A DNA stretch of 64,000 nucleotides. It comes from Acrocarpospora phusangensis (lineage in GTDB: Bacteria > Actinomycetota > Actinomycetes > Streptosporangiales > Streptosporangiaceae). Where the stretch lies: assembly GCF_016862995.1 (NCBI RefSeq), contig NZ_BOOA01000047.1, positions 1 to 64,000 on the forward strand, in the 5' to 3' direction. A model generated the notes under the pieces. That model did no database searches, had not been told where the DNA came from, and saw only the letters and a program-made list of their open reading frames with translations. This document shows positions 1-64,000 of this stretch, piece by piece; position 1 is the first letter of the stretch, and every line of letters starts with the position of its first letter. The translations under genes were made by a program, and so were the position numbers.

Positions 1-385
1 CCCCCGGGATGATCTCCCCCGCCTCGACCACCACGAGATCGCCAGGGCGCAGGTCGGAGGCGTTGACCACGCCGCCGGTCTCGCTCATGCGGGCGGTGGT
101 GTCCCGTTTGGCGGCGCGCAGGCTGGCCGCCTGCGCCTTACCCCGGCCCTCGGCGACCGCCTCGGCCAGGTTGGCGAACAGCACGGTGAGCCAGAGCCAG
201 ACCGCGATGGCCCAGGCGAAGAAGGAGGGCTGGCGGGCGGCCAGGACCGTGGTCGCGAGCGCGCCTGCCTCGACGATGAGCATGACCGGTTTGCGCCACA
301 GCGTGAACGGGTTGAGCTTCCTGGCCGCGTCGGGCAGCGAGGTGAGCAGTTGCCGGGGATCGAGGAGCCCGGCGGCCACCGCCAT
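1..385 (-). CDS. kdpB: KdpB, P-type ATPase subunit of the high-affinity K+ pump (partial, N-terminal 128 residues)
   Basis: KdpB is the ATP-hydrolysing subunit of the KdpFABC potassium pump in the cytoplasmic membrane. Only the first 128 residues are in the window; the gene runs off the left edge. The visible part starts [14 protein letters not shown], has the early membrane segments (LIVEAGALATTVLAA; FFAWAIAVWLWLTVLFANLAE) and the typical AEGRGKAQAASLR stretch that leads into the actuator domain. The phosphorylation motif DKTG lies outside the window. The ATG overlaps the kdpA stop by one base (TGATG), so translation is probably coupled. The kdpC and kdpDE genes, if present, would lie beyond the edge. 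Confidence 0.95.
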   Translation of the reverse strand, partial: MAVAAGLLDPRQLLTSLPDAARKLNPFTLWRKPVMLIVEAGALATTVLAARQPSFFAWAIAVWLWLTVLFANLAEAVAEGRGKAQAASLRAAKRDTTARMSETGGVVNASDLRPGDLVVVEAGEIIPG

Positions 386-2019
386 CAGCGCAGGCCCTCC
401 GCGAGCGGGCCCAGCGCCAGGGCGGGCAGGAAGGTCAGCGCGACCACGACCACGGTCACGCCCGCGAGCAGGCCGGCGAACTGCGGGCGGTGGGTGGGGA
501 GCGTGCCCGCCGAGGCCGGCACCGGCTGCTGCCCGGCCAGCGAGCCCGCCAGCGCCAGCACGAAGATGATCGGCAGGAACCGGCCGAAAGCCATGCAGAG
601 GCCGAGGGCCACGTTGTACCAGTCGGTGCCGGCGGACAGGCCGGCGAAGGCGGAGCCGTTGTTGTTGGCGGCGCTGGTGAAGGCGTAGAGGATCTCGGAG
701 AAGCCGTGCGGGCCCGGGTTGAGCACGCCCGCGCGGCCCGCCTGGTTGGCCAGGGCGACGCCGGTGCCGACGAGGATCAGGATCGGGGTGACGAGGATGT
801 AGAGCGAGGCGAGTTTGATCTCGCGGGCGCTGATGCGTTTGCCCAGGTACTCGGGCGTACGGCCGACCATCAGGCCGGCGATGAAGACGGTGATGACGGC
901 GAGGATGAGCATGCCGTACAGGCCGGAGCCGGTGCCGCCGGGGGCGATCTCGCCGAGCATCATGTTGAGCATGGTCATCATGCCGCCGAGCGGGGTGTAG
1001 GAGTCGTGGGCGGAGTTGACCGCGCCGGTGGAGGTGAGCGTGGTGGCCGCCGCGAACGTGGCCGAGTCGCCCACGCCGAACCTGGTCTCCTTGCCCTCCA
1101 TGGCCGCGCCCGCCGCCTTCGGGACGGTGGCGTCGCCGCTCAGTTCGAAGGCGTTGAGGAGGATGACGCTGAGCAGGGCGAGGGTGGCCATCACCGCGAG
1201 GATGGCGTAGCCCTGGCGGGGCTGGCCGACCATCCGGCCGAAGGCGCGCGGGAACGAGAACGGGATCAGGAGCAGCAGGAAGATCTCGATCCAGTTCGTC
1301 CAGGTTCGCGGGTTCTCGTAGGGGTGGGCGGAGTTGGTGTTGTAGAAGCCGCCGCCGTTGGTGCCGAGCAGCTTGACGGCCTCCTGGCTCGCGATCGGGC
1401 CGCCGGTCAGGTGCTGCGTGCCCCCGGCGATGGTGGCGACCTCGTGCGGACCGGCGAAGTTCTGCACCACGCCCCCGGCCACCAGGACGAGCGCGGCCAC
1501 GAACGCGACCGGCAGCAGGATCAGTACGGTTCCCCGGATCAGGTCCGCCCAGAAGTTGCCCACGCCCGGGCTGCCGCGCCGCGCGAAACCACGGATCAAG
1601 GCCACCGCGACCGCCATTCCGGTGGCGGCGGAGACGAAGTTCTGCACCGCCAGGGCGGACATCTGGACCATGTGGCCCAGGGTGTTCTCGCCCGCGTACG
1701 CCTGCCAGTCGGTGTTGGTGGCGAAGCTGATGGCGGTGTTCCAGGCCAGGGGGGCGGGGACCGCGTCGAAGCCGAGGGAGAGGGGGAGGTGGTTCTGGAG
1801 GCGCTGCAGGCCGTACACGGTGAGGACGGAGATCAGGGCGAAGGCGAGCAGGGCGCGGGCGTAGACGGGCCAGGGCTGATCGCTGCCGGGTCGCACGCCG
1901 AGCAGGCGGTAGAGCACCCGTTCCCGGCCGGGTGCGCCGGAGTAGACGCGGGAGATGTAGTCGCCCATCGGCCGCTGGGCCAGCGCGAGCGCGAGCACGA
2001 GTGAACCGATGAAGAGCAT
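385..2019 (-). CDS. kdpA: KdpA, K+-translocating subunit of the Kdp pump
   Basis: KdpA is the membrane subunit that selects and passes K+ in KdpFABC and belongs to the superfamily of K+ transporters. The 544 residues are close to the usual 550-560. Selectivity-filter loops are visible, for example [30 protein letters not shown] and [11 protein letters not shown], and there are about ten hydrophobic segments. The start ATG lies directly after the kdpF stop codon (TAG then ATG), and the stop overlaps the kdpB start. The gene is the third reading frame of a compact operon transcribed leftward. Confidence in family and function is very high. Confidence 0.97.
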
Positions 2020-2109
2020 CTAGAACCACTCGGGGAAGAGCAGGGCGGCGACCGTGTACAGGCCGAGCAGGATCGCGCCGGCGAGGCCGACGGCGTTCTC
2101 GGCGCTCAC
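2020..2109 (-). CDS. kdpF: KdpF, small stabilising subunit of the Kdp pump (29 aa)
   Basis: This short frame begins with GTG (VSAENAVGLAGAILL) and ends LLFPEWF just before kdpA. It has one hydrophobic helix and the FPExF ending typical of KdpF, the single-span peptide that stabilises the KdpABC complex. The start overlaps the stop of the preceding 27-residue frame by four bases (GTGA), and its own stop directly abuts the kdpA ATG. It is too short for standard gene calling, but position, length and sequence pattern agree with KdpF of other actinobacteria. Confidence 0.88.
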   Translation of the reverse strand: MSAENAVGLAGAILLGLYTVAALLFPEWF

Positions 2110-2189
2110 AGTCGCTCCACCGCCCTGACCACGAACCCGAAGATCACGAACATCGCGATCGTCAGGGTGAGGAAGATGACGTCGGCCAT
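2106..2189 (-). CDS. 27-residue membrane peptide upstream of kdpF
   Basis: An ATG-started frame encodes MADVIFLTLTIAMFVIFG followed by a short tail ending VRAVERL. It is one transmembrane helix with a basic cytoplasmic end. A good ribosome-binding site (AAAGGATC) lies upstream, and the stop overlaps the kdpF start in GTGA. Peptides of this size and form are known in front of kdpF in actinobacterial kdp operons, but I know of no assigned function. It would be the first gene of the operon. It could be an extra small Kdp subunit or a translational leader; the conserved overlap favours a real product. Confidence 0.65.
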   Translation of the reverse strand: MADVIFLTLTIAMFVIFGFVVRAVERL

Positions 2190-2317
2190 CCCCGATCCTT
2201 TGTTAGCGCCTCCTGTACGACACCAGCAAAGACCGTGATTCCGGCGACTCCCCTCATCTTTACGCCTTACTGAGCTCTTCCCCTCATGTCTTGACGTGAG
2301 CCTCTACCCTGACCCCC

Positions 2318-2797
2318 GTGAACACGCACTGCTCCCACTGCGGTACGGCTTTCGCGCCGGACCAGCCCTGGCCGCGCGCCTGCGCCAGCTGCGGCAACAC
2401 CAGCTACCGCAACCCCCTCCCGGTGGCCGTCATCCTGCTGCCCGTCGACAGCGGCCTGCTCGTGCTGCGCCGCAACATCGAACCGCGGCTCGGCGGTCTC
2501 GCGTTGCCCGGCGGCTTCATCGAAGTGGGCGAGAGCTGGCAGGAGGCCGCCGTACGCGAGCTCCGCGAGGAGACCGGGGTGGTGACCGACGTGTCCGGGG
2601 TGCGGCTGTTCGACGCGCTGAGCGCGCCCGACGGGACCGTGCTGATCTTCGGCCTGGCCGCGTGGACGACCGCGGAGGCGCTGCCGCCGGTCACGGCCAC
2701 CGCCGAGGCGACCGAGTTCCTGGTGATCGACAAGGCGCAGGAGCTGGCGTTCCCGCTGCACACGCAGGTCGTGGCCAAGTACTTCAACGGCGGGTGA
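2318..2797 (+). CDS. Nudix hydrolase with N-terminal zinc ribbon
   Basis: Nudix enzymes cleave nucleoside diphosphates linked to another group, such as NADH, ADP-ribose or oxidised nucleotides. The protein (159 aa) has an N-terminal zinc ribbon with CSHCG and CASCG pairs at residues 5-9 and 22-26. The Nudix box starts at GGFIEVGESWQEA (about residue 67) and ends with RELREETG, so the catalytic REx2E glutamates are intact. The zinc ribbon resembles NudC-like or COG1051-type enzymes, but the substrate cannot be told. The GTG start lies 7 nt after TACCCT, which suggests a leaderless transcript. A 12-bp perfect hairpin follows the gene. Confidence 0.88.
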   Translation: MNTHCSHCGTAFAPDQPWPRACASCGNTSYRNPLPVAVILLPVDSGLLVLRRNIEPRLGGLALPGGFIEVGESWQEAAVRELREETGVVTDVSGVRLFDALSAPDGTVLIFGLAAWTTAEALPPVTATAEATEFLVIDKAQELAFPLHTQVVAKYFNGG

Positions 2798-2822
2798 ACG
2801 CCGGAGCCCGGTGAGCCGTACC

Positions 2823-2859
2823 TCCCAGCGCGGGGCCCGAACGATGTCCCGCGCTGGGA
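2823..2859 (+). promoter_or_regulatory. Perfect 12-bp hairpin overlapping the ribosome-binding site of the next gene
   Basis: TCCCAGCGCGGG at 2823-2834 pairs perfectly with CCCGCGCTGGGA at 2848-2859, with a 13-nt loop. The 3' arm contains most of GGGAAG (2856-2861), the likely Shine-Dalgarno of the gene at 2869. It could end the Nudix transcript or hide the ribosome-binding site. No T-run follows, so a simple intrinsic terminator is less likely. Confidence 0.7.
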
Positions 2860-2868
2860 AGTGATCTC

Positions 2869-3324
2869 ATGACGGTTCTGCGCCAGGTGGTCAGCCGCGT
2901 GTGCTGGACGGTGGCTCTGGTGGGCTCGGTGCCCCTGATCGCCGGGTCGTTAAGCGACGGATCCTCAAGCGACGCGAACGCCACGCCGCTGGCCGCCGCG
3001 CACCACCAGCACCAGGCCAAGCCCGCGGCCGGGCCCGCGACCCTGGAGGAGCTGGCCGCCAAGATCGGGTGCACGCTCTCCGTGCAGGGCCAGGGCAAGG
3101 ACCTGCGGCAGGGGTCGTGCTCCGGCCAGGGCAACCCGCTCACGCTGGTCACCTTCGACACCGACGTGAACCAGAAGGACTGGCTGACGGCCGCGGAGGC
3201 CTACGGCGGGACGTACCTGATCGGGACCCGCTGGGTGGTCGTCGGGCAGCCTGACGTGATCGATCCGCTGGCCGGGAAACTCGGCGGACGGGTGGAGAAC
3301 GCCGACCACGGTGGGCACTCCTGA
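2869..3324 (+). CDS. Small exported His-rich protein next to CopD-CtaG, function unknown
   Basis: The 151-residue protein has an N-terminal hydrophobic segment (VCWTVALVGSVPLIAG) that looks like a signal peptide or anchor, then HHQHQ at about 45-49 and a final HGGHS. The two cysteines in IGCTLSVQ and GSCSG could form a disulfide or bind metal. It sits two bases before a CopD-CtaG fusion gene, so a periplasmic copper-handling role is plausible but inferred only from context and the His clusters. Codon 28 is a rare TTA leucine (2950-2952). The upstream hairpin partly covers its ribosome-binding site. I do not recognise a named family. Confidence 0.75.
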   Translation: MTVLRQVVSRVCWTVALVGSVPLIAGSLSDGSSSDANATPLAAAHHQHQAKPAAGPATLEELAAKIGCTLSVQGQGKDLRQGSCSGQGNPLTLVTFDTDVNQKDWLTAAEAYGGTYLIGTRWVVVGQPDVIDPLAGKLGGRVENADHGGHS

Positions 3325-3326
3325 AC

Positions 3327-5054
3327 ATGCGGAACCGACTGCTGGGATTCGGCGTCCTCTTCGCCGGCTTCGGGGTGCTCCTGCTCGCCTTCTGGTTCGG
3401 CGGGGACCGGGATCTGCCCGCGATCCGCGGCCTTCCGTCGCCGGGACCGCTGACCTCGTGGGGCCTGCCGGTGGTGCGGCTCCTGCACGACCTGTGCGCG
3501 GTGGCGACCACCGGTTCGCTGCTCGCGGCCGTGCTGCTCGGGGAGGAGCGCGGCGGGATCCTGCGGCGCGCCGTCCCGCGCTGGGCCCTCGCGTGGGCGG
3601 CGAGCGCGGCCGTCACCGTGCTGCTCACCCTGTCCGACTTCGTCGGCGCGCCGGTCGGCGAGGCCCTCCAGTCGGGCGCCCTCTCGACGTTCGTCCTCTA
3701 CGTCCCGCAAGGACTGGCTTTCCTCATCGTGTACGGCCTGACCCTGGCCATCACCCTGCTCACCTTCCTGCGCGCGAAGCCGTGGCTCCTGCTCGGCCTC
3801 GCGCTGCTGGCGCTGCTGCCACCCGCGTACGCCGGGCACTCCGCCTCGGCCGCCGACCACGACTTCGCGATCTCCAGCCTGATGGTGCACCTGGCGGCCG
3901 TGACGTTGTGGGTGGGCGGCCTGTTCGGCCTGCTGGTCTTCCTGCGCAGATCAGCCGAGCCGCTCCCGGCGGTGCGACGATTCAGCACGATCGCGCTGTG
4001 CTGCTACGGCGCGGTCGCGATCTCTGGCGCGGTCAACGCGTGGGTCCGGCTGGGCTCGCTCACCCAGCTGTTCGGATCCCGCTACGGCTTGCTCGTCCTG
4101 GGCAAGCTGATCGCGCTCGTCGTGCTCGGGTACGTCGGGTGGCAGCATCGCCGGTCCACCATCGTCGCCATGGAGTCGGGCGCCCGCGCGCCGTTCCTGC
4201 GCCTGGCGGGGGGCGAGCTGGTGCTGATGGCGGCGGGCATGGGACTGGCGGTCGCGCTGTCCCGCACACCCCCGCCGCCCGGCGGCGGCGACAGCACGCA
4301 CGCGGTACTGGGCTTCGACCTCGCGCCGTTCACGGCGGTCGGACTGGTCACGGAGATGCGGCTGGACCCGCTGCTGCTCCTGGCCGTGGCGGCGGCCGGG
4401 ATCGCCTACCTGGCCGGGGTCCGGCGCATGCCGTCGTGGCCGCGCTGGCGGACGCTCGCCTGGTTCGCCGGGCTGGCCGTCATCGCGTACGGCATGACCG
4501 GCGGGGTCGGCGTCTACGCCCGCGCCATCTTCTCGGTGCACATGGTGCAGTACGCGCTGGTCGGCACGGTCGGGCCGGTGCTGCTCGCGCTGGGCCTGCC
4601 GCTCGCCCTGATACGCCGTCCGGTGCCGATCCGCCCGGCGGTCGCGGCGCTGGCCTACGCGCTGCCGCTGCCCCTGCTCTTCCTGACGCCGCTGTACGAG
4701 CTGTCGCAGTCCATGCTGGCCGTCCGCCTCGTCGTCCTGCTCTACCTGGCCGCCGCCGGCACGGTGTTCTTCGTGGTCGCGCGCCCGTGGACGGCGATCG
4801 GCGTGGTCGTCGCCGCGCAGGCGGTGGTCTCCTCGGTGCTGCTGGCCGGTCCGATCCAGGGCGCGGAGTGGTTCCCCGGTCTGGAACTGGCCTGGCTGCC
4901 GGAGGCGCAGGCGGACCAGCGGCTCGGGGTGCTGCTCTATCTCGGGCTGGTGCTGAACGCGCTGCTGCTGCACCGTCCCGGTCAGCGAGCCGCGAGCGAC
5001 GTGATTCAGATCCCGTATACGGCGAGAAACCCCCGGACCGCCTCGTCGGCGTAA
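3327..5054 (+). CDS. CopD-CtaG fusion: copper-resistance and cytochrome c oxidase assembly membrane protein
   Basis: The 575-residue polytopic protein joins two known families. Residues about 70-300 form a CopD domain (copper uptake/resistance) with the conserved SDFVGAPVGE, GHSASAADHD and VSGAVNAWVR-like segments. Residues about 330-540 form a caa3-type CtaG domain with VHMVQYALVG and later histidines and acids such as AEWFPGLELAWLPEAQADQR. Such fusions are common in actinobacteria and are thought to deliver copper to cytochrome c oxidase or to the periplasm. The ATG follows the previous stop by two bases, so the two genes form an operon. Which metal direction applies cannot be told from sequence. 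Confidence 0.88.
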   Translation: MRNRLLGFGVLFAGFGVLLLAFWFGGDRDLPAIRGLPSPGPLTSWGLPVVRLLHDLCAVATTGSLLAAVLLGEERGGILRRAVPRWALAWAASAAVTVLLTLSDFVGAPVGEALQSGALSTFVLYVPQGLAFLIVYGLTLAITLLTFLRAKPWLLLGLALLALLPPAYAGHSASAADHDFAISSLMVHLAAVTLWVGGLFGLLVFLRRSAEPLPAVRRFSTIALCCYGAVAISGAVNAWVRLGSLTQLFGSRYGLLVLGKLIALVVLGYVGWQHRRSTIVAMESGARAPFLRLAGGELVLMAAGMGLAVALSRTPPPPGGGDSTHAVLGFDLAPFTAVGLVTEMRLDPLLLLAVAAAGIAYLAGVRRMPSWPRWRTLAWFAGLAVIAYGMTGGVGVYARAIFSVHMVQYALVGTVGPVLLALGLPLALIRRPVPIRPAVAALAYALPLPLLFLTPLYELSQSMLAVRLVVLLYLAAAGTVFFVVARPWTAIGVVVAAQAVVSSVLLAGPIQGAEWFPGLELAWLPEAQADQRLGVLLYLGLVLNALLLHRPGQRAASDVIQIPYTARNPRTASSA

Positions 5055-5175
5055 TCTGCATCGGGTTAGGTCATTTTCCCGCCAAGCACCGGAGCGCTTC
5101 CCGAGTCATCCCTGGTACGGCTTCTTACGCTCGTCCAGACATGTCCACATCTCTGGGCTTCGGAGGGCGGGGAAG

Positions 5176-6207
5176 ATGCGAATCGTCCTCAGGCGTCCGC
5201 TCATCCTGCTGCTGGTCTTCCTGGGCATCAACCCGGTCCTCGTGGGCATCGTGGGCCTCGTGGGCATCGCCCCGGCCTGGGCCGACCGTCCCGACGCCCC
5301 CGGGCTGATCGGCATCCGCCTGATGGACGAGCCGGCCGTACGGCGCGGCGACCCGCGCGCCCGGATCTACATCGTCGACCACCTGTCCCCCGGCTCCTCC
5401 ATCCGCCGCCGCCTCCAGGTCACCAGCAACTCCTCCCGCCCGCAGCGCGTCCAGCTCTACGCGGGCGCCGCCGACGTGCTCAAACGCCATTTCGTCGCGG
5501 CGCAGAACCGTACCGCCAACGAGCTCACCAACTGGGTACGGTTCGACCGCACCACCGCCGTCCTCCCGCCGCACGGCAGCACCACCGTCAAGGCCACCAT
5601 CCGCATCCCCCGGGAGGCCTGGCGCGGCGAACGGTACGGCGTGCTATGGGCCGAGACGGAACCGGCCGGCGGCACACGCGCGATGAGCACCGACCGCGCC
5701 GGAGTCCGCATGTATCTGGACATCGGCGCGGGCGGGGAGCCGCCCTCGGACTTCCGGATCGAGCAGCTCATCGCGCTCCGCGCCGCCGACGGCCGTCCCG
5801 CGTTCAAGGCCCTGGTGCACAACAGCGGCCAGCGCGCGGTGGACATGTCCGGCACGCTCCGCCTGTCGGAGGGACCGGGCGGGGTGAGCGCGGGCCCTTT
5901 CCCGGTCAAGCCGGGCGTCTCCCTGCCGCCCGGCGGCCGGGCGCGCGTCGTGGTGCCCCTGGACCGGACCCTGCCCGAAGGGCCGTGGCTGGCCACCCTC
6001 GCCCTGGCCAGCGGCCGTACGCAGCACAGCACCGAGGCGACGATCACCTTTCCCCGGGAGGGCGAGGCGCCGGTGGTGAAACTGACCGGGCTGCTCGGCA
6101 CCGCCGTGGCCGTGACCCCGCGCAACGGCGCGCTCGCCGCGGGCGGCTTCGTGATCGCCCTCATGTCGGGCTACGCCCTGATCCGCCGCCTTCGCACCGG
6201 AAAATGA
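5176..6207 (+). CDS. DUF916-like (WxL-interacting type) surface protein with C-terminal membrane anchor
   Basis: The 343-residue protein has a signal peptide ending near APAWA (about residue 34), an extracytoplasmic beta-sandwich region and a C-terminal helix (GGFVIALMSGYALI) followed by RRLRTGK. The passage PGSSIRRRLQVTSNSSRPQRVQLYAGAA and the later LPPHGSTTVKATIRIP resemble DUF916/WxL-interacting proteins, which are cell-surface Ig-like folds. No catalytic motif is visible, and annotations as peptidase seem unsupported. The ATG has a strong GGAGGGCGGGGAAG site. Role in envelope structure is inference. The stop overlaps a possible ATG of the next gene. Confidence 0.72.
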   Translation: MRIVLRRPLILLLVFLGINPVLVGIVGLVGIAPAWADRPDAPGLIGIRLMDEPAVRRGDPRARIYIVDHLSPGSSIRRRLQVTSNSSRPQRVQLYAGAADVLKRHFVAAQNRTANELTNWVRFDRTTAVLPPHGSTTVKATIRIPREAWRGERYGVLWAETEPAGGTRAMSTDRAGVRMYLDIGAGGEPPSDFRIEQLIALRAADGRPAFKALVHNSGQRAVDMSGTLRLSEGPGGVSAGPFPVKPGVSLPPGGRARVVVPLDRTLPEGPWLATLALASGRTQHSTEATITFPREGEAPVVKLTGLLGTAVAVTPRNGALAAGGFVIALMSGYALIRRLRTGK

Positions 6208-6233
6208 CGTCCGCTGGTGGCATAGTGGACAGG

Positions 6234-7178
6234 GTGACCAGCGATGAGGCACGGGACGGCGTGCCGCTGACCAACCTCGATCAGCCGCTGTTCGACGGCT
6301 CGAACGCGACGAAACGGGATCTGGTCGACTACCTGGACGCGGTCAGCGACCGCATCGTCCCCGCCCTCCAGGGCCGCCCGCTCTCCGTGATCCGCGTACG
6401 GCCCGGCCAGCCCCCCTTCATGCAGAAGAACCTCCCCAAATACACGCCCTCCTGGGTGAAGACCGCGAAACTCTGGGCCGAGGCCTCCCACCGGGAGATC
6501 ACCTACGCCCTCTGCGACGACCGCAAAACCCTGATCTGGTTCGCCAACCAGCGCGCGGTCGAATACCACCCCGGCCTCCTCCGCGGCACCCATTTCACCC
6601 ACCTCATCCTCGACCTGGACCCCCCGGAGGGCGAGGCGTTCCCCCTGGTCGTCCAGGCCGCCCGCCTCGTACGGCAGGCCCTCGACGACGCCGGTCTGGC
6701 GGGCGCGGTGAAGACGAGCGGCGCCAAGGGCGTGCACGTCTTCGTCCCGGTCGTGGACGGCATCCCGATGGAGGACCTGGCCGCCGCCACCCGCGCGCTG
6801 GCCGCCCGCGCCGAACGGGTGGACCCGGCGCTGGCCACCACCGCGTTCATCCGGGAGGACCGCGCGGGCAAGGTGTTCCTGGACTCGACCCGGGCGGGCG
6901 GGGCGACCGTGGTGGCCGCGTACAGCCCGCGGATCCGGCCGGGCACGCCGGTGTCGTTCCCGGTGGCGTGGGAGGACCTGGACCGGGTCGTACCGGCGGA
7001 CTTCACCATCCACACCGCGCCGGGGCTGCTCGGGGACGGCGATCCGTGGGCGGAGCGTATGCCGGAGCCGCAGGCGCTGCCGGCTGACCTGATCGAGGAG
7101 GGGCACACGATCCCGGTGGCCCGGGTGCAGGCCATGCACGAGGGCAAACGCCGGGCCCGGGCGCGCCGCGAGAGTTAG
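6234..7178 (+). CDS. Stand-alone LigD-type polymerase/primase domain protein (non-homologous end joining family)
   Basis: The protein (314 aa) matches the polymerase domain of LigD, an archaeo-eukaryotic primase fold that fills in ends or adds ribonucleotides during double-strand break repair. Visible are LILDLDPPEG, holding the DxD metal-binding acids (about residue 125), KTSGAKGVHVFVPV with the SGxxGxH motif, and the DxTRAGG region near 210. No ligase or nuclease domain and no Ku gene are present nearby. I chose GTG 6234 because CATAGT lies 7 nt upstream, as in other leaderless genes here. The alternative is ATG 6204, which overlaps the previous stop and would add ten residues. Confidence 0.85.
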   Translation: MTSDEARDGVPLTNLDQPLFDGSNATKRDLVDYLDAVSDRIVPALQGRPLSVIRVRPGQPPFMQKNLPKYTPSWVKTAKLWAEASHREITYALCDDRKTLIWFANQRAVEYHPGLLRGTHFTHLILDLDPPEGEAFPLVVQAARLVRQALDDAGLAGAVKTSGAKGVHVFVPVVDGIPMEDLAAATRALAARAERVDPALATTAFIREDRAGKVFLDSTRAGGATVVAAYSPRIRPGTPVSFPVAWEDLDRVVPADFTIHTAPGLLGDGDPWAERMPEPQALPADLIEEGHTIPVARVQAMHEGKRRARARRES

Positions 7179-7263
7179 AGCAATTCGGCCATTCAGCCTG
7201 CAACTATCAGAATCATGATCAAACGTATACGGTAACAACGTGCCTCAGATCGTTCCACGCTAG

Positions 7264-8280
7264 ATGCGCGCCTTCGTCATCACCGGGCCGCGTACCGCCG
7301 AAGTCCAGGAGGTCGCGCCGCCGGAGCCCCGTCCGGGTGAGGTGGTCGTCGACGTCGAGCGCGCCGGGTTCTGCGGCACCGACGCCGAGTTCTTCGCCGG
7401 GGAGATGGCTTACGTGCACTCGGGCGACGCGCCGTACCCGATCAGGATCGGTCACGAGTGGATGGGCGTGGTGTCCGCGCTCGGGGACGGCGTCGATCCC
7501 GGCTGGCTCGGCAGGCGGGTGACCGGGGACACCATGCTCGGCTGCCGCCGCTGCGAGCGCTGCGCCGCCGGACGGCAGCACCTGTGCGAGGACCGCTACG
7601 AGATCGGCATCAGGGGCGGCTGGCCCGGCGCCCTCGCGGAACGGCTCCCGGTCCCCGTCGTCGCGCTGCACGCGCTGCCGGACACGGTGGACGCCACCCT
7701 CGGGGCGCTGGTCGAGCCGGGCGGCAACGCGCTGCGGGCCGTACGGGCCGCGGACGTCGCGCCGGGGGAACGCCTGCTGGTGCTCGGGCCGGGCACGATA
7801 GGCCTGCTCACCGCCCAGATCGCCGCCGCGCGCGGAGCCGAGGTGCACCTTCTCGGGCGCGACCTGCCCTCCCTGGACTTCGCCCGCTCCCTCGGCTTCG
7901 CGAACGTCTGGACCGCCGACACCCTGCCGGCCCTGCGCTGGGACGCCATCGTGGACGCCTCCACCGCGGAGCACCTGCCCGCCCGCGCCCTCGACCTGGT
8001 CGAACCCGGCCGCCGCGTCGTCTGCATCGGCATCTCCAGCGACCCCAGCCTGCTCGACAGCCGCACCGCCGTGCTCAAGGAGGTCACCGTCGTGGGCGTG
8101 CTCAGCGCCTCCGGCGGCCTCGCCGAGACCATCGGCCTGTACGCCTCCGGCGCCGTGGACCCCCGCCCCCTCGTGGCCGCCACCATCGGCCTGGACGAAC
8201 TGGCCGGCGCCCTCACCGGTACCCGCCCCGCCGCCTGGGGCCACGCCCCCAAGATCCACGTGGATCCACGCCACCGGTGA
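7264..8280 (+). CDS. Zinc-dependent medium-chain alcohol/polyol dehydrogenase
   Basis: The 338-residue enzyme belongs to the GroES-like zinc MDR dehydrogenases and would oxidise an alcohol or polyol with NAD(P). The catalytic zinc ligands are in GFCGTD (about residue 36) and GHEW (about 63). The structural-zinc cysteines are in CRRCERCAAGRQHLC (about 95-110). The nucleotide fold shows VLGPGTIGLL near 174. Glutamate and glycine patterns resemble sorbitol/threonine or glucose dehydrogenases, but the substrate is not clear. It stands alone between a LigD-like gene and a potassium channel. The 85 bp upstream is AT-rich with a run around GTATACGGTAACAA that may carry the promoter. Confidence 0.85.
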   Translation: MRAFVITGPRTAEVQEVAPPEPRPGEVVVDVERAGFCGTDAEFFAGEMAYVHSGDAPYPIRIGHEWMGVVSALGDGVDPGWLGRRVTGDTMLGCRRCERCAAGRQHLCEDRYEIGIRGGWPGALAERLPVPVVALHALPDTVDATLGALVEPGGNALRAVRAADVAPGERLLVLGPGTIGLLTAQIAAARGAEVHLLGRDLPSLDFARSLGFANVWTADTLPALRWDAIVDASTAEHLPARALDLVEPGRRVVCIGISSDPSLLDSRTAVLKEVTVVGVLSASGGLAETIGLYASGAVDPRPLVAATIGLDELAGALTGTRPAAWGHAPKIHVDPRHR

Positions 8281-8437
8281 TGCAATCGCTGTGGGACCCT
8301 GCTCGTGGCCGTAGCGGCGTTCGCCGTCGCCCACCTGACCAACTCGGCGTCGCCGTCGCTGCTGTGATCGACCGGAGGTAACGGACTGCCCCAGGTTTGC
8401 TCTACCTTCGGTACGTGATTTGCAAGGGCATGGGATC
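8281..8437. other. Intergenic region before ktrB with a likely promoter
   Basis: No convincing gene is visible. TACCTT at 8403-8408 is a candidate -10 element, giving a transcript start near 8415 and a short leader with AAGGG at 8424-8428 ahead of GTG 8438. One frame contains a hydrophobic stretch of about 20 codons ending at TGA near 8368, but it lacks a convincing start site. Confidence 0.4.
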
Positions 8438-9796
8438 GTGAGGCGGGGCACCTGGGGCTCGGTCTTCCTCGACCGGTTCCATCATCCGACCCAGGTGGTG
8501 GCCACCGGCTTCGGCCTCACCGTCGTGATCGGGTCCATGCTGCTCGCCATGCCGATGGCGAGCACGACCGGAGAGTCGGCCGGTCTGCTGACGGCGCTGT
8601 TCACGGCCACGTCGGCGGTGTGCGTGACCGGGCTGGTGGTGGTGGACACCGCGGCGCACTGGTCGGTCTTCGGCGAAGTGGTGATCGCCGGCCTGATCCA
8701 GATCGGCGGCCTGGGCATCATGACCCTCGCCACCCTGTTCACCGTCCTGCTGGCGGGCCGGCTCGGCCTGCGGGCCCGGATCGCGCTGCAGACCGAGACC
8801 AAGTCGCTGAGCATGAGCGACGTGCGCCGGGTGGTCCGCAACGTCGTGCTCTTCGCCCTGGCGGGCGAGGCCGTCACCGCCGTGTTCCTCACCGGCCGCT
8901 TCATGATCGGATATGGCGAGCCCTTCGGTGAGGCGCTCTACCTGGGCGCCTTCCACGCGGTGTCGGCCTTCAACAACGCGGGCTTCGCGCTCTGGCCGGA
9001 CAACCTGATGGGATTCGTGAGCGATCCGTGGATCTGCCTGCCCATCGCGCTCGCGGTGGTCCTGGGCGGGCTCGGCTTCCCTGTCGTGTTCGAGCTGGCC
9101 AGATCCTGGCGGCATCCCCGCCGCTGGTCGGTGCTGACCCGGGTCACCGTGGGCGTCAGCGTCGTCCTCATCGGCCTGGCCACGCTCATCTACCTGGCGA
9201 CCGAGTGGAACAACCCCAGGACCATGGGCGCCCTGGACGACCAGGGCAAGGTGCTGGCCAGCTTCTTCGCCGCCGTGATGCCGCGCTCCGGCGGGTTCAA
9301 CACGGTGGACATCTCGGCCATGAACCCGTCCAGCATGCTGGTCACCGACGTGCTCATGTTCATCGGCGGCGGCAGCGCCAGCACGGCGGGCGGGATCAAG
9401 GTCACCACGTTCGGGCTGCTGGCCTTCATCATCTGGGCGGAGCTGCGCGGCGAGAGCAAGGTCAACGTGGGGCACCGGCGGCTGGCGGAGAGCACCCAGC
9501 GGCAGGCGGTCACGATCACCCTGGTCGGGGTCGCCCTGGTCACGGTCTCCACCTATGCGCTGCTGGTGCTCACGCCCTACAGTCTGGACCGGGTGCTGTT
9601 CGAGGTCATCTCGGCCTTCGCCACGAACGGGCTGTCGACCGGGATCACCGCGGACACGTCCGTGGCCGGGCACGTGCTGCTGGCGGTGCTGATGTTCGTC
9701 GGCCGGATCGGCCCCCTCACGCTGGGGTCGGCGCTCGCCCTGAAGGACCGTACCCGCCGCTTCGAACTCCCCGAGGAGAGGGTCATCGTTGGCTGA
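8438..9796 (+). CDS. ktrB: KtrB/TrkH-family potassium channel subunit
   Basis: The 452-residue membrane protein carries K+ (possibly with Na+) and forms the pore of a Ktr/Trk system. The four selectivity loops are recognisable: TATSAVCVTGL (about residue 52), AFNNAGFAL (about 178), PRSGGFNTVDIS (about 285) and AFATNGLSTGIT (about 395), with about eight membrane helices and pore helices. The short length fits KtrB rather than the longer TrkH. GTG 8438 is preferred because AAGGG lies 9 nt upstream; a TTG at 8420 is the longer alternative. The stop overlaps the RCK subunit start by 8 bp, so the pair is one operon. Confidence 0.9.
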   Translation: MRRGTWGSVFLDRFHHPTQVVATGFGLTVVIGSMLLAMPMASTTGESAGLLTALFTATSAVCVTGLVVVDTAAHWSVFGEVVIAGLIQIGGLGIMTLATLFTVLLAGRLGLRARIALQTETKSLSMSDVRRVVRNVVLFALAGEAVTAVFLTGRFMIGYGEPFGEALYLGAFHAVSAFNNAGFALWPDNLMGFVSDPWICLPIALAVVLGGLGFPVVFELARSWRHPRRWSVLTRVTVGVSVVLIGLATLIYLATEWNNPRTMGALDDQGKVLASFFAAVMPRSGGFNTVDISAMNPSSMLVTDVLMFIGGGSASTAGGIKVTTFGLLAFIIWAELRGESKVNVGHRRLAESTQRQAVTITLVGVALVTVSTYALLVLTPYSLDRVLFEVISAFATNGLSTGITADTSVAGHVLLAVLMFVGRIGPLTLGSALALKDRTRRFELPEERVIVG

Positions 9797-10451
9797 GAAA
9801 TCGAGCTATCCGGTCGTGGTGATCGGCCTGGGGCGGTTCGGGACCGCGCTGGCCCTGGAACTCACCCGGCGCGGCACGGAAGTGCTGGCCATCGACCGCC
9901 GGCCCAAGGTCGTGCAGGCGCTGGCCGGGCAGATCACGCAACTCGCCAGCGCGGACTCCACCGACCTGGAGGCGCTGAAGCAGCTCGGGGTGCCCGACTT
10001 CTACCGCGCCGTGGTGGCCATCGGCGGAGACCTGGAGGCCAGCATCCTGACCACGTCACTGCTGGTCGAGCTGGAGATCAACGACATCTGGGCCAAGGCG
10101 GTGACCGTCCAGCACGGCCAGATCCTGCGCCGCATCGGCGCCCACCACGTGGTCTTCCCCGAACACGACATGGGCGAGCGCGTCGCCCACCTGGTGAGCG
10201 GCAGGATGCTCGACTTCATGCAGGTGGACGAGGGCTTCGCGCTGGCCAAGACCCACCCGCCCAAGGAGTACGTGGGCATGCCCCTGGGCAGCTCCAACCT
10301 GCGCCGCAAGTACGGCGTCACCATCGTCGCCGTCAAGTCCCCCGACGAGAGGTTCACCTACGCCACGGCCGACACCGAGCTCTCCTACGGCGACATCATC
10401 ATCGTCTCGGGCCCCACCGAGGACGTGGAACGCTTCGCCGAACTCCCCTGA
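9789..10451 (+). CDS. ktrA: KtrA/TrkA RCK regulatory subunit of the potassium channel
   Basis: The 220-residue cytoplasmic protein gates the KtrB pore on binding nucleotides. It has one RCK-N Rossmann domain with VVIGLGRFGTALAL (about residues 10-23) and DRRPK, and an RCK-C domain from about residue 140 (VDEGFALAKTHPP...YGDIIIVSGP). The start is TTG inside the ktrB end, with GAGGAGAGG about 8 nt upstream. A single RCK-N/RCK-C pair and short length fit KtrA. The last 67 bp overlap the 3' end of a TetR gene on the other strand, an unusually long convergent overlap. Confidence 0.9.
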   Translation: MAEKSSYPVVVIGLGRFGTALALELTRRGTEVLAIDRRPKVVQALAGQITQLASADSTDLEALKQLGVPDFYRAVVAIGGDLEASILTTSLLVELEINDIWAKAVTVQHGQILRRIGAHHVVFPEHDMGERVAHLVSGRMLDFMQVDEGFALAKTHPPKEYVGMPLGSSNLRRKYGVTIVAVKSPDERFTYATADTELSYGDIIIVSGPTEDVERFAELP

Positions 10452-11101
10452 TCCCGCTCCCGCATCGCGGGCAGGCCGATGGCGATCGCGGTGAGGGTCC
10501 TGAGCATCGTGGGGGCGAACCGCGGGCAGGCGGCGGCGATGTCGGGGTTCTGCGCGTAGAGCTCGACCATGACCGGTGAGGGGTTGACGATCGGATAGAG
10601 CGTTCCGGCCAGGGCGCTCGCCGTGCCGACCAGCTCGGCCCCCTCGCTCTCGGTGAGGCCGGGACGGGCCGCCGCCACCTCGGCGCCGACCTCGGCGATG
10701 ATCCGCAGCATGAGCCGCTTGAAGACGCGGGCCGCCTCCATCGAGACGTTGCGTTCTAAAGTGATCACGGTCTGGCTGAGCAGGTCACAGAAGAGCGGCC
10801 TGGCCTCCAGGGTCTCGGTGAGCACGGCGATCGGGTCGCCGCCGGCGCGCAGCAGCGGCGTGACGGCCTCCCCCCACTCCTGCCAGGCGTCGGCCGCGAG
10901 TTCGAGGTAGATCTCCTCGCGGGTGCCGAAGTAGCGGACCACGTTCGACTTGGCCAGGCCCACCGCGGCGGCCACGCCGCCCAGGCTCACCTGCTGCACG
11001 CCCACCTGTATGGCCAGCTCACGGGCGGCGACGAGGATCGCCTCGCGCCGCAGCCGCTTCTGCTCCGGTCGCCGCGCCCGGATGAAGGTCACCTGTGCCA
11101 T
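10385..11101 (-). CDS. TetR-family repressor, likely regulator of the divergent molybdenum hydroxylase operon
   Basis: The 238-residue protein has a TetR N-terminal helix-turn-helix at about residues 20-65 (VSLGGVAAAVGLAKSNVVRYFGTREEIYLEL) and a helical ligand-binding region after it. It is transcribed away from the paoABC-like operon, and the 108-bp gap holds a perfect 8-3-8 inverted repeat plus a related second site. This makes it the probable repressor of both its own gene and the operon. The ligand is unknown; an aldehyde or other substrate of the hydroxylase is a reasonable guess. The C-terminal 22 codons overlap the 3' end of ktrA on the opposite strand. Confidence 0.88.
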   Translation of the reverse strand: MAQVTFIRARRPEQKRLRREAILVAARELAIQVGVQQVSLGGVAAAVGLAKSNVVRYFGTREEIYLELAADAWQEWGEAVTPLLRAGGDPIAVLTETLEARPLFCDLLSQTVITLERNVSMEAARVFKRLMLRIIAEVGAEVAAARPGLTESEGAELVGTASALAGTLYPIVNPSPVMVELYAQNPDIAAACPRFAPTMLRTLTAIAIGLPAMRERDQGSSAKRSTSSVGPETMMMSP

Positions 11102-11125
11102 GTCCCCGCAAGCATACAGTCAATT

Positions 11126-11176
11126 AAAAGAACACCGTTCTTTTGCATCTTGTTAAGAGAGCACCGTTCCGTTAAC
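11126..11176. promoter_or_regulatory. TetR operator candidates between the TetR gene and the hydroxylase operon
   Basis: AAAAGAAC (11126-11133), ACC, GTTCTTTT (11137-11144) is a perfect inverted repeat. A second element centred near 11164 repeats GCACCGTTC inside an imperfect palindrome with GTTAA and TTAAC ends (11152-11176). Their centres are 29 bp apart. Both lie between the divergent starts, which fits binding by the neighbouring TetR protein. Confidence 0.75.
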
Positions 11177-11209
11177 GTCGTGCCCAGGGATTTCGATCGG
11201 AGGAGCCTC

Positions 11210-11707
11210 GTGGCCGATATACGCATGCGGGTGAACGGCTCGATTGAGAAGCTCGACGTCGAACCGCGGGTCAGCCTGCTGGACGCGCTGCGCGAACACC
11301 TCGGGCTGACCGGCACCAAGAAGGGATGCGACCAGGGCGCCTGCGGCGCGTGCACGGTCCTGGTGGACGGCGAGCGCATCAGCTCCTGCCTGGCCCTGGC
11401 CGTGCAGTACGCCGACCGGGACATCACCACGATCGAGGGAGTCAGCGACCCGCTCCAGGAGTCGTTCGTCCGGCACGACGGACTCCAGTGCGGCTACTGC
11501 ACCCCGGGCCAGATCTGCTCGGCCCTCGGCATGCTGGCCGAGCACGCGGCGGGCATGGCGAGCGCGGTCACCGAGCACGTGGCCGACGAGGAGATCGAGC
11601 TGACGGCCGAGGAGATCAGGGAGCGGATGAGCGGCAACCTGTGCCGGTGCGGCTCCTACAACGGCATCGTGGCGGCCATCCAGGAGAGCGCCGGGAGCGC
11701 GCGATGA
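11210..11707 (+). CDS. [2Fe-2S] subunit of a molybdenum hydroxylase (PaoA/YagT type)
   Basis: This 165-residue subunit passes electrons in a three-subunit aldehyde oxidase or xanthine dehydrogenase-like enzyme. A plant-type ferredoxin fold shows CDQGACGACTV and a later SSC (first cluster), and the second all-alpha cluster shows CGYCTPGQ and CRCG. GTG 11210 is chosen because GGAGGAG lies just upstream; a longer in-frame start at 11150 would put the operator inside the gene. The stop overlaps the next start (ATGA). No Tat signal is obvious, unlike E. coli PaoA, so the complex may be cytoplasmic. Confidence 0.9.
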   Translation: MADIRMRVNGSIEKLDVEPRVSLLDALREHLGLTGTKKGCDQGACGACTVLVDGERISSCLALAVQYADRDITTIEGVSDPLQESFVRHDGLQCGYCTPGQICSALGMLAEHAAGMASAVTEHVADEEIELTAEEIRERMSGNLCRCGSYNGIVAAIQESAGSAR

Positions 11708-12696
11708 AGGACTTCGCCTACCTCACCGCCCACGACGTGCCCACCGCCGTACGGGCGATCACCACACCCGGGGCCAAGTTCCTGGGCGGTGGCACCAACC
11801 TGGTGGACCTGATGCGGCAGAACATCGAACGCCCGGACACGGTGATCGACATCACCCAGCTGCCGCTGGACCAGATCGAGGAGCTGCCGGACGGCGGCCT
11901 GCGGATCGGGGCGATGGTCCGCAACAGCCGGCTGGCCGCGCACCGGCTGATCCGCACGCGCTACCCCGTGCTCGCCCAGGCGATCCTGGCCGGCGCGTCG
12001 GGCCAGCTCAGGAACATGGCCACGGTGGGCGGCAACGTGCTCCAGCGCACCCGCTGCCCGTACTTCGCGGATCTGGCCGCGCGCTGCAACAAGCGGGAGC
12101 AGGGCTCGGGCTGCGACGCGATCGGCGGGTTCAACCGCAACGCGGCCATCTTCGGCGCGTCGGAGCACTGCGTCGCCACCCATCCGTCCGACATGTGCGT
12201 GGCCCTGGCCGCACTGGACGCGATCATCGAGCTGGAGAGCGTACGCGGGACGCGGCGGCTCCCGCTGGTCGGCTTCCACATGCTGCCGGGGGACTCACCC
12301 CAGCACGAGACGGCCATCGCGCCGGACGAGCTGATCACCGCGATCGAGCTGCCCGACCTGCCGGCGGCGGCGCGGTCCCGGTACCGCAAGGTGCGGGACC
12401 GCTCGTCGTACGCGTTCGCCCTGGTGAGCGTGGCCGCCGCGACCGAGGTGCGGAACGGCGTGATCACGGAGGCGCGGCTGGCGCTGGGCGGGGTCGCCGC
12501 CCGGCCGTGGCGGGCCCACGAGGCCGAGCGGGTGCTGCTGGGCGCTCCGGCGACGGAGGACTCGTTCCTGCGCGCGGCGGAGGCGGAGCTAACGGCGGCC
12601 GTGCCGCTGTCCCAGAACGGATTCAAGATCGAGCTGGCCAAGCGGGCGATCACGGCGACGTTGCGGCAGCTGCACGTGGAGGGGAGCGCGGCATGA
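11704..12696 (+). CDS. FAD-binding subunit of the molybdenum hydroxylase (PaoB/YagS type)
   Basis: The 330-residue subunit has the FAD-binding fold of molybdopterin dehydrogenases: FLGGGTNLVDLM (about residue 28) and MATVGGNVLQRTRCPYF (about 105-121). It also has cysteines at RCPYFADLAARC, GSGC and SEHC, the pattern of the extra [4Fe-4S] cluster found in E. coli PaoB. The C-terminal CO dehydrogenase-flavoprotein domain begins near 220. It lies between the iron-sulfur and molybdenum subunits with 4-bp overlaps on both sides. The cluster-binding loop supports the PaoABC subgroup over classic xanthine dehydrogenase. Confidence 0.9.
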   Translation: MKDFAYLTAHDVPTAVRAITTPGAKFLGGGTNLVDLMRQNIERPDTVIDITQLPLDQIEELPDGGLRIGAMVRNSRLAAHRLIRTRYPVLAQAILAGASGQLRNMATVGGNVLQRTRCPYFADLAARCNKREQGSGCDAIGGFNRNAAIFGASEHCVATHPSDMCVALAALDAIIELESVRGTRRLPLVGFHMLPGDSPQHETAIAPDELITAIELPDLPAAARSRYRKVRDRSSYAFALVSVAAATEVRNGVITEARLALGGVAARPWRAHEAERVLLGAPATEDSFLRAAEAELTAAVPLSQNGFKIELAKRAITATLRQLHVEGSAA

Positions 12697-14945
12697 CGTA
12701 CGTCGGAAAGCCGGTCGACCGGGTGGACGGCACGCTCAAGGCCACCGGGGCGGCCCGGTACGCGGCGGAGTTTCCGTACCCGGATCTGGCCTATGCGGCT
12801 CTTGTCCATGCGACGGTCGCGCGCGGGCGGATCACCAGGATCGACGCGGGACTGGCGCGGAAGACGCCGGGCGTGGTGGCGGTGATCACGCATCTGAACG
12901 CGCCCGCGATGAAGCCGCCGCCCAAGCCGACCCCGATGGACCTGAGCACGATGGCCACCAGCTCCTCGGTCAGCCTCCTCAACACCGACGAGGTGCACTG
13001 GAACGGCCAGCCGGTCGCCGTGGTGGTCGCCGAGACGCTGGACGCGGCCCGGGAGGCGGCGCACCTGGTCGAGGTGGAGTACACGGAGCTGCCGGCCACG
13101 GTGGACTTCGCGGCCGAGGAGGCCAACGCCAGGCCGCAGAAGAACACGCTGCTCTCGTCGGCGAACACCCAGAAGGGGGACGCGGAGGCGGCGCTGGCGG
13201 CGGCGCCCTTCTCGGTCGATCTGCGGTACACCACGCCCGGGGTCAACCACAACGCGATCGAACCCCACTCCACCACCGCGTACTGGGACGGCGACCAGCT
13301 GGTCCTGCACGACGCCACCCAGAACACCACCTGGGCGCGGGACCAGCTCGCCATCCGGTTCGACGTGCCCAAGAAGAACGTCCGGGTGATCTCCCCGTTC
13401 GTCGGCGGGGCCTTCGGCGGCAAGTCGCTCGTCTGGCCCGGCACGGTGCTCACCGCGCTCGCCGCGAAGGTGACGGGACGGCCGGTCAGGTTGATGCTGA
13501 CCAGGGAAAGCGTCTACCGCACGGTCGGCGGGCGCACGCCGTCCATCCAGCGGGTGGCCATCGGCGCGGAGGCCGGCGGCTCGATGACCGCGCTCATCCA
13601 CAGCAGCGTCAGCCGGGTCGGCAAGGTCGGCGGCTGGACCGAGCAGATCACCACGGTCTCCCGCCACATGTACGACGCCGCCGCCCTCCAGGTCCGGCAG
13701 AGCCTGGTACGGCTGGACGCGCTGCCCAACACGATCATGCGGGCCCCCGGCGAGTCCATCGGCTCGTTCGCGCTGGAATCCTCGGTGGACGAGCTCGCGT
13801 ACCAGCTGGGCCTGGACCCGATCGAGCTGCGCGCCCGCAACGAGCCCGCCCGCAACCCGGTGGACGGCAAGGCGTTCTCGCACCGCCTGCTGCTGGACTG
13901 CTTCGAGCAGGGCGCCAAGGAGTTCGGCTGGGCCGAGCGCGCGCCGCAACCGCGGGCCACGCGGGACGGCAGGTGGCTGGTGGGCATGGGCGTCGCCGCC
14001 GCGTACCACCCGGCCTGGCAGTTCCAGGCCAACCTCACCCTGCGCCTGTCGGCCGACGGGACCGTCCTGGTCCGCTGCGGCTTCCACGAGATGGGCATGG
14101 GCACGGCCACCGCCATCTCGCAGATCACCGCCGACACCCTGGGCGTGCCCCTGGACGCGGTCACCATCGAGTACGGCGACAGCGACCTGCCGGGCGCGGG
14201 GACGGCCGGCGCGTCCGCCCAGACCGCGACCGTGACCGCCAGCCTGCTGGACGCCTGCGAGAAGCTCACCGACGGCGTGTTCGCGCTGGCCAGGAAGACG
14301 CCGGGCTCCCCGCTGCGCGGCCACCGCCGGCAGGACGTGACGGCCAGGGACGGCGGCCTCTACCGCGACTCCCGCGGCGAGAGCTACGGCGAGATCCTGC
14401 GCCGCGCCGGCCGCGAGTCGATCGACGCGCAGGTCGGCTCGGAGACCCGGCTCGGCGAGCTCACCGGCCAGGTCAGGTTCATGTCCAAGTTCCTGATGGA
14501 CCGGCGGCGCTGGATGAAGGCGGCCTGCGGCGCGCAGTTCTGCGAGGTCCGGGTGGACGCCGAGACCGGCGAGGTGCGGGTCTCCCGCTGGCTGGGCGTC
14601 TTCGACGTGGGCCGGGTGATCAACACCAAGACCGCGGCCAGCCAGCTGCGCGGCGGGATCATCATGGGCATCGGGATGGCGCTGGCGGAGGAGACGCTGG
14701 TCGATCCGCGTACCGGCCGGATCGTGAACGCCAGCCTGTCGGAGTACCACGTGCCCGTGCACGCGGATATCCCGACGATCGAGGTGCGCTGCCTGGACGA
14801 CCCCGATCCCACCATGCCGCTGGGCGTGGTCGGCCTCGGCGAGGTCAGCGTCACGGGTGTGGCCGCCGCCGTCGCCAACGCCGTCCACCACGCCACCGGC
14901 AGGCGGATCAGGGACCTGCCGATCACCCTCGACAAGCTGCTCTGA
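12693..14945 (+). CDS. Molybdopterin-binding catalytic subunit of the molybdenum hydroxylase (PaoC/YagR type)
   Basis: The 750-residue catalytic subunit binds the molybdenum cofactor and oxidises the substrate, probably an aldehyde. It opens with the Ald_Xan_dh hammerhead domain (GTLKATGAARYAAEFPYPD) and continues with FVGGAFGGKS (about 233) and TAGASAQTATVTAS (about 507), both cofactor-contact regions. The catalytic glutamate is seen in VGLGEVSVTG near residue 716. Length fits the family (730-780). No MCD cofactor-chaperone gene (PaoD/XdhC) is seen next to it; the following gene is an unrelated exporter on the other strand. Substrate cannot be settled from sequence. Confidence 0.92.
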   Translation: MTYVGKPVDRVDGTLKATGAARYAAEFPYPDLAYAALVHATVARGRITRIDAGLARKTPGVVAVITHLNAPAMKPPPKPTPMDLSTMATSSSVSLLNTDEVHWNGQPVAVVVAETLDAAREAAHLVEVEYTELPATVDFAAEEANARPQKNTLLSSANTQKGDAEAALAAAPFSVDLRYTTPGVNHNAIEPHSTTAYWDGDQLVLHDATQNTTWARDQLAIRFDVPKKNVRVISPFVGGAFGGKSLVWPGTVLTALAAKVTGRPVRLMLTRESVYRTVGGRTPSIQRVAIGAEAGGSMTALIHSSVSRVGKVGGWTEQITTVSRHMYDAAALQVRQSLVRLDALPNTIMRAPGESIGSFALESSVDELAYQLGLDPIELRARNEPARNPVDGKAFSHRLLLDCFEQGAKEFGWAERAPQPRATRDGRWLVGMGVAAAYHPAWQFQANLTLRLSADGTVLVRCGFHEMGMGTATAISQITADTLGVPLDAVTIEYGDSDLPGAGTAGASAQTATVTASLLDACEKLTDGVFALARKTPGSPLRGHRRQDVTARDGGLYRDSRGESYGEILRRAGRESIDAQVGSETRLGELTGQVRFMSKFLMDRRRWMKAACGAQFCEVRVDAETGEVRVSRWLGVFDVGRVINTKTAASQLRGGIIMGIGMALAEETLVDPRTGRIVNASLSEYHVPVHADIPTIEVRCLDDPDPTMPLGVVGLGEVSVTGVAAAVANAVHHATGRRIRDLPITLDKLL

Positions 14946-14946
14946 C

Positions 14947-15822
14947 TCAGCGCCTGCGGGAGATCGCGACGCCGGCCAGGCAGAGCGCGCCCCCGGCCAG
15001 GGTGAGCCAGCCCGGCACCTCGCCGAGCAGCGCCCAGGCCATCAGCACGACCATCGCGGGCACCAGGTAGGTGGTGGCGCCCAGCTTGCCCGCGGTGGTC
15101 CTGGCCAGCGCGTACGCCCAGGTGGTGAAGGCCAGCGCGGTGGGGAAGACGCCCAGGTAGATCAGGTTGAGGGTGGCGGAGAGGGGCGCGGTCCCGGCCT
15201 GGGTGATCAGGTCGCCGGCGAACGGCAGGCAGACGAGCGCGCCGATCAGGCAGCCGAACGTGGTCACCTGGAGGGCCGACGCGTGGGTGAGCGCGGGCTT
15301 CTGGGCCACGGCGCCGATGCCGTACGTCACGGCGGCCAGCACGCACAGCACCACGCCGAGCACCGAGGACGAGCCCCCGCTGGACATCGTGTAGCCGACC
15401 AGTACGGCACCGCAGAACGAGACCGCCAGCCCGGCGAGCAGCGGGCGCGGGAAGCCCTCCTTCAGCAGGAATCCGGAGAGCAGCGCGATGACGAGCGGCC
15501 CGATGTTGACGAGCATCGCGGCGGTGCCCGCGTCCACCTCCTGCTCGCCCCAGTTGAGGGCGACCATGTAGACCCCGAACCACAGCACGCCGCTCACCAC
15601 GATCCCCGGCCAGGCGGCCCTGGGCGGTAACCGCTCGCCGCGCACCAGCAGGATCGCCCCGAGCGTGAGCGATCCGGCCAGCAGCCGGCCGAGGGCGAGC
15701 GCGCCCGGCGAGTACGACGCGACCGCGCTGCGGATGGACACGAAGGCCGAAGCCCACAACACAAGGGTGATCCCAGCGGCAACGAGTGCCCGCCTGTCCA
15801 CCGCCGTCACCGTTTCGTTCAT
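14947..15822 (-). CDS. EamA-family drug/metabolite exporter
   Basis: The 291-residue protein has ten predicted membrane helices arranged as two EamA repeats (about residues 10-140 and 150-285), the layout of DMT-superfamily exporters for amino acids, nucleosides or drugs. The first repeat has LWASAFVSIRSAV and the second TYGIGAVAQKPAL. It converges on the hydroxylase operon with one base between the stops. Codon 65 is a rare TTA leucine (15630-15628). Start ATG 15822 gives the standard N-terminus; longer in-frame extensions lack membrane character. The exported compound is unknown. Confidence 0.85.
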   Translation of the reverse strand: MNETVTAVDRRALVAAGITLVLWASAFVSIRSAVASYSPGALALGRLLAGSLTLGAILLVRGERLPPRAAWPGIVVSGVLWFGVYMVALNWGEQEVDAGTAAMLVNIGPLVIALLSGFLLKEGFPRPLLAGLAVSFCGAVLVGYTMSSGGSSSVLGVVLCVLAAVTYGIGAVAQKPALTHASALQVTTFGCLIGALVCLPFAGDLITQAGTAPLSATLNLIYLGVFPTALAFTTWAYALARTTAGKLGATTYLVPAMVVLMAWALLGEVPGWLTLAGGALCLAGVAISRRR

Positions 15823-15966
15823 GGAACGACGATATTCGGCGGATATGTCGATATCGATCGAAATATTCGGACACCTAATTTGTGCGCTCCTCCAGGGGAT
15901 TCCGCCCGCGCCTCCAGAAGCACGGCTACCCTTTCGCGCGTCAGGGGTACGGAAACAAGGAGCGGC

Positions 15967-17124
15967 ATGACTGCCACCGCGGACATCGAAAAAGCGGACA
16001 CCGAAGAAGCGGCGCCCTTCGACGCGGCCTGTCCCCTCGTCGGAGTGGAAGAGGAGTATCTGGTCGTCGATCCGGAGACCCGCGAGGTGGCTCCCGCGTC
16101 GGCGGCCGTGGTGGCCAGGGCGGAGGCGGCCCTGGGCGCGCGGGTGGGCACCGAGATCACCCGCTACCAGGTGGAGGCCAAGACCAACCCCTGCGCCGAC
16201 ACCGCCGAACTGGAGTCCCAGCTCCACCGCATGCGGGCCGCCGTCGCCTCAGCCGCGGCCGGCGAGGGGCTGCGGGTGGTCGCCTCCGGCACCGCCGTAC
16301 TCGGCGACGTGGTTCCCCCGCTGATCACCGAACACCCCCGGTACGGCATCGGCATCGCCAACTACCGCTCCCTCCACGACGAGCAGAGCATCTGCGCGGG
16401 CCACGTCCACGTGCACCTGCCCGACCGGGAACGCGCCGTGCTGGTCAGCAACCACCTGCGGCCGTGGCTGCCAGCGCTGATCGCGATGATGGCCAACTCG
16501 CCGCTGTGGTGCGGCCGGGACACCGGCTACGCCAGCTGGCGGACGCTCTGCTGGGGCAAGTGGCCGGTGGCGGGCCCGCCGCCGTACTTCGGCTCGGCCG
16601 CCGAGTACGACAGTGTGATCGCGAAGCTGACCGAGGCCAAGGTCCTGGTGGACCCCGGAACGATCTTCTGGGACATCCGGCCGTCGGCCCGGCTCCCCAC
16701 GCTGGAGGTCCGGGTCACCGACGTGCCGGCCACCGCGGCGGAGTCGGCGCTGCTCGCGGCCGTGATCCGGGGGCTGGTGGTGACCGCGCTGGAACGCGTC
16801 GAGCGCGGCGATCCGGGGCCGCAACTCCGGGGCGAACTGCTGCGGGCGTCGTACTGGCAGGCGGCCAGGGACGGCCTGGCGGGAGACGCCATCGACCCGA
16901 TCACCGGGCGGCTCTCACCCGCGTCCGAGCAGGTGGCGGAGCTGCTGCGGCACATCCGCCCGGCCCTGGAGGAGACCGGGGACCTCGACCTGGTGGCCGA
17001 GCGGGTGGCGCGGCTGGAGCAGGTCGGCACGGGCGCGGCCCGGCAGATGGCCGTCCACGCCCGCCGCGGCTCGGCGGCGGACGTGGTCGATCACCTCATC
17101 GAGGAGACGCTCTCAGCGGGCTAG
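15967..17124 (+). CDS. GCS2-family carboxylate-amine ligase (YbdK-like glutamate-cysteine ligase homologue)
   Basis: The 385-residue enzyme belongs to the GCS2 family, which joins a glutamate carboxylate to an amine using ATP. The family motif GVEEEYLVVD is near residue 25, EAKTNPC near 73 and CAGHVHVHL near 140, holding the metal and substrate residues. YbdK members have weak glutamate-cysteine ligase activity in vitro, and their real substrate is mostly unknown; actinomycetes normally use mycothiol rather than glutathione. An AAGGAG site lies 6 nt before ATG 15967. The 3' end overlaps the convergent flavoprotein gene by 12 bp. Confidence 0.85.
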   Translation: MTATADIEKADTEEAAPFDAACPLVGVEEEYLVVDPETREVAPASAAVVARAEAALGARVGTEITRYQVEAKTNPCADTAELESQLHRMRAAVASAAAGEGLRVVASGTAVLGDVVPPLITEHPRYGIGIANYRSLHDEQSICAGHVHVHLPDRERAVLVSNHLRPWLPALIAMMANSPLWCGRDTGYASWRTLCWGKWPVAGPPPYFGSAAEYDSVIAKLTEAKVLVDPGTIFWDIRPSARLPTLEVRVTDVPATAAESALLAAVIRGLVVTALERVERGDPGPQLRGELLRASYWQAARDGLAGDAIDPITGRLSPASEQVAELLRHIRPALEETGDLDLVAERVARLEQVGTGAARQMAVHARRGSAADVVDHLIEETLSAG

Positions 17125-18639
17125 CTGCTCGGCCAGGAACGCGTAGAGCGGCTCCACATGGCGGACCGGGTTGCGCCACACGGCCAGCAGGTCCTCCAGC
17201 AGGTGCCGCTCCGCGACCTGCTCGCCGTGCCGCCAGGAGCGGATCACCGGGTGCAGGAAGGCGCTCTCGTGGGCCATGTCGGGGGTCGGGTCGCGCTGGA
17301 TGGCGAACACGTCGCCGTAGTCCTGCCGCCCCCAGCGCAGCGTGATCGTGAACAGTTCGGCCTGGTCGCCGAAGCGCTCGACCGCGTAGTCCTCGGGCAG
17401 GTCCTGGTACTGCTGGATCTGCCCGCTGGCCCGGTCGATCACGTACGCGTCGCAGAGGTACTCGAACTGGGTCCACAGCGCGGAGCTCCAGTTGACCCGG
17501 TCGAGCATGGTCGCGCCGAGTTTCTCGTGGTCCAGCGGGATGACCTGGCGTTCCAGCGGGGTGTCCTCGTAGCGCTCGGCGAGCAGGGCGGTCATCGTGC
17601 GCAGGTTGTAGCGGAAGCCGTCGATGAACGCCGAGGACGCCCGTTTGAGGTCGCGGGCCTGCATGAGGGTGCCCGCGAAGTAGAGGCCGTCCACGTTGGC
17701 CGACTGCCAGTCGGGCCGGATCGCGGGGATGCGCTTGTTGGGGGCGAGGTCGGGCAGGCAGGACTCGTCGAAGATGCTCCGGTCCATGGTGAAGCCGGTG
17801 CAGCGGATGACCGAGTCGTACTCCAGGAGGGCCTGCTCGCCGTTGGCCAGGGTGTACGTGATGGCGGCCTTGAAATTGTCGCCCTCGCGCCAGATGCGGT
17901 TGATGTCGCATTCGAGCACGCCGTGCAGGGTCTTGAACCAGTAGCTGTCGAGGAACGCGCCGTACTGTCCGCGCACGTCGCCGGGGTGTTTGGTGTGCCA
18001 GGCCAGGCGTACGCCGTGCGGGCTGGCCAGATGCACGATGGCGGCGTGCGGCAGGATGGCCTGCGCGGTCTCGAAGGCCGAGTTGCCCTTGCCGATGACG
18101 AGCACGCGCTGGCCCGCGTACGCGGAGCCGTCGACTTCCATGTCCTCGTAGCCGGTTGCCAGCTCGATGCCCGGAATATCCGGAATATTGGGACCGCCCC
18201 AGCCGGTGGCCACGATCACACACTCCGCCTCGTACGTCTTCGCGGGCGTGTGCACCAGGAATCGGCCGTCGACTTTCTCAATTCGGTCGACCGGAGTCAT
18301 GAAACTTACATTGAGTTCGTGCTCCCGCTGGAAGTCCGCGAGATACCGGACGAGGTCGTCCGCGGCCGGCAGGTACTCGCTCGAATAGCGCGGGAACATC
18401 AGGTCCGGCGAGTCGTTGAGAAGCGAGTTCCAGTCCCAGCGGAGCTTGATCTCCGGCTCGTCCTCGACCGTGTGCACCTTGTTGAGCGAGATCAGCCGGC
18501 GGTGCCGGGGGAACTCCTTGAAGAAGGCGCCGGGAGCCTCCGTACGTTCGAGGGTGACGTAGTCGGCTCCGGCGCGTTTGAGGTAGTAGCTGAGCTGCAG
18601 GCCGGCGGGACCGGCGCCGATGATGAGGTACCGGGGCAT
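17113..18639 (-). CDS. FAD/NAD(P)-dependent flavoprotein (FMO/FOXRED-like), last gene of an AhpD cassette
   Basis: The 508-residue protein has an FAD Rossmann motif at the N-terminus (GAGPAGLQL, residues 8-16), an NAD(P) motif GKGNSAFE near 175 and the ATGWGGPNIPDIPG passage typical of flavin monooxygenases of the Pyr_redox_3 type. The C-terminal 150 residues (from about DRVNWSSALW) are an extra domain resembling FOXRED2-like proteins. The ATG overlaps the stop of the AhpD-like gene (TGATG), so translation is coupled. The substrate is unknown. Context suggests work on a peroxide or a small redox-active metabolite together with the two AhpD-like proteins. Confidence 0.82.
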   Translation of the reverse strand: MPRYLIIGAGPAGLQLSYYLKRAGADYVTLERTEAPGAFFKEFPRHRRLISLNKVHTVEDEPEIKLRWDWNSLLNDSPDLMFPRYSSEYLPAADDLVRYLADFQREHELNVSFMTPVDRIEKVDGRFLVHTPAKTYEAECVIVATGWGGPNIPDIPGIELATGYEDMEVDGSAYAGQRVLVIGKGNSAFETAQAILPHAAIVHLASPHGVRLAWHTKHPGDVRGQYGAFLDSYWFKTLHGVLECDINRIWREGDNFKAAITYTLANGEQALLEYDSVIRCTGFTMDRSIFDESCLPDLAPNKRIPAIRPDWQSANVDGLYFAGTLMQARDLKRASSAFIDGFRYNLRTMTALLAERYEDTPLERQVIPLDHEKLGATMLDRVNWSSALWTQFEYLCDAYVIDRASGQIQQYQDLPEDYAVERFGDQAELFTITLRWGRQDYGDVFAIQRDPTPDMAHESAFLHPVIRSWRHGEQVAERHLLEDLLAVWRNPVRHVEPLYAFLAEQLAR

Positions 18640-19181
18640 CAGACCTCGTCCCGGATGTATCCGGCGGCCACGATGAACTGGGCCATCACCGCGTAGTCGG
18701 CCGGGTTGTCCGGGGTCAGCGCGGCCAGGCCGTCCACGTACCGGTTGTACATGCAGAAGGCCGCCGCGATCAGGACCGCGTCGTGGATCTCGACGTCGGT
18801 CGCGCCCGCTTCCCTGGCGGCGGCGATGTGCTCCTCGCCGACCTTCCTGCCGCTCTCCTGGACCGCCCCGGCGATCGTCAGCAACGCCCTGAGCTTGGCC
18901 GAGACGGGGGCCGCGCCCAGGTCGGCGCGGACCTGCTCGACCAGGTCCATGCCCTCGGGCAGTTGGGCGGCGGCGAACGCGGCGTGCGAGTTGTAGCAGA
19001 ACCGGCAGTCGTTCAGCGAGGAGACGTACGCCGCGATCAGCTCCCGGTCGCCGCGCGGCAGCGAGTTCTCGCCGCGCAGGAGCACTTCGGCGAGCGCGCT
19101 CATCGGTCGAGCGGTCTCCGGCCGGTAATCGAACAGGCCGATGATTCCCGGTGCTTCGTTCCCCAGCTTAATGTGCGGCAT
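18639..19181 (-). CDS. AhpD-like / carboxymuconolactone decarboxylase-family protein 1
   Basis: The 180-residue helical protein has the AhpD active-site motif CRFCYNSH (about residues 49-56), with both cysteines and the histidine needed for peroxidase or disulfide chemistry. It starts MPHIKLGNEAPGI; the ATG at 19181 has AGGAG upstream, so the longer GTG start at 19217 is rejected. It is a close sequence relative of the next gene to the right and lies in the same direction, with the flavoprotein gene coupled downstream. The partner of such proteins elsewhere is a peroxiredoxin or a lipoyl protein; none is seen here. Confidence 0.86.
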   Translation of the reverse strand: MPHIKLGNEAPGIIGLFDYRPETARPMSALAEVLLRGENSLPRGDRELIAAYVSSLNDCRFCYNSHAAFAAAQLPEGMDLVEQVRADLGAAPVSAKLRALLTIAGAVQESGRKVGEEHIAAAREAGATDVEIHDAVLIAAAFCMYNRYVDGLAALTPDNPADYAVMAQFIVAAGYIRDEV

Positions 19182-19278
19182 CAACACTCCTAGGCGATCA
19201 GACGTGGCCTCCACCACGCAGGGTGGGTGATCGCCCCGTACCGGTCAAGCCCGGCGGTTTTATGCCGCAAATTGCGTA

Positions 19279-19833
19279 CTATCCCAAACGTAGCGAATCG
19301 GCCAATACGGCCAAATACCCGTCGGTACGCTGGGCGCGGGCCGCGTAAACCGCCGGGTCGTCGGGCGCGAAAGTGTCCAACCCGTCGACGTAACGGTTGA
19401 ACATGCAGAAGGCCGCCGCGATCAGCACGGTGTCGTGGATCTCGATGTCCGTGGCGCCGGCCTCCCTGGCCGTCGTGATGTGCTGCTCGGAGACCTTCTG
19501 GCCGGACTCCTGCACGGCCCCGGCGATCCCCAGCAGCGCCTTGAGCTTGTCGGAGATCGGCGCCCTGGCCACGTCCGCGCGGACCTTCTCCACCAGCACC
19601 AGGTCCTCCCCCAGCTGCACGGCCGCGATGGCCGCGTGGGTGGAGTAGCAGAATCGGCACGCGTTCAGCGCCGACACGTACGCACCGATCAACTCGCGCT
19701 CGCCGCGGGAGAGCGTGCTCTCCCCGCACAGCAGCACTTCCGCCAGCTCGTTCAGTGGCAGGGCCGTCTCCGGCCGGAACCTGAACAGCCCCCGAATGCC
19801 AGGCTCATCAGAGTTGAGGGTGATGTGTGGCAT
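19279..19833 (-). CDS. AhpD-like / carboxymuconolactone decarboxylase-family protein 2
   Basis: The 184-residue protein is a tandem paralogue of the preceding AhpD-like gene: both begin MPHI, have GxRGL or GIIGL followed by RPETA, the motif CRFCYSTH here, and the GAVQESGxKVxEEH-like helix. The catalytic cysteines and histidine are intact. The ATG at 19833 has GGAGGAGG 7 nt upstream. A 97-bp gap separates the two copies. This is probably the first gene of the three-gene cassette ending with the flavoprotein. Duplication followed by divergence suggests a hetero-oligomer or two substrates, which is inference. Confidence 0.86.
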   Translation of the reverse strand: MPHITLNSDEPGIRGLFRFRPETALPLNELAEVLLCGESTLSRGERELIGAYVSALNACRFCYSTHAAIAAVQLGEDLVLVEKVRADVARAPISDKLKALLGIAGAVQESGQKVSEQHITTAREAGATDIEIHDTVLIAAAFCMFNRYVDGLDTFAPDDPAVYAARAQRTDGYLAVLADSLRLG

Positions 19834-19915
19834 GAACGCCTCCTCCGCAGACGAAATCATGTGACTTGACCAGATTCGCCCGGCGCAATCTTCGCCGCAT
19901 CTCCGGAATTGCGCG

Positions 19916-21682
19916 CTATTCCGCCCGCAATGCCTGACCCAGGTTGCGGTGCCCGGCGTGCCGTCCCGGGCCGGTCGCCAGCAGCGCCGTGATCAGCAGG
20001 GCCAGCGGCGCGATCAGGATGAGCGTCCACGGCGACGTGGGCGGGTGGTACTGCACCGGCATGATCCCGGCGGCGGCCCGCCACAGGATGCGACCGAGCG
20101 CCATGCCCAGCGGCACACCGGCCAGCAGGCCGAGCAGGGTGATCGCGCAGGCCTGGGTGACGACCACCAGGCGGCACTGGCCGCGGGTCATCCCGAGCGC
20201 GCGCAGCACCGCCAGATCGTGGCCGCGCCTGCGCACGGCGGTGATCAGGGCGTGGCCGACCGCGCCGACCGCGAGCAGGGCCAGGAAGCCGCCCAGCACC
20301 AGCGGCAGCACCTGGACGTGCCTGATCTCGCCGAACTGGCGGGGCACGACCGGCGTGAAGATCAGCAGGCCGCCGCCCAGCCGCTGCCGCAGCCGGTTCG
20401 CGACCGCGTCCCGGTCGGCCCCCGCGCGCAGCGCGAGCAGGCTCCCGTGCTCCTTGAAACCGGAGAACAGCACGTCGTAGCCGTCCGAGGTGACCCAGGC
20501 GCCGGACTCGTACCCCCGGGTGGAGGTCTCCACGCCGAAGCCGATGCCGGTCACCGTCAGCTCGCGGGCGGCCAGGTCGCCGCCGAGCGTGACCGTGCCG
20601 CCCACGGCCGCGCCGAGCTGCCGCGCGCTGGCCGGGGCCAGCACGACCTCCTCCGCGACGGCGGGCGGGCGGCCTTCGGTGAGCACCAGCGGGACCGCCT
20701 CGCCGACCGGGTCGAAGCTGTGCGTGAGCACGGTGAGCCGCCCGATCCTGCCCGCCCCGATCCGCAGGTCCGTCGCCCCGGTCACGTCGGGGTCCTCGGC
20801 CAGCGCCGACAGCACGGGCCGGGGCGGCTGGAAGTCCCGCCCGTCGGAGCCGAAGATCGCCATCAGCTGGTAGTTCTGCCCGAACCTGGCCGGGTTCCCG
20901 GCGGCGTCCGCGACCCCGGCCGAGAAGGTGAACGCGGCCAGCACGCCGAGCACGCCGGTCACCGCGCCGACCAGGGCGGGCCGCACCGGCACCGCGTACC
21001 GGCCGCGTCCCGGCTCCAGCGCGAACCTGGTTCCGACGACCACGCCCACCGGGAGCCCGAGCGCGCTCATCGCGCCCACCACCGCCGACCGCCGTCCCGG
21101 CCGCGTACGCCCCGGGGCGGCCAGGCCCACCCACGCCGACACCGCGGCCGCGCCCGCCGCCAGCGCCGGAGTGAGCACCAGGCCGGCGCCGAGCACCAGC
21201 CAGTCCACGTCCACGCCCGGAGCCGGCTCGTGGTCCGCCGCCACGCCGAACGGCATCCACGAGGACGCGGCCACGGCCAGCCCGGCGGCGGCGATCGAGC
21301 CCGCCAGGGTGGCCACGGCCGGGGCGAGCGCGCTCAGCCCCGTGCCCTGGCGGCGGGTGAGGCCCAGCGCCACCAGAGCGCGCAGTTCCGCGGCGCCGGC
21401 GGAGGCGTACCGGATGACGGCCTGGCCGATCAGGACGACGGCGGCCAGCAGGGCGGCGAGGCCGAAGGCGGCCAGGCAGGCGGACTCGATGGTGGCCATC
21501 GCGGCCCTGCCGGCGGGGACGACGGCGAGCAGCCGGTCCGCCACGCCGTCGCCGCGCCGGGCCCCCGCCAGCGACGTCAGCACGGTCGCCCCCGCGAACG
21601 CCACCAGCAGGCCCAGCACCAGCAGCGTTCGGCGGCGCCTGCCCAGTTCGAGGCGCAGCCAGAGCGCGGCAACCGGAATCAC
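19916..21682 (-). CDS. FtsX-like ABC permease lacking the first extracellular domain
   Basis: The 588-residue membrane protein belongs to the FtsX/MacB permease type. Its first helix (LLVLGLLVAFAGATVLTSLAGARR) is followed after about 25 residues by the next helices (SACLAAFGLAALLAAVVLIGQ), so the large extracellular domain that normally separates them is missing. The second half is complete: an extracellular domain (about 255-450) and three last helices with ALGMTRGQ. Relatives have about 830-850 residues with two such domains. No ATPase gene is adjacent on either side, so a partner must be encoded elsewhere or the gene is a decaying copy. The frame is open throughout. Confidence 0.78.
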   Translation of the reverse strand: MIPVAALWLRLELGRRRRTLLVLGLLVAFAGATVLTSLAGARRGDGVADRLLAVVPAGRAAMATIESACLAAFGLAALLAAVVLIGQAVIRYASAGAAELRALVALGLTRRQGTGLSALAPAVATLAGSIAAAGLAVAASSWMPFGVAADHEPAPGVDVDWLVLGAGLVLTPALAAGAAAVSAWVGLAAPGRTRPGRRSAVVGAMSALGLPVGVVVGTRFALEPGRGRYAVPVRPALVGAVTGVLGVLAAFTFSAGVADAAGNPARFGQNYQLMAIFGSDGRDFQPPRPVLSALAEDPDVTGATDLRIGAGRIGRLTVLTHSFDPVGEAVPLVLTEGRPPAVAEEVVLAPASARQLGAAVGGTVTLGGDLAARELTVTGIGFGVETSTRGYESGAWVTSDGYDVLFSGFKEHGSLLALRAGADRDAVANRLRQRLGGGLLIFTPVVPRQFGEIRHVQVLPLVLGGFLALLAVGAVGHALITAVRRRGHDLAVLRALGMTRGQCRLVVVTQACAITLLGLLAGVPLGMALGRILWRAAAGIMPVQYHPPTSPWTLILIAPLALLITALLATGPGRHAGHRNLGQALRAE

Positions 21683-21723
21683 GCCGCCAGTCTCGGCCGG
21701 GGCGGCCGGCCCCGGGCAGGGTG

Positions 21724-22536
21724 TTAGCCCGCGGGAAAGCCCGCGAACAGGTCCTCTTCCTGGTCAGGGGCGTCGATCCGGCAGCGGACCCGGACGAAGG
21801 ACTCGTGGCCGAGCGCCACCTGCTGGGCCTGGTCCGGCATCTGCAGGAGCCAGATGTTCTCGCCCTGGCTGGCATGCGCGCGCAGCGCCTTGATCTTCCT
21901 GTCCACGTACGGCGTGACGTCCACGACGCTGGTGATGAGCTCGTCCGGGGTGCCGAAGTCGGCGGGCGGCTCGAAGCCCAGCTCCACGCCCGTGGAGCGC
22001 AGATAGTCCACCATCGCCCTGACCCGGGCCCGGGGCACGGCGGTGTAATAGAGCTTGTCCGGAATGCCGGTCGCCTCGGTGGCGGCCACCGCGATGCGGT
22101 GCGCCTGGATGTGGTCCGGGTGTCCGTAGCCGCCGCCCTCGTCGTAGGTCACCACGACGTGCGGCCGGTAACGCTCCATCAGCGCGGCCAGCTTGGCGGT
22201 GGACTCCTCGATGGGGATGTTCCAGAACGCCCGCGGGTCGTTGTTGGTCTCCCAGCCGACCATGCCGGAGTCGCGGTAGCCGAGCAGCTCCACGTCGGTG
22301 ACGCCCAGGTGGGCGACCGACGCCTGCAGCTCGGCCAGCCGCCGCTCGGCCACGGCCTCGCCGTCGTGGCCGTCGTCGCCCGGCTTCACGCCCCCGGGCC
22401 CGTCACCCGCCTCCCCGTTGGTGCAGGTCACCAGGACGGTACGGAAGCCCGCCTCGGTGTAGCGCGCCAGGATCCCGCCGGTGCTGATCACCTCGTCGTC
22501 GGGGTGGGCGTGCACGGCCATCAGCGTCAGCTCCAT
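21724..22536 (-). CDS. PIG-L/LmbE-family zinc deacetylase (Mca/MshB-like)
   Basis: The 270-residue protein has the zinc-binding AHPDDE motif at residues 9-14 and the second metal region GGGYGHPDHIQAH (about 133-145). The family removes acyl groups from N-acetylated sugars; in actinobacteria its members include MshB and the mycothiol S-conjugate amidase Mca. Sequence and length fit the family, but I cannot tell whether this is Mca, MshB or another deacetylase. TAGGGT lies 6 nt before the ATG, so the transcript may be leaderless. It is separated from the DUF2156 gene by 14 bp on the same strand. Confidence 0.85.
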   Translation of the reverse strand: MELTLMAVHAHPDDEVISTGGILARYTEAGFRTVLVTCTNGEAGDGPGGVKPGDDGHDGEAVAERRLAELQASVAHLGVTDVELLGYRDSGMVGWETNNDPRAFWNIPIEESTAKLAALMERYRPHVVVTYDEGGGYGHPDHIQAHRIAVAATEATGIPDKLYYTAVPRARVRAMVDYLRSTGVELGFEPPADFGTPDELITSVVDVTPYVDRKIKALRAHASQGENIWLLQMPDQAQQVALGHESFVRVRCRIDAPDQEEDLFAGFPAG

Positions 22537-22550
22537 CCGCCCACCCTAAG

Positions 22551-24263
22551 TCACGGCTGGCCGCGCCGCAGGAGCTGAGGCAGGCTCGGCGGGCGCAGGA
22601 ATCCCTCCGCGACGGCGGACGCGATGCCCACTTTCACGAGGTCCCTGGTATCCCCGTACGCGAGGAATCGGGGCACCCATTCGGGGTGGTATTTCACGTT
22701 GGCCCGGTAGAGCGACTCCAGCTGCCACCAGCGGGACAGGAACAGCAGCAGCTTGCGCCAGGCGCGGATCACCGGGCCCGCGCCGATCCTGGCGCCCTCC
22801 TCGAAGGCGGAGCGGAAGACGGCGAAGTTGAGCGAGACGCGGTCCACGCCGAGGCCGGGCGCGGCGGCGACCAGACCGGCGACCATGAACTCCATCAGGC
22901 CGTTCTCGGCGGACCTGTCGCGGCGCATCAGGTCCAGCGACAGGCAGGTGCTGCCCCACGGCACGAACGACAGCAGGGCCGCCTCGTCGCCGTCCGCCCG
23001 CAGCGCCTCCACCAGCACGCACTGGCCGTCGCGCGGGTCGCCGAGGCGGCCGAGGGCCATCGAGAAGCCGCGTTCGGTCTCGGTGTCGCGCCAGGCCTCG
23101 GCGCGGTCGATGATGGCGCGCATCTCGTCCGGGCTCAGGTCGGCGTGGCGGCGGATGCGCAGGGTGTATCCGGCGCGTTCGACCCGGTTGACGGCCTGGC
23201 GTACGCCGCGCATCTCCCGGCCGGACAGGGTGAACGAGCGCACGTCGATGACCGCCTCGTCGCCGAGTTCCAGGACCTTCAGGCCGCCCCGCTGGTAGGC
23301 GCGGGCGCCGTCCTCGCTGGCGCCGATGGCGGCGGGCGTCCAGCCGTACGCGGCGGCCTGGTCGGTCCAGGCGCGGATCGCGTGGTCCCACGCCTCGGGG
23401 TCGCCCACCGGGTCGCCGCCGGCCAGGCTGACGCCGTTGACGACGCGGTAGGAGACGGCCGCCTTGCCGCTGGGCGAGAAGATCACGCTCCGGTCCCTGC
23501 GGGTCGCGAAGTACGCCAGGGAGTCGCGCTCGCCCATGAGCCGCCGGACCCGCTCCTCGTCCTCGTCGGCCAGCACGGCCTTGGCCCGCTGCGACCGGAA
23601 CAGCACCGCGAAGGAGATGATCAGCGCGCTCGCGCTCATCAGCCCGATCAGGAACGACACCCACGTGGGCGGATGTCCCTGTCCTGGGACGTCGATCACC
23701 CCGCCGAGGGTGTGGCTCAGCGTCCACAGCGTCCGCAGGTGCGGCGGCATGGTCCCGTCGAACGCGGTCACCAGCGGGTACGCGATGACGAACACGACGA
23801 GCAGCAGACCGGCCAGGGTCAGCGCCGCCTTGCGGCCCGAGGCGGGCTGCACCCGGGCGTAGAACTCCGGCCTGGACCAGACCATCAGCGCCAGCAGCAG
23901 GACCACCACGACCAGGCTGAACACCGTCTCGGCCAGGACCAGCGCGCCGCCCGCGACCGTGCCGCGCGGCGCCGAGACCTGCACCAGGATGCCCGCGACG
24001 CTGAGCACCAGGGAGATCCCGAGCACGATCACGACCACCTGCCAGGCGACCCGCTTGCGCCGCGCCAGCGCCCCGGCCAGCAGCGCGGTGAACGCCGCGT
24101 ACGCGAGATTGGGCGCGATCGGGAACAGCCAGCTGTCCACGAACCCGGTCAGCCCGGACAGCAGCCGCCGCAGTGGCGGGATCAACGCGATCACCGTCGA
24201 ATAGACCGCCAGCACCGTCAAGAAAATCGACAGGATCCGCGGCACACGCGAACGCCCAGGCAT
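22551..24263 (-). CDS. MprF/LysX-like membrane protein with phosphatidylglycerol lysyltransferase-type domain (DUF2156)
   Basis: The 570-residue protein has about seven membrane helices in the first 240 residues, then a cytoplasmic DUF2156 domain (about 255-550) related to the aminoacyl-phosphatidylglycerol transferase part of MprF. Recognisable segments are KAAVSYRVVNGVSLAGGDPVGD, RAYQRGGLKVLELGDEAVID and KYHPEWVPRFLAY. Such proteins transfer lysine or another group to membrane lipid and change resistance to cationic peptides. Unlike mycobacterial LysX, no lysyl-tRNA synthetase domain is fused. The ATG has GGGGGGAG upstream. The acyl group donor is unknown. Confidence 0.82.
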   Translation of the reverse strand: MPGRSRVPRILSIFLTVLAVYSTVIALIPPLRRLLSGLTGFVDSWLFPIAPNLAYAAFTALLAGALARRKRVAWQVVVIVLGISLVLSVAGILVQVSAPRGTVAGGALVLAETVFSLVVVVLLLALMVWSRPEFYARVQPASGRKAALTLAGLLLVVFVIAYPLVTAFDGTMPPHLRTLWTLSHTLGGVIDVPGQGHPPTWVSFLIGLMSASALIISFAVLFRSQRAKAVLADEDEERVRRLMGERDSLAYFATRRDRSVIFSPSGKAAVSYRVVNGVSLAGGDPVGDPEAWDHAIRAWTDQAAAYGWTPAAIGASEDGARAYQRGGLKVLELGDEAVIDVRSFTLSGREMRGVRQAVNRVERAGYTLRIRRHADLSPDEMRAIIDRAEAWRDTETERGFSMALGRLGDPRDGQCVLVEALRADGDEAALLSFVPWGSTCLSLDLMRRDRSAENGLMEFMVAGLVAAAPGLGVDRVSLNFAVFRSAFEEGARIGAGPVIRAWRKLLLFLSRWWQLESLYRANVKYHPEWVPRFLAYGDTRDLVKVGIASAVAEGFLRPPSLPQLLRRGQP

Positions 24264-24365
24264 CCGTTCTCCCCCCGGGGACCAACGCTACGCAGGTCGT
24301 ACGGGAGATGGTGCAGGCCGGACGATCATTTCGTAGGCTTGACCAAACGAGGGGAGATGGTTGGA

Positions 24366-24851
24366 ATGTTCGCCCTGACGGTAATCGCGGCGTTCGCCAC
24401 GCTGGTCCTCACCGGCTGGATCGCCGGGGTCTTCTACGCGTACTCGGTCTCGGTGATGTGGGGCCTGGACGCGGCCGGCCCGGAACACGCCGTCCCCGTG
24501 ATGCGCCAGATCAACGCCAAGATCCAGAACCCGGTGTTCTTCCTGTCCTTCCTCGGCACGATCCCGGCGGGCATCCTGACCGGTGTGCTCCTGCTGCTCG
24601 ACGGCCAGACCCGGCCGGGACTGCTCTTCCTGGCTTCCACCGCGGTCTACCTGGCGGGCACGTTCATCCCGACGATCGCCGTGAACATCCCGCTGAACAA
24701 CGCCATCGACCGCTCCACCGCCCCCGACGCCGAGGCCTGGGCCGCCTTCTACCCCCGCTGGACCCGGTGGAACCACGGCCGTACGGTGTTCAGCGGCCTG
24801 AGCCTGCTCGTCGCCGGGATCGCCCTGGCCACCTGGGCCTCCTCCTGGTGA
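24366..24851 (+). CDS. DUF1772-family membrane protein (anthrone oxygenase-like)
   Basis: The 161-residue protein has four hydrophobic segments and the DUF1772 pattern: GVFYAYSVSVMWGL near the start, QINAKIQNPVFFLSFLG in the middle, and NIPLNNAIDR followed later by FYPRWTRWNHGRTVFS. The family includes cofactor-free anthrone oxygenases, but most members in actinomycetes have no known role. ATG 24366 is chosen because GGGGAG lies 9 nt upstream; ATG 24357 would be too close to that site. It is a single gene divergent from the DUF2156 gene. Confidence 0.8.
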   Translation: MFALTVIAAFATLVLTGWIAGVFYAYSVSVMWGLDAAGPEHAVPVMRQINAKIQNPVFFLSFLGTIPAGILTGVLLLLDGQTRPGLLFLASTAVYLAGTFIPTIAVNIPLNNAIDRSTAPDAEAWAAFYPRWTRWNHGRTVFSGLSLLVAGIALATWASSW

Positions 24852-24867
24852 GACCTATGCTGGGTGG

Positions 24868-25083
24868 GTGCGCGAGACCTTCACCCTGGCATCGGACTAC
24901 ATCGCCCTCTGCGACCTGCTCAAATACTGCGCCGTCACGGAGAGCGGCGGCGAGGCCAAACACTTCATCGCCGAGGGCAACGTGCTCGTGGACGGCGAGG
25001 TCGAGTTCCGCAAACGCCGCAAGGTCCGGGACGGCATGGTCGTGAGCGGGGACGGCTTCGAGATCCGGGTGGTGGCCGGCTAG
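24868..25083 (+). CDS. S4-domain RNA-binding protein (YbcJ-like)
   Basis: The 71-residue protein is a single S4 RNA-binding domain: DYIALCDLLKYCAVTESGGEAK, FIAEGNVLVDGE and FRKRRKVRDGMVV match the fold found in YbcJ/RlbA-type proteins that bind structured RNA, often ribosomal. The GTG start has TATGCT ending 6 nt upstream, so it looks leaderless. The final 4 bp overlap the convergent fluC stop. Target RNA is unknown. Confidence 0.85.
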   Translation: MRETFTLASDYIALCDLLKYCAVTESGGEAKHFIAEGNVLVDGEVEFRKRRKVRDGMVVSGDGFEIRVVAG

Positions 25084-25436
25084 ACCGCCTGGGCCACCAT
25101 CAGGCCCAGCGTGGCCGCCCCGAGCCCGATCAGCACGCTGGCGCCGAGGTTGGCGGCGGCGTACCCCCGGGAGCCCTCCTGGACCAGGCGCACGGTCTCG
25201 TAGCTGAAGGTCGAGTAGGTGGTGAGCGCGCCGCAGAAACCGGTGCCGAGCAGCGCGGACACCGGTCCAGGGACGGGCAGGCCGACCAGGAGGCCGAGCA
25301 CGAAGGAGCCGGCCGCGTTGACCGTCAGGGTCCCCCACGGGAAGACCGAGTCGTGGCGCGACTGGATGTACCGGTCGGTCAGGTAGCGCAGCGGCGCGCC
25401 CACCGCGGCGCCGAGCGCCACCAGCAGCACGGTCAT
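25080..25436 (-). CDS. crcB: FluC/CrcB fluoride channel, second copy
   Basis: The 118-residue protein has four membrane helices and the Fluc signature GTGFCGALTTYSTFSYE (about 68-84), with the asparagine of TVNAAGSFVLG. Fluc channels export fluoride as dimers; in many bacteria two different subunits form a heterodimer. The ATG overlaps the stop of the other fluC gene in ATGA, so the two are translated together. They follow manA in the mannan operon with no gap larger than 16 bp. No fluoride riboswitch is visible in front of the pair. Confidence 0.93.
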   Translation of the reverse strand: MTVLLVALGAAVGAPLRYLTDRYIQSRHDSVFPWGTLTVNAAGSFVLGLLVGLPVPGPVSALLGTGFCGALTTYSTFSYETVRLVQEGSRGYAAANLGASVLIGLGAATLGLMVAQAV

Positions 25437-25879
25437 CGCAGGACCCAGCTCGTCACGGCCATGCCCGCCCAGGCCGCCAGCACCGCCGCGACCAGCGTGC
25501 CCGCCAGGTAGGCGAGCGCGACGTGCGCGGACCCGGCGGTCATCGCCTGGTGGATGTCCAGGACGTAGGTGGAGAAGGTGGTGTACCCGCCCAGTACCCC
25601 CACGCCGAGGAAGGGGCGCAGCAGCCTGCCCGTCCACACCTCGGTGACCAGCACCATCAGGATCCCGATCAGCAGGCACCCGGACACGTTCACCAGGAAC
25701 GTGGACCAGGGGAAGCCGCCCGGCGGGTGCGGGATCGCCGTGGCGACGCCGTACCGGGCTAGGGCCCCGAGCACGCCGCCCGCCGCGATGGCGGCCAGCA
25801 CCGGGTACGGCGACGGGCTCAGCTCGGCGCGTTCCGCCGGAACGTGCAGGTCGATGTCGGGGTCGATGGGCTCACGCAT
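25433..25879 (-). CDS. crcB: FluC/CrcB fluoride channel, first copy
   Basis: The 148-residue protein has a 25-30 residue polar N-terminal extension (MREPIDPDIDLHVP) and then four helices with FLVNVSGCLLIG and GVGVLGGYTTFSTYVLD, the Fluc signature. The extension is longer than in most members. It probably pairs with the next gene as a heterodimer. The gene begins 15 bp after the manA stop and so seems to be transcribed with the mannan operon. ATG 25879 is preferred; GTG 25885 adds two residues. Confidence 0.92.
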   Translation of the reverse strand: MREPIDPDIDLHVPAERAELSPSPYPVLAAIAAGGVLGALARYGVATAIPHPPGGFPWSTFLVNVSGCLLIGILMVLVTEVWTGRLLRPFLGVGVLGGYTTFSTYVLDIHQAMTAGSAHVALAYLAGTLVAAVLAAWAGMAVTSWVLR

Positions 25880-25894
25880 GACCACCCAGCTTCG

Positions 25895-26989
25895 TCACAG
25901 GCGGGGTTCCGCGCAAAACACCATGCCGCTGCCGGACAGTTCCAGCTGCCCTTCGCCCGCCGCCGCGAACAGCGAGTCGGCCGCGCCCAGCTTGACCTCG
26001 TCGCCCTCCTCGTTCCTGACGCGCACCACGCCCTCCACGCAGACCAGGATGCGTGGGCTCCCGCCGGGAACGCGGTAGCTCTCCCCGGGCGTGAAGCGGC
26101 GGAGCTGGAACTCCGGGGACGGCGTCAGGTAGACGTCGGCCACCGGGTCGATGAGCGTGGGCTGGGCGGCCGGGTCGGTGACGCGCAGCAGCTCCTCGAT
26201 GTCGATGGGCTTGGGGGTCAGCCCAGCCCGCAGCACGTTGTCCGAGCTGCCCATGATCTCCACCCCGAACCCGTCCAGGTAGCAGTGGAGCACGCCGGCG
26301 CCCAGGTAGAGGGCGTCGCCGGGGGCCAGCTCGTGGTGGCGCATGAGCAGCGGCGCCAGCACGGCGGGGTCGTCCGGGTACTGCTCCGCCAGCCGGGTGA
26401 CCAGGGGGTTCCCCGCCGTCCGTACCACGTCCCGGACCAGGCCGGCGCGGCCGGCGGACGGCCAGCCGAGCAGGACGCGCAGCGCGGCGAGCACGTCCCC
26501 GGCGGCGAGCGCGTCGGCGACCGGCGCGAGGGCCGGCAGGCCGAGGGCGCGCACCAGCTCGGCGGCCTCGGCGGGCGGGCGGAACCCGGCGAGGGCGGAG
26601 AACGGGGTGAGCGCGCAGATCATCTCCGGCTTGGGCCACGGATCGCTGTAGTTGTGGTCCCCCCGCACGAAGCCTTCCGCGGCCTGCTCCAGCGACGGGT
26701 GCACCTGCATGGACAGCGCCCGATCCACCGCGATCAGCTTCAGCAGGTACGGCAGCCGCTCCCCGAACCGCTCGATCACCCCGGCTCCGAGCTCGGCCAC
26801 GGGATCGGCGGCGATGACGGCGGTCAGCGCCCGCTCCGACCCGTCGCGCTGGAGCAGCGACGGGCCGGAGGGATGCGCGCCGAGCCACATCTCCGCCTCG
26901 GGACCAGCCGCGGACCGCCCGGTCAGCGCGGCGATCGCCGTGCGAGAGCCCCAGGCGTAGTCCTTGATCGGGTTGGTCAGCAGATCCAC
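25895..26989 (-). CDS. manA: Mannose-6-phosphate isomerase, class I
   Basis: This 364-residue zinc enzyme turns mannose-6-phosphate into fructose-6-phosphate. Type I signatures are present: MQVHPS with the zinc histidine (about residue 95), WPKPEMICAL (about 118) and YLGAGVLHCYLDGFGVEIMGSSDNVLRAGLT (about 250-280) with the catalytic arginine. The start is GTG with GAAGGACGCC upstream, and the gene lies 22 bp after the GH5 gene. It completes the mannose route of the operon: import, hydrolysis, phosphorylation by the ROK kinase, then isomerisation. Actinomycetes usually have another manA for GDP-mannose synthesis, so this one may be catabolic. Confidence 0.95.
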   Translation of the reverse strand: MDLLTNPIKDYAWGSRTAIAALTGRSAAGPEAEMWLGAHPSGPSLLQRDGSERALTAVIAADPVAELGAGVIERFGERLPYLLKLIAVDRALSMQVHPSLEQAAEGFVRGDHNYSDPWPKPEMICALTPFSALAGFRPPAEAAELVRALGLPALAPVADALAAGDVLAALRVLLGWPSAGRAGLVRDVVRTAGNPLVTRLAEQYPDDPAVLAPLLMRHHELAPGDALYLGAGVLHCYLDGFGVEIMGSSDNVLRAGLTPKPIDIEELLRVTDPAAQPTLIDPVADVYLTPSPEFQLRRFTPGESYRVPGGSPRILVCVEGVVRVRNEEGDEVKLGAADSLFAAAGEGQLELSGSGMVFCAEPRL

Positions 26990-27010
26990 GTGGCGTCCTT
27001 CGGTAAGCGG

Positions 27011-28960
27011 CTATTCAGCTCTTATGTTGTCAATGTCAAACGAACCTGGGCTAATCCACAGGAACATTCCCCGCACATCAGCGAGATCCTCCAGTGAACA
27101 GGACATGTCCGTGGTCAGGTCGATCTCCACGGGCACGACGCTGTCCTGGTTCGCCCAGGTGAAGTTGGATTGGCACCAGGTGAATTGTGGCCCGAACTGC
27201 AGGGCCACCGCGACCGACGTGCCCGCGGGCCCGGTCTTCAGGTCCCACTTGAACTGCGACTTGTTCGCCAGGTTCACCGGCTCGGTGAAGGGCGCCCCGA
27301 ACCACGCGCCGCCGGTGGAGTTGATCCGCAGGCCGGAGACCCCGTCGGTCGCGTACGCCGAGGTCTGCTCGACGGTGCCCGCGTCGGTCTGCCAGTTGCC
27401 CGGAGCCCAGCCTTGGACGCCGTCCTCGAACGAGAACAGCTTGATCGCGCCGGTCGGGTCCGGCTTCACCACGACCGTGATGTCGGCCACGTTGGAGGTA
27501 CGGCCGGCCGCGTCCTTGATCGTGTAGTGCGCGAAGGCGCGCCCGGCGAACTCGGCCGGCGGGGTGTAGGAGACCTTGCCGGCGGCCAGCGTGAAGTTCC
27601 CGAAGCTGGTCTGCCGCCCGGGCACGGCCGGGTCCAGATCGATGGTGCTCGCCTTCACCTGCGTACGGTACGCGATGTCGTTGGCTGCCACGTCCAGCGT
27701 CGCGCCGGTGCCGAAGTCGACGGTGACCGTGTCGTGGTCGGCCACCGGAGGCAGCGAGCGCTGCCCGTCCGCCAGCTCGGTGCCGGCGTTGGTGAGCGTC
27801 TGGCAGACGGGCGACGGGCAGTAGACCGTGAAGCCGTCGTAGTCCGGGTAGAGCGAGTTGTCGTCCTGGATGCCGGACAGGATCCAGTAGAGCCAGCCGG
27901 TCCCGCCGGAGGAGCGCACGGCCTCGGTCCACTGCTGGAACACGACGTTGCGGGTGGCCTTGTCGCGCCAGCCGAACTCGCCGAGCACGGACGGCTTGCC
28001 GATCTGGCGCGCGGTCCTGATGTGGCTCTTGATCCACTCGGTGCCCCAGGCGGCGTCCTTGCCCCAGTGGTCGGGGTAGAGGTGGAAGGACATCACGTCC
28101 ACGGCGGGCAGCTTGGCCAGGGCGGTGTTGTCGACGCCCTCGCCGCAGTTGATCGTCCAGTCCGAGCTGGCCGGGTCGGTGCAGCGGAAGCCCTCGTCGC
28201 CGACGCCGACCAGGTGCCTGGCGTCCTTGGACTTGATGAACCTGGTCATCTCGTCGGCCCAGGTGGTGAGGGTCTGCGGGGTGCAGGTGGCCGACTGCGG
28301 GTAGAGGCCGGAGCCCTTGCAGCGCGGCTCGTTGCCGAGCTCCCACATCATGACCGTGGGGTCGTCCTTGTACTTGATCCCGGTCAGGGTGTTGGTGCGG
28401 TTGAGGACGTGGTCGATCCAGTCCTTGTACCAGCCGCGGATGGTGGGGTCGGTGTAGAAGTCGTCGTGGTTGTCCAGGCCGGCCCAGCGCACGTACTGGT
28501 CGATGCCACCGAAGTCCGCCCAGTTGTTGGTGAACGGGATGATCAGCTTGATCTTCGCCTGGCGGGCCCGGTAGAGCACGTAGTCCAGGCGCTGCAGGCC
28601 GTCGGCGCCGTCGTTGTAGGCGGGGCGGGTGCCGTTCCAGTACTGGAAGTAGACGCCGTCCGCCTTGCCGGCGACCGAGTTGCTGCCGTCCTGGTTGCCG
28701 ATGTCGAGCCAGCCCCAGGTGCGGATGACGTTGAACTTGGCGGCGGCCGCGTCGTTGAGCACGTCGTCGGTCATGGCCTGCGATTTGTACATCAGGTAGT
28801 AGTTGTTCGAGCCTGAGACGTGGAACTGCTTCCCGTTCAGGGTGAGTTTGGCGCCCTGGCGTTTCACGAAATCGTCGTGGTGCGTGGTGGACGTCGCGGA
28901 TGCCGGGGTGGCGATCAGTGCCGCCGATAACGCCATGGTCAGGATGGCGGTCAATCTCAC
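27011..28960 (-). CDS. Secreted GH5-family endo-beta-mannanase with Ig-like and carbohydrate-binding-like domains
   Basis: The 649-residue protein has a signal peptide cut near ASATS (residue 22), a GH5 catalytic domain (about 30-390), a cadherin/Ig-like linker domain (about 395-495) and a C-terminal beta-sandwich starting FEDGVQGWAPGNWQ that looks like a carbohydrate-binding module. The catalytic acid is in WELGNEPRC and the nucleophile in VLGEFGW. Overall it resembles GH5_7 mannanases. It would cut mannan or glucomannan outside the cell. The GTG start has AAGGAG, which overlaps the ROK gene's stop region. Codon 11 is a rare TTA leucine in the signal peptide. Cellulase activity cannot be excluded. 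Confidence 0.85.
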   Translation of the reverse strand: MRLTAILTMALSAALIATPASATSTTHHDDFVKRQGAKLTLNGKQFHVSGSNNYYLMYKSQAMTDDVLNDAAAAKFNVIRTWGWLDIGNQDGSNSVAGKADGVYFQYWNGTRPAYNDGADGLQRLDYVLYRARQAKIKLIIPFTNNWADFGGIDQYVRWAGLDNHDDFYTDPTIRGWYKDWIDHVLNRTNTLTGIKYKDDPTVMMWELGNEPRCKGSGLYPQSATCTPQTLTTWADEMTRFIKSKDARHLVGVGDEGFRCTDPASSDWTINCGEGVDNTALAKLPAVDVMSFHLYPDHWGKDAAWGTEWIKSHIRTARQIGKPSVLGEFGWRDKATRNVVFQQWTEAVRSSGGTGWLYWILSGIQDDNSLYPDYDGFTVYCPSPVCQTLTNAGTELADGQRSLPPVADHDTVTVDFGTGATLDVAANDIAYRTQVKASTIDLDPAVPGRQTSFGNFTLAAGKVSYTPPAEFAGRAFAHYTIKDAAGRTSNVADITVVVKPDPTGAIKLFSFEDGVQGWAPGNWQTDAGTVEQTSAYATDGVSGLRINSTGGAWFGAPFTEPVNLANKSQFKWDLKTGPAGTSVAVALQFGPQFTWCQSNFTWANQDSVVPVEIDLTTDMSCSLEDLADVRGMFLWISPGSFDIDNIRAE

Positions 28961-28970
28961 GGATGCTCCT

Positions 28971-29927
28971 TCAGGATGGTTGGTCCCCGAGAACGAGGGC
29001 CGCCGCGCCGTACAGGCCGGCGTCGCGGCCGAGGGAGGTGGCGTCCACGCGCAGGCGGTGGAGGAAGTCCATGCCGGCCTGGCGTGCGATGGCCTGCCGG
29101 AGCGGGACCATCAGGGTCGCCCCCGCCGCGGCCACGCCACCACCGATGACAACGTTGTCTACGTCAAAGAGCGCGCCGGCCGTGAGAATGGCGGTGCCGA
29201 GCGCGTCCGCGGCCCGCTGGAAGGCGAGGGTGGCCACCGGGATGCCGCGTTTGGCGTCGGTGGCGAGGGCGCGCGCGTCCACCTGGCGGCCGGCCCAGAA
29301 GGACGGCTCCACCGCGCGCCGCCAGCCGTTGTCGAGCGCCCAGCGCACCATGCTCGGCCCGCTGGCGATGGTCTCGACGCAGCCGATGGCCCCGCACGGG
29401 CAGACCTCGCCATCCCGATCCACACTGATGTGACCGATATGTCCGGCATTTCCGGTGGGGCCGAGGTAGGGCGCACCGTCCACGACCACACCCCCGCCGA
29501 TCCCCGTGGACACCACGATCCCCAGCAAGGTCTTGTACGGCCCCGCGTCCGACGCCCGCACCCCGTACGAGCCCTGCCACCACTCGCCCAGCGCCATGCA
29601 CTGCGCGTCGCCCGCCAGCCGTACCGGCAGTTCGGGCAGCAGCTCGCTCACCGTTTTGACCAGCGGGAAGTCCCGCCAGCCCGGGATGTTGACCGGGCTG
29701 ACCGTGCCCGCCAGCACGTCCAGCGGCCCGGCCGAGCCGATGCCCACGCCGGTCAGCCCGGACTCGCTGGTCAGGCCGGGCACCGCGATCCGGCCGACCA
29801 GTTCGGCCAGGGTGGCGGTGGCGTCCGGGCCGACCGGCAGCTCCAGCCGGGCGGTGATCGTCCCGGAGGGCTCCACCATGGCCGCCGCGAACTTGGTCCC
29901 TCCGATATCGATCGCCAAAACCGTCAT
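28971..29927 (-). CDS. ROK-family sugar kinase (probable mannokinase)
   Basis: The 318-residue kinase has the ATP motif DIGGTK at residues 6-11, the sugar-binding GHIGHISVD near 160 and the zinc motif CPCGAIGCVE near 172. There is no helix-turn-helix, so it is an enzyme rather than a repressor. In this operon the likely substrate is mannose released by the GH2 enzyme, giving mannose-6-phosphate for ManA; glucose is the alternative. GAGGGG lies 7 nt before ATG 29927. The 57-bp gap after the GH2 gene holds a ROK-operator-like sequence and may contain an internal promoter. Confidence 0.88.
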   Translation of the reverse strand: MTVLAIDIGGTKFAAAMVEPSGTITARLELPVGPDATATLAELVGRIAVPGLTSESGLTGVGIGSAGPLDVLAGTVSPVNIPGWRDFPLVKTVSELLPELPVRLAGDAQCMALGEWWQGSYGVRASDAGPYKTLLGIVVSTGIGGGVVVDGAPYLGPTGNAGHIGHISVDRDGEVCPCGAIGCVETIASGPSMVRWALDNGWRRAVEPSFWAGRQVDARALATDAKRGIPVATLAFQRAADALGTAILTAGALFDVDNVVIGGGVAAAGATLMVPLRQAIARQAGMDFLHRLRVDATSLGRDAGLYGAAALVLGDQPS

Positions 29928-29984
29928 GTTCCGCCCCTCAGTAAGAAAACTTTGTCGGAACCATCCCATATCGGACTTACGGCA

Positions 29985-32414
29985 TCACAGCTGGGCCTCG
30001 TTCACGCACCGCAGCACCGGGTAGGCCAGCAGCGCGTCCGGATCCACGTCCCCGGTCACCTGGAAGGTGGCCGTCTCGCCGGGCAGCAGGGTCACGAGCT
30101 GGTCGTCCACCGTGGCCTCCGGGTCCAGCCGGTCGGGGAAGATGGCCAGCTCACGCAGGACGGTCCGGGCGGTGATGGAGACGCGCACGCCGTCGCCGGT
30201 CGGCTCGGTGGTCGCCTCGAACTCGGCCGGCGGGAAGTCGGTCGCCGGGTCCTCGGTGAAGAAATGCAGCGCGCGGGCGTCGCCCAGGGTGGCGATCAGG
30301 AGCTCGCGGGCCGGGTCGGCGGCGCCCAGCGAGGCCGGCAGCGGAACGGCGAGCGTGCCGCGCGGGGGCACGGTGACCGGGAACTCCTGCTTGGCCAGCG
30401 GTTCCCCGGCGATCGACTGCCGGACCACCGCGAGTTCCCCTGCCCACGGCTCGCCCGTGTCGTTGACCACCGCGAGCACGGCGACGTCCCCGGCCACGCC
30501 GTGCGCCGCCCCGACGGAGGCGTCCTGGAAGGTCAGCAGGCGGTCGGCGAAGGCGCGGCGCATGCCGTACCAGAGGGGTTTGCGGCGGGCGTCGCCGTCG
30601 ACGGCGGCCCAGGAGGTCACCGGCCAGCAGTCGTTGAGCTGCCAGACGATCGTGCCCATGCAGTACGGCGCGAGCGCCCGGAAGCGCTCCACCCCGAACA
30701 TCATCGCGCGGGCCTGGTTGAGCTGGGTGTAGTAGTGCCAGTCGTCGAAGGTCCCCGGCTCCGGCAGGTGGTCGCCCAGGCCGCGCAGCAGCTTGCCGTT
30801 GCCGTCCACCGCCTTCTGGTGGTGCATCACGCCCTTGGAGGAGGGCGTCAGCGGCTCGTCGCTGACCGACCGGCGCAGCGTCGCGTACGTCGGCGGCCCC
30901 TGGAACCCGAACTCCGCCACGAACCTCGGCTGGTACGTGGCGTAGAACGTGTAGTCCTCCCGGTTCCACACCGTCCAGATGTGGGTGGAGCCGTGCGCCG
31001 GATCGTTCGGTGGCAGCTCGGGCGACCCCGCGTACGGACTGCCCGGCCAGTACGGCCGCGTCGGGTCGAGCTCCCGCACCACCCGGGGCAGCAGCTCGTA
31101 GTAGAACCCGGAACCCCAGCTGCGCGCCTGGAGCTTCTCCTGCCAGCCCCAGTCCGCGTACCCCTCCAGGTTCTCGTTGTTGCCGCACCACAGCACCAGG
31201 CTCGGATGGCTGGCCAGCCGGGTCACGTGCTGCCGCGCCTCGGCCTCCACCTCGAACCTGAACGCGCCCTCCTCCGGGTAGGCCGCGCAGGCGAACGGGA
31301 AGTCCTGCCAGACCAGGATGCCGAGCGCGTCGGCCAGGGCGTAGAAGTCCTCGCTCTCGTACAGCCCGCCGCCCCACACCCGCAGCGTGTTGGCCCCGGT
31401 CCCGATCGCCTGCTCGAAACGCTGCGCCAGCCGCTCCCGGGTCACCCGGTTGGGGAAGCAGTCGTCGGGGATCCAGTTGAAGCCCTTCATGAAGACCGGT
31501 ACGCCGTTGACGACGATCCGGAAGGCCTCCCGGTCCAGCTCGACCGTGCGGAAGCCGATCTCCTTGGTCCACACGTCGGTCGACACGCCGTCGCCGAGCC
31601 GCACGGTCAGCGGGTAGAGCGGCTGGTCGCCGTAGCCGCGCGGCCACCACAGGTCGGGGTCCTGGACGGTCAGCCTGAGGACGGCGGTGCGTTCGCCGGG
31701 CGCGAGCCGTACCTGCTCGACGACACCGGCGACGGTGGCGGTCAGGGTGAGCGGGACCTGGCTGGCGCGGTCGGCGGTGACGTGCACCTCGACCTCGCCC
31801 ACGCCGTCGGCCACGGTGACCAGCGGGCGCACCTCGGCCAGCCGGGCGGCGCTCCAGGTGTGCAGGTAGATGGGCCGCCAGATGCCCGAGGTGACCACGG
31901 TCGGGCCCCAGTCCCAGCCGAAGTTGCACGCCATCTTCCGGATGAACTGGTACGGCTGCCCGTACGCCCCCGGCCGGTCCCCCAGCGCGGCCCGCTGCCG
32001 CTCCGCGTACGTGTACGGCGCCTCAAAGAGGATCTTCAGCGTGTTCCGGCCCTCCACCAGCAGATGCTTGGCCGGAAACCGGTACGAACGATGCTGGTTG
32101 GCCGTCTGCCCGAGCTGCACGCCGTTGAGGAGCACCGTGGCCACCGTGTCCAGGCCCTCGCAGACCAGGTCGGCCCGGTCGTCCTCGGTCCCCTCCCAGA
32201 CGAAGGCCGTCTCGTACGACCAGCCGGTCCTGCCGATCCAGGTCAGCCTGACCTCGTTGTCGTCCAGATAGGGGTCGGCGATGACCCCGGCCGTCAACAG
32301 GTCGGTGTGCACGCATCCGGGCACGGTCGCCGGCAGTCCCGCCACGACCGGGCGGGACTGCCCGGTCGAGGAGACCGCCGTGACGGTCCAGCCTTCGTGC
32401 AACGTCGTGATCAC
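29985..32414 (-). CDS. GH2-family beta-mannosidase (cytoplasmic)
   Basis: The 809-residue enzyme belongs to glycoside hydrolase family 2 and has the beta-mannosidase form: sugar-binding domain (about 1-180), Ig-like domain, TIM barrel (about 290-600) with the acid/base in LVLWCGNNENLEG and the nucleophile in RFVAEFGFQGPP. There is no signal peptide, so it would split imported mannooligosaccharides in the cytoplasm. I set the start at GTG 32414 because it overlaps the ATPase stop in GTGA with GGGAGGG upstream; the alternative GTG 32426 adds four residues. It is the first enzyme gene after the importer genes. Confidence 0.92.
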   Translation of the reverse strand: MITTLHEGWTVTAVSSTGQSRPVVAGLPATVPGCVHTDLLTAGVIADPYLDDNEVRLTWIGRTGWSYETAFVWEGTEDDRADLVCEGLDTVATVLLNGVQLGQTANQHRSYRFPAKHLLVEGRNTLKILFEAPYTYAERQRAALGDRPGAYGQPYQFIRKMACNFGWDWGPTVVTSGIWRPIYLHTWSAARLAEVRPLVTVADGVGEVEVHVTADRASQVPLTLTATVAGVVEQVRLAPGERTAVLRLTVQDPDLWWPRGYGDQPLYPLTVRLGDGVSTDVWTKEIGFRTVELDREAFRIVVNGVPVFMKGFNWIPDDCFPNRVTRERLAQRFEQAIGTGANTLRVWGGGLYESEDFYALADALGILVWQDFPFACAAYPEEGAFRFEVEAEARQHVTRLASHPSLVLWCGNNENLEGYADWGWQEKLQARSWGSGFYYELLPRVVRELDPTRPYWPGSPYAGSPELPPNDPAHGSTHIWTVWNREDYTFYATYQPRFVAEFGFQGPPTYATLRRSVSDEPLTPSSKGVMHHQKAVDGNGKLLRGLGDHLPEPGTFDDWHYYTQLNQARAMMFGVERFRALAPYCMGTIVWQLNDCWPVTSWAAVDGDARRKPLWYGMRRAFADRLLTFQDASVGAAHGVAGDVAVLAVVNDTGEPWAGELAVVRQSIAGEPLAKQEFPVTVPPRGTLAVPLPASLGAADPARELLIATLGDARALHFFTEDPATDFPPAEFEATTEPTGDGVRVSITARTVLRELAIFPDRLDPEATVDDQLVTLLPGETATFQVTGDVDPDALLAYPVLRCVNEAQL

Positions 32415-33193
32415 ACGCCCTCCCACTTGCGGTGCAGTTGCGGTACCGAGGCGAGGAGTTTCCTGGTGTAGGAGTGCTCCGGCGTCTCGAACACCTTCGC
32501 GGTCGGCCCGTACTCGACGATCCGTCCCTGGTGCAGCACCACCGTACGTTCGCTGATGTAGTTGCCGAGTGCCAGGTCATGCGTGATGAACAGCACACCG
32601 AGGCCGCGCAGCTTGAGGTCGGCCAGCAGGTTGAGCACGTCGATCCGGGTGGACGCGTCGAGCATGCTGGTGATCTCGTCGGCCACCAGGAAGTCGATGT
32701 CCAGCAGGAGCGCGCGGGCGATCAGCAGGCGTTGCAGCTGGCCGCCGCTGAGCTGGTGGGGGAACTTGTTGAGCACCTGCCCGGCGTCGAGCCGGACGTC
32801 GTTGAGCGCGGAGGCCACCTTGTCGCGCCAGACCCGGTCGGCCTCCTTGGGGAAGTAGACCTCCTTGATCATGCTGAACACGCGGTCGGCCTTGAAGATC
32901 GGGTTGTAGGAGCTGAACGGGTCCTGGAAGACGCCCTGGACCTTGCGGTAGTAGGCGCGCTTGTCCAGCTTCGAGATGTCGTCGCCGTCGAAGGTGATCG
33001 AGCCGCCGTTGGCCGACATGAGCCGGAGCACCATCTTGCCGATGGTGCTCTTGCCGCTGCCGCTCTCCCCGATCAGCGAGACGACCTCGCCGCGGCCGAC
33101 CTCGAAGCTGACCTCGTCCACGGCCGTCATGGTCTTGCCGCCGAAGGCGCCGACCCTGAAGACCTTCGAGACTTCCTGGAGTTTCAGCATCAT
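32411..33193 (-). CDS. Opp/Dpp-type ABC transporter ATPase (second)
   Basis: The 260-residue ATPase has Walker A GESGSGKST (about 41-49), signature LSGGQLQRL (about 160) and Walker B FLVADEITSMLD (about 180). It pairs with the neighbouring ATPase to drive the two permeases. The C-terminal oligopeptide-type extension with cysteines is absent, as is common in the F subunit. ATG 33193 overlaps the previous stop (ATGATG), and its own stop overlaps the GH2 start. Opp-type transporters carry peptides or, in some bacteria such as Thermotoga, beta-glucosides and mannosides; the operon favours the latter here. Confidence 0.92.
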   Translation of the reverse strand: MMLKLQEVSKVFRVGAFGGKTMTAVDEVSFEVGRGEVVSLIGESGSGKSTIGKMVLRLMSANGGSITFDGDDISKLDKRAYYRKVQGVFQDPFSSYNPIFKADRVFSMIKEVYFPKEADRVWRDKVASALNDVRLDAGQVLNKFPHQLSGGQLQRLLIARALLLDIDFLVADEITSMLDASTRIDVLNLLADLKLRGLGVLFITHDLALGNYISERTVVLHQGRIVEYGPTAKVFETPEHSYTRKLLASVPQLHRKWEGV

Positions 33194-34131
33194 GCCTTCC
33201 AGCACGCGACGAAGTGATCCTTCTCGACCTCGACGGCCGGCGGTTCCTCCCGGCACTTGTCGAAGGCGAGCGGGCAACGATCCTGGAACCGGCAACCCAC
33301 CGGCGGGTTGAGCAGCGACGGCGGATTGCCGGGAATGCCGGTCAGCTTCTTCTCCGCGTACCGCACGCCCACCTCGGGCAGCGAGGAGATGAGCAACTGC
33401 GTGTACGGATGCCGCGACCGGTTCACGATCGCGTCCGCGGGCGCCTTCTCGGCGAGCTTGCCCGCGTACATCACCATGATCGTGTCGGCCAGCTGGTTGG
33501 TCAGCGAGATGTCGTGGGTGATGAAGATCATGCTCTTCACGAAGCCCAGCTCGCGGAAGCCCTTCAGCGTGGTGACCACGGCCTTCTGGGTGGAGACGTC
33601 CAGGGCCGAGGTGATCTCGTCGGCGATCAGCAGGGACGGGTTGAGCAGCGTGGAGATGACCATCACCATGCGCTGCTTCATCCCGCCGGACAGCTCCAGC
33701 GGATACTTGCCCAGCACGTCCCGGTTGAGTTCCACCAGGTCGAGCCGGCGGTGCAGCTCGTCCAGGTCCACCGTGACGCCGCGCGAGTCGAGCAGTTCGC
33801 GGACCATCCGGCCGATCTTGCGGGTCGGGTTCATCGCGCTCATCGAGTACTGCGGGATGATCGACACCTCGGTGAACCGGAACGGGTTCATCTTGACCGT
33901 GTCGCCGATCGGCAGGTTCTCGCCGTCCAGCTCGACCCGGCCGCCGACGTGCTTCATCCGGCCGTCCATCCGGATCAGCGACTTGCCCAGCGTGGTCTTG
34001 CCGCAGCCGGACTCGCCGGCCAGGCCGAGGATCTCGCCGTCGGCCACGTCGAAGCTGACTCCGTCGAGGGCCTTCACCTCGCCGCGCAGCGTGCGGTAGT
34101 AGACCCTCAGGTCCTGCACACTCAGGGTCAT
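33190..34131 (-). CDS. Opp/Dpp-type ABC transporter ATPase (first)
   Basis: The 313-residue ATPase has Walker A GESGCGKTT (about 38-46), Q-loop IIPQYSMSAMNP, signature LSGGMKQRM (about 145) and Walker B LLIADEITSALD (about 165). The C-terminal oligo_HPY region shows GCRFQDRCPLAFDKC and FVACW, the four-cysteine pattern often linked to an iron-sulfur or zinc site. ATG 34131 overlaps the permease stop by one base (TAATG). The gene is the D-type partner of the next ATPase. Confidence 0.92.
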   Translation of the reverse strand: MTLSVQDLRVYYRTLRGEVKALDGVSFDVADGEILGLAGESGCGKTTLGKSLIRMDGRMKHVGGRVELDGENLPIGDTVKMNPFRFTEVSIIPQYSMSAMNPTRKIGRMVRELLDSRGVTVDLDELHRRLDLVELNRDVLGKYPLELSGGMKQRMVMVISTLLNPSLLIADEITSALDVSTQKAVVTTLKGFRELGFVKSMIFITHDISLTNQLADTIMVMYAGKLAEKAPADAIVNRSRHPYTQLLISSLPEVGVRYAEKKLTGIPGNPPSLLNPPVGCRFQDRCPLAFDKCREEPPAVEVEKDHFVACWKA

Positions 34132-35036
34132 TAGAGCTCCCTCAGCTTGGGGTTGAACACCTCGTCGAGGCCGACGTTCGCGACGTAGAGCGCGCCCACG
34201 ATGGCGGTGATCGCGACGCCGGGCGGGATGAACCACCACCACAGACCCAGCGGGAGCGCGCTCCATTGGTTGGCGTGGTTGAGCATGACTCCGAGCGACA
34301 CGCCGTCGGTCGGGCCGAGGCCGATGAAGTCGAGAGAGGAGGCGATCAGGATCGAGCTGCCGAACAGCAGGATGAAGGTCATGAACAGGTAGGAGCTCAT
34401 GTTCGGCGCGATCTCCCGCAGGATGATCCGGCCGGTGCGCACCCCGCTCAGCCGCGCCAGGTCCACGAAGTCGCGGCTCCGCAGCGAGAACGTCTGCGCT
34501 CTGATCGCCCTGGCCACCCAGGGCCAGGAGGTGAGGCCGATGAACAGGGACTGCATGCCGACGCTGCGGACGCCCAGGTAGGCGTTGATGATCAGCAGCA
34601 CGGCCAGGGTCGGGATGACCAGGACCACGTTGGTGAGCATGTTGAGGATCTCGTCGACCAGGCCGCCCCGGTAGCCGGCCACGAACCCGATCACCATGCC
34701 GATGAGCGCGGCCAGGCCGCCGGCGAGCACGCCGACCACGAAGGCGCTGCGCACGCCGTAGACGAACTGGGCCAGCACGTCCTGGCCGAACGTGGTGGTG
34801 CCGAGCCAGTACTCGCCGTCCGGCGGCATCATGGGCTGGCCGACGTATTCCATGGGCGGGCTTTTCACCAGGAACGGCCCGACGATCCCGATGAGGAGAA
34901 ATATCGTGACGATGCCCACGCCGACGAGAAGTTTCCCGTTCCGTACGGCGAAGTAGAGGGCCTCGCGACGATTGCTGATCGGCGGTGTGTCCGGGTCCGG
35001 CGCGGTGATCGCGGTGATCGGGTCAGTGGTGGTCAT
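34131..35036 (-). CDS. Dpp/Opp-type ABC permease (DppC-like)
   Basis: The 301-residue protein has six membrane helices with a cytoplasmic N-terminus (MTTTDPITAI). The EAA-type loop that contacts the ATPase is seen around FSLRSRDFVDLARLSGVRTGRIILREIAPN. It forms the channel with the DppB-like protein. Its ATG overlaps the DppB-like stop in ATGA, and the stop overlaps the ATPase start. The LGTTTFGQDVLAQFVYG segment is typical of DppC permeases. Confidence 0.93.
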   Translation of the reverse strand: MTTTDPITAITAPDPDTPPISNRREALYFAVRNGKLLVGVGIVTIFLLIGIVGPFLVKSPPMEYVGQPMMPPDGEYWLGTTTFGQDVLAQFVYGVRSAFVVGVLAGGLAALIGMVIGFVAGYRGGLVDEILNMLTNVVLVIPTLAVLLIINAYLGVRSVGMQSLFIGLTSWPWVARAIRAQTFSLRSRDFVDLARLSGVRTGRIILREIAPNMSSYLFMTFILLFGSSILIASSLDFIGLGPTDGVSLGVMLNHANQWSALPLGLWWWFIPPGVAITAIVGALYVANVGLDEVFNPKLREL

Positions 35037-36028
35037 GTGGTCGCCCCTGCCATTCCCGCCCGCGTCCGCGGGTCGACGATCACGTACACGACATCGATCA
35101 CGAAGTTGGCGATCAGCACACCCAGGACGATGAACAGGAAGGTGCCCTGGAGGAGGAAGAAGTCCTGGTTCTGGATGGCCTTGAGGATCAGGCTGCCGAG
35201 GCCGGGATAGGAGAACACGATCTCGGTGACCAGCGCGCCGGCCACCAGCACGCCCAGCTGCAGGGCCAGTCCGGTGATCTGCGGCAGGACGGCGTTGCGG
35301 AAGGCGTACCGCCGGATGAGCCGGTGTGGCGCGCCGAGCGCGGCCAGATAGTTGGAGTAGTCGGCTTCCAGCTCATAGATGATCATGTTCCGCATCCCGA
35401 TCGCCCAGCCGCCGAGCGCCACCAGGAACAGCGAGACGAACGGCAGCAGCCAGTGCTGGAACAGGCTCCAGACGAACTCCCACGAGAGATCCGGCTGCAA
35501 CGCGAAGCTGTAGCCTCCGGCCACCGGCAACACCTGGAAGACGACCCCGAACCCCCAGCAGAGCAGGATCGCGATCCACATGTACGGCATCGCGGTCAGC
35601 ACGTATCCGACCGGGAGCACCGTGTTGTCGAGGATCTTGCGCCGGGCCGCGAGCGCACCCGCCCAGTTCCCGACGAACCAGCTGAGCAGAATGGACGGGA
35701 TCAGCAACCCCAGCGAGTACGGGACCGCGTCCATGATCACCTCGGACACCGGCAGCGGATACGCCCAGATGCTGATGCCGAAGTTCCCGGCGAACAGCGC
35801 GCCCCAGAAGTTGAAGTACTGGGCCAGGATCGGCTGATCGAAGCCGAAGAGATTGCTGTAGTACTGCTGCATCGCCGCCACGGCCTCCGGGTCGGAGATC
35901 CGCGCCCTGGCGACCATGCTCGCCACCGGATCCCCCGGCATGAACCGCGGGATCATCCAGTTCACGGTGACCGCGACGAAGAACGTCAGTCCGTAGATGA
36001 GCAGCTTCCGGCCGAAATATTGTCGCAA
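35033..36028 (-). CDS. Dpp/Opp-type ABC permease (DppB-like)
   Basis: The 331-residue permease has six helices and the DppB N-terminal block (RKLLIYGLTFFVAVTVNWMIPRFMPGDP). The ATPase-contact loop is near YSNYLAALGAPHRLIRRYAFRNAVLPQ. The start is TTG with GGAGGATG just upstream; no ATG lies nearby in frame. A strong 10-bp hairpin separates it from the binding-protein gene upstream, which often lowers permease expression relative to the binding protein. Confidence 0.92.
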   Translation of the reverse strand: MRQYFGRKLLIYGLTFFVAVTVNWMIPRFMPGDPVASMVARARISDPEAVAAMQQYYSNLFGFDQPILAQYFNFWGALFAGNFGISIWAYPLPVSEVIMDAVPYSLGLLIPSILLSWFVGNWAGALAARRKILDNTVLPVGYVLTAMPYMWIAILLCWGFGVVFQVLPVAGGYSFALQPDLSWEFVWSLFQHWLLPFVSLFLVALGGWAIGMRNMIIYELEADYSNYLAALGAPHRLIRRYAFRNAVLPQITGLALQLGVLVAGALVTEIVFSYPGLGSLILKAIQNQDFFLLQGTFLFIVLGVLIANFVIDVVYVIVDPRTRAGMAGATT

Positions 36029-36075
36029 ACCATCCTCCGGGGGATTGGTCCCCCAGCCTGACCAGGCGGGGGATG

Positions 36076-36101
36076 CGGGCGGGCCTCCTCAGGCCCGCCC
36101 G
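36076..36101 (-). terminator. Intercistronic hairpin between binding protein and permease genes
   Basis: CGGGCGGGCC (36076-36085) and GGCCCGCCCG (36092-36101) form a perfect 10-bp stem with a 6-nt loop. There is no T-run. Such structures after binding-protein genes partially stop transcription or protect the 3' end of the upstream message, so the lipoprotein is made in excess. Confidence 0.8.
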
Positions 36102-36124
36102 ATCCTCGATTCCATTCCTGGTGG

Positions 36125-37879
36125 CTACGCGCCGGCCGGCTGCAGTTCGGTCAGCACGAGCACGCCGCCGAGTTCGAGCCAGTTACGCCACATGGTGGGC
36201 GGGTTCTTCGGCGTGTTCGCCGCGTCGCTCGGCCAGTTCTTCCAGACCGAGTTGCTGACCTGCGACCAGAGGCCGTTGTACCAGAGCGGGATGACCGGCA
36301 TGTCCTCCAGCTGGATCTTCTGCAGCTGGGAGGTGATGGCCTTCATGCCCTCGACGTCGTCGGTCTTGGTGGCGTCGAGCTTGCCGACCAGGTCCCACGC
36401 TTCCTTGTTCTCGTACCGGCCGAAGTTCACGGTGTTCTGGAGCTTCTGGACCGGCAGGTTGAAGATGTAGTCGTAGTACCGCTCGGGCGTGTTCGACAGC
36501 TGGCGCTCGTTGTTGATGAGCATGTCGAACTTGCCGGTGCTGCGGGCCTCGACCAGGGCGTTGTAGTCGGGGAACTCGGGGGTCAGGCTGATCCCGACTT
36601 CCTTGGCGCTGGTGGAGATGACGCGGATGGACTCCATCCAGTCGGTCCAGCCGGTCGGCACGATGATCTTCAGGTCGATCTTCGAGCCGTCCTTGTTGTT
36701 GATGAGGCCGTCGCCGTCGGTGTCCTTGTAGCCGGCGTCGGCCAGCAGCTGCTTGGACTTCTCGGGGTCGTAGGCGAAGCCCATGGAGCCGGTCACAGTC
36801 TTGTCGACGTACTTGTCCCACTGGGGCAGCATGCCGGTGGGGTCGGCCGGCTTGACCAGGTTGCCGTACACGTTCTCGACGATCCGCTTGGTGTCCACCG
36901 AGTAGGCCATGGCCTTACGGAAGGCGGGGTCGTCCATCGGCTTCTTCTTCGTGTTCAGCACCAGCCACGCGGTGTTGGCCGAGAGCATGTACGGCGCGTC
37001 CGCGTAGTAGGTCGAGACGCCGAAGTTGCCGCGGACCAGGTTCGCCACGCCGGGCAGGAAGTTGTTGCTGAGGTCCAGGCCCTTCTGGAGCAGCAGACCC
37101 ATCGCGACCTCGTTGCTGGAGTTCACAATGTCCACGATGTACTTGGGCTTGACGTCCTTGCCGAGGGCCTTGATCCCCCACCAGTCGTCCCGCTTCACCC
37201 ACGCCTGCCGGTCCTGGTCATGGCTGTGGTACTTGTACGGCCCGGTGCCGACCGGGTTCTCGTTGGCGTAGTCCACGACCTCTTCGGGCTTGACCGACTC
37301 CCACAGGTGCTTGGGCACGATCGCGCGCTGGTAGACGTGGTTGGCCCACTGCTGGTAGCGGGCCTCCTTGAAGGTGAACTTGACCGTCTGCGGGTCGACG
37401 ACCTCGGCCGAGTCCAGGAACGTCCAGATGTTGTGGTACGGAACCGTCTCGATCTTGCCGAGTTCGAAGGTGAACTTGACGTCGTCGGCGGTCAGCGGCT
37501 TGCCGTCCGACCAGGTGATGCCGGAGCGGAGCTTGAGCGTGTACTCCTTGTCGCCCGTCCACTCACCGCTCTCGGCCAGCCACGGCTGGAACTTGTCGGT
37601 GGCCGCGTCGTAGAGGAAGAGCGTCTCGTACAGCAGGCCCTTGGTGCCGGTGGCCGAGTCCCACTCGCGGAGCGGGTTCCAGTTCGCCGGCGGGCCCCAC
37701 ATCGTGCCGCTGGAGTAGAGCGTCTCGTTCCGGGGGAACGACTTGGAGTCGGCGGGGGCCGCCGCGCTCGGCGCGGGGGCGGAACCTTGCGTCGATGGCG
37801 TCGTGCCCCCGCTCGAACAGGCGGCCGTCACTAAGCCGACCGCCACGAACGGGATCAGAAACCGAGTTCGGTTTCGCAT
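36125..37879 (-). CDS. Family 5 solute-binding lipoprotein (oligopeptide type; probably mannooligosaccharide)
   Basis: The 584-residue protein is a family 5 extracellular solute-binding protein. The signal peptide (MRNRTRFLIPFVAVGL) ends in VTAAC, the lipid-anchored cysteine at about residue 21. The fold is seen from LYETLFLYDAATDKFQPWLAES (about 80) through TWSDGKPLTADDVKFTFE to the C-terminal lobe. Family 5 proteins bind peptides, nickel or, in some bacteria, oligosaccharides; its operon points to beta-mannooligosaccharides, which is inference. Codon 16 is a rare TTA leucine (37834-37832). AAGGAG lies upstream, and a palindromic operator sits about 115-130 bp before the start. Confidence 0.9.
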   Translation of the reverse strand: MRNRTRFLIPFVAVGLVTAACSSGGTTPSTQGSAPAPSAAAPADSKSFPRNETLYSSGTMWGPPANWNPLREWDSATGTKGLLYETLFLYDAATDKFQPWLAESGEWTGDKEYTLKLRSGITWSDGKPLTADDVKFTFELGKIETVPYHNIWTFLDSAEVVDPQTVKFTFKEARYQQWANHVYQRAIVPKHLWESVKPEEVVDYANENPVGTGPYKYHSHDQDRQAWVKRDDWWGIKALGKDVKPKYIVDIVNSSNEVAMGLLLQKGLDLSNNFLPGVANLVRGNFGVSTYYADAPYMLSANTAWLVLNTKKKPMDDPAFRKAMAYSVDTKRIVENVYGNLVKPADPTGMLPQWDKYVDKTVTGSMGFAYDPEKSKQLLADAGYKDTDGDGLINNKDGSKIDLKIIVPTGWTDWMESIRVISTSAKEVGISLTPEFPDYNALVEARSTGKFDMLINNERQLSNTPERYYDYIFNLPVQKLQNTVNFGRYENKEAWDLVGKLDATKTDDVEGMKAITSQLQKIQLEDMPVIPLWYNGLWSQVSNSVWKNWPSDAANTPKNPPTMWRNWLELGGVLVLTELQPAGA

Positions 37880-38240
37880 CGTTTGTCTCCTTCCTCCTCG
37901 CGGGTCACCCGCGTGGAGGTCCGTACATCAGCAGGCCTAATCCCCGATGGATCGACCGTGAGAGGCGGTGCCTTCGCCTCCCCTGGACCGTACGTGGGAG
38001 CGCTCCCACACTTGCAAACAACATGCTCCCGGCCCCGAACAGCCTCCGCGTCTCGACTCCTTTCCCGTCGTACGGGTGGCTGAACCGGATAAGTACCGTG
38101 ACCGTAAAATCTGGATGTCGGGGGTGTCAATAGGTGCGTTATGAGGTGTGATGGCACCGAGACATTTGAGTCAGTTGACGTAGTAAGGTGTGCCCTGTTC
38201 GGGCAGCAACTAGACCGGTTCAGTAGACGTCAGGTGGACA
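37880..38240. other. Divergent regulatory region of the mannan operon and the LacI gene
   Basis: No gene is seen. The region contains the 16-bp palindrome at 37994-38009, a possible minus-strand promoter (TTGCAA at 38012-38017 and TACGGT read from 37992-37987, 19-bp spacing, framing the palindrome), and an AT-richer stretch at 38090-38220 in front of the LacI gene with TTGAC near 38174. Confidence 0.5.
37994..38009. promoter_or_regulatory. CebR/CelR-type LacI operator
   Basis: GTGGGAGCGCTCCCAC is a perfect 16-bp palindrome. Its core TGGGAGCGCTCCCA is the known operator of CebR (Streptomyces) and CelR (Thermobifida), LacI-family repressors of cellulose-sugar genes. It lies between the divergent binding-protein gene and LacI gene, so the adjacent LacI protein or a CebR encoded elsewhere could repress the operon. 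Confidence 0.88.
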
Positions 38241-39251
38241 GTGAGAAGACCGACCATCGCGGACATCGCACGACAGGCGGGGGTGTCGAAGGGCGCGGTT
38301 TCGTATGCGTTGAACGGACAGCCGGGGGTCTCGGAGACCACCCGGGCCCGGATCCTGGCGATCGCCGACGAGATCGGCTGGCGGCCGAACAGCGCCGCGC
38401 GGGCGCTCAACGGCGCGCGGGCCAACGCCGTCGGGCTCGCGCTCTGCCGCCCGGCGCGCATCCTCGGCATGGAGCCGTTCTTCATGGAACTGATCAGCGG
38501 GCTGGAGGGGGAGCTGTCCGCCCGCTCCTGCGCGCTGATGCTCCAGGTGGTCCGGGACCACGAGGCGGAGACGGCGGTCTACCACCGCTGGTGGGGCGAA
38601 GGGCGCATCGACGGCGCGATCGTGGTCGACCTGCACATGGACGATCCGCGCATTCCCGCGCTGGAGGCGCTGGACATGCCGGCCGTGGTGATCGGGCACC
38701 CGTCCGAGTCCGGGTCGCTGGTATCGGTCTGGTCCGACGAGGAGGCGGCCGTACGGGAGACCGTGGAATACCTGGTCGCGCTCGGGCACCGGCGGATCGC
38801 GCGGGTGGCCGGGCTGCCCAAACTGGTGCACACCGCGATAAGAGATCGGGCGTTCAGCGAGGCGGGGGCCGGGCTCGACCTGTGCGTGACCGTGCACACC
38901 GACTACACGGGCGAGGAGGGGGCACGGGCCACCCGGCGGCTGCTCTCCGCGCCGCACCGGCCGACCGCGATCGTGTACGACAACGACATCATGGCGGTGG
39001 CCGGGCTGTCGGTGGCGCAGGAGATGCTGCTGAGCGTGCCGGCCGACCTGTCCATCGTGGCGTGGGACGATTCGCCGCTGTCGCAGGTGGTCCGGCCGCC
39101 GCTGACCGCGCTGAGCCGGGACATCCCGGCGTACGGGGCGCATGCCGCGCAGTTGTTGCTGGCGTTGATCGATGGGACCTCGGTGACGGCCCTGGAGGAC
39201 CAGGCCGCCCGGCTGAACCCCCGGGGCAGCACCGGCCCGCCCCCGGCCTAG
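38241..39251 (+). CDS. LacI-family transcriptional regulator of the mannan operon (probable)
   Basis: The 336-residue protein has a LacI helix-turn-helix at residues 4-25 (TIADIARQAGVSKGAVSYALNG), the hinge region near 50 and a periplasmic-binding-like sugar domain (about 60-325) ending with the PLTAL motif. It is divergent from the operon, with a LacI-type palindrome in the shared region. The recognition helix has SKGAVSYAL rather than the usual SxxTVSRxL, so its operator may differ from the CebR consensus. GTG 38241 is the start that keeps the standard N-terminus. The stop codon lies inside a 20-bp tandem repeat. Confidence 0.88.
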   Translation: MRRPTIADIARQAGVSKGAVSYALNGQPGVSETTRARILAIADEIGWRPNSAARALNGARANAVGLALCRPARILGMEPFFMELISGLEGELSARSCALMLQVVRDHEAETAVYHRWWGEGRIDGAIVVDLHMDDPRIPALEALDMPAVVIGHPSESGSLVSVWSDEEAAVRETVEYLVALGHRRIARVAGLPKLVHTAIRDRAFSEAGAGLDLCVTVHTDYTGEEGARATRRLLSAPHRPTAIVYDNDIMAVAGLSVAQEMLLSVPADLSIVAWDDSPLSQVVRPPLTALSRDIPAYGAHAAQLLLALIDGTSVTALEDQAARLNPRGSTGPPPA

Positions 39252-39300
39252 CCTCCCTCCCCCGGCCTAGCCTCGCCCTCCCGGCCTAGCCTCGCCCCTC
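39241..39300. repeat. Three tandem 20-bp repeats spanning the LacI stop codon
   Basis: Three adjacent 20-bp units (39241-39260, 39261-39280, 39281-39300) share the core CCGGCCTAGCCTC. Copies two and three differ by few bases. Each unit contains CTAG, and the first provides the LacI stop TAG (39249-39251). Confidence 0.85.
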
Positions 39301-39557
39301 GGCCGCCCGGCTGACCCGTTCCGGGCCTGATGGCCACGTGCTTCGAGTGCTTCGCTCCCTCGGGCCGCCTGGCCGACCCCCGGAGGGGGCACCGCCGCCG
39401 GCCCTGAGAGCGCGGCCGCACACAAGAACGAACCACAACTTTTCGCGAAATTTCGGCATCTCATGTTGTGGTGGATGTGTGGCCTGAAATCTGACGTTCA
39501 GGATCGCTCGCTACACTTTCCGCCGTTCTCGCCGAACCCCCCTGCAGGAGTGAGCAC
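39252..39557. other. Intergenic region before the first LCP gene
   Basis: No gene is seen. Besides the 20-bp repeats it holds an inverted repeat CCACAAC (39433-39439) and GTTGTGG (39465-39471) enclosing the palindrome TTTCGCGAAA (39441-39450), in an AT-rich patch. TACACT near 39512 may be the -10 of the LCP gene, and CAGGAG precedes GTG 39558. Confidence 0.5.
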
Positions 39558-40928
39558 GTGAGTGCTGTTGACGTGCGCCCGGTGCCCAAGTGGCGGGCGT
39601 GGGTGTGGTCGTTCCTGGCCGGCGCCCTGGGTGTGCTGGCCGGCACGGGCATCTTCCTGACCACGTCGTACGTCAAGCTCACCGGCAACGTCACGCACGA
39701 GCGGGTCGCCCCCCAGGACCTCGGCGCCGACCGCCCTGTGAAGATCGTCAACGAGGCGGTGAACGTGCTGCTCGTCGGCTCCGACAAGCGGGACGGCGCC
39801 AACGCCCGCTACGGCAAGTTCGGCGGCGAGCGCACCGACACGATCATCCTCGCCCACGTCTCCCCGAAGCGGGACGGCGCCCTGCTGATCAGCTTCCCGC
39901 GGGACTCGCTGGTCCAGCTTCCCGCCTGCCCGGCCAGGGCCGGCTTCGCGGGCCAGCGCGCGCACGTGGGCATGATCAACGAATCGTTCAACTCGGGTGG
40001 CATCGGCTGCACCTGGAAGACCATCGAGAACCTCACCGGCATCCGGATCGACCACTTCGTGAAGGTGGACTTCACCGGTTTCAAGGAGATGGTGAACGCG
40101 CTCGGGGGCGTACCGGTCTGTGTGCCGCCGCCCGGCATCGCCGACCGCAAGGCCCTGCTGACGCTGAGCGCGGGCCGTCACGTGCTGACCGGCGAGCAGT
40201 CCCTCGGCTACGTCCGGGCCCGGTACAGCCTCGGCGACGGCTCCGACATCGGGCGCATCCAGCGCCAGCAGATGTTCCTGGCCGCGATGGCCAAGAAGGC
40301 GATGAGCGGGGAGACCCTGACCGATCCCGCCCAGCTCTTCGACTTCCTCGACGCGGTCACCCGTTCGATCACCACCGACCCCGACCTGTCCGTCGGCGTC
40401 ATGAAGGACCTGGCGCTGAGCGCGAAGGGCATCACGGCCGGCCAGATCCGCTTCGTCACCACGCCCTGGCGGTACTCGCTGACCAGCCCCGGCCGGGTCG
40501 AGTGGGTGCAGCCCCAGGCCGAGCGCCTGTTCAAGATGGTCGCCTCCGACCAGGTCGCCAGCGACCTGGCCACCGGCGAGCAGAAGATCCCCAAGTCCCA
40601 GATCCACGTCATCGTGCGGAACGCCTCCGGCCGGAGCAGCCTGGGCAGCGTCGCCGCCGCCAACCTGGAGCAGCGCGGCTACCACATCGTCCGGGTCGAG
40701 CAGGCGCCCAAGGTCGCCCCGAAGACCGTGATCAAGTACACCCCGGCGGGCCTGACCCGCGCGCCGCGCCTCTATCGCGAAATCACGCAAACGACAACAT
40801 TCCGCATCGAATCGGGCACGACGCCGCGCCTGGTTCTGGTCCTGGGGGCCGACTGGCAGGGCCTGAAACCCCCGAAAACACTGGACGACATCGACAGTTT
40901 CGACGCCACCCACGACACGTGCGCTTGA
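39558..40928 (+). CDS. LCP (LytR-CpsA-Psr) family cell-wall glycopolymer ligase with LytR C-terminal domain
   Basis: LCP enzymes join glycopolymers such as arabinogalactan or teichoic acids to peptidoglycan on the outside of the membrane. The 456-residue protein has a short cytoplasmic tail, one helix (VWSFLAGALGVLAGTGIFL, about 14-34), an LCP domain (about 70-235) with LLVGSDKR, SFPRDS and RxRYSLGDGSDIGRIQRQQ, and a LytR_C domain from about 345 (IHVIVRNASGRSSLG). Arginines and aspartates of the active site are present. The start is GTG with CAGGAG. A second LCP gene follows after 84 bp. Confidence 0.92.
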   Translation: MSAVDVRPVPKWRAWVWSFLAGALGVLAGTGIFLTTSYVKLTGNVTHERVAPQDLGADRPVKIVNEAVNVLLVGSDKRDGANARYGKFGGERTDTIILAHVSPKRDGALLISFPRDSLVQLPACPARAGFAGQRAHVGMINESFNSGGIGCTWKTIENLTGIRIDHFVKVDFTGFKEMVNALGGVPVCVPPPGIADRKALLTLSAGRHVLTGEQSLGYVRARYSLGDGSDIGRIQRQQMFLAAMAKKAMSGETLTDPAQLFDFLDAVTRSITTDPDLSVGVMKDLALSAKGITAGQIRFVTTPWRYSLTSPGRVEWVQPQAERLFKMVASDQVASDLATGEQKIPKSQIHVIVRNASGRSSLGSVAAANLEQRGYHIVRVEQAPKVAPKTVIKYTPAGLTRAPRLYREITQTTTFRIESGTTPRLVLVLGADWQGLKPPKTLDDIDSFDATHDTCA

Positions 40929-41012
40929 TCATCCGATGCTCTGACCAGCCAACTAGCCTGTTACTAGCCCCGGCCTGAGGGCATAGAGGGGCATAGCTGA
41001 CTTGGAGCACGG

Positions 41013-42389
41013 ATGCGCGAAAACAGGAGCCTGGGGCGAGCCCTGGGCCTGACCCTGAGTTCCGCGCTGCTCTGGGGCATCGCCCACCTGTGGGCGGGCC
41101 GTACCAAGACCGGCCTGATCCTCGCCGGCGTCTACACCCTCCTGCTGGCGACCGGCATCGCCATCGTGACCAGCTTCCGCACCGCCGCCTTCGCCCTGCT
41201 CGTACGGCCCGGCTGGCTCACCGCCACCGTCGTGCTCACCGTGGGGATCGCCGTGGCCTGGGCCCTGGTCATCATGTGGTCCTACCGGCTGGTCCGGCCT
41301 CCGCGGCTGGGCGGGCGGCGGCGCGTGTTCGCGGGCACCCTGGTGGGCGCGATGTGCCTGGTGGTGGCGGCGCCCCTGGCGTACGCCGGTCGCGTCGCGT
41401 ACGTGTCGAACGACCTGGTCACCACGGTGTTCTCGGCCGCGGAAAAGTCCGGCTTCCCGCCCGGCGACGAGCGCGGGCACGTGAGCTACCTGTCCACCAA
41501 GCCGCGCGTCAACATCCTGCTGATCGGCGCGGACGCCGCCAAGAACCGTCCCGGGGCGCGCACCGACAGCATGACCGTCGCCAGCGTCGACACCAGGACC
41601 GGCCAGACCTACCTGTTCAGCTTGCCGCGCAACCTGCAGAACGTCCCGCTGCCCGAGGGCCCCGCCAGGACCGCCTTCCCGGACGGCTTCACCGGCGGCG
41701 GCGACTCACCCGGCCTGCTCAACGAGGTCTACCAGTGGGGCGAGGACCACCCGTCCATCGTCCCCGGCGTGCCCGACGGCAAGCGCGGCAGCACCCTGCT
41801 GAAGGCCACCGTGGGCGGCATCCTCGGCCTGGACATCGACTACTACGCGATGGTCGACATGAAGGGCTTCGCCCAGCTCATCGACGCCATCGGCGGCATC
41901 ACCGTGACCGTCAAGGAGGACATCGTCTACGGCACGTACCGCGAAGGGCTGGTCCGGGCCGGCACCCGCAGGCTCACCGGCGAGGAGGCCCTCTGGTTCG
42001 GCCGCTCCCGCACCGACAGCGACGACTACGTCCGCATGGGCCGCCAGAAGTGCCTGCTCAACGCCGTCGCCAAACAGGCCAACCCGCTCGTCGTCCTCCG
42101 CGGCTTCGACCAGCTCGCCACGGTCGCCAAACGCTACATCTCCACCGACATCCCCCAGACCCTCCTGCCACCCCTCATGACCCTCGCCGCCAAGGTCAAA
42201 CTCGCGCAGATCCGCAGCCTCCAGTTCGTCCCCCCACTCATCAACACCGCCACCCCCGACTGGCCCTTCATCCAGTCCAAAGTCAAAGAGGCCCTCACCG
42301 CCCCACTCCACCGCGAACTCCCCACCAAACGCGACCTCGGCCTCACCCCACCCGCCGACACGGTCTCCCTCGACACCACCTGCGGCTGA
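41013..42389 (+). CDS. LCP-family ligase with multi-helix N-terminal region
   Basis: The 458-residue protein starts with four hydrophobic segments (residues about 10-130) instead of one, then has the LCP domain (about 160-340): VNILLIGADAAKNRPGARTDSMTVASVD, LFSLPRNL and WFGRSRTDSDDYVRMGRQKCLL. There is no LytR_C domain. The key arginines of the LCP fold are visible. It is probably co-transcribed with the preceding LCP gene, and the two may act on different polymers. TTGGAG lies before ATG 41013. The stop lies one base from the convergent Uma2 gene. Confidence 0.9.
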   Translation: MRENRSLGRALGLTLSSALLWGIAHLWAGRTKTGLILAGVYTLLLATGIAIVTSFRTAAFALLVRPGWLTATVVLTVGIAVAWALVIMWSYRLVRPPRLGGRRRVFAGTLVGAMCLVVAAPLAYAGRVAYVSNDLVTTVFSAAEKSGFPPGDERGHVSYLSTKPRVNILLIGADAAKNRPGARTDSMTVASVDTRTGQTYLFSLPRNLQNVPLPEGPARTAFPDGFTGGGDSPGLLNEVYQWGEDHPSIVPGVPDGKRGSTLLKATVGGILGLDIDYYAMVDMKGFAQLIDAIGGITVTVKEDIVYGTYREGLVRAGTRRLTGEEALWFGRSRTDSDDYVRMGRQKCLLNAVAKQANPLVVLRGFDQLATVAKRYISTDIPQTLLPPLMTLAAKVKLAQIRSLQFVPPLINTATPDWPFIQSKVKEALTAPLHRELPTKRDLGLTPPADTVSLDTTCG

Positions 42390-42390
42390 G

Positions 42391-42987
42391 TCAGGGAAGG
42401 TCGAGCAGGATTCCGGGGTCGAACTCGATCGGCAGGGGGTCGTCGACCTTGAACACGCTTCCGGCGAAGACCCGACCAACCCGGCGATACACGCGGGAGC
42501 CGGGCACGAGGCTGTGGCAGGTGATGTTGACCGTGGGTTCCAGATCCACGATCCAGTAGTGCGCGATCCCGCTGGCGGCGTACTCGTCCGGCTTCTCGTA
42601 CCGGGCGGTGCGCTCGCTCCCGCTGCCGCGAGAAACGACCTCCACGACCAGCCGCACGTCCAGTCCCTGATGGGCTCGCTCCCCACGCTGGACGGAAAGC
42701 CGCGCGGCCGCCCCGTCGACGATGCCGATGTCGGGGACTCGGATGCCCGCGCCGGTGAAGACACTGAAAGGGCCGTGGATGGAGAGGTCGACATCGGCCA
42801 CTGCCCGCTCGAAGAGGGAGCGCATGGCGCTAGCCACATGATCACGGCGAGCGCTGGGCCGGTGGGACGTCAGGATCCATCCATCGACGAGCTCGTATCG
42901 CACGTCCGGAGGCATCCGATCGAGATCGGTAATCGTGTAGGGCCCGTGATCGTAGGAGTGGATCCGGTCGTCGTAAACGACACCCAC
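42391..42987 (-). CDS. Uma2-family (DUF820) PD-(D/E)XK nuclease-fold protein
   Basis: The 198-residue protein belongs to the Uma2 family, abundant in actinomycetes and cyanobacteria, with a restriction-endonuclease fold and no firm function. Visible are YELVDGWIL (about 32-40), VPDIGIVDGAAA (about 94), LVVEVVSRGSGSERTARYEKPDEYAASGI (about 121-149) with the ExxS-x-K-type site, and HYWIVDLEP. The start GTG 42987 is chosen because GGCGAGGG precedes it and homologues begin near DDRIHSYDHGPYT; a longer frame to 43125 is open but looks unlike the family. Confidence 0.85.
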   Translation of the reverse strand: MGVVYDDRIHSYDHGPYTITDLDRMPPDVRYELVDGWILTSHRPSARRDHVASAMRSLFERAVADVDLSIHGPFSVFTGAGIRVPDIGIVDGAAARLSVQRGERAHQGLDVRLVVEVVSRGSGSERTARYEKPDEYAASGIAHYWIVDLEPTVNITCHSLVPGSRVYRRVGRVFAGSVFKVDDPLPIEFDPGILLDLP

Positions 42988-43151
42988 GCGCCCTCGCCTT
43001 CGGCTCGTCCGGTCAGCCACCGGCCAAGACACCGGCAGACAGTCACCCGCTTTCGACATGCTCACCGACACAATACGTGCAGCTACGTGACGTAGTGAGC
43101 CGATCGCGGCGTGACGATCTCTCACGGCACGGTAACGAATACCTACTGAAC

Positions 43152-43203
43152 TTGACGGGAATGTGGGGATCGCTTTAAATACTGATAACCCGACTTATTA
43201 AGT
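43152..43203 (+). promoter_or_regulatory. Promoter and candidate operator of the ssuABC operon
   Basis: TTGACG (43152-43157) and TTAAAT (43175-43180) are separated by 17 bp, close to a consensus sigma70-type promoter. Just downstream lies the perfect palindrome ACTTATTAAGT (43193-43203) in a strongly AT-rich patch, which may be the site for the Rrf2 protein at the end of the operon. Confidence 0.7.
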
Positions 43204-43222
43204 AGGAATCAGGGAGAAGCGC

Positions 43223-44302
43223 ATGGATGCTCGCAGGGTTCGCGGAGTGGCGGCCGCGTTGGTCGCAGTGGCGGTTACCGCGCTCGCGGCCGCCTGCGGC
43301 GGGGGCGGGGGCTCCGCTGGGACGACGACCGGGGCCGGGAGCGAGGCGCCGGCCGCGGCGGGGGAGGTGCGGCTCGGGTTCTTCCCGAACATCACGCACT
43401 CGACCGCGCTGGTGGGGGTCGAGAAGGGCTTCTTCACCAAGGCGCTCGGCAGCAACGTCACGCTCAAGACCAGCACCTTCAACGCGGGGCCCGCGGCGAT
43501 CGAGGCGGTCTTCTCGGGCGCCATCGACGCCACGTACATCGGCCCGAACCCGGCGATCAACGCCTGGGAGAAGTCCAAGGGCCAGGCCATCAAGATCGTC
43601 GCGGGGGCCGCGTCCGGCGGTGTCTACCTGGTGGTCAAGCCGGAGATCAACACGATCGAGGACCTCAAGGGCAAGAAGGTCGCGACGCCGCAGCTGGGCA
43701 ACACCCAGGACGTGGCGCTCCGCTACTACCTCGACGAGAAGGGCATCAAGACCGACACCAAGGGCGGCGGCGAGGTGTCCATCGTGCCGCAGGAGAACTC
43801 GCTGACCCTGCAGACCTTCGCCACCGGCGACATCGACGCCGCGTGGGTGCCGGAGCCGTTCGCCAGCCGCCTCATCCAGGAGAGCGGCGGCAAGGTCCTG
43901 ATCGACGAGCGGGACCTGTGGCCCAACAAGCAGTTCGTCATCACCCACCTGATCGTCCGGCAGGAGTGGGCGAAGGAGCACCCTGACCTGGTCAAGAAGC
44001 TGATCGAGGGCCACGTCGAGTCCACCGCGTTCATCAAGTCCGACCCGGCGGGAGCCGCGGCCGCGGTCAACAAGCAGCTGGAGGCGCTGACCGGCAAGCC
44101 GATCAAGCCCGAGGTCCTGGACGCCGCGTTCAAGAACATCGAGTTCACCAACGACCCGATCGCCTCCTCCCTGGTCGGCAGCGCCGACCACGCCATCAAG
44201 GTCGGCCTGCTCCAGCCGGTGGACCTGAACGGCATCTACGACCTGACCGTCCTCAACGGGGTCCTGGCCGCCAAGGGAGAGACGGCGGTGAGCGACAAGT
44301 GA
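43223..44302 (+). CDS. ssuA: SsuA/TauA-type substrate-binding lipoprotein (sulfonate or similar)
   Basis: The 359-residue lipoprotein has a signal peptide ending LAAACGGGG (cysteine at about residue 26) and the NMT1/SsuA-like binding fold: VRLGFFPNITHSTALVGVEKGFF, FNAGPAAIEAVFSGAIDATYIGPNPAI and later GDIDAAWVPEPFASRL. Such proteins bring aliphatic sulfonates, taurine, nitrate or thiamine precursors to an ABC importer. The ATPase and permease genes follow with overlaps. The neighbouring cysteine-free Rrf2 regulator favours sulfur compounds. The start ATG has GGGAGAAG upstream. Confidence 0.86.
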   Translation: MDARRVRGVAAALVAVAVTALAAACGGGGGSAGTTTGAGSEAPAAAGEVRLGFFPNITHSTALVGVEKGFFTKALGSNVTLKTSTFNAGPAAIEAVFSGAIDATYIGPNPAINAWEKSKGQAIKIVAGAASGGVYLVVKPEINTIEDLKGKKVATPQLGNTQDVALRYYLDEKGIKTDTKGGGEVSIVPQENSLTLQTFATGDIDAAWVPEPFASRLIQESGGKVLIDERDLWPNKQFVITHLIVRQEWAKEHPDLVKKLIEGHVESTAFIKSDPAGAAAAVNKQLEALTGKPIKPEVLDAAFKNIEFTNDPIASSLVGSADHAIKVGLLQPVDLNGIYDLTVLNGVLAAKGETAVSDK

Positions 44303-45090
44303 CAGCTCCTGCTCAGGAGCTCGGATCCGGCCGGACGGATGGGCAGCGCCCCGCCGTCCGGCTGGACGCCGTCTCCAAGGTGTACGGCCGGGGCGCCAAC
44401 AGCCTGCTCGCCCTCGACAAGGTGTCCCTGGACGCCGTGCAGGGCGACTTCGTCTGTTTACTGGGCGCGTCCGGCTGCGGCAAGAGCACCCTGCTCAACC
44501 TGGTCGCCGGCCTCGACCGCCCCACCACCGGCGACATCGACACCGGCGAACGCAAGATCGCGATGATGTTCCAGGAGCCCGCGCTGTTCCCGTGGCTCAC
44601 CGTCTCCGGCAACATCGAACTCGCCCTGCGCGTCCAGGGACTGGACCGCAGGGCCCGGCGTGCCCGGGCCGCCGAACTTCTGGACGTCGTGCACCTGGGC
44701 GGCTTCGCCAAGAAGCGCCCCCACGAACTCTCCGGCGGTATGCGCCAGCGGGTCTCCCTCGCCCGCGCCCTCGCCCAGGAGGCCGACCTGCTCCTGATGG
44801 ACGAGCCGTTCGGCGCCCTCGACGCGATGACCCGCGACCTGCTCCACGACGAGCTCGAACGCATCTGGCGGGAGCGCAACCTGGCCGTCCTGTTCGTCAC
44901 CCACAACGTCCGCGAGGCCGTACGGCTCGGGGATCGGGTGGTGCTGCTGTCCAGCCGCCCCGGACAGGTCATCGAGGACTATCCGGTACGGCTGGCGCGC
45001 CCGCGCCGTACGGAGTCGGCGGACGTGGCCGAGCTGGCGGGCACGATCACTGAGCGGCTCAAGGAGGAGGTGCGCCGCCATGGCCGTTGA
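44299..45090 (+). CDS. ssuB: SsuB-type ABC transporter ATPase
   Basis: The 263-residue ATPase has Walker A GASGCGKST (about 56-64), Q-loop MMFQEPALFPW, signature LSGGMRQRVS (about 145) and Walker B LLLMDEPFGALD (about 165), as in SsuB/TauB. It powers uptake with the permease SsuC. The GTG start overlaps the ssuA stop in GTGA, and the 3' end overlaps ssuC by 11 bp. Codon 54, next to Walker A, is a rare TTA leucine (44458-44460). Confidence 0.92.
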   Translation: MTAPAQELGSGRTDGQRPAVRLDAVSKVYGRGANSLLALDKVSLDAVQGDFVCLLGASGCGKSTLLNLVAGLDRPTTGDIDTGERKIAMMFQEPALFPWLTVSGNIELALRVQGLDRRARRARAAELLDVVHLGGFAKKRPHELSGGMRQRVSLARALAQEADLLLMDEPFGALDAMTRDLLHDELERIWRERNLAVLFVTHNVREAVRLGDRVVLLSSRPGQVIEDYPVRLARPRRTESADVAELAGTITERLKEEVRRHGR

Positions 45091-45949
45091 GGCGCCCAAC
45101 CGGCTGAACGAGCAGATCGCGGGTCTGGACGCGCTGGAGATCCAGGTCAAGCGGAAGCGCGGCGTCGCGGCCCTGCTGTGGGGCCGGATCTGGCCGATGC
45201 TGATCGCGGTCGGCATCGTGCTGGCCATCTGGGAAGGCGTGGTGCTGGCCGGCTTCTGGCCGGAGTACGTCTTCGCCGGCCCCTTCACCGCGCTGGAGGA
45301 GCTGGCGAACCGCCTGGGCACGGCCGAGTTCTGGCACGCGATCGCGACCACCATGCGCCGCGGGCTGAGCGGGTTCGCCCTGTCCATCCTGGTCGGTGTG
45401 GTGATCGGGGCCGCGGTGTCCCGGATCCGGCTGCTGCGGGCCGCGTTCGGCTCGCTGATCACCGGCCTGCAGACGATGCCGTCGATCGCCTGGTTCCCGC
45501 TGGCCATCCTGCTGTTCGGCCTGAACGAGAGCGCCATCACGTTCGTGGTGGTGCTGGGCGCCGCGCCGTCCATCGCGAACGGCCTGATCACCGGAGTCGA
45601 CTACACCCCGCCGATCCTGCTGCGCGCCGGGCACGTGCTCGGCCTGCGCCGGATCGCCCTCTACCGGCACCTGATCCTGCCGGCCTCGCTGCCGTCGTTC
45701 CTGGCCGGGCTCAAGCAGGGCTGGGCGTTCGCCTGGCGGTCGCTGATGGCGGGCGAGATCTTGGTGATCATCGCCAACCAGCCCTCGCTGGGCGAGCAGC
45801 TGCACTACGCGCGTGAGCTGGCCGACTCGGCCCGCCTGCTGGCCACCATGATCGTGATCCTGATCATCGGTGTGCTGGTGGACGTGCTGTTCGGGGTGGC
45901 GGACAGCGCCCTGCGCCAGCGGTGGGGCCTGGACCAGCGGATCGGCTGA
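45080..45949 (+). CDS. ssuC: SsuC-type ABC permease
   Basis: The 289-residue permease has an N-terminal cytoplasmic tail and six membrane helices. The ATPase-contact loop is in TPPILLRAGHVLGLRRIALYRHLILPASLPSFLAGLKQG, and the end LVDVLFGVADSALRQRWGL is typical of SsuC/TauC. AAGGAGG lies before ATG 45080, inside the ssuB end. The three genes form a complete importer. Confidence 0.92.
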   Translation: MAVEAPNRLNEQIAGLDALEIQVKRKRGVAALLWGRIWPMLIAVGIVLAIWEGVVLAGFWPEYVFAGPFTALEELANRLGTAEFWHAIATTMRRGLSGFALSILVGVVIGAAVSRIRLLRAAFGSLITGLQTMPSIAWFPLAILLFGLNESAITFVVVLGAAPSIANGLITGVDYTPPILLRAGHVLGLRRIALYRHLILPASLPSFLAGLKQGWAFAWRSLMAGEILVIIANQPSLGEQLHYARELADSARLLATMIVILIIGVLVDVLFGVADSALRQRWGLDQRIG

Positions 45950-45955
45950 CGGCAG

Positions 45956-46357
45956 GTGCTGCGCCTGTCGGCACGCACCCAGTACGCGCTGCGCGCGGCG
46001 GTGGAACTCGCCGCCGCGCCCGGCGCCCCGGTCCCGGCGGAACGCATCTCCGCCGCGCAGCACATCCCGCGCCGGTTCCTCGACAACATCCTGCTCCAGC
46101 TGCGCCGGGCCGGGCTGATCAACAGCCAGCGCGGGCCGGACGGCGGCTACTGGCTGGCCCGCCCGGCGGCGGAGATCAGCCTGGCCGACATCATCCTGGT
46201 CATCGAGGGCGTCACCCAGGAGAACGACCGTTTCCCCGGGGTGTCGGAACCGCTGGAAAAGGTGCTGGGAGCGCTGCGCGAGCATCAGAACCACCTGCTC
46301 GCGGAGATCACGCTCGCGCACGTCGCAGGGGGCTCCTTGCCCGACCTATCACGCTGA
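45956..46357 (+). CDS. Rrf2-family regulator without cysteines (CymR-like)
   Basis: The 133-residue protein has the Rrf2 winged helix-turn-helix: RLSARTQYALRAAVELA, ERISAAQHIPRRFLDNILLQLRRAGLI and GPDGGYWLAR. It has no cysteine at all, so it cannot hold the iron-sulfur cluster of IscR or NsrR. Cysteine-free relatives include CymR, which senses cysteine supply with CysK and represses sulfur genes. It starts 6 bp after ssuC, with GTG as start codon, so it probably regulates this operon; the palindrome at 43193-43203 is a candidate site. Confidence 0.85.
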   Translation: MLRLSARTQYALRAAVELAAAPGAPVPAERISAAQHIPRRFLDNILLQLRRAGLINSQRGPDGGYWLARPAAEISLADIILVIEGVTQENDRFPGVSEPLEKVLGALREHQNHLLAEITLAHVAGGSLPDLSR

Positions 46358-46448
46358 TGTGACGGACTGCGCGGTAGGTCCCTTACGCCCCTCTAGTTAT
46401 GGAAGACTCCCCATCCAGTGGTATTCGCCGTGTGCAGAGGCAGGCGTG

Positions 46449-47981
46449 ATGGGAACTCCGGGTCAGCTGATCGTGAAGCGATATCGGCTGGTACGGGCAC
46501 TCGGCCAGGGCAGCACCGGCATCGTCTGGGAGGGCCACGACACCCTCCTCGACCGCCCGATCGCGATCAGGGAGGTGCTGCTCCCGTCCGGGCTCAGGGA
46601 GAGCCGCCGCCTGGCCCTCGCCCAGCGCGTCACCCGGGAGGCCCGCCACGCCGAACGGCTCAGGCACCCGAACGTGGCCGCCGTCTACGACGTCGCCGAG
46701 GACGAGGGCACCCCCTGGATCATCATGGAATTGGTACGGTCCCGGTCGCTGGACGGGATCGTGGCCAGCGACGGCGTGCTCAGCCCGGAGCGCGCGGCCG
46801 CCATCATGCGGCAGATCCTCGCCGCGCTCACCGCCGCGCACGCCGCCGGCTTCCGGCACGGTGACGTACGCCCGGCCAACATCCTGGTCGGGCACGACGG
46901 GCGGGTGCTGTTAGCCGACTTCGGGGTGAGCGTCCTGGCCGACGATCCGGCCTTCGCCGGGCGTGCGGGGGAACGTTCCCCCGCGCATGGGGAAGCGGCC
47001 AGCGCGACCCGGGGTGTGGGTGCGTTCCTGGCGCCGGAGCGCTCCGGCGGGGAGGGCGCGCGGGACGCCTCCGACCTGTGGTCGCTGGGGGCGAGCCTGT
47101 ATCTGGCCGTCACCGGACGGCCGCCCGCGGCGGTGTGGCCGAGCGCGAAACCCGGGCAGGCGATGGGCGGCCCGGACCTGTCCGCCGTGCCCGCGGAGTT
47201 GAAGCCGCTGCTCACCGGCCTGCTGGCGCGGGACCCGAAACGGCGGTTGCCGCCGGACGTGGCGGACCGCATGCTGGCGGAGCTGGAGCCGCCGCCACCG
47301 GTGCCGGAGGCCAAGCCGCGGCGGGGCCGTGGCCGGTTGATCGCGTTGGGCGCGGCGTCGGTGGTGCTGGCGGGCGCGGTCGGCGGGTGGGCGCTGATGC
47401 GGCCGCAGCCGGGGGTGACCGAGACGCTCAGCGCGTACTCGTCCAGCCCGACGCCGAGCGCGGCGTCAGCCGTCACACCCTCGCCTTCGCCCAGCCCGGT
47501 CGCGGCGCCGCGGCTCAAACTGGCCTGGTACGAGGCGCCCGCCGGGTGGCGCGCGGCCGTGCCCCGGAAATGGCGCCTGGAGGAAACGCAGTATTCGCTC
47601 TGGTGGCTCGACCCGGACGGCCGGGCCCAGTTGAACGTGGAAGTCACCAACCAGAGCGGCACCGACCCGCTGGCGGCGCTGCACGAGGCTGAGGCGTTCC
47701 TGTATCCGAACGTGAAGAACTACGACAAGGTACGGCTGCGCACGGTGGCGTCGAAACACGGCACCGCCGCCGACTGGGAGTTCGCCTGGCTGCAGCGGAA
47801 GACCTCCACCGACACACACCTGGTCAAGGGCGTCTCCTACCACCAGTACCGGCGGGTCATCTCCACCGGTACCACCACGAGCGTGCTCACCTGGACCACG
47901 ATGGCCGACGATTGGGATCGCCTGCGCCCCACCATGGTCCGCGTCTTCCGCCTGTACGAACCGCCGAAGGACCCCGCCTGA
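46449..47981 (+). CDS. Membrane Ser/Thr protein kinase homologue with altered catalytic motifs
   Basis: The 510-residue protein has a kinase domain (residues about 10-275), a Pro-rich linker, one helix (LIALGAASVVLAGAVGGWALM, about 298-318) and an extracellular C-terminal domain of unknown fold. The glycine loop is GQGSTGIVWEG. The invariant VAIK lysine is arginine (R41 in IAIREV), and HRDxKPxN reads HGDVRPAN (137-144), so the HRD arginine and the following lysine are changed. D139, DFG (157-159) and the APE region remain. It may be a weak kinase or a pseudokinase. Codon 155, just before ADFG, is a rare TTA leucine. ATG 46449 has AGAGG upstream. Confidence 0.86.
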   Translation: MGTPGQLIVKRYRLVRALGQGSTGIVWEGHDTLLDRPIAIREVLLPSGLRESRRLALAQRVTREARHAERLRHPNVAAVYDVAEDEGTPWIIMELVRSRSLDGIVASDGVLSPERAAAIMRQILAALTAAHAAGFRHGDVRPANILVGHDGRVLLADFGVSVLADDPAFAGRAGERSPAHGEAASATRGVGAFLAPERSGGEGARDASDLWSLGASLYLAVTGRPPAAVWPSAKPGQAMGGPDLSAVPAELKPLLTGLLARDPKRRLPPDVADRMLAELEPPPPVPEAKPRRGRGRLIALGAASVVLAGAVGGWALMRPQPGVTETLSAYSSSPTPSAASAVTPSPSPSPVAAPRLKLAWYEAPAGWRAAVPRKWRLEETQYSLWWLDPDGRAQLNVEVTNQSGTDPLAALHEAEAFLYPNVKNYDKVRLRTVASKHGTAADWEFAWLQRKTSTDTHLVKGVSYHQYRRVISTGTTTSVLTWTTMADDWDRLRPTMVRVFRLYEPPKDPA

Positions 47982-48044
47982 CGCCGCGTGACACCTGTGA
48001 TCGCGGCATTCGGTCAGCGTGGTCTCGGCTGGAGAAACTGCAAA

Positions 48045-48614
48045 TCAATCATGATCAGTGTGGTGGTGCCCAGCTGATCCGGTGGGCGGGCCGCGTGCTC
48101 CGGGAACCGTGAACGCCGCCAGGTGCGCGGTCTCGTGACCGTGCTGACCGCGCTGCCGGATCTGCGGCGCGCCCGCCGGGCCGGCCAGGGCCGAGACGGC
48201 CATGTTGGAGGCCTGACCGGGATTGCGCACGCTGGCATACCAGGTGTGGAGCTTGGTGAGGTCGGTCAGTTTGACGCCCATGAAGGCTGGATCTGGGCGA
48301 TTCTGATCGGGCGCCCCGCGTGTCGTGGTGGTCCACACCGACGTTCGCAGGTTCACCCGGTGCGAGCGGTGCGGAGTCATGACCAGGACCCCGCGCATCT
48401 CGCCGACACCGCGTATTTCACTGACGCCGTTTATGCCGCTGGAGACGTCTATCTGCTGGGCCGGCCGCTGCTGCGCGTACGCATGGGAGGCCGCCGCGAA
48501 GGGCAGCACGAAAGCCGCGCAGAGCGTCAGTGTCATGACCACGGCCGCCACCATGGCCCGTCTGACCGCTGAGACGGTGCGCCGACACCGCCCAGTCAAT
48601 GCCATAACAGACAT
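48045..48614 (-). CDS. Small secreted protein of unknown function
   Basis: The 189-residue protein has a clear signal peptide: a basic start (MSVMALTGRCRRTVSAVRR), a hydrophobic core (AMVAAVVMTLTLCAAFVLPF) and an AYA cleavage site near residue 48. The mature part contains the short repeats SEIRGVGEMRGV and a His-rich end (GHHHTDHD). ATG 48614 is preferred because AGGGGA lies about 8 nt upstream. I recognise no domain. The end faces the kinase gene convergently, and a gene-poor stretch lies upstream. Confidence 0.6.
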   Translation of the reverse strand: MSVMALTGRCRRTVSAVRRAMVAAVVMTLTLCAAFVLPFAAASHAYAQQRPAQQIDVSSGINGVSEIRGVGEMRGVLVMTPHRSHRVNLRTSVWTTTTRGAPDQNRPDPAFMGVKLTDLTKLHTWYASVRNPGQASNMAVSALAGPAGAPQIRQRGQHGHETAHLAAFTVPGARGPPTGSAGHHHTDHD

Positions 48615-49564
48615 AGACAATCCCCTAATCGACAAAACACGCATTCACTTACGGGGGGATTGAAGCTCTCAAGGGCTTTGATGCCCTGGGTTATTGCCGT
48701 TAAACACGTGACTGGTGTTACTCAAGTAAAGAACGACAATGGAGGCGGAGCACGGCACCTAAATGGGATGAGACGGCCACAAGTGAACCCTTCAAAAAGC
48801 CGCATGACCGCACGGAAGGACGAAACCCCGGCTTCCCCGAATCTATCCCCGGAGACCGGCGCCGACCGCCCGGAATCCGGGACCTTCCGGCACCAATTCC
48901 CACGCACCGTTATCCGTGGTACGGCCTCCGCGACGCCCCGGCAGCATTTTCCGGACATCAGCGATGGTTTCCCTGGAACCGGGATTTCCGAGGCCAGATC
49001 CCCGTAGGCCCACCGGCCGCGAGCCGAGCGCTCCCCGGCCGGCCAACGCGGTGAACTCGGAAAAAGGGCCGGTCGCCGGGTTTCGGACATAGCCTGACCA
49101 GCTACGCCTTTGCTAAATTCCGCGCGCTTCGGAAGAACCTTTCGCGCGAGTTCGACGAGCGTGAGCACGTAGGTAGTCAGGAGAGCGAGGAGGCGCTTAG
49201 CCCCCCAACTCGCCTGAACATCCCAGAATCGGTACACACTTCCCCCTTAACGACGTCCACCGCCTGCCGGCCAATTCGGGGGTGAAAGGTCTGCGACCTC
49301 AATTGGCTGCTCATTGCGACAGCGCCAGACCTACCCTGCGCTTCGAGCTCAAAACCTAGAAAGATAAACGTCCACTTCCATCACCAATGAAGCCTTTGAA
49401 GGGCCTCTGAATGGCCCTGCCCCAGCGTTTTCGTTGATTTCCGACTGCTAACACAATTACCGCGATATCCAGCCCGAAGTACCGCCTCCCCAGGCCGCCC
49501 CGACCTGTGGCATGATGCTGACTGACAGTGGAAACGGTTTTCACATTCACTCAGGAGTGCGCTC
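48615..49564. other. Gene-poor stretch of 950 bp with a Zur-like box at its right end
   Basis: No convincing gene is visible, and base composition is clearly less GC-rich than the neighbours. Several short frames on both strands lack ribosome-binding sites and look like no known family. The right end holds an extended -10-like TGGCATGAT (49508-49516) and the Zur-like inverted repeat (49529-49543) for the next gene. The rest could be remnants of lost genes or hold an RNA; I see no clear tRNA or riboswitch. Confidence 0.5.
49529..49543. promoter_or_regulatory. Zur-like inverted repeat upstream of the CooC-like ATPase gene
   Basis: TGGAAACGGTTTTCA is a 7-1-7 inverted repeat with one mismatch; the flanking G and C extend the arms to eight. 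It matches 12 of 15 positions of the Fur-family zinc regulator box TGAAAATGATTTTCA. It lies 21 bp before the ATG and just after a likely transcription start, where a bound repressor would block transcription. Confidence 0.55.
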
Positions 49565-50506
49565 ATGCGAGTGGCGTTCGTCGGCAAGGGCGGCAGCGGC
49601 AAGACCACCATGTCGTCCCTCTTCGCGAGGTACGCGACGACGGGTGGCCCGGTCGTCGCCATCGACGCGGACATCAACCAGCACCTCGGCCTGGCCCTAG
49701 GCGTCGAGACGACGCCCCCGCCGATGGGCGCCCGCCTCACCGACATCAAGGACTACCTGCGCGGCGACAACCCGCTCATCCCGTCGGCGGCGGCCATGGT
49801 CAAGACCACGCCGCCCGGCCGCGGCTCCCGCAGGCCGGGCGTCGGCGACGCGTTCTTCCTGGACAACTTCGGCGTCCGCGACGGCGGCCTGCACCTGATG
49901 GCCACCGGCCCCTTCGACGCCGACGACCTGGGCGTGGCCTGCTACCACTCCAAGATCGGCGCGGTCGAGCTCTACCTCAACCACCTGGTGGACGGCCCGC
50001 GGGAGTACGTGGTGGTGGACATGACCGCGGGCGCGGACTCCTTCGCCTCCGGCCTGTTCACCCGCTTCGACCTCACCTTCCTGGTGGCCGAGCCCACCCG
50101 GCAGGGCATCCGCGTCTACGAGCAGTACCGGGAGTACTCGGCCGGGTTCGACGTGCCGCTGGCGGTCGTCGGCAACAAGGTGCAGTCGCCGGGGGACGTC
50201 GCCTTCCTGCGGGACCACGTCGGCGACGCCCTGCTCACGACGATGTCGCACTCCCCCGCCGTACGGGCCATGGAGCAAGGTCGGTCGTTCACGCTCCGGG
50301 ACCTGGAGCCCGGCAACCTCGCGGCCCTGGCCGCCATGCGCGCCGCCGTGGACGCCCAGGAGAAGGACTGGGACCGCTTCGCCCGGCAGACCGCCGAGTT
50401 CCACGTGAAGAACGCCCACTCCTGGGCCAACCGCGCCACCGGCACCGACCTGACGACCCAGATCGACCCCGACCACGCCTACGGCCCTGCCCCCGCCCTG
50501 GCTTGA
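49565..50506 (+). CDS. CooC/ParA-like P-loop ATPase of unknown function
   Basis: The 313-residue protein has the deviant Walker A FVGKGGSGKTTMSS (residues 5-18), IDADINQHLG (about 36-45) and VVVDMTAGADSFASG (about 150-164), as in CooC and other SIMIBI-class ATPases that load metals into enzymes or position proteins. No carbon monoxide dehydrogenase or nickel enzyme gene is near. It is followed by a small conserved gene, and the two probably form an operon. A Zur-like box in the leader suggests a link to metal supply. CAGGAG lies 8 nt before ATG 49565. The family appears widespread in actinomycetes but uncharacterised as far as I know. Confidence 0.82.
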   Translation: MRVAFVGKGGSGKTTMSSLFARYATTGGPVVAIDADINQHLGLALGVETTPPPMGARLTDIKDYLRGDNPLIPSAAAMVKTTPPGRGSRRPGVGDAFFLDNFGVRDGGLHLMATGPFDADDLGVACYHSKIGAVELYLNHLVDGPREYVVVDMTAGADSFASGLFTRFDLTFLVAEPTRQGIRVYEQYREYSAGFDVPLAVVGNKVQSPGDVAFLRDHVGDALLTTMSHSPAVRAMEQGRSFTLRDLEPGNLAALAAMRAAVDAQEKDWDRFARQTAEFHVKNAHSWANRATGTDLTTQIDPDHAYGPAPALA

Positions 50507-50581
50507 CGGCCTGAACGAGTGGATACGAGTGTCTCCTCCCCGACAGGTGGAGGCACCGAGATGCCGACATAGCGTCGGATG

Positions 50582-50612
50582 GATCTCTTTGAGTCAGTTA
50601 GATCTCTTTGAG
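50582..50612 (+). repeat. Direct repeat of 12 bp in front of the 128-residue gene
   Basis: GATCTCTTTGAG occurs at 50582-50593 and again at 50601-50612, a 19-bp period. The second copy runs into the ribosome-binding site AGAGGAGA. It may be a regulatory site or a simple duplication. A small CCGAC/GTCGG hairpin lies just before the first copy. Confidence 0.7.
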
Positions 50613-50624
50613 AGGAGAAAGCAC

Positions 50625-51011
50625 ATGTCGCTGACCGTTTCCCGCGATCTGCTCGACCAGGCCACGGAAGGGGATGTCGACGACGCGGCCTTCGTGGCCT
50701 GCGTACGCGACTCGCTGCCCTACGCCTGGTCGGTGATCAGCGGCCTGGTCGAGCAGCGTGCCACCAGCGGCGCCGAGTTCGCCGACAACCTCGTCGCACC
50801 GCCGGACGAGGCCGCCCGTGGCCAGCTCCTGCGCTGCCTGGCCAGCGACTCGATGCGCGGTGCCCTGGAACGCCACTTCGGCATCCGCCTGGCCTTCCAG
50901 AACTGCCACCGCGTCGCGGTCTTCCACCCGGGCGCCACGGCCGCGCTCGCCGAGTTCACCAGCCCCCGGGCGCAGATCCTGAACCAGAAGCCCGAACTCG
51001 TGGACTGCTGA
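50625..51011 (+). CDS. Conserved small actinobacterial protein, partner of the CooC-like ATPase
   Basis: The 128-residue soluble protein starts MSLTVSRDLLDQATEGDVDDAAFVACVRDSLPYAW and ends LNQKPELVDC. It has a mostly helical look and conserved-looking cysteines in VACVRDS, LRCLAS, FQNCHRVAVF and the final Cys. No signal peptide or membrane helix is present. The GAGAGGAGA site and ATG 50625 are clear. I recognise the type as a conserved actinomycete family without known function. The cysteines with CHRV could bind a metal, which would fit the neighbouring ATPase, but this is inference. Confidence 0.8.
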   Translation: MSLTVSRDLLDQATEGDVDDAAFVACVRDSLPYAWSVISGLVEQRATSGAEFADNLVAPPDEAARGQLLRCLASDSMRGALERHFGIRLAFQNCHRVAVFHPGATAALAEFTSPRAQILNQKPELVDC

Positions 51012-51058
51012 ACCGATCCCCCGTGGCCCTGCCCAGCCGGGTGGGGCCACGGATGCGA

Positions 51059-51736
51059 TCAGCCGAAGAGCGACAGCTGACCCTCGCCCGCCAGGGCGTT
51101 GCGGTGGCGCTTGAGGTGCCGCCACTGCGGCAGGTCGTCCAGGTACGACCAGGACAGCCGGTGGTGCGGGGTGGGACCGAGCTCGGCCAGGGCCTGCTGG
51201 TGCGCGGGGGACGGATAGCCGGCGTTGTCGGCGAAGCCGTACGCGTCGAAGCCGAGGGTGGCCATGTGGGTGTCGCGACGGACCTTGGCCAGGACGGAGG
51301 CGGCGGCGACGGAGACGCAGGTGAGGTCGCCCTTGATCTCGCAGCGCACCGGCCAGGGCGGGCCCAGGTAGTCGTGTTTGCCGTCGAGGATCACCGCGTC
51401 CGGCCGCACCGGCAGGGCCTCCAGCGCCCGGCGGGCGGCCCGCCGCAGGGCCTCGGTCATGCCGAGCGTGTCGATCTCCTCGACGCCGGCCTCGCCGTGG
51501 CCGATGCCCACCGCCCACCCCTCGATCGCCTCGACCATGGCGGCGCGGCGTTTGACGGTGAGCATCTTGGAGTCGGTGAGGCCGGCCGGCGGCTCGGACA
51601 GGTCGGTCACCACCGCGCAGACCGACACCGGGCCGGCCCAGGCGCCGCGGCCCACCTCGTCCACTCCGGCGACGACCGTCGCCCCGCCCGCGGTGGTGAG
51701 CAGGCGTTCCAGGTCATAGGTGGGGGCATCCGTCAC
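51059..51736 (-). CDS. rnhB: Ribonuclease HII
   Basis: RNase HII cuts RNA from RNA-DNA hybrids and removes ribonucleotides from DNA. The 225-residue protein has the catalytic [11 protein letters not shown] (about 27-37), the third acid in [11 protein letters not shown] (about 122) and [13 protein letters not shown] (about 149) with the last aspartate. The start GTG 51736 is chosen because TAGGTT lies 7 nt upstream (leaderless pattern), and the longer open frame has no family similarity. The gene points toward the 128-residue gene. Confidence 0.94.
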
Positions 51737-51762
51737 GCCGCTCAACCTACTGTCCCGCGGGG

Positions 51763-52698
51763 CTACTGCGCGGCCAGACTGAGATGCGGCAGATCCGCCG
51801 CGAGATACCCGGCGGCCACGTGCAGCGCGCGCAGCACGGCGGCCACCGAGGCGCGGTGCACGCTGGAGGCGCGGGCCACGGCGTAGATCCGGCGCTCGAT
51901 CGTCTCGCCCGGGAACTCCCTGACCACGACCCCGCGCACCCCCGCCGCCAGCGACAGCGCCGGTACGGCGGCGATCCCCGTGCCCTTGGCCACCAGACTC
52001 AGAATCGTCCCCAGCCCCTCGAACTCCCAGGCCACCGGAGGCGCGCCGCCCACATCGGCCAGCAACCGGTCCACCGCGGTACGGGACGGCTCGCCCTCGG
52101 GAGTGGCCATCCACGCCTCGTCCCGCAGTTCGGCCGGATCGATCGCCGCGTCCGGATCCGCCAGCCGGTGGCGACGCGGTACGGCCAGCACGAGCGGATC
52201 GTTGAGCAGCGGGAACACGGTCAGCGTGGCGTGCTGGCGGACCCGCCCCCACCAGTCGTCCACCAGCGCGATGTCCACCTCGCCGGACTCGACCTCCCGC
52301 ATGCCCCGGCCGGACCGGCTCTGCATCAGCCGCAGCGACAGCTCCCGGTGCCGCCGCAGCGACCGGGCCAGCGCGGGCGCGAACGCGACGGCCGCGGTCG
52401 GGAAGGCGGTCACCACCACCCGGCCGGACGGGGTGGCCGCGTGGCTGGACAGGTCGGATTCCGCGCTCTCCACCAGGCTGAGGATGCGCTCGGCGTGCTC
52501 GACCAGCCGCCGCCCCGCGTCGGTCAGCTCCGCGCTGCGCGAGGTCCGGTCGATGAGTGCCACCCCGGCCTCCCGCTCCAGCGCGGCCAGCTGCTGGGAG
52601 ACGGCCGAGGCGCTGTAGCCGAGCGAGGACGCGGTCGCCGCGATGCTCCCCCGCCGGGCGAACTCGCAGATCAAGGTCAGCCGCCTCAGATCAAGCAC
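51763..52698 (-). CDS. LysR-family regulator, divergent from the aminotransferase
   Basis: The 311-residue protein has the LysR helix-turn-helix at residues 3-60 ([38 protein letters not shown]) and a substrate-binding domain from about 90. GTG 52698 has GGGGGAAG upstream. It is divergent from the aminotransferase gene with 112 bp between starts, the classic LysR layout, so it probably controls that gene. The inducer is unknown. Confidence 0.9.
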
Positions 52699-52810
52699 GG
52701 CGCTTCCCCCTGAGCATCAGATCTCCTTATGCCGGGCACCGAAAAGCCTCGCTTGTAGCGATGCCACCTCCGCCTCACGCTGGGAACGTTCTAGCGATGG
52801 AGGAAAAGAC

Positions 52811-54106
52811 ATGCACGTTACCCTTTCGGCCACCCTGGCCGCCAACGAGGACATCCAGCGAAGACGCCGCGCCGGGCAACGGGTCCTGCACCTGGCCTTC
52901 GGTGAGGCCGGCCTGCCCGTGCACCCGGCCCTGCGCGCCCGCCTGGCCGAGGCGAGCGGCGAGAACGGCTACGGCCAGGTAGCGGGGTCACCCGCGCTGC
53001 GCGAGGCCGCCGCGGGCTACTGGACCAGGCGCGACCTGCCCACCGACCCCGATCTGGTGGTCTGCGGCCCCGGCAGCAAGGCGCTGCTGTTCGGGCTGCT
53101 GCTGACCATCGGCAAGGACGGCCCGGCGGACATCGTACTGCCCCGGCCCAGCTGGGTCAGTTACGCCGCCCAGGCGGAGATCATCGGCGTCCGGCCGATC
53201 CTGGTTCCGGCGCCTCCCGGCGAGGGTGGGGCGCCCGATCCCGATCTGGTCGCTTCGGCGGTGCTGCACGCGCGGGCTCAGGGGCGTACCGTGCGGTCGT
53301 TGCTGGTGACGTTGCCCGACAACCCGACCGGCAGGCTGGCGCGCCCGGCCACGATCCGGCGGCTGGCCGAGATCGCCCGCGAGCTGGATCTGGTGATCAT
53401 CTCGGATGAGATCTACCGGGATCTGGTGCACGATCCGGGGGCGGAGTACCTGAGCCCGGCCGAGGTGGCGCCGGAGCGGACGATCATCACCAGCGGGCTG
53501 AGCAAGAGCCTGGCCGTGGGGGGCTGGCGGCTCGGGACGGCGAGGCTGGCGCACACCCCGGCGGGCTGGGCGCTGCGGGCGCGGCTGCTCGCGGTGGCCA
53601 GTGAGATCTGGTCCAGCGCGGCGGCCCCCGTGCAGCACGCCGCCGCGTACGCGCTGACCGAGCCGGAGGAGATCGTGCGACGCGTGGCGGAGTCCCGGCG
53701 GTTGCACGGCCTGGTGGCCCGCGCGGTGGCCGAACGATTCAGCAGGGCCGGCGCGTCCGTCGCCACCCCCCAAGGCGGTTTCTACCTGTATCCCGAAATT
53801 TCGGGGTTCGAGAGTTCGGCTGACCTGGCGCACACCCTCATCGAACGGCACGGGGTCGGCGTGCTTCCCGGGAGCGCCTTCGGCGACGATCCGCGCACGC
53901 CACGGGTCCGGGTGGCCACCAGCCTGCTCTACGGGGACACCCCCGAACAGCGGCTCGCCTGCCTGCACGCCGACGATCCGCTCACCCTGCCGTGGGTGGC
54001 CGAATCGCTCATCCATCTCGAATCCGCCCTAGCCGGACTGGCCCCCGCGGGCGCGCCGGAACGGCGCCGGATGGGCGTTCTCACTCCCGCCCATGCGACT
54101 CCGTGA
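52811..54106 (+). CDS. Class I/II PLP-dependent aminotransferase
   Basis: The 431-residue enzyme is a fold-type I aminotransferase. The N-terminal LAFGEAGLPVHPAL, the substrate and cofactor passage LPDNPTGRLARPA (about 175-187), SDEIYRDLV (about 199) and the cofactor lysine in SGLSKSLAVGGWRLG (about 231-245) are all intact. The length is slightly above the usual 390-400 owing to a C-terminal tail (GAPERRRMGVLTPAHATP). Substrate is not evident. GGAGG lies before ATG 52811. The divergent LysR gene suggests inducible expression. Confidence 0.9.
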   Translation: MHVTLSATLAANEDIQRRRRAGQRVLHLAFGEAGLPVHPALRARLAEASGENGYGQVAGSPALREAAAGYWTRRDLPTDPDLVVCGPGSKALLFGLLLTIGKDGPADIVLPRPSWVSYAAQAEIIGVRPILVPAPPGEGGAPDPDLVASAVLHARAQGRTVRSLLVTLPDNPTGRLARPATIRRLAEIARELDLVIISDEIYRDLVHDPGAEYLSPAEVAPERTIITSGLSKSLAVGGWRLGTARLAHTPAGWALRARLLAVASEIWSSAAAPVQHAAAYALTEPEEIVRRVAESRRLHGLVARAVAERFSRAGASVATPQGGFYLYPEISGFESSADLAHTLIERHGVGVLPGSAFGDDPRTPRVRVATSLLYGDTPEQRLACLHADDPLTLPWVAESLIHLESALAGLAPAGAPERRRMGVLTPAHATP

Positions 54107-54266
54107 TCTTTCTCGAATCTTTACCCTGCGGAACGGCCGATCAAGATACGATCCACACCGGCTGAGCTGCGGTTTCGGGGTTCCTCTCGGTGATTAACCA
54201 GAGTCTCCACAAGATGTCGTGTGTCATTTGGTACCACACATGCCATGGAGCCCCCATCATGTGCTC

Positions 54267-54911
54267 ATGCCCGCTTTTGTCACCCTGTCCGGGCGCTCTG
54301 TGCGCCTGGAACCGCTCAGCCTCGCGGTGGTCGACGATCTCGTCACAGCGGCGAGTGAGGATCGTTCTACGTACACCTTCACTCGCGTTCCCGCCGGTCG
54401 GGACGACATGGTCTCCTACGTGGAGGCCGCCATGGCTGAGCAGGCGGAGGGCCGATCGATGCCCTTCGCCATCCGGTGGCTGCACACCGATCGCGTGGTC
54501 GGTGCCACCCGTCTGATGCACCTGGAGTACTGGCAGGGCCCGATGCCCTGGCCGCCGGGTACCAAGGGCGTGGTGGGCGAGGTCCCGTCCGTGGCGGACA
54601 TCGGTTACACCTGGCTGGGCGCCTGCGCCCAGGGCACGGGTGTGAACCGGGAGAGCAAGCTGCTGATGCTCACCCTCGCCTTCGAGACCTGGCAGGTTCA
54701 CCGGATCACCCTCAAGGCAGACGTACGCAACACACGATCTCGGGCCGCCATCGAGGCCCTCGGCGCGCACCTGGACGGTGTGCGACGGGCGGACAGCCGG
54801 GGCGCCGACGATACGGTCCGAGATACCGCGTACTACTCGATCCTCCGTTCCGAATGGCCGATGGTCCGAGAACGGCTCCACGCGAGGCTCGGCCTCGTGG
54901 TAGCAGCCTGA
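54267..54911 (+). CDS. GNAT-family N-acetyltransferase (RimJ/RimL type)
   Basis: The 214-residue protein has the RimJ/RimL form of the GNAT fold: VRLEPLSLAVVDDL near the start, ADIGYTWLGACAQGTGVNRESKLLMLTLAFE (about 113-143) carrying the acetyl-CoA loop, and HRITLKADVRNTRSRAAIEALGA (about 148-170). It transfers an acetyl group to an amine, protein or antibiotic; the target is unknown. ATG 54267 gives the family N-terminus; the open frame extends upstream to 54219 without similarity. A strong bidirectional hairpin follows. Confidence 0.87.
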   Translation: MPAFVTLSGRSVRLEPLSLAVVDDLVTAASEDRSTYTFTRVPAGRDDMVSYVEAAMAEQAEGRSMPFAIRWLHTDRVVGATRLMHLEYWQGPMPWPPGTKGVVGEVPSVADIGYTWLGACAQGTGVNRESKLLMLTLAFETWQVHRITLKADVRNTRSRAAIEALGAHLDGVRRADSRGADDTVRDTAYYSILRSEWPMVRERLHARLGLVVAA

Positions 54912-54932
54912 CCACCCCTACTATTCGCGACC

Positions 54933-54987
54933 GGAAACAGCGCGGCCCGCCCCCCTGCCGAATGGGGACGGGCCGCGCTGCGTTTCC
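54933..54987. terminator. Bidirectional terminator-like hairpin between convergent genes
   Basis: GGAAACAGCGCGGCCCG (from 54933) pairs with CGGGCCGCGCTGCGTTTCC (to 54987), with further CCCC/GGGG pairing inside. The outer GGAAAC and GTTTCC give short A- and T-containing ends on both strands. It lies between the GNAT gene and the convergent Asp/His/Trp-rich gene and probably stops both. Confidence 0.88.
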
Positions 54988-55014
54988 TGTGAAGTTCAGC
55001 TAGCTATGGAGAGC

Positions 55015-55566
55015 TCAGACCTCGTCGTGGTCGTCGTGGTCGTCGTGGTCGTGGTCCCAGTCGTAGCCGTAGTCGTGGTCCCAGGCGTCGTAGATGGTCT
55101 TCCACTGGCCGCACTTGAAGGGCGCGCCGCCCCACTTGTTGATCTGGCAGACCTGGACCTGGAGCTTGGCGATGTCGTGCTTGGTGAAGTGGAAGGGCTT
55201 GTCCCAGCCGCAGGCCTTGTAGCCCCAGACGTGGTCCCAGTCCCACTTGCCGCCGTCCCAGTCGTAGGACCGGAACTTCACGTAGCCGCACTTGCTGTTG
55301 CGGTGGTCCTTGTCGTACACCTTGCCGCCGACCTCGACCTTGTTGTCCTCGTGGTGGTCGTACTCGACCTCGATCCAGCCCTTGGCCTTGGCCTTGTGGT
55401 TCCAGGACCAGTACGAGCCCCAGTCGTCGTCGTAGTCCCAGTCCGCGGAGGCGATCTTGGCGGAGGTGGTGGGGGCGGCGGAGGCGGGGGTGGAGGTGAG
55501 ACCGATCGCACCGAAGGCGAGGATCGCGGTCGCGGCGGTGGCGCCGAGAATCTGACGGACGCGCAT
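55015..55566 (-). CDS. Secreted Asp/His/Trp-rich protein with acidic His tail
   Basis: The 183-residue protein has a signal peptide (MRVRQILGATAATAILAFGAIGL, cleavage near ASAA, residue 30) and a mature part rich in Trp, Asp, His, Lys and Tyr, for example DWDYDDDWGSYWSWNH and the passage DGGKWDWDHVWGYKACGW. Four cysteines could form two disulfides. The last residues alternate Asp and His (WDHDHDDHDDHDEV), a likely metal-binding tail made by GTC-rich repeats in the DNA at 55021-55075. I recognise no named domain. GCAGGAG lies before ATG 55566. A role in metal or polymer binding outside the cell is possible. Confidence 0.78.
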   Translation of the reverse strand: MRVRQILGATAATAILAFGAIGLTSTPASAAPTTSAKIASADWDYDDDWGSYWSWNHKAKAKGWIEVEYDHHEDNKVEVGGKVYDKDHRNSKCGYVKFRSYDWDGGKWDWDHVWGYKACGWDKPFHFTKHDIAKLQVQVCQINKWGGAPFKCGQWKTIYDAWDHDYGYDWDHDHDDHDDHDEV

Positions 55567-55699
55567 GAGGATGCTCCTGCTTTGTGATCTGAGGACGATC
55601 GCCCCGTTCCGGGGTTGGCTCATTTGTAGGCGCGCCCGCCTGCAGGCCACTTACAGATTCCTTACCAGGGCCCTGCAAGACACCCTCTGACCAGCGAAA

Positions 55700-55727
55700 A
55701 GGCCCCTTCCTGAGGGGGAAGGGACCT
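55700..55727 (-). terminator. Minus-strand intrinsic terminator-like hairpin
   Basis: AGGCCCCTTCC and GGAAGGGACCT form an 11-bp stem with one mismatch and a 6-nt loop. Read on the minus strand it is followed by TTTT, the form of an intrinsic terminator. It lies about 130 bp upstream of the Asp/His/Trp-rich gene and would stop leftward transcription from the SARP region. Confidence 0.6.
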
Positions 55728-55741
55728 CACGTCGAGCACCT

Positions 55742-55786
55742 ATGTGAACGAGCCATGACCGCCCCCGCAGGGGTCATGACTCACAT
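55742..55786. repeat. Nested inverted repeat between divergent genes
   Basis: CATGACC (55754-55760) pairs with GGTCATG (55772-55778), and the outer ATGTGA (55742-55747) pairs with TCACAT (near 55781-55786). It could be a stem-loop in a leader or a binding site for a dimeric regulator. Confidence 0.6.
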
Positions 55787-55813
55787 GACTACAGCGTGGA
55801 CCGGCCCGCTCAA

Positions 55814-55835
55814 CGACCGATCAACGCCCGATCAA
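55814..55835. promoter_or_regulatory. Two tandem 11-bp direct repeats upstream of the SARP gene (candidate SARP site)
   Basis: CGACCGATCAA (55814-55824) and CGCCCGATCAA (55825-55835) follow each other directly. SARP regulators bind direct repeats with an 11-bp period near the -35 region. The site is 117-138 bp before ATG 55952, so the protein may control its own gene. A matching site lies after the gene at 59173-59194. Confidence 0.6.
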
Positions 55836-55951
55836 TAAGGTGAATGACAACCAACGGCGCATTTAACGAGAGGAACCCGCACTACTGGACAGCCCCAGTG
55901 GGATCTATCATTTGGTCGAATAACATGCCAATAGGGCAAAGAGGATGGCGA

Positions 55952-58942
55952 ATGGCTGGTCACGGTGCCGAGGACGGGCTGCGCTTCGCCGTGCTCGGAC
56001 CAGTCCGGGCCTGGCGGGACACCGAAGCCGGCGAGGTCGAACTGGACCTGGGCACCCCCTTGCAACGTTCCATCCTGGCGATGTTGCTGCTGCGCGAGGG
56101 CCGGGCGGTCACGCCGTCCGAAATGATCGACGCGATCTGGGGCGAGGACGCGCCCCCGCGCGCGCTGGGCGCCCTGCGGACCTACGTGTCCCGGTTGCGT
56201 ACCGTGCTGGAGCCGGACCGCTCGCCGCGTACGCCGCCGGAGTTGCTCACCTCGGTCGGCCGCGGCTACGCGCTGCGCTTATCCCCCGGCGCGCTCGACC
56301 TGGCCGTCTTCGAGCGCGCCGCGGCCGACGCGGACACCTCGCACCGCAAGGGTGAGACCGCGGCGGCGGCCGAGTCGCTGCGTACCGCGCTCGCCCTGTG
56401 GACCGGGGAGCCGCTGGCCGGCGCCGTCGGCCCGTACGCCGACCACCAGCGGGACCGCCTGATCGAACGGCGGCTCGGCGTGGTCGAGACCCTGATGGAG
56501 TACGACCTGGCGCTCGGCCGCCACGCCGGCGTCGTCTCCGAGCTGATCGCCCTCACCGCCGAGCACCCGCTGCGCGAGCAGCTGCGCGCCCAGCTGATGC
56601 TGGCCTACTACCGCAACGGCAGGGCCGCCGAAGCCCTGGCCGTCTTCAGCGAGACCCGGCACGCCCTCATCGAGGAACTCGGCATCGAGCCCAGCGCCGA
56701 ACTCGCCGGCCTGCACCGCCGCATCCTCGCCGCCGACCCCGCTCTCACCATCACCAAAACCCCCGATCCGGTACGGCTCGCGCCCCCCGAGGAACCCGAA
56801 CTCCTCATCGAGATGCCCAAACCGGCCCAGCTCCCGGCGGCGGTCACCGACTTCACCGGCCGCAAGCAGCTGGTCAACCGCATGCTCATGCTGCTCAGCA
56901 GCGGCGACGGCGTGCCCGTGGTGGCCATGTCCGGCATCGGCGGCGTCGGCAAGACCACCCTCGCGGTGCACGTCGCCCACCTCGTGAACGACCTGTTCCC
57001 GGACGGCCAGCTCTACGCCGACCTGCGCGGCTACGGCCAGGAGCCGACCCCGCCGGAGACCGCCCTGGTGGCGTTCCTGCGCGCGCTCGGCATCCCGGTG
57101 GACGTCATCCCCGACAGCCTGGCCGACCGGGCCGCGCTGTTCCGGTCGCTGCTGGCCGACCGGCGCATGCTGGTGCTGCTGGACAACGCGCGCGACGCCG
57201 ACCAGGTCGAGCACCTGCTGCCGGGCTCGGCGGGCTGCGCGGCCATCATCACCAGCCGGGGCAAACTCGCCGACCTGCCCTCGGCCCGGCTCATCGACCT
57301 GGACGTGATGGAGCCCGACGAGGCGCTCTCGCTGTTCGGCGCGGTCGCCGGGGTCGAGCGGGTCTCCGCCGAGCGCGCGCCCGCCATGGACGTGGTCGCC
57401 GCCTGCGGGTTCCTGCCGCTGGCGGTACGGATCGTGGCGGCCAGGCTGGCGGCCAGGCCGTCCTGGACGGTCGCCTCGCTGGTGCCCCGGCTGGCCGACG
57501 AGCGCCGCCGCCTGGACGAGATGAAGATCGGCAACCTGGCGGTCTCGGCCACCTTCGCCCTCGGGTACGGCCAGCTCGACCCCCGGCAGATGCGCGCGTT
57601 CCGGCTGCTGTCCCTGCCGAACGGCTCGGACATCTCGGTGTTCGCGGCGGCGGCCGTCCTGGATCTGAGCCATGTCGAGACCGAGGACGTGCTGGAGTCC
57701 CTGGTGGACGCCAGCCTGCTGGAGGCGCCCGCGCCCGGCCGGTACCGCTTCCACGACCTGCTGAAGCTGTTCGCGCGACGGCAGTCGGAGGACACCGACG
57801 AGCCGGCCACGCAGGCGCGGGCGCTGCGGCGGCTGCTCGGGTTCTACCTGGCGACCGCGCGGTCGGCGCACCGGCTGGCCTACGAGGGCAGCGCCGTGGC
57901 CGACCAGCTCCAGGTCATCGGCCATCGCGGGCACTCCTTCACCTCCGCCGACGACTCGGTGGCGTGGCTGGCCGCCGAGGGGGAGGCGCTGTTCGCCGTC
58001 CTCGGCCAAGCCGCCGCCACCGCCACCACCGCCACCGCCTCCGCCGAGGACCTGCTGCCCGCCGCCGACCTGCTGGTGGCCATGGAGCCGCTGCTGGAGA
58101 CCGGCGCGAGCGGCCGCGAGTTCGACCAGCGCACCCGCGTGCTCATCGACGCCGCCCGGCAGGCCGGCGACCCGCGCAGCGAACTGCGCTGCCGGTACGT
58201 GCTGGGCCGCGTCCTGTTCGGGGCCAACCGCATGGCCGAGGCCGAGGAGCAGTTCCTGACCGCCCGATCGCTGGCCGAGGAGTGCGGCGACTCCATCGTG
58301 CTGGGGGAGACCTGCAACGCGCTCGCCGTCGTGGCCGGCCGGCAGCGCCGCCACACCGAGGCGCTCCAGTGGTTCGACCGCGCCGGGAAGATCTACCGCG
58401 AGGTCGGCAACGTGGCCGGCGAGGCGCTCGTGCTGAGCTACTCGGCCCGCGACCACTTCGGCCTGGGCCGCCCCGAGGACGCGATCGCCGTCTCCGAGCA
58501 GGGCCTGGCCATCTTCACCGAACTCGGCAGCGGCGGCGGCGTGGCCCGCGCCCGCTACCACCTGGGCATCGTGCTCTCCGCGGTCGGACGGCTCAACGAG
58601 GCCGTCGTGCACCACGCCGAGTGCCTGGACTATTTCAGGGCCAGCAACCAGCGCGTCTGGGAACAGCGCGTCTGCGTACGCCTGGCCACCACGTTCATCG
58701 CCGCCGGGCGCTACCAGGACGCCGCGCGCCACGCCGAGCAGGCCCTCATCGTCAGCCGCGAGATCACCCACCCGTACGGCGAGGCGCTGTCGCTGACCGC
58801 CCTCGGCAAGGCGCTGCGCGGTCTCGGCAGCACCACCCGGAGCACCGACGCCCTAACGAAGGCCCTCGACATCTTCACCCGGCTCGGCTCGCCCGAGGCC
58901 GACGACGTCCGCGCTCTCCTCGCCCAGAAGGTCGAAACCTAG
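55952..58942 (+). CDS. AfsR-type SARP regulator with BTAD, NB-ARC and TPR domains
   Basis: The 996-residue regulator resembles AfsR: an OmpR-like winged helix (about 10-100, FAVLGPVRAWRD to VGRGYALRL), the bacterial transcriptional activation domain (about 105-250), an NB-ARC ATPase with SGIGGVGKTTLA (about 330) and LVLLDNARDADQ (about 410), and a C-terminal TPR region (about 700-990). Such proteins activate secondary-metabolite or developmental genes. Codon 110 is a rare TTA leucine (56279-56281), which ties many SARPs to the bldA tRNA. ATG 55952 with GAGG upstream is preferred; the frame stays open to ATG 55844. No biosynthetic cluster is in the window. Confidence 0.9.
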   Translation: MAGHGAEDGLRFAVLGPVRAWRDTEAGEVELDLGTPLQRSILAMLLLREGRAVTPSEMIDAIWGEDAPPRALGALRTYVSRLRTVLEPDRSPRTPPELLTSVGRGYALRLSPGALDLAVFERAAADADTSHRKGETAAAAESLRTALALWTGEPLAGAVGPYADHQRDRLIERRLGVVETLMEYDLALGRHAGVVSELIALTAEHPLREQLRAQLMLAYYRNGRAAEALAVFSETRHALIEELGIEPSAELAGLHRRILAADPALTITKTPDPVRLAPPEEPELLIEMPKPAQLPAAVTDFTGRKQLVNRMLMLLSSGDGVPVVAMSGIGGVGKTTLAVHVAHLVNDLFPDGQLYADLRGYGQEPTPPETALVAFLRALGIPVDVIPDSLADRAALFRSLLADRRMLVLLDNARDADQVEHLLPGSAGCAAIITSRGKLADLPSARLIDLDVMEPDEALSLFGAVAGVERVSAERAPAMDVVAACGFLPLAVRIVAARLAARPSWTVASLVPRLADERRRLDEMKIGNLAVSATFALGYGQLDPRQMRAFRLLSLPNGSDISVFAAAAVLDLSHVETEDVLESLVDASLLEAPAPGRYRFHDLLKLFARRQSEDTDEPATQARALRRLLGFYLATARSAHRLAYEGSAVADQLQVIGHRGHSFTSADDSVAWLAAEGEALFAVLGQAAATATTATASAEDLLPAADLLVAMEPLLETGASGREFDQRTRVLIDAARQAGDPRSELRCRYVLGRVLFGANRMAEAEEQFLTARSLAEECGDSIVLGETCNALAVVAGRQRRHTEALQWFDRAGKIYREVGNVAGEALVLSYSARDHFGLGRPEDAIAVSEQGLAIFTELGSGGGVARARYHLGIVLSAVGRLNEAVVHHAECLDYFRASNQRVWEQRVCVRLATTFIAAGRYQDAARHAEQALIVSREITHPYGEALSLTALGKALRGLGSTTRSTDALTKALDIFTRLGSPEADDVRALLAQKVET

Positions 58943-59222
58943 TTCGTCGTCCAGGCGCGTCATCCGGACGTGATTGATCATCATGGCCTCCTGCGCGGAT
59001 GGGTGGTGGGCGCCCGGCCGGCCGTCAGCTCCCAATCGGCGCTTAGGGGGGCCCGGTCATCCGGAGCGCCTCATGACAGCTAGCCGCCTCACTACGACGA
59101 CCGGCCGGACTTGACATGGACCCCGAACCCCCCGGGTCCGTGCCCAGGCCCAGCCTCCCCGGCGCAGCTCAACGTCCGATCGCCGTCCGATTGCGGAGGC
59201 GACGGATTTGTTATGAGACCTG
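58943..59222. other. Intergenic region between convergent SARP and methyltransferase genes
   Basis: No gene is seen in the 280 bp. It contains the second pair of 11-bp direct repeats (59173-59194). A short minus-strand frame overlapping the SARP end lacks support. Confidence 0.5.
59173..59194. promoter_or_regulatory. Second pair of tandem 11-bp direct repeats (candidate SARP site)
   Basis: CGTCCGATCGC (59173-59183) and CGTCCGATTGC (59184-59194) follow each other. Together with the preceding GCTCAA they match the site upstream of the SARP gene at most positions. Both copies flank the SARP gene, but this one lies between two convergent gene ends. Confidence 0.55.
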
Positions 59223-60656
59223 TTACGAGAACTGGAAGTAGCCCTCGGCGATGAGGGCGCGGAGCGGGCCGGGGGCCAGGTTCTCCTCGCCGATGATGTC
59301 GCCGATCGCGCCCAGCAGCGGGCCCAGGCGCAGGTCGCCGTCGCAGACCCCGGCCAGGGCGGCCTCGACGGTGCCGACGGAGGCGGCGCGGCGCAGGCCC
59401 CGGGTCTGGCGGAGCACGATGCGGGTGGGGTCCTCGGCGCCGGGCGGGCCGACGCGTTCCTCCAGCACGCCCTCGCTCAGCTTGAGTGCCAGGTCGAGCA
59501 GGTCGTCGTCGGTCAGGCGGTGCGCGGCGGTGATGCCGGCGAGCACGTCGTCCAGGTAGGCGCCGACCGGGAGTTCCACCTGCTGGGAGAGTTCCTCGAC
59601 CCGGACGACCGGATCGAGGGTGCCCGAGTTGTGGACGGTGATCCAGCCGAAGCCGATGCCGACGACGTTCTGCGCGTCGAACCAGGCCAGCCACTCGTCG
59701 TACCGGTCGCGGTAGGCCGGGCTGCCCTGTTCGGCGGCGTCCCTGAGCCAGAGTTCGACGTATTCGGCCGGGTCCTGCGCGTCCCGCTGGACGGCCCAGC
59801 CGTCGCAGCCGGTCTCCGCCAGCCAGCCGCCGACCCGGTCCTGCCAGTCCTCGCCCTTGACGTGCAGCCAGTTGGCCAGGGCCTGGAAGTGGCCGCCGGG
59901 GTTGAGGTGGGCGGGGGCCTGCCGTACGAGTTCGTGGCAGAAGGCGTCGCCCTGGTAACCGGACTCGCGGTACGGGAAACGCCCGTTGGGCGAGATGACG
60001 AACGGGGGGTTGGAGACGATCAGGTCGAACCGCTCGTCGTGTACGGGGTCGTACATCGGGCCCTTGCGGGCATCCACGTCCTCGATGCCGGACAGGCCCC
60101 AGCTCAGCTGGGAGAGTTCGAGGGCGCGGCGGTTGACGTCGGTGGCGACGATGCGGTCGGCGCGCTCGGCCAGGTGCAGGACCTGGACGCCGCAGCCGGT
60201 GCCGAGGTCCAGGGCGCGCTCGACCGGGCGGCGGGTGATCAGCTGGGCCAGGTTGGCGGACGCGCCGCCCGCGCCGACGACGTGGTCGCGGCGGATGGCG
60301 GGGTCGCCGGGCCGTACCTTGCGGTCGGAGACGAGGTAGCCGCCGGTCTCCCAGGGTTGCACGTGGACGCTGGCCTGGACCGCGTCGCCGACCTTGACCA
60401 GGAGGCCGCACTGCACGAGTTCGCTGAGAGGGAGGTCGGCGGCGGCCGTACTGACCGGGACACCGAGCCACCAGAGCCGGATCAGCGCGGCGAGCGGGTC
60501 GACGTCCTTGGTGGCCCGCAGCGCGGGCACCAGCTCCTCCCGGGCGAGTGCCGCGGCGGCCACGTCACCCAGCCGCTCTCGCACCCCGTCGATCGTGTAG
60601 CCGGTCTCATCGAACCGGGCCCGAAGCCGTCGCAGCAGGTCAGATGGAGCTTTCAC
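59223..60656 (-). CDS. SAM-dependent class I methyltransferase (HemK/RsmC-like, N-terminal extension)
   Basis: The 477-residue protein has an N-terminal helical domain (about 1-130), then a Rossmann methyltransferase with ALDLGTGCGVQVLHLA (about 143-158) and the catalytic SNPPFV (about 211-216), the N-methyltransferase motif of HemK, RsmC and related enzymes. A C-terminal region of about 150 residues follows. It is probably a modifier of rRNA, protein or glutamine side chains; the target is unknown. I use GTG 60656 because TAGATT lies 7 nt upstream (leaderless pattern); TTG 60665 would add three residues. Confidence 0.86.
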   Translation of the reverse strand: MKAPSDLLRRLRARFDETGYTIDGVRERLGDVAAAALAREELVPALRATKDVDPLAALIRLWWLGVPVSTAAADLPLSELVQCGLLVKVGDAVQASVHVQPWETGGYLVSDRKVRPGDPAIRRDHVVGAGGASANLAQLITRRPVERALDLGTGCGVQVLHLAERADRIVATDVNRRALELSQLSWGLSGIEDVDARKGPMYDPVHDERFDLIVSNPPFVISPNGRFPYRESGYQGDAFCHELVRQAPAHLNPGGHFQALANWLHVKGEDWQDRVGGWLAETGCDGWAVQRDAQDPAEYVELWLRDAAEQGSPAYRDRYDEWLAWFDAQNVVGIGFGWITVHNSGTLDPVVRVEELSQQVELPVGAYLDDVLAGITAAHRLTDDDLLDLALKLSEGVLEERVGPPGAEDPTRIVLRQTRGLRRAASVGTVEAALAGVCDGDLRLGPLLGAIGDIIGEENLAPGPLRALIAEGYFQFS

Positions 60657-60704
60657 GGGAAGCAATCTAGCGCCGCCCGCGCGCGATCAAACCAAACTCG
60701 CGGC

Positions 60705-61292
60705 TTAGAGGGTGAGGCTGGCCCAGGCGGCCTCGCCCAAGCCCTTGATCTCTTCGTCGGTGGGCTGGTGCGCGCCGGCGAACCAGAGCCGGCACATCTC
60801 CTGCGCGGGGCCGAGCCACAGCACGTAGCACATGGTGGGGTGGACCGGTTTGAGCAGGCCGGCCTTCATGTGCGGCCGCCACCAGTCGGAGACCTGGCGG
60901 AAGAACGCCCGCCGGGACTCGGCCACCTCCGCCCCGCCCGGCTCCTCCCGCCGCGGCGGGCGCTCGCTGATCAGCAGGCGGGCCCGCTCGGGATGGTCCC
61001 CGCACCAGTTCATGTGCAGGGCGACGATGCCCTCGATCCCCGACCGGGCGTCCTCGTGCCGGGTCAGTTCGGCGACGAAGGCCTCCTGGTACATGGTCAG
61101 CGTCTCCGCGTAGAGCACGCCGAAGACGTGCTCTTTACTGGCGAAATGGTGATAGAAACTACCTACGCTGACACCGCTCTCCTCGCGGAGACTGGCGAGC
61201 GTGCTGGCGGAGACGCCGTCCTGGCTGAACCTGCGCAAGGCGCCTTCGATGATCCGGGTCCGGCCGTCACGACCATTCTTCGCGCTCTTCAC
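60705..61292 (-). CDS. TetR-family regulator
   Basis: The 195-residue protein has a TetR helix-turn-helix (about 12-55: RIIEGALRRFSQDGVSASTLASLREESGVSVGSFYHHFASKEHVFG) and a helical C-terminal domain with HMNWCGDHPERARLLI. The start is GTG 61292. It lies downstream of the GNAT gene on the same strand and upstream of the methyltransferase. Target and ligand are unknown. An imperfect inverted repeat with CTGT and ACAG ends lies just in front of the start. Confidence 0.87.
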   Translation of the reverse strand: MKSAKNGRDGRTRIIEGALRRFSQDGVSASTLASLREESGVSVGSFYHHFASKEHVFGVLYAETLTMYQEAFVAELTRHEDARSGIEGIVALHMNWCGDHPERARLLISERPPRREEPGGAEVAESRRAFFRQVSDWWRPHMKAGLLKPVHPTMCYVLWLGPAQEMCRLWFAGAHQPTDEEIKGLGEAAWASLTL

Positions 61293-61318
61293 ACTGTCAA
61301 TGGTGGCCCAACAGAACC

Positions 61319-61786
61319 TTATTCTGCAAATGTGAGTTCCGCTCTGACCTGAACAGACCCGGAGTCAACGGTCATCACGGCGTGCGGCCAGGCCCGCCGG
61401 ACCATGGCGAGCACCTTGCGGTTGTCGCCCATCACGTCCATCGCCACCCACTCGGCTCCGGTCACCCGCCGCAGCAGCCGGCGTACGAGCTGGGACCCGA
61501 CGCCCACGTTCTGCCACTCGTCGGTCACGACCACGGCGATCTCCACGTCCACGCCGTCGCGGTAGGCCATGGCGTGCCCGATCACCTGGTCCCCGAGCAC
61601 GGCGACGAGCGCGTCCCGCCGGTCGTCGCGGGCCAGCAGCGCCCGGAGCATGCTCGCGCTCGGCCTGGTCAGCCCTGCGAAGAAGCGGTGCGTCTGGGTG
61701 TGCAGGGAGAGCCCGAGCAGGAACGCCCGCACCCGCTCCTCGTCATCGGTGTCCGTGGGCCGGATCTCCACCTGAGTTCTCTGCAT
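61319..61786 (-). CDS. GNAT-family N-acetyltransferase
   Basis: The 155-residue protein is a single GNAT domain: EIRPTDTDDEERVRAFLLGLS at the start, VEIAVVVTDEWQNVGVGSQLVRRLLRRV (about 80-108) with the acetyl-CoA loop QNVGVG, and a short beta C-terminus. It resembles small acetyltransferases fused to acyl-CoA synthetases in other organisms. ATG 61786 has AAGGAGG upstream; the longer frame to 61822 is rejected. It is divergent from the HxlR gene. Confidence 0.85.
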   Translation of the reverse strand: MQRTQVEIRPTDTDDEERVRAFLLGLSLHTQTHRFFAGLTRPSASMLRALLARDDRRDALVAVLGDQVIGHAMAYRDGVDVEIAVVVTDEWQNVGVGSQLVRRLLRRVTGAEWVAMDVMGDNRKVLAMVRRAWPHAVMTVDSGSVQVRAELTFAE

Positions 61787-61866
61787 GAACTCAGCCTCCT
61801 TGGGTCCACCTAGGTCTGTCAAGTAGACTCAGATGACGTGGGAGGTAATGACTTACGATGCGTGCC

Positions 61867-62361
61867 ATGGACGGCGTGACTGATCGGAGCGCGTACCGGC
61901 TGGATAACTGTTCGATCGAACGAACGCTTGCCGTGCTGGGCGAGAAGTGGACGTTCCTCGTTCTGCGCGAGGCGTTCAACGGAGTGCGGCGCTTCGCCGA
62001 CCTGCAGACCAACACCGGTGCCCCCCGGCAGGTGCTGAGCGCCCGGCTCACCCGCCTGGTCGAGGAAGGGCTGCTGCGCAAGGTGCCCTACCAGGAACCG
62101 GGCCAGCGGCAACGGGACGAGTACCGGCTGACCCAGAAGGGCGTCGACCTCTACCCGATCCTGGTGTCCCTGATGCACTGGGGCGACCGATACGTCGCCG
62201 ACCCCGAAGGACCCCCTGTCCTGCTCACCCATCGCGGCTGCGGCGCCCTGATCGAACAGCGCATGCACTGCGCGGACGGCCACGACGTGGCCAGCCCCCA
62301 GGAGGTGTCCCCGCGTCCGGGGCCGGGCGCACGGCTGCGGCGGCCCGCGGCGGTCGGCTGA
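61867..62361 (+). CDS. HxlR-family winged helix regulator
   Basis: The 164-residue protein has the HxlR fold: NCSIERTLAVLGEKWTFLVLREAFNGVRRFADLQTNTGAPRQVLSARLTRLVEEGLL and the KVPYQEPGQRQRDEYRLTQKG wing. The N-terminal cysteine in DNCS is at the place used for redox sensing in HypR and QorR. The C-terminal tail has two more cysteines (HRGCGA, MHCADGH). TACGAT lies 7 nt before ATG 61867, so it may be leaderless; ATG 61858 is the alternative. GTAATGACTTAC at its promoter has inverted GTAA/TTAC arms and may be its own operator. Confidence 0.88.
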   Translation: MDGVTDRSAYRLDNCSIERTLAVLGEKWTFLVLREAFNGVRRFADLQTNTGAPRQVLSARLTRLVEEGLLRKVPYQEPGQRQRDEYRLTQKGVDLYPILVSLMHWGDRYVADPEGPPVLLTHRGCGALIEQRMHCADGHDVASPQEVSPRPGPGARLRRPAAVG

Positions 62362-62395
62362 CAGGGCACCCGGGGGTGTCCCTAGGCTGGTGGGC

Positions 62396-63184
62396 GTGTA
62401 CCGGTTCCTGTTGACCCCGCGCTGGCTGGCCCTGCACGTCGTGGTGCTGCTGGTGATTCCCGCGTTCGTGTTCCTGGGGCGGTGGCAGTTCGGGCGGTAC
62501 GAGGAACGTTCGACCGCCAGCGACCGCACCTCCTCGAACCTGGCCGCCGCGCCGGTGCCGCTGGCGGAGCTGACGGGGGTGGGCCGTGCCGTACCGGACG
62601 GGGAGAAGTACCGGGCGGTCACGGCGCGCGGCACCTTCGACGCCACCCACGAATGGCTGGTACGGCGCCGCGTCCAGAACCAGCAGGTCGGCTTCTACGT
62701 GGTGACGCCGCTGAAGACCGGCGACGGCGCGGTCCTGGTCAACCGGGGCTGGGTCCCGGCGGGGACCGACGCCGACGGCACGCCCACGGTGCCCGCCGCG
62801 CCCATCGGGGAGGTCACCGTCACCGGCAGGCTGCGGCCCGCCGAAACCGAGGAGTCGACCGGGATCGCGGACCGGGCCGGGTTGCCGCCCCAGCAGATCC
62901 TGCTGATCAATGACGCGACGCTGGGGGCAGGGCTGCCGTACCGGCTGTACGGAGGCTTCGTGGAGCTCAGCCGGCAGGAGCCCGCGGCGGCGAGCGCGCC
63001 GGAGCCGGTGCCGGAGCCCGACGCCGGGAACGGCGGTGGGCTGAACCTGGCCTACGGCGTGCAGTGGTGGATGTTCATCGGGATCGCGATCGGCGGCTGG
63101 CTGCTGCTGATCCGGCGGGAGGCGCGCGACCTCCGGGCCGCCGAGGAATCGAAACGGGAAAGCGCGCAATCCGTGGCCCACTGA
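62396..63184 (+). CDS. SURF1-family cytochrome c oxidase assembly protein
   Basis: The 262-residue membrane protein has two helices (about 14-32, HVVVLLVIPAFVFLGRWQ, and about 222-240, WWMFIGIAIGGWLLLI) flanking an extracytoplasmic SURF1 domain with the signature VNRGWVP (about 117-123) and FVELSRQEPA. SURF1 helps to insert heme a into cytochrome c oxidase. Its presence with the CopD-CtaG gene shows an aerobic respiratory chain. TAGGCT lies 7 nt before GTG 62396; GTG 62390 would add two residues. Confidence 0.9.
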   Translation: MYRFLLTPRWLALHVVVLLVIPAFVFLGRWQFGRYEERSTASDRTSSNLAAAPVPLAELTGVGRAVPDGEKYRAVTARGTFDATHEWLVRRRVQNQQVGFYVVTPLKTGDGAVLVNRGWVPAGTDADGTPTVPAAPIGEVTVTGRLRPAETEESTGIADRAGLPPQQILLINDATLGAGLPYRLYGGFVELSRQEPAAASAPEPVPEPDAGNGGGLNLAYGVQWWMFIGIAIGGWLLLIRREARDLRAAEESKRESAQSVAH

Positions 63185-63342
63185 ACCCGCATTTCTCCGC
63201 CTTCTCGCGCGTTCGCCCTTAAGGTTTGACTTAGCCCCCGATCTGGACGAAAGACCTCAGACGTTGCGGGTGAACGAACGGATACCAACCGGAGACCTCG
63301 CAGCTTGTTTGGTGTTATTCCTTGCCTCTACCGTTGACTTCT

Positions 63343-64000
63343 GTGAACACGCCGCTGCTTCCCGACCCAGAGCCGAGGCGGCGGGACTATGTGATCATCT
63401 CAGCCGACGATCATGTCATCGAGCCGCCGGACCTGTTCGAAGACCGGCTCCCGGCCAAGTTCGAGGACCTGGCGCCCCGGGTGGTGGACACCGACTCCGG
63501 GCACCAGGTGTGGCGCTACAGCGGTGCCACCTACCCCTGCGCGGGGCTCGACGTGGGGGCAGGGCTGCCCAGGGAGCAGTGGACGCTCGACCCGGTGCGC
63601 TTCGACGACATGCGCCCCGGGTGCTACGACATCGACGAGCGCGTGGCGGACATGGACCGTGCCGGAATCTGGGCGGCGGTCAACTTCCCCGGCATGCTGG
63701 CCGGGCAGGCCGGCATGGCCTTCGCCAGGACGCGTGACCAGGACCTCGGGCTCGCCCTGGTCAAGGCGTGGAACGACTGGCACGTGGACGTGTGGGCGGG
63801 CACCTACCCCGAGCGCATCATCGCGCTCCAGCTGCCGTGGTTACCCGACCCGCAGGTCGCCGCCTCGGAGATCAAGTCCAACGCGGCGCGCGGCTTCAAG
63901 GCCGTGGTGTTCCCCGAGTTCCCGACGCGGCTGCGGCTGCCGTCCATCCACAGCGGGCACTGGGACCCGTTCTTCGCCGCCTGCGAGGAGACCGGGACCG
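63343..64000 (+). CDS. Amidohydrolase-family (TIM-barrel) protein, partial at right edge
   Basis: The visible 219 residues match the amidohydrolase 2 family. The motif ISADDHVIEPPDLF (about residues 18-31) is the metal-binding DxH region of these zinc enzymes, which act as decarboxylases or hydrolases. NDWHVDVWAGTYPERIIALQLPWLPD (about 145-170) is also typical. The start GTG 63343 lies 8 nt after TACCGT, and codon 167 is a rare TTA leucine. The gene continues past the window, so later metal ligands are not seen. Confidence 0.85.
   Translation, partial: MNTPLLPDPEPRRRDYVIISADDHVIEPPDLFEDRLPAKFEDLAPRVVDTDSGHQVWRYSGATYPCAGLDVGAGLPREQWTLDPVRFDDMRPGCYDIDERVADMDRAGIWAAVNFPGMLAGQAGMAFARTRDQDLGLALVKAWNDWHVDVWAGTYPERIIALQLPWLPDPQVAASEIKSNAARGFKAVVFPEFPTRLRLPSIHSGHWDPFFAACEETGT

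Follow-up and report, generated by a model that had tools for sequence, protein, structure and literature searches.

In the genome of Acrocarpospora phusangensis, two pairs of 11-bp direct repeats frame a gene for a SARP/AfsR-type regulator, raising the question of what binds these repeats and in which direction they act. The upstream pair, CGACCGATCAA-CGCCCGATCAA, occupies positions 55814-55835 of the window, the whole stretch of 64,000 nucleotides that was analysed, and the downstream pair, CGTCCGATCGC-CGTCCGATTGC, positions 59173-59194. Each is preceded by GCTCAA, and sequence, coordinates and GCTCAA all agree with an earlier note on this DNA. We consider it likely that the locus is an inverted AfsR-AfsS-like module with a different ORF, whose boxes bind AfsR and drive two short flanking transcripts (Table 1).

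Table 1 Positions and strands of the features at the afsR-like locus
Feature	Position	Strand	Remarks
Putative sRNA, divergent from afsR	55693..55786	-	hairpin 55750-55782, then terminator-like site
Intrinsic-terminator-like site	55717-55703	-	CCTTTT tail
Putative -10 CACGCT, upstream	55793..55798	-	11 nt after box; predicted start ~55786
Upstream AfsR-type box	55810..55826	-	CGTTGA (55826-55821) N5 CGTTGA (55815-55810)
Third, weaker half-site of upstream box	55837-55832	-	
TATCAT, putative -10 of afsR	55906..55911	+	recurrent; by eye, many orthologs have a stretch resembling GGATCTATCATTTGG
AfsR-like regulator	55952..58942	+	996 aa; OmpR-type DNA-binding, BTAD, NB-ARC and TPR parts
Small ORF MINHVRMTRLDDELGFDLL...	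58853..58981	-	42 aa; further ATG at 58984; 90 nt antisense overlap with afsR 3' end
AGGAGG, putative ribosome-binding site of small ORF	58987..58992	-	
Structured RNA (117.7 bits with model R1)	59010..59151	-	hairpin P0 (G-rich loop); P1 of 15 bp around P2/P3 and weak P4
Possible pseudoknot	within 59010..59151	-	P0 loop with CCCCC
Putative -10 GAGGCT, downstream	59152..59157	-	predicted start ~59145
Downstream AfsR-type box	59169..59185	-	CGGCGA (59185-59180, degenerate, without T-38) N5 CGTTGA (59174-59169)

Regulator gene and framing repeats

Judged by its sequence, the gene between the repeats is a full-length AfsR relative. Trans_reg_C, BTAD, NB-ARC and TPR domains extend over ~990 aa in the architecture of AfsR, and the solved AfsR structure is matched over its full length (E 5e-247; query residues 8-994 to chain residues 23-991). 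The AfsR equivalog of NCBIfam (NF053617) is by far the best family at 1061.8 bits, which is below its cut-off of 1430, and we therefore call the protein AfsR-like. T88 and R92, the base-contacting residues of AfsR (PMC10936776, excerpt), are conserved in the alignment, with numbering counted from W74; the residues at the backbone-contacting positions S46, Q48, S80, Q81 and K95 differ in the window's protein. The most likely translation start is 55952, corresponding to codon 37 in a 1032-aa ORF, because one orthologous locus (L021) has an in-frame TGA 12 nt before that ATG. The intergenic block downstream has afsR and a gene for a DUF7059 methyltransferase as its neighbours.

The exact pattern of the earlier note matches twice in the 9,110,166 bases of the whole genome, both times flanking the afsR-like gene, and its reversed control not at all; the genome scan that the note had proposed thus returned no further exact copy in 9.1 Mb. 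Within the window, tolerating up to two mismatches was uninformative (four matches against 2.42 expected, and four or more in 22 of 100 shuffles). Across 60 genomes, its own and those of 59 relatives, the exact pattern occurs at 17 places in 15 genomes (control, 2). Relatives account for 15 of these places, and 13 of them lie elsewhere than at the orthologous gene, leaving 2 there. Since the pattern is found mostly away from the orthologous gene in relatives, it is not the conserved unit, and the search was moved to CGTTGA. The unit conserved across the family's orthologous loci is TCAACG (CGTTGA on the minus strand) with an 11-bp period. A chance origin of the repeats is ruled out by the whole-genome count together with this conservation.

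Register and direction of the boxes

On the minus strand, both boxes agree with CGTTGA-N5-CGTTGA-N11-nAnnnT and so share their register with the afsS promoter of Streptomyces; the family consensus places CGTTGA at -40 to -35 and again at -29 to -24. Conservation and promoter register were established computationally on a set of 60 loci (L018-L077). Box counts omit L075 and L076, and downstream counts also L077, which is cut off; sites scoring below 9 of 12 (5 of 57 downstream, 11 of 58 upstream) stayed outside the counts, leaving 52 and 47, and the downstream boxes of L055, L060 and L073 lie beyond the stretch scanned for the counts, yet are present. All 52 downstream sites and 34 of the 47 upstream ones have the A and T of the -10 element at a single spacing; any other minus-direction offset accounts for at most 4 and 8 sites, respectively. 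A scan for sigma-70 consensus promoters between 55500 and 59500 found none.

The upstream site of the window has the sequence features of an afs-box promoter: 11-bp repeats at -40 to -30 and -29 to -19, T-38, T-27 and a -10 element at -12 to -7 (CGTTGA, CGTTGA, CACGCT). At the downstream site, register, T-27 and -10 fit and position -38 is a G, which places it outside that definition. T-38 is present in 46 of the 52 downstream loci and absent from all five of the window's genus (L018-L022). The bases named for AfsR are C-40, T-38 and T-37 (non-template strand), T-35 (template strand) and also T-27, and in S. coelicolor a change of T-38 abolished AfsR binding (PMC10936776, excerpt). With T-38 lost, the window's own downstream promoter may be weak.

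The promoter pattern is concentrated at afsR. In its own genome the upstream box is the sole exact match, and 120 family genomes hold 23 exact matches (control, 0), 20 of them at the afsR locus by comparison with the family afsR listing, including one tandem case. Two mismatches give 23 matches in its own genome against 9 in the control, mostly noise. With up to four substitutions, the downstream pattern is found in 79 of the 80 named loci (the best 80 of 94); the upstream pattern is missing in 23 of these 80, which include every listed locus of Herbidospora (7) and of Microbispora (11).

This distribution bears on an alternative that assigns the boxes to a different OmpR-type regulator, for instance PhoP, with AfsR as a mere neighbour. 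PhoP sites are also 11-bp direct repeats, and the PHO box reads GTTCACC. At the S. coelicolor afsS promoter, PhoP competes with AfsR (PMC12096830, excerpt), and the downstream box in the window lacks a base needed by AfsR. However, many exact sites would be expected for a global regulator, not 20 of 23 at an afsR locus and a single site in the window's genome, and the half-site suits the AfsR contacts better than GTTCACC. We regard binding by PhoP instead of AfsR as unlikely; the two regulators might nevertheless share the site.

We think unlikely a reading along the lines of the earlier note, with AfsR at the upstream repeats regulating its own gene and a plus-strand transcript, antisense to the methyltransferase gene, starting from the downstream repeats. 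The repeats hold up as candidate SARP/AfsR-type boxes, but they appear to point the opposite way. SARPs do bind such repeats, the upstream site stands in front of the gene, and a smaller peak of plus-direction A-N3-T occurs at another offset in 15 of 47 upstream sites, inside a further half-site (TCAACGCT). Against this, no plus-direction offset exceeds 7 of 52 among the downstream sites, the afs-box register fits the minus strand, and helices P1, P2/P3 and P0 of the downstream RNA favour the minus strand as well. Simple autoregulation is not supported: the register of the upstream box suits activation of transcription that leads away from the gene, and the putative afsR core promoter is ~80 bp from the box. 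A regulator at that distance could still affect afsR.

On the preferred reading, an inverted module, the regulator encoded between the repeat pairs would bind both boxes, each covering positions -40 to -24 in a promoter on the minus strand. Owing to this position in the afs-box register, bound AfsR would bring in RNA polymerase, and two short transcripts would begin; both binding and activation we infer from the sequence. On the upstream side, the product is probably an sRNA of ~90 nt that ends at a terminator and would lead away from afsR; the terminator scan found 1 site, with 0.7 expected in shuffles.

Putative leader RNA and small ORF in the convergent gap

A structured RNA of 142 positions is present at all 80 named afsR loci (the best 80 of 94), antisense to afsR every time. 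Its core was obtained from 53 of 55 loci, and model R1 was built on 44 of these after removal of 9 near-duplicates, with four ends extended by 4 nt; alignment A1 comprises 42 of 52 references. Covariation supports the main helices, with 25 of 45 pairs changed on both sides, a value reached in 0 of 500 shuffles. Their minus-strand sense is supported by G-U, which outnumber A-C on the minus strand in P1 (65:1), P2/P3 (42:12) and P0 (20:11). P4 contradicts the strand call (2 G-U, 14 A-C); a plus-strand RNA is disfavoured by the counts in P0-P3, though not by P4. Five pairs of the pseudoknot are possible in 95.4% of cells, without covariation, and a sixth in 40.5%. R1 occurs as a single copy in 61 of 150 family genomes, 60 of these among the 62 that have afsR. 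None of 4227 Rfam models matched at E up to 1 over 55300-59700, and none reached its gathering score over the whole window.

The RNA is followed by a small ORF with the motif (V/L/M)INHV(R/W)MTRLDD, which mostly runs antisense into the 3' end of afsR. Mean entropy at codon positions 1, 2 and 3 is 0.34, 0.17 and 1.02, and 264 changes are synonymous and 109 not; the opposite in-phase frame, by comparison, has 60 synonymous and 313 other changes. The distance from it to the afsR stop is a multiple of 3 in 51 of 51 loci and in 77 of 77 of a second, overlapping set (73 of 73 plus L156, L163, L171 and L212, with a variant second residue and linkers of 45, 45, 45 and 171); among the best 80 of 94 named loci, three (L152, L161, L179) have no small ORF by the pattern used. 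The phase is kept where extra bases follow the afsR stop, and together with the third-position variation this argues that the ORF is coding; its N-terminal codons have coding character. Its C-terminal part is under constraint from afsR; a different sequence stands there in one genome with the cassette ~3 kb away. Where ~3 kb separates both from afsR, the RNA and the ORF stay together beside the methyltransferase gene. Pfam has no match for two of the small-ORF proteins, and NCBIfam none for one. By eye, many relatives have a purine-rich stretch near the ribosome-binding position.

G+C-rich stems are common between convergent genes, and at high G+C long antisense ORFs arise by chance. The stop counts of the linker in six frames (1, 2, 5 and 1, 1, 2 in 378 codons) do not separate the frames and are weak evidence for coding. 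That the block is merely a bidirectional terminator or passive structured spacer, with the ORF an accident of high G+C and the afsR frame, is nonetheless highly improbable given multi-helix covariation with one architecture, the promoter register, strong third-position variation in the N-terminal codons, the kept phase, and the retention of RNA and ORF at a distance from afsR.

The downstream transcript of the inverted module would thus comprise a folded leader of ~140 nt and then the small protein. The suggestion of a short transcript in the convergent gap is borne out as far as its likely start there; the unit is predicted to run on the minus strand, not into the methyltransferase gene. With a structured leader and a coding ORF that overlaps the afsR 3' end antisense, it would be more than an sRNA. 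The leader most likely serves to control synthesis of the small protein, which we take to be AfsS-like in role. More tentatively, the Streptosporangiaceae may possess a self-contained AfsR switch and a new class of structured regulatory RNA, in which AfsR drives chiefly the two flanking transcripts and the pseudoknotted downstream leader, by sensing a signal, controls synthesis of a new small-protein family in the place of AfsS, which perhaps feeds back on the AfsR TPR domain or, via the antisense overlap, on afsR mRNA.

Relation to known systems

Like the Ms1 and other 6S-like RNAs of Actinobacteria, the element is a structured intergenic RNA in Streptosporangiaceae. The synteny does not fit Ms1, with afsR and the DUF7059 methyltransferase gene here versus HAD hydrolase and oxidoreductase genes there (PMC9130861, excerpt). 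SARP promoters have direct repeats of 11-bp period with the 3' repeat at a fixed distance from the -10 element (PMC10936776, excerpt), as is seen here. In contrast to SARP promoters in general, the regulator is packed into a single compact locus together with both boxes, and few exact sites lie elsewhere.

The closest likeness is to the AfsR-afsS system. In Streptomyces-type loci (genus inferred), the same box register follows afsR, on the afsR strand, in 7 of 7, and 500-nt stretches hold an afsS-like ORF behind the box, whole in 5 and begun in 2. Shared with this system are the regulator architecture, a pair of 11-bp repeats spanning -40 to -19 ahead of a weak -10, and a target directly downstream of afsR that encodes a small protein. 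The cassette would occupy the place of afsS with a different ORF. Whereas afsS is in tandem with afsR, the cassette is convergent, on the opposite strand wherever found, and its ORF mostly overlaps afsR antisense. AfsS has repeated NTHVT/DAHAT-like units, and the small ORF by inspection has no such repeats. A second box, pointing away from afsR, lies upstream here, and the 7 Streptomyces-type loci have no exact match upstream. The leader with its covarying fold is a further difference: R1 gives no significant match in Streptomyces-type loci (E 0.11 or worse), and we therefore do not claim homology to the Streptomyces afsS leader. By eye, both leaders have a G-rich hairpin loop. Among the matches listed in open-licence literature, an inverted AfsR arrangement in Streptosporangiaceae is nowhere described.

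In Streptomyces, antibiotic production has a central switch in AfsR; how its target AfsS works is still described as unclear (PMC8914203, excerpt). The Streptosporangiaceae, soil-dwelling relatives of Streptomyces, include many antibiotic producers, and the loci come from genera such as Nonomuraea, Microbispora, Streptosporangium and Planomonospora; the covariance model and the promoter pattern can be used on RNA-seq data from these genera. The module appears to be the known AfsR-AfsS switch in rearranged form, and a second design of this kind could separate its essentials (box, leader RNA, small protein) from its incidentals (orientation, AfsS sequence).

An AfsR-like gene flanked by putative reversed promoter boxes

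A 1032-aa ORF in the window contains Trans_reg_C, BTAD, NB-ARC and TPR domains according to a domain search, and the afsR-like gene likely starts at its codon 37. From this codon onward, the whole protein aligns with solved structures of AfsR from Streptomyces coelicolor (E 5e-247). The NCBIfam AfsR model is by far its best match, yet the score of 1061.8 is below the cut-off of 1430. Among the best 80 of 94 named loci, its closest relatives are from Acrocarpospora species (89-90% identity), which makes this genus the probable origin of the window. Orthologous afsR loci, defined by matches with E up to 1e-200 in 62 of 150 genomes of the family (Streptosporangiaceae), were oriented and compared.

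Features of the afsR locus and its surroundings in the window
Feature	Position	Strand
Gene for predicted secreted protein	55004-55567	-
CTGTAAG/CTGCAGG-like units	about 55630-55665	
Upstream box	55810-55826	-
Upstream repeat pair	55814-55835	
afsR-like gene	55952-58942	+
Small ORF	58853-58981	-
Structured RNA (covariance model R1)	59010-59151	-
Downstream box	59169-59185	-
Downstream repeat pair	59173-59194	
DUF7059 + MTS methyltransferase gene	59223-60665	-

An earlier note described two pairs of 11-bp direct repeats framing the gene, and took them to suggest autoregulation and possibly an sRNA or antisense transcript. Both pairs are present as exact matches in the window sequence. A whole-genome scan of the kind it proposed, with the pattern CGNCCGATNNNCGNCCGAT, returned two exact copies in 9.11 Mb, each beside the afsR gene, and none for the reversed-pattern control; the two sites are therefore no accident. 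Across 60 genomes (that of the window and 59 relatives), CGNCCGATNNNCGNCCGAT occurs exactly at 17 places in 15 genomes, and the control twice. Of the 15 places outside the genome of the window, 2 (loci L005 and L012) precede an orthologous gene and 13 do not; a comparison of loci was needed to find the conserved unit.

Read on the minus strand, this unit is CGTTGA, recurring with a period of 11 bp. At the downstream site, where 52 of 57 loci were taken into the column counts, CGTTGA occupies positions -40 to -35 and again -29 to -24, followed by the A (-11) and T (-7) of a putative -10 element (51/52 each). When sites were shifted to the promoter-proximal half-site, and thus placed by the box alone, A-N3-T in the minus direction fell at one common offset in 52/52 downstream and 34/47 upstream sites, the remaining offsets giving at most 4/52 and 8/47. 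In the plus direction, it reached at most 7/52 at any offset downstream; upstream, 15/47 share one offset, which lies within a further half-site.

The afs box of AfsR is described as two 11-bp repeats from -40 to -19, with bases contacted at T-38 and at template-strand G-36 (PMC10936776). Seven Streptomyces-type loci (L214-L220), all from one other family and which we infer to belong to Streptomyces, have CGTTCA-N5-(C/T)GTTTA-N12-A-N3-T 3' of afsR on the same strand, preceding an afsS-like ORF. Judged by sequence, the family box is thus the Streptomyces-type afs signal in identical register and opposite direction.

The exact promoter pattern gave 23 matches in 22 of 120 family genomes (control 0), and 20 of these 23, including one of tandem type (genome G078), lie at an afsR locus when compared with the ortholog search. 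Within four substitutions, it is found downstream in 79 and upstream in 57 of the best 80 of 94 named loci; the 23 loci without the upstream pattern include 7/7 Herbidospora and 11/11 Microbispora. In the genome of the window, the sole exact match is the upstream site, and the downstream site has two mismatches. With CGGCGA at -40 to -35, the window's downstream box has no T-38, which is a weak point of this site. T-38 is also absent in the four other loci of the window's genus (L019-L022) and present in 46 of the 52 loci counted. In S. coelicolor, T-38 to A abolished AfsR binding (PMC10936776). The window's other box, upstream of afsR, is intact.

Many of the upstream-box loci listed carry a hairpin like CATGGCCCC..GGGGGCGGCCATG just past the predicted start, and its outer stem, judged by eye, varies in a compensatory manner. 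In many of them a terminator-like hairpin lies 3' of it. The window also has a terminator-like site, with 0.7 such sites expected in shuffles. A nearby gene encodes a protein rich in Asp, His and Trp that is predicted to be secreted and has no Pfam match; CTGTAAG/CTGCAGG-like units on its promoter side recur in relatives by eye and are possibly the box of another regulator.

A predicted structured RNA and a small ORF antisense to afsR

A conserved block lies between the downstream box and afsR in orthologous loci. An alignment of 44 cores supports hairpin P0, helix P1 of 15 bp and, inside it, P2 and P3, with changes on both sides in 25/45 pairs of the whole structure and 139 such cells vs 44.4 in shuffles, none of 500 shuffles equalling the observed covariation. 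In a model-fitted alignment of the named loci (best 80 of 94), both sides change in 24/38 pairs. Helix P4, with 65.3% of cells paired, is weak. A GGGGG x CCCCC pseudoknot with the P0 loop is possible in 95.4% of cells, without covariation, and a sixth pair in only 40.5%; locus L043 (genome G109), where P0 differs in sequence and lacks the GGGGGG loop, is an exception. G-U vs A-C cells on the minus strand number 65:1 in P1, 42:12 in P2/P3 and 20:11 in P0, a ratio reversed in P4 (2:14).

The Rfam search of the window yielded no family matching the RNA. R1 occurs as a single copy in 61/150 family genomes and, class-wide, in 11/296 genomes, every one of them from Streptosporangiaceae. It is present at 80/80 named loci (best 80 of 94, selected by their afsR), invariably antisense to afsR. 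Sixty of the 61 genomes are among the 62 with an afsR match at E up to 1e-200; in G009, which lacks such a match, and G165, whose listed match is elsewhere, afsR adjoins the RNA. The two genomes with afsR but without the RNA, G078 and G158, carry an afsR of a distant kind (50-52% identity). The methyltransferase gene lies beyond the RNA in 49/60 loci.

On the minus strand 3' of the RNA, a small ORF begins with GTG, TTG or ATG, often preceded by a purine-rich stretch, and continues INHV(R/W)MTRLDD. Across codons 2-14 of 71 distinct sequences, entropy averages 0.34 at the first, 0.17 at the second and 1.02 at the third codon position, and the ORF frame shows 264 synonymous vs 109 non-synonymous changes (60 vs 313 in the opposite in-phase frame). 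A multiple of 3 nt separates the ORF start from the afsR stop in 51/51 loci of a first set, with 17 different lengths, and in 77/77 of a second, overlapping set. L031, for example, has extra bases 3' of the afsR stop, thus outside the afsR constraint. The ORF continues into the afsR 3' end on the opposite strand in most loci, and in L069 it ends before reaching it. In genome G016, RNA and small ORF lie ~3 kb from afsR, adjoining the methyltransferase, with the N-terminus unchanged and the C-terminus different. The conserved core of the predicted protein is thus its first 20 residues. In L055/L183 (Streptosporangium sp. KLBMP 9127), a long repetitive insertion extends the ORF to 221 aa, and the frame stays open.

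Relation to the AfsR-AfsS module

The repeat pairs of the earlier note are thus real and conserved, and their meaning is other than it proposed, and richer: from sequence comparison, the locus is best read as a novel version of the AfsR-AfsS module. Most likely, active AfsR would occupy both boxes, and two short minus-strand RNAs would begin there; the downstream RNA would fold, its small ORF would be translated, and the fold may gate this translation. Of most interest in this locus are the RNA element and the predicted small-protein family.

Two published observations are consistent with this mechanism. In S. coelicolor, an unexpected transcript was reported between afsR and afsR2 (afsS), for which the authors considered a discrete function or riboswitching conceivable (PMC4681348). 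In S. griseus, an intergenic unit 3' of afsR is reported to give high signals in RNA and ribosome-footprint data, and the AfsS homolog also lies 3' of afsR (PMC8914203). The Streptomyces-type loci L214-L220 share a recurrent GGGGGG-run hairpin between box and afsS-like ORF, P0-like by eye and without a significant R1 match.

In Streptomyces-type afsR-afsS the box lies on the afsR strand, whereas in the family of the window the matching box is reversed. A distant family member, L076 (G158), represents a second AfsR-like lineage of the same GTDB family, in which the box is tandem and built of CGTTGA repeats, and the afsS-like ORF contains GFTGHAT-like repeats; both designs therefore occur in the family.
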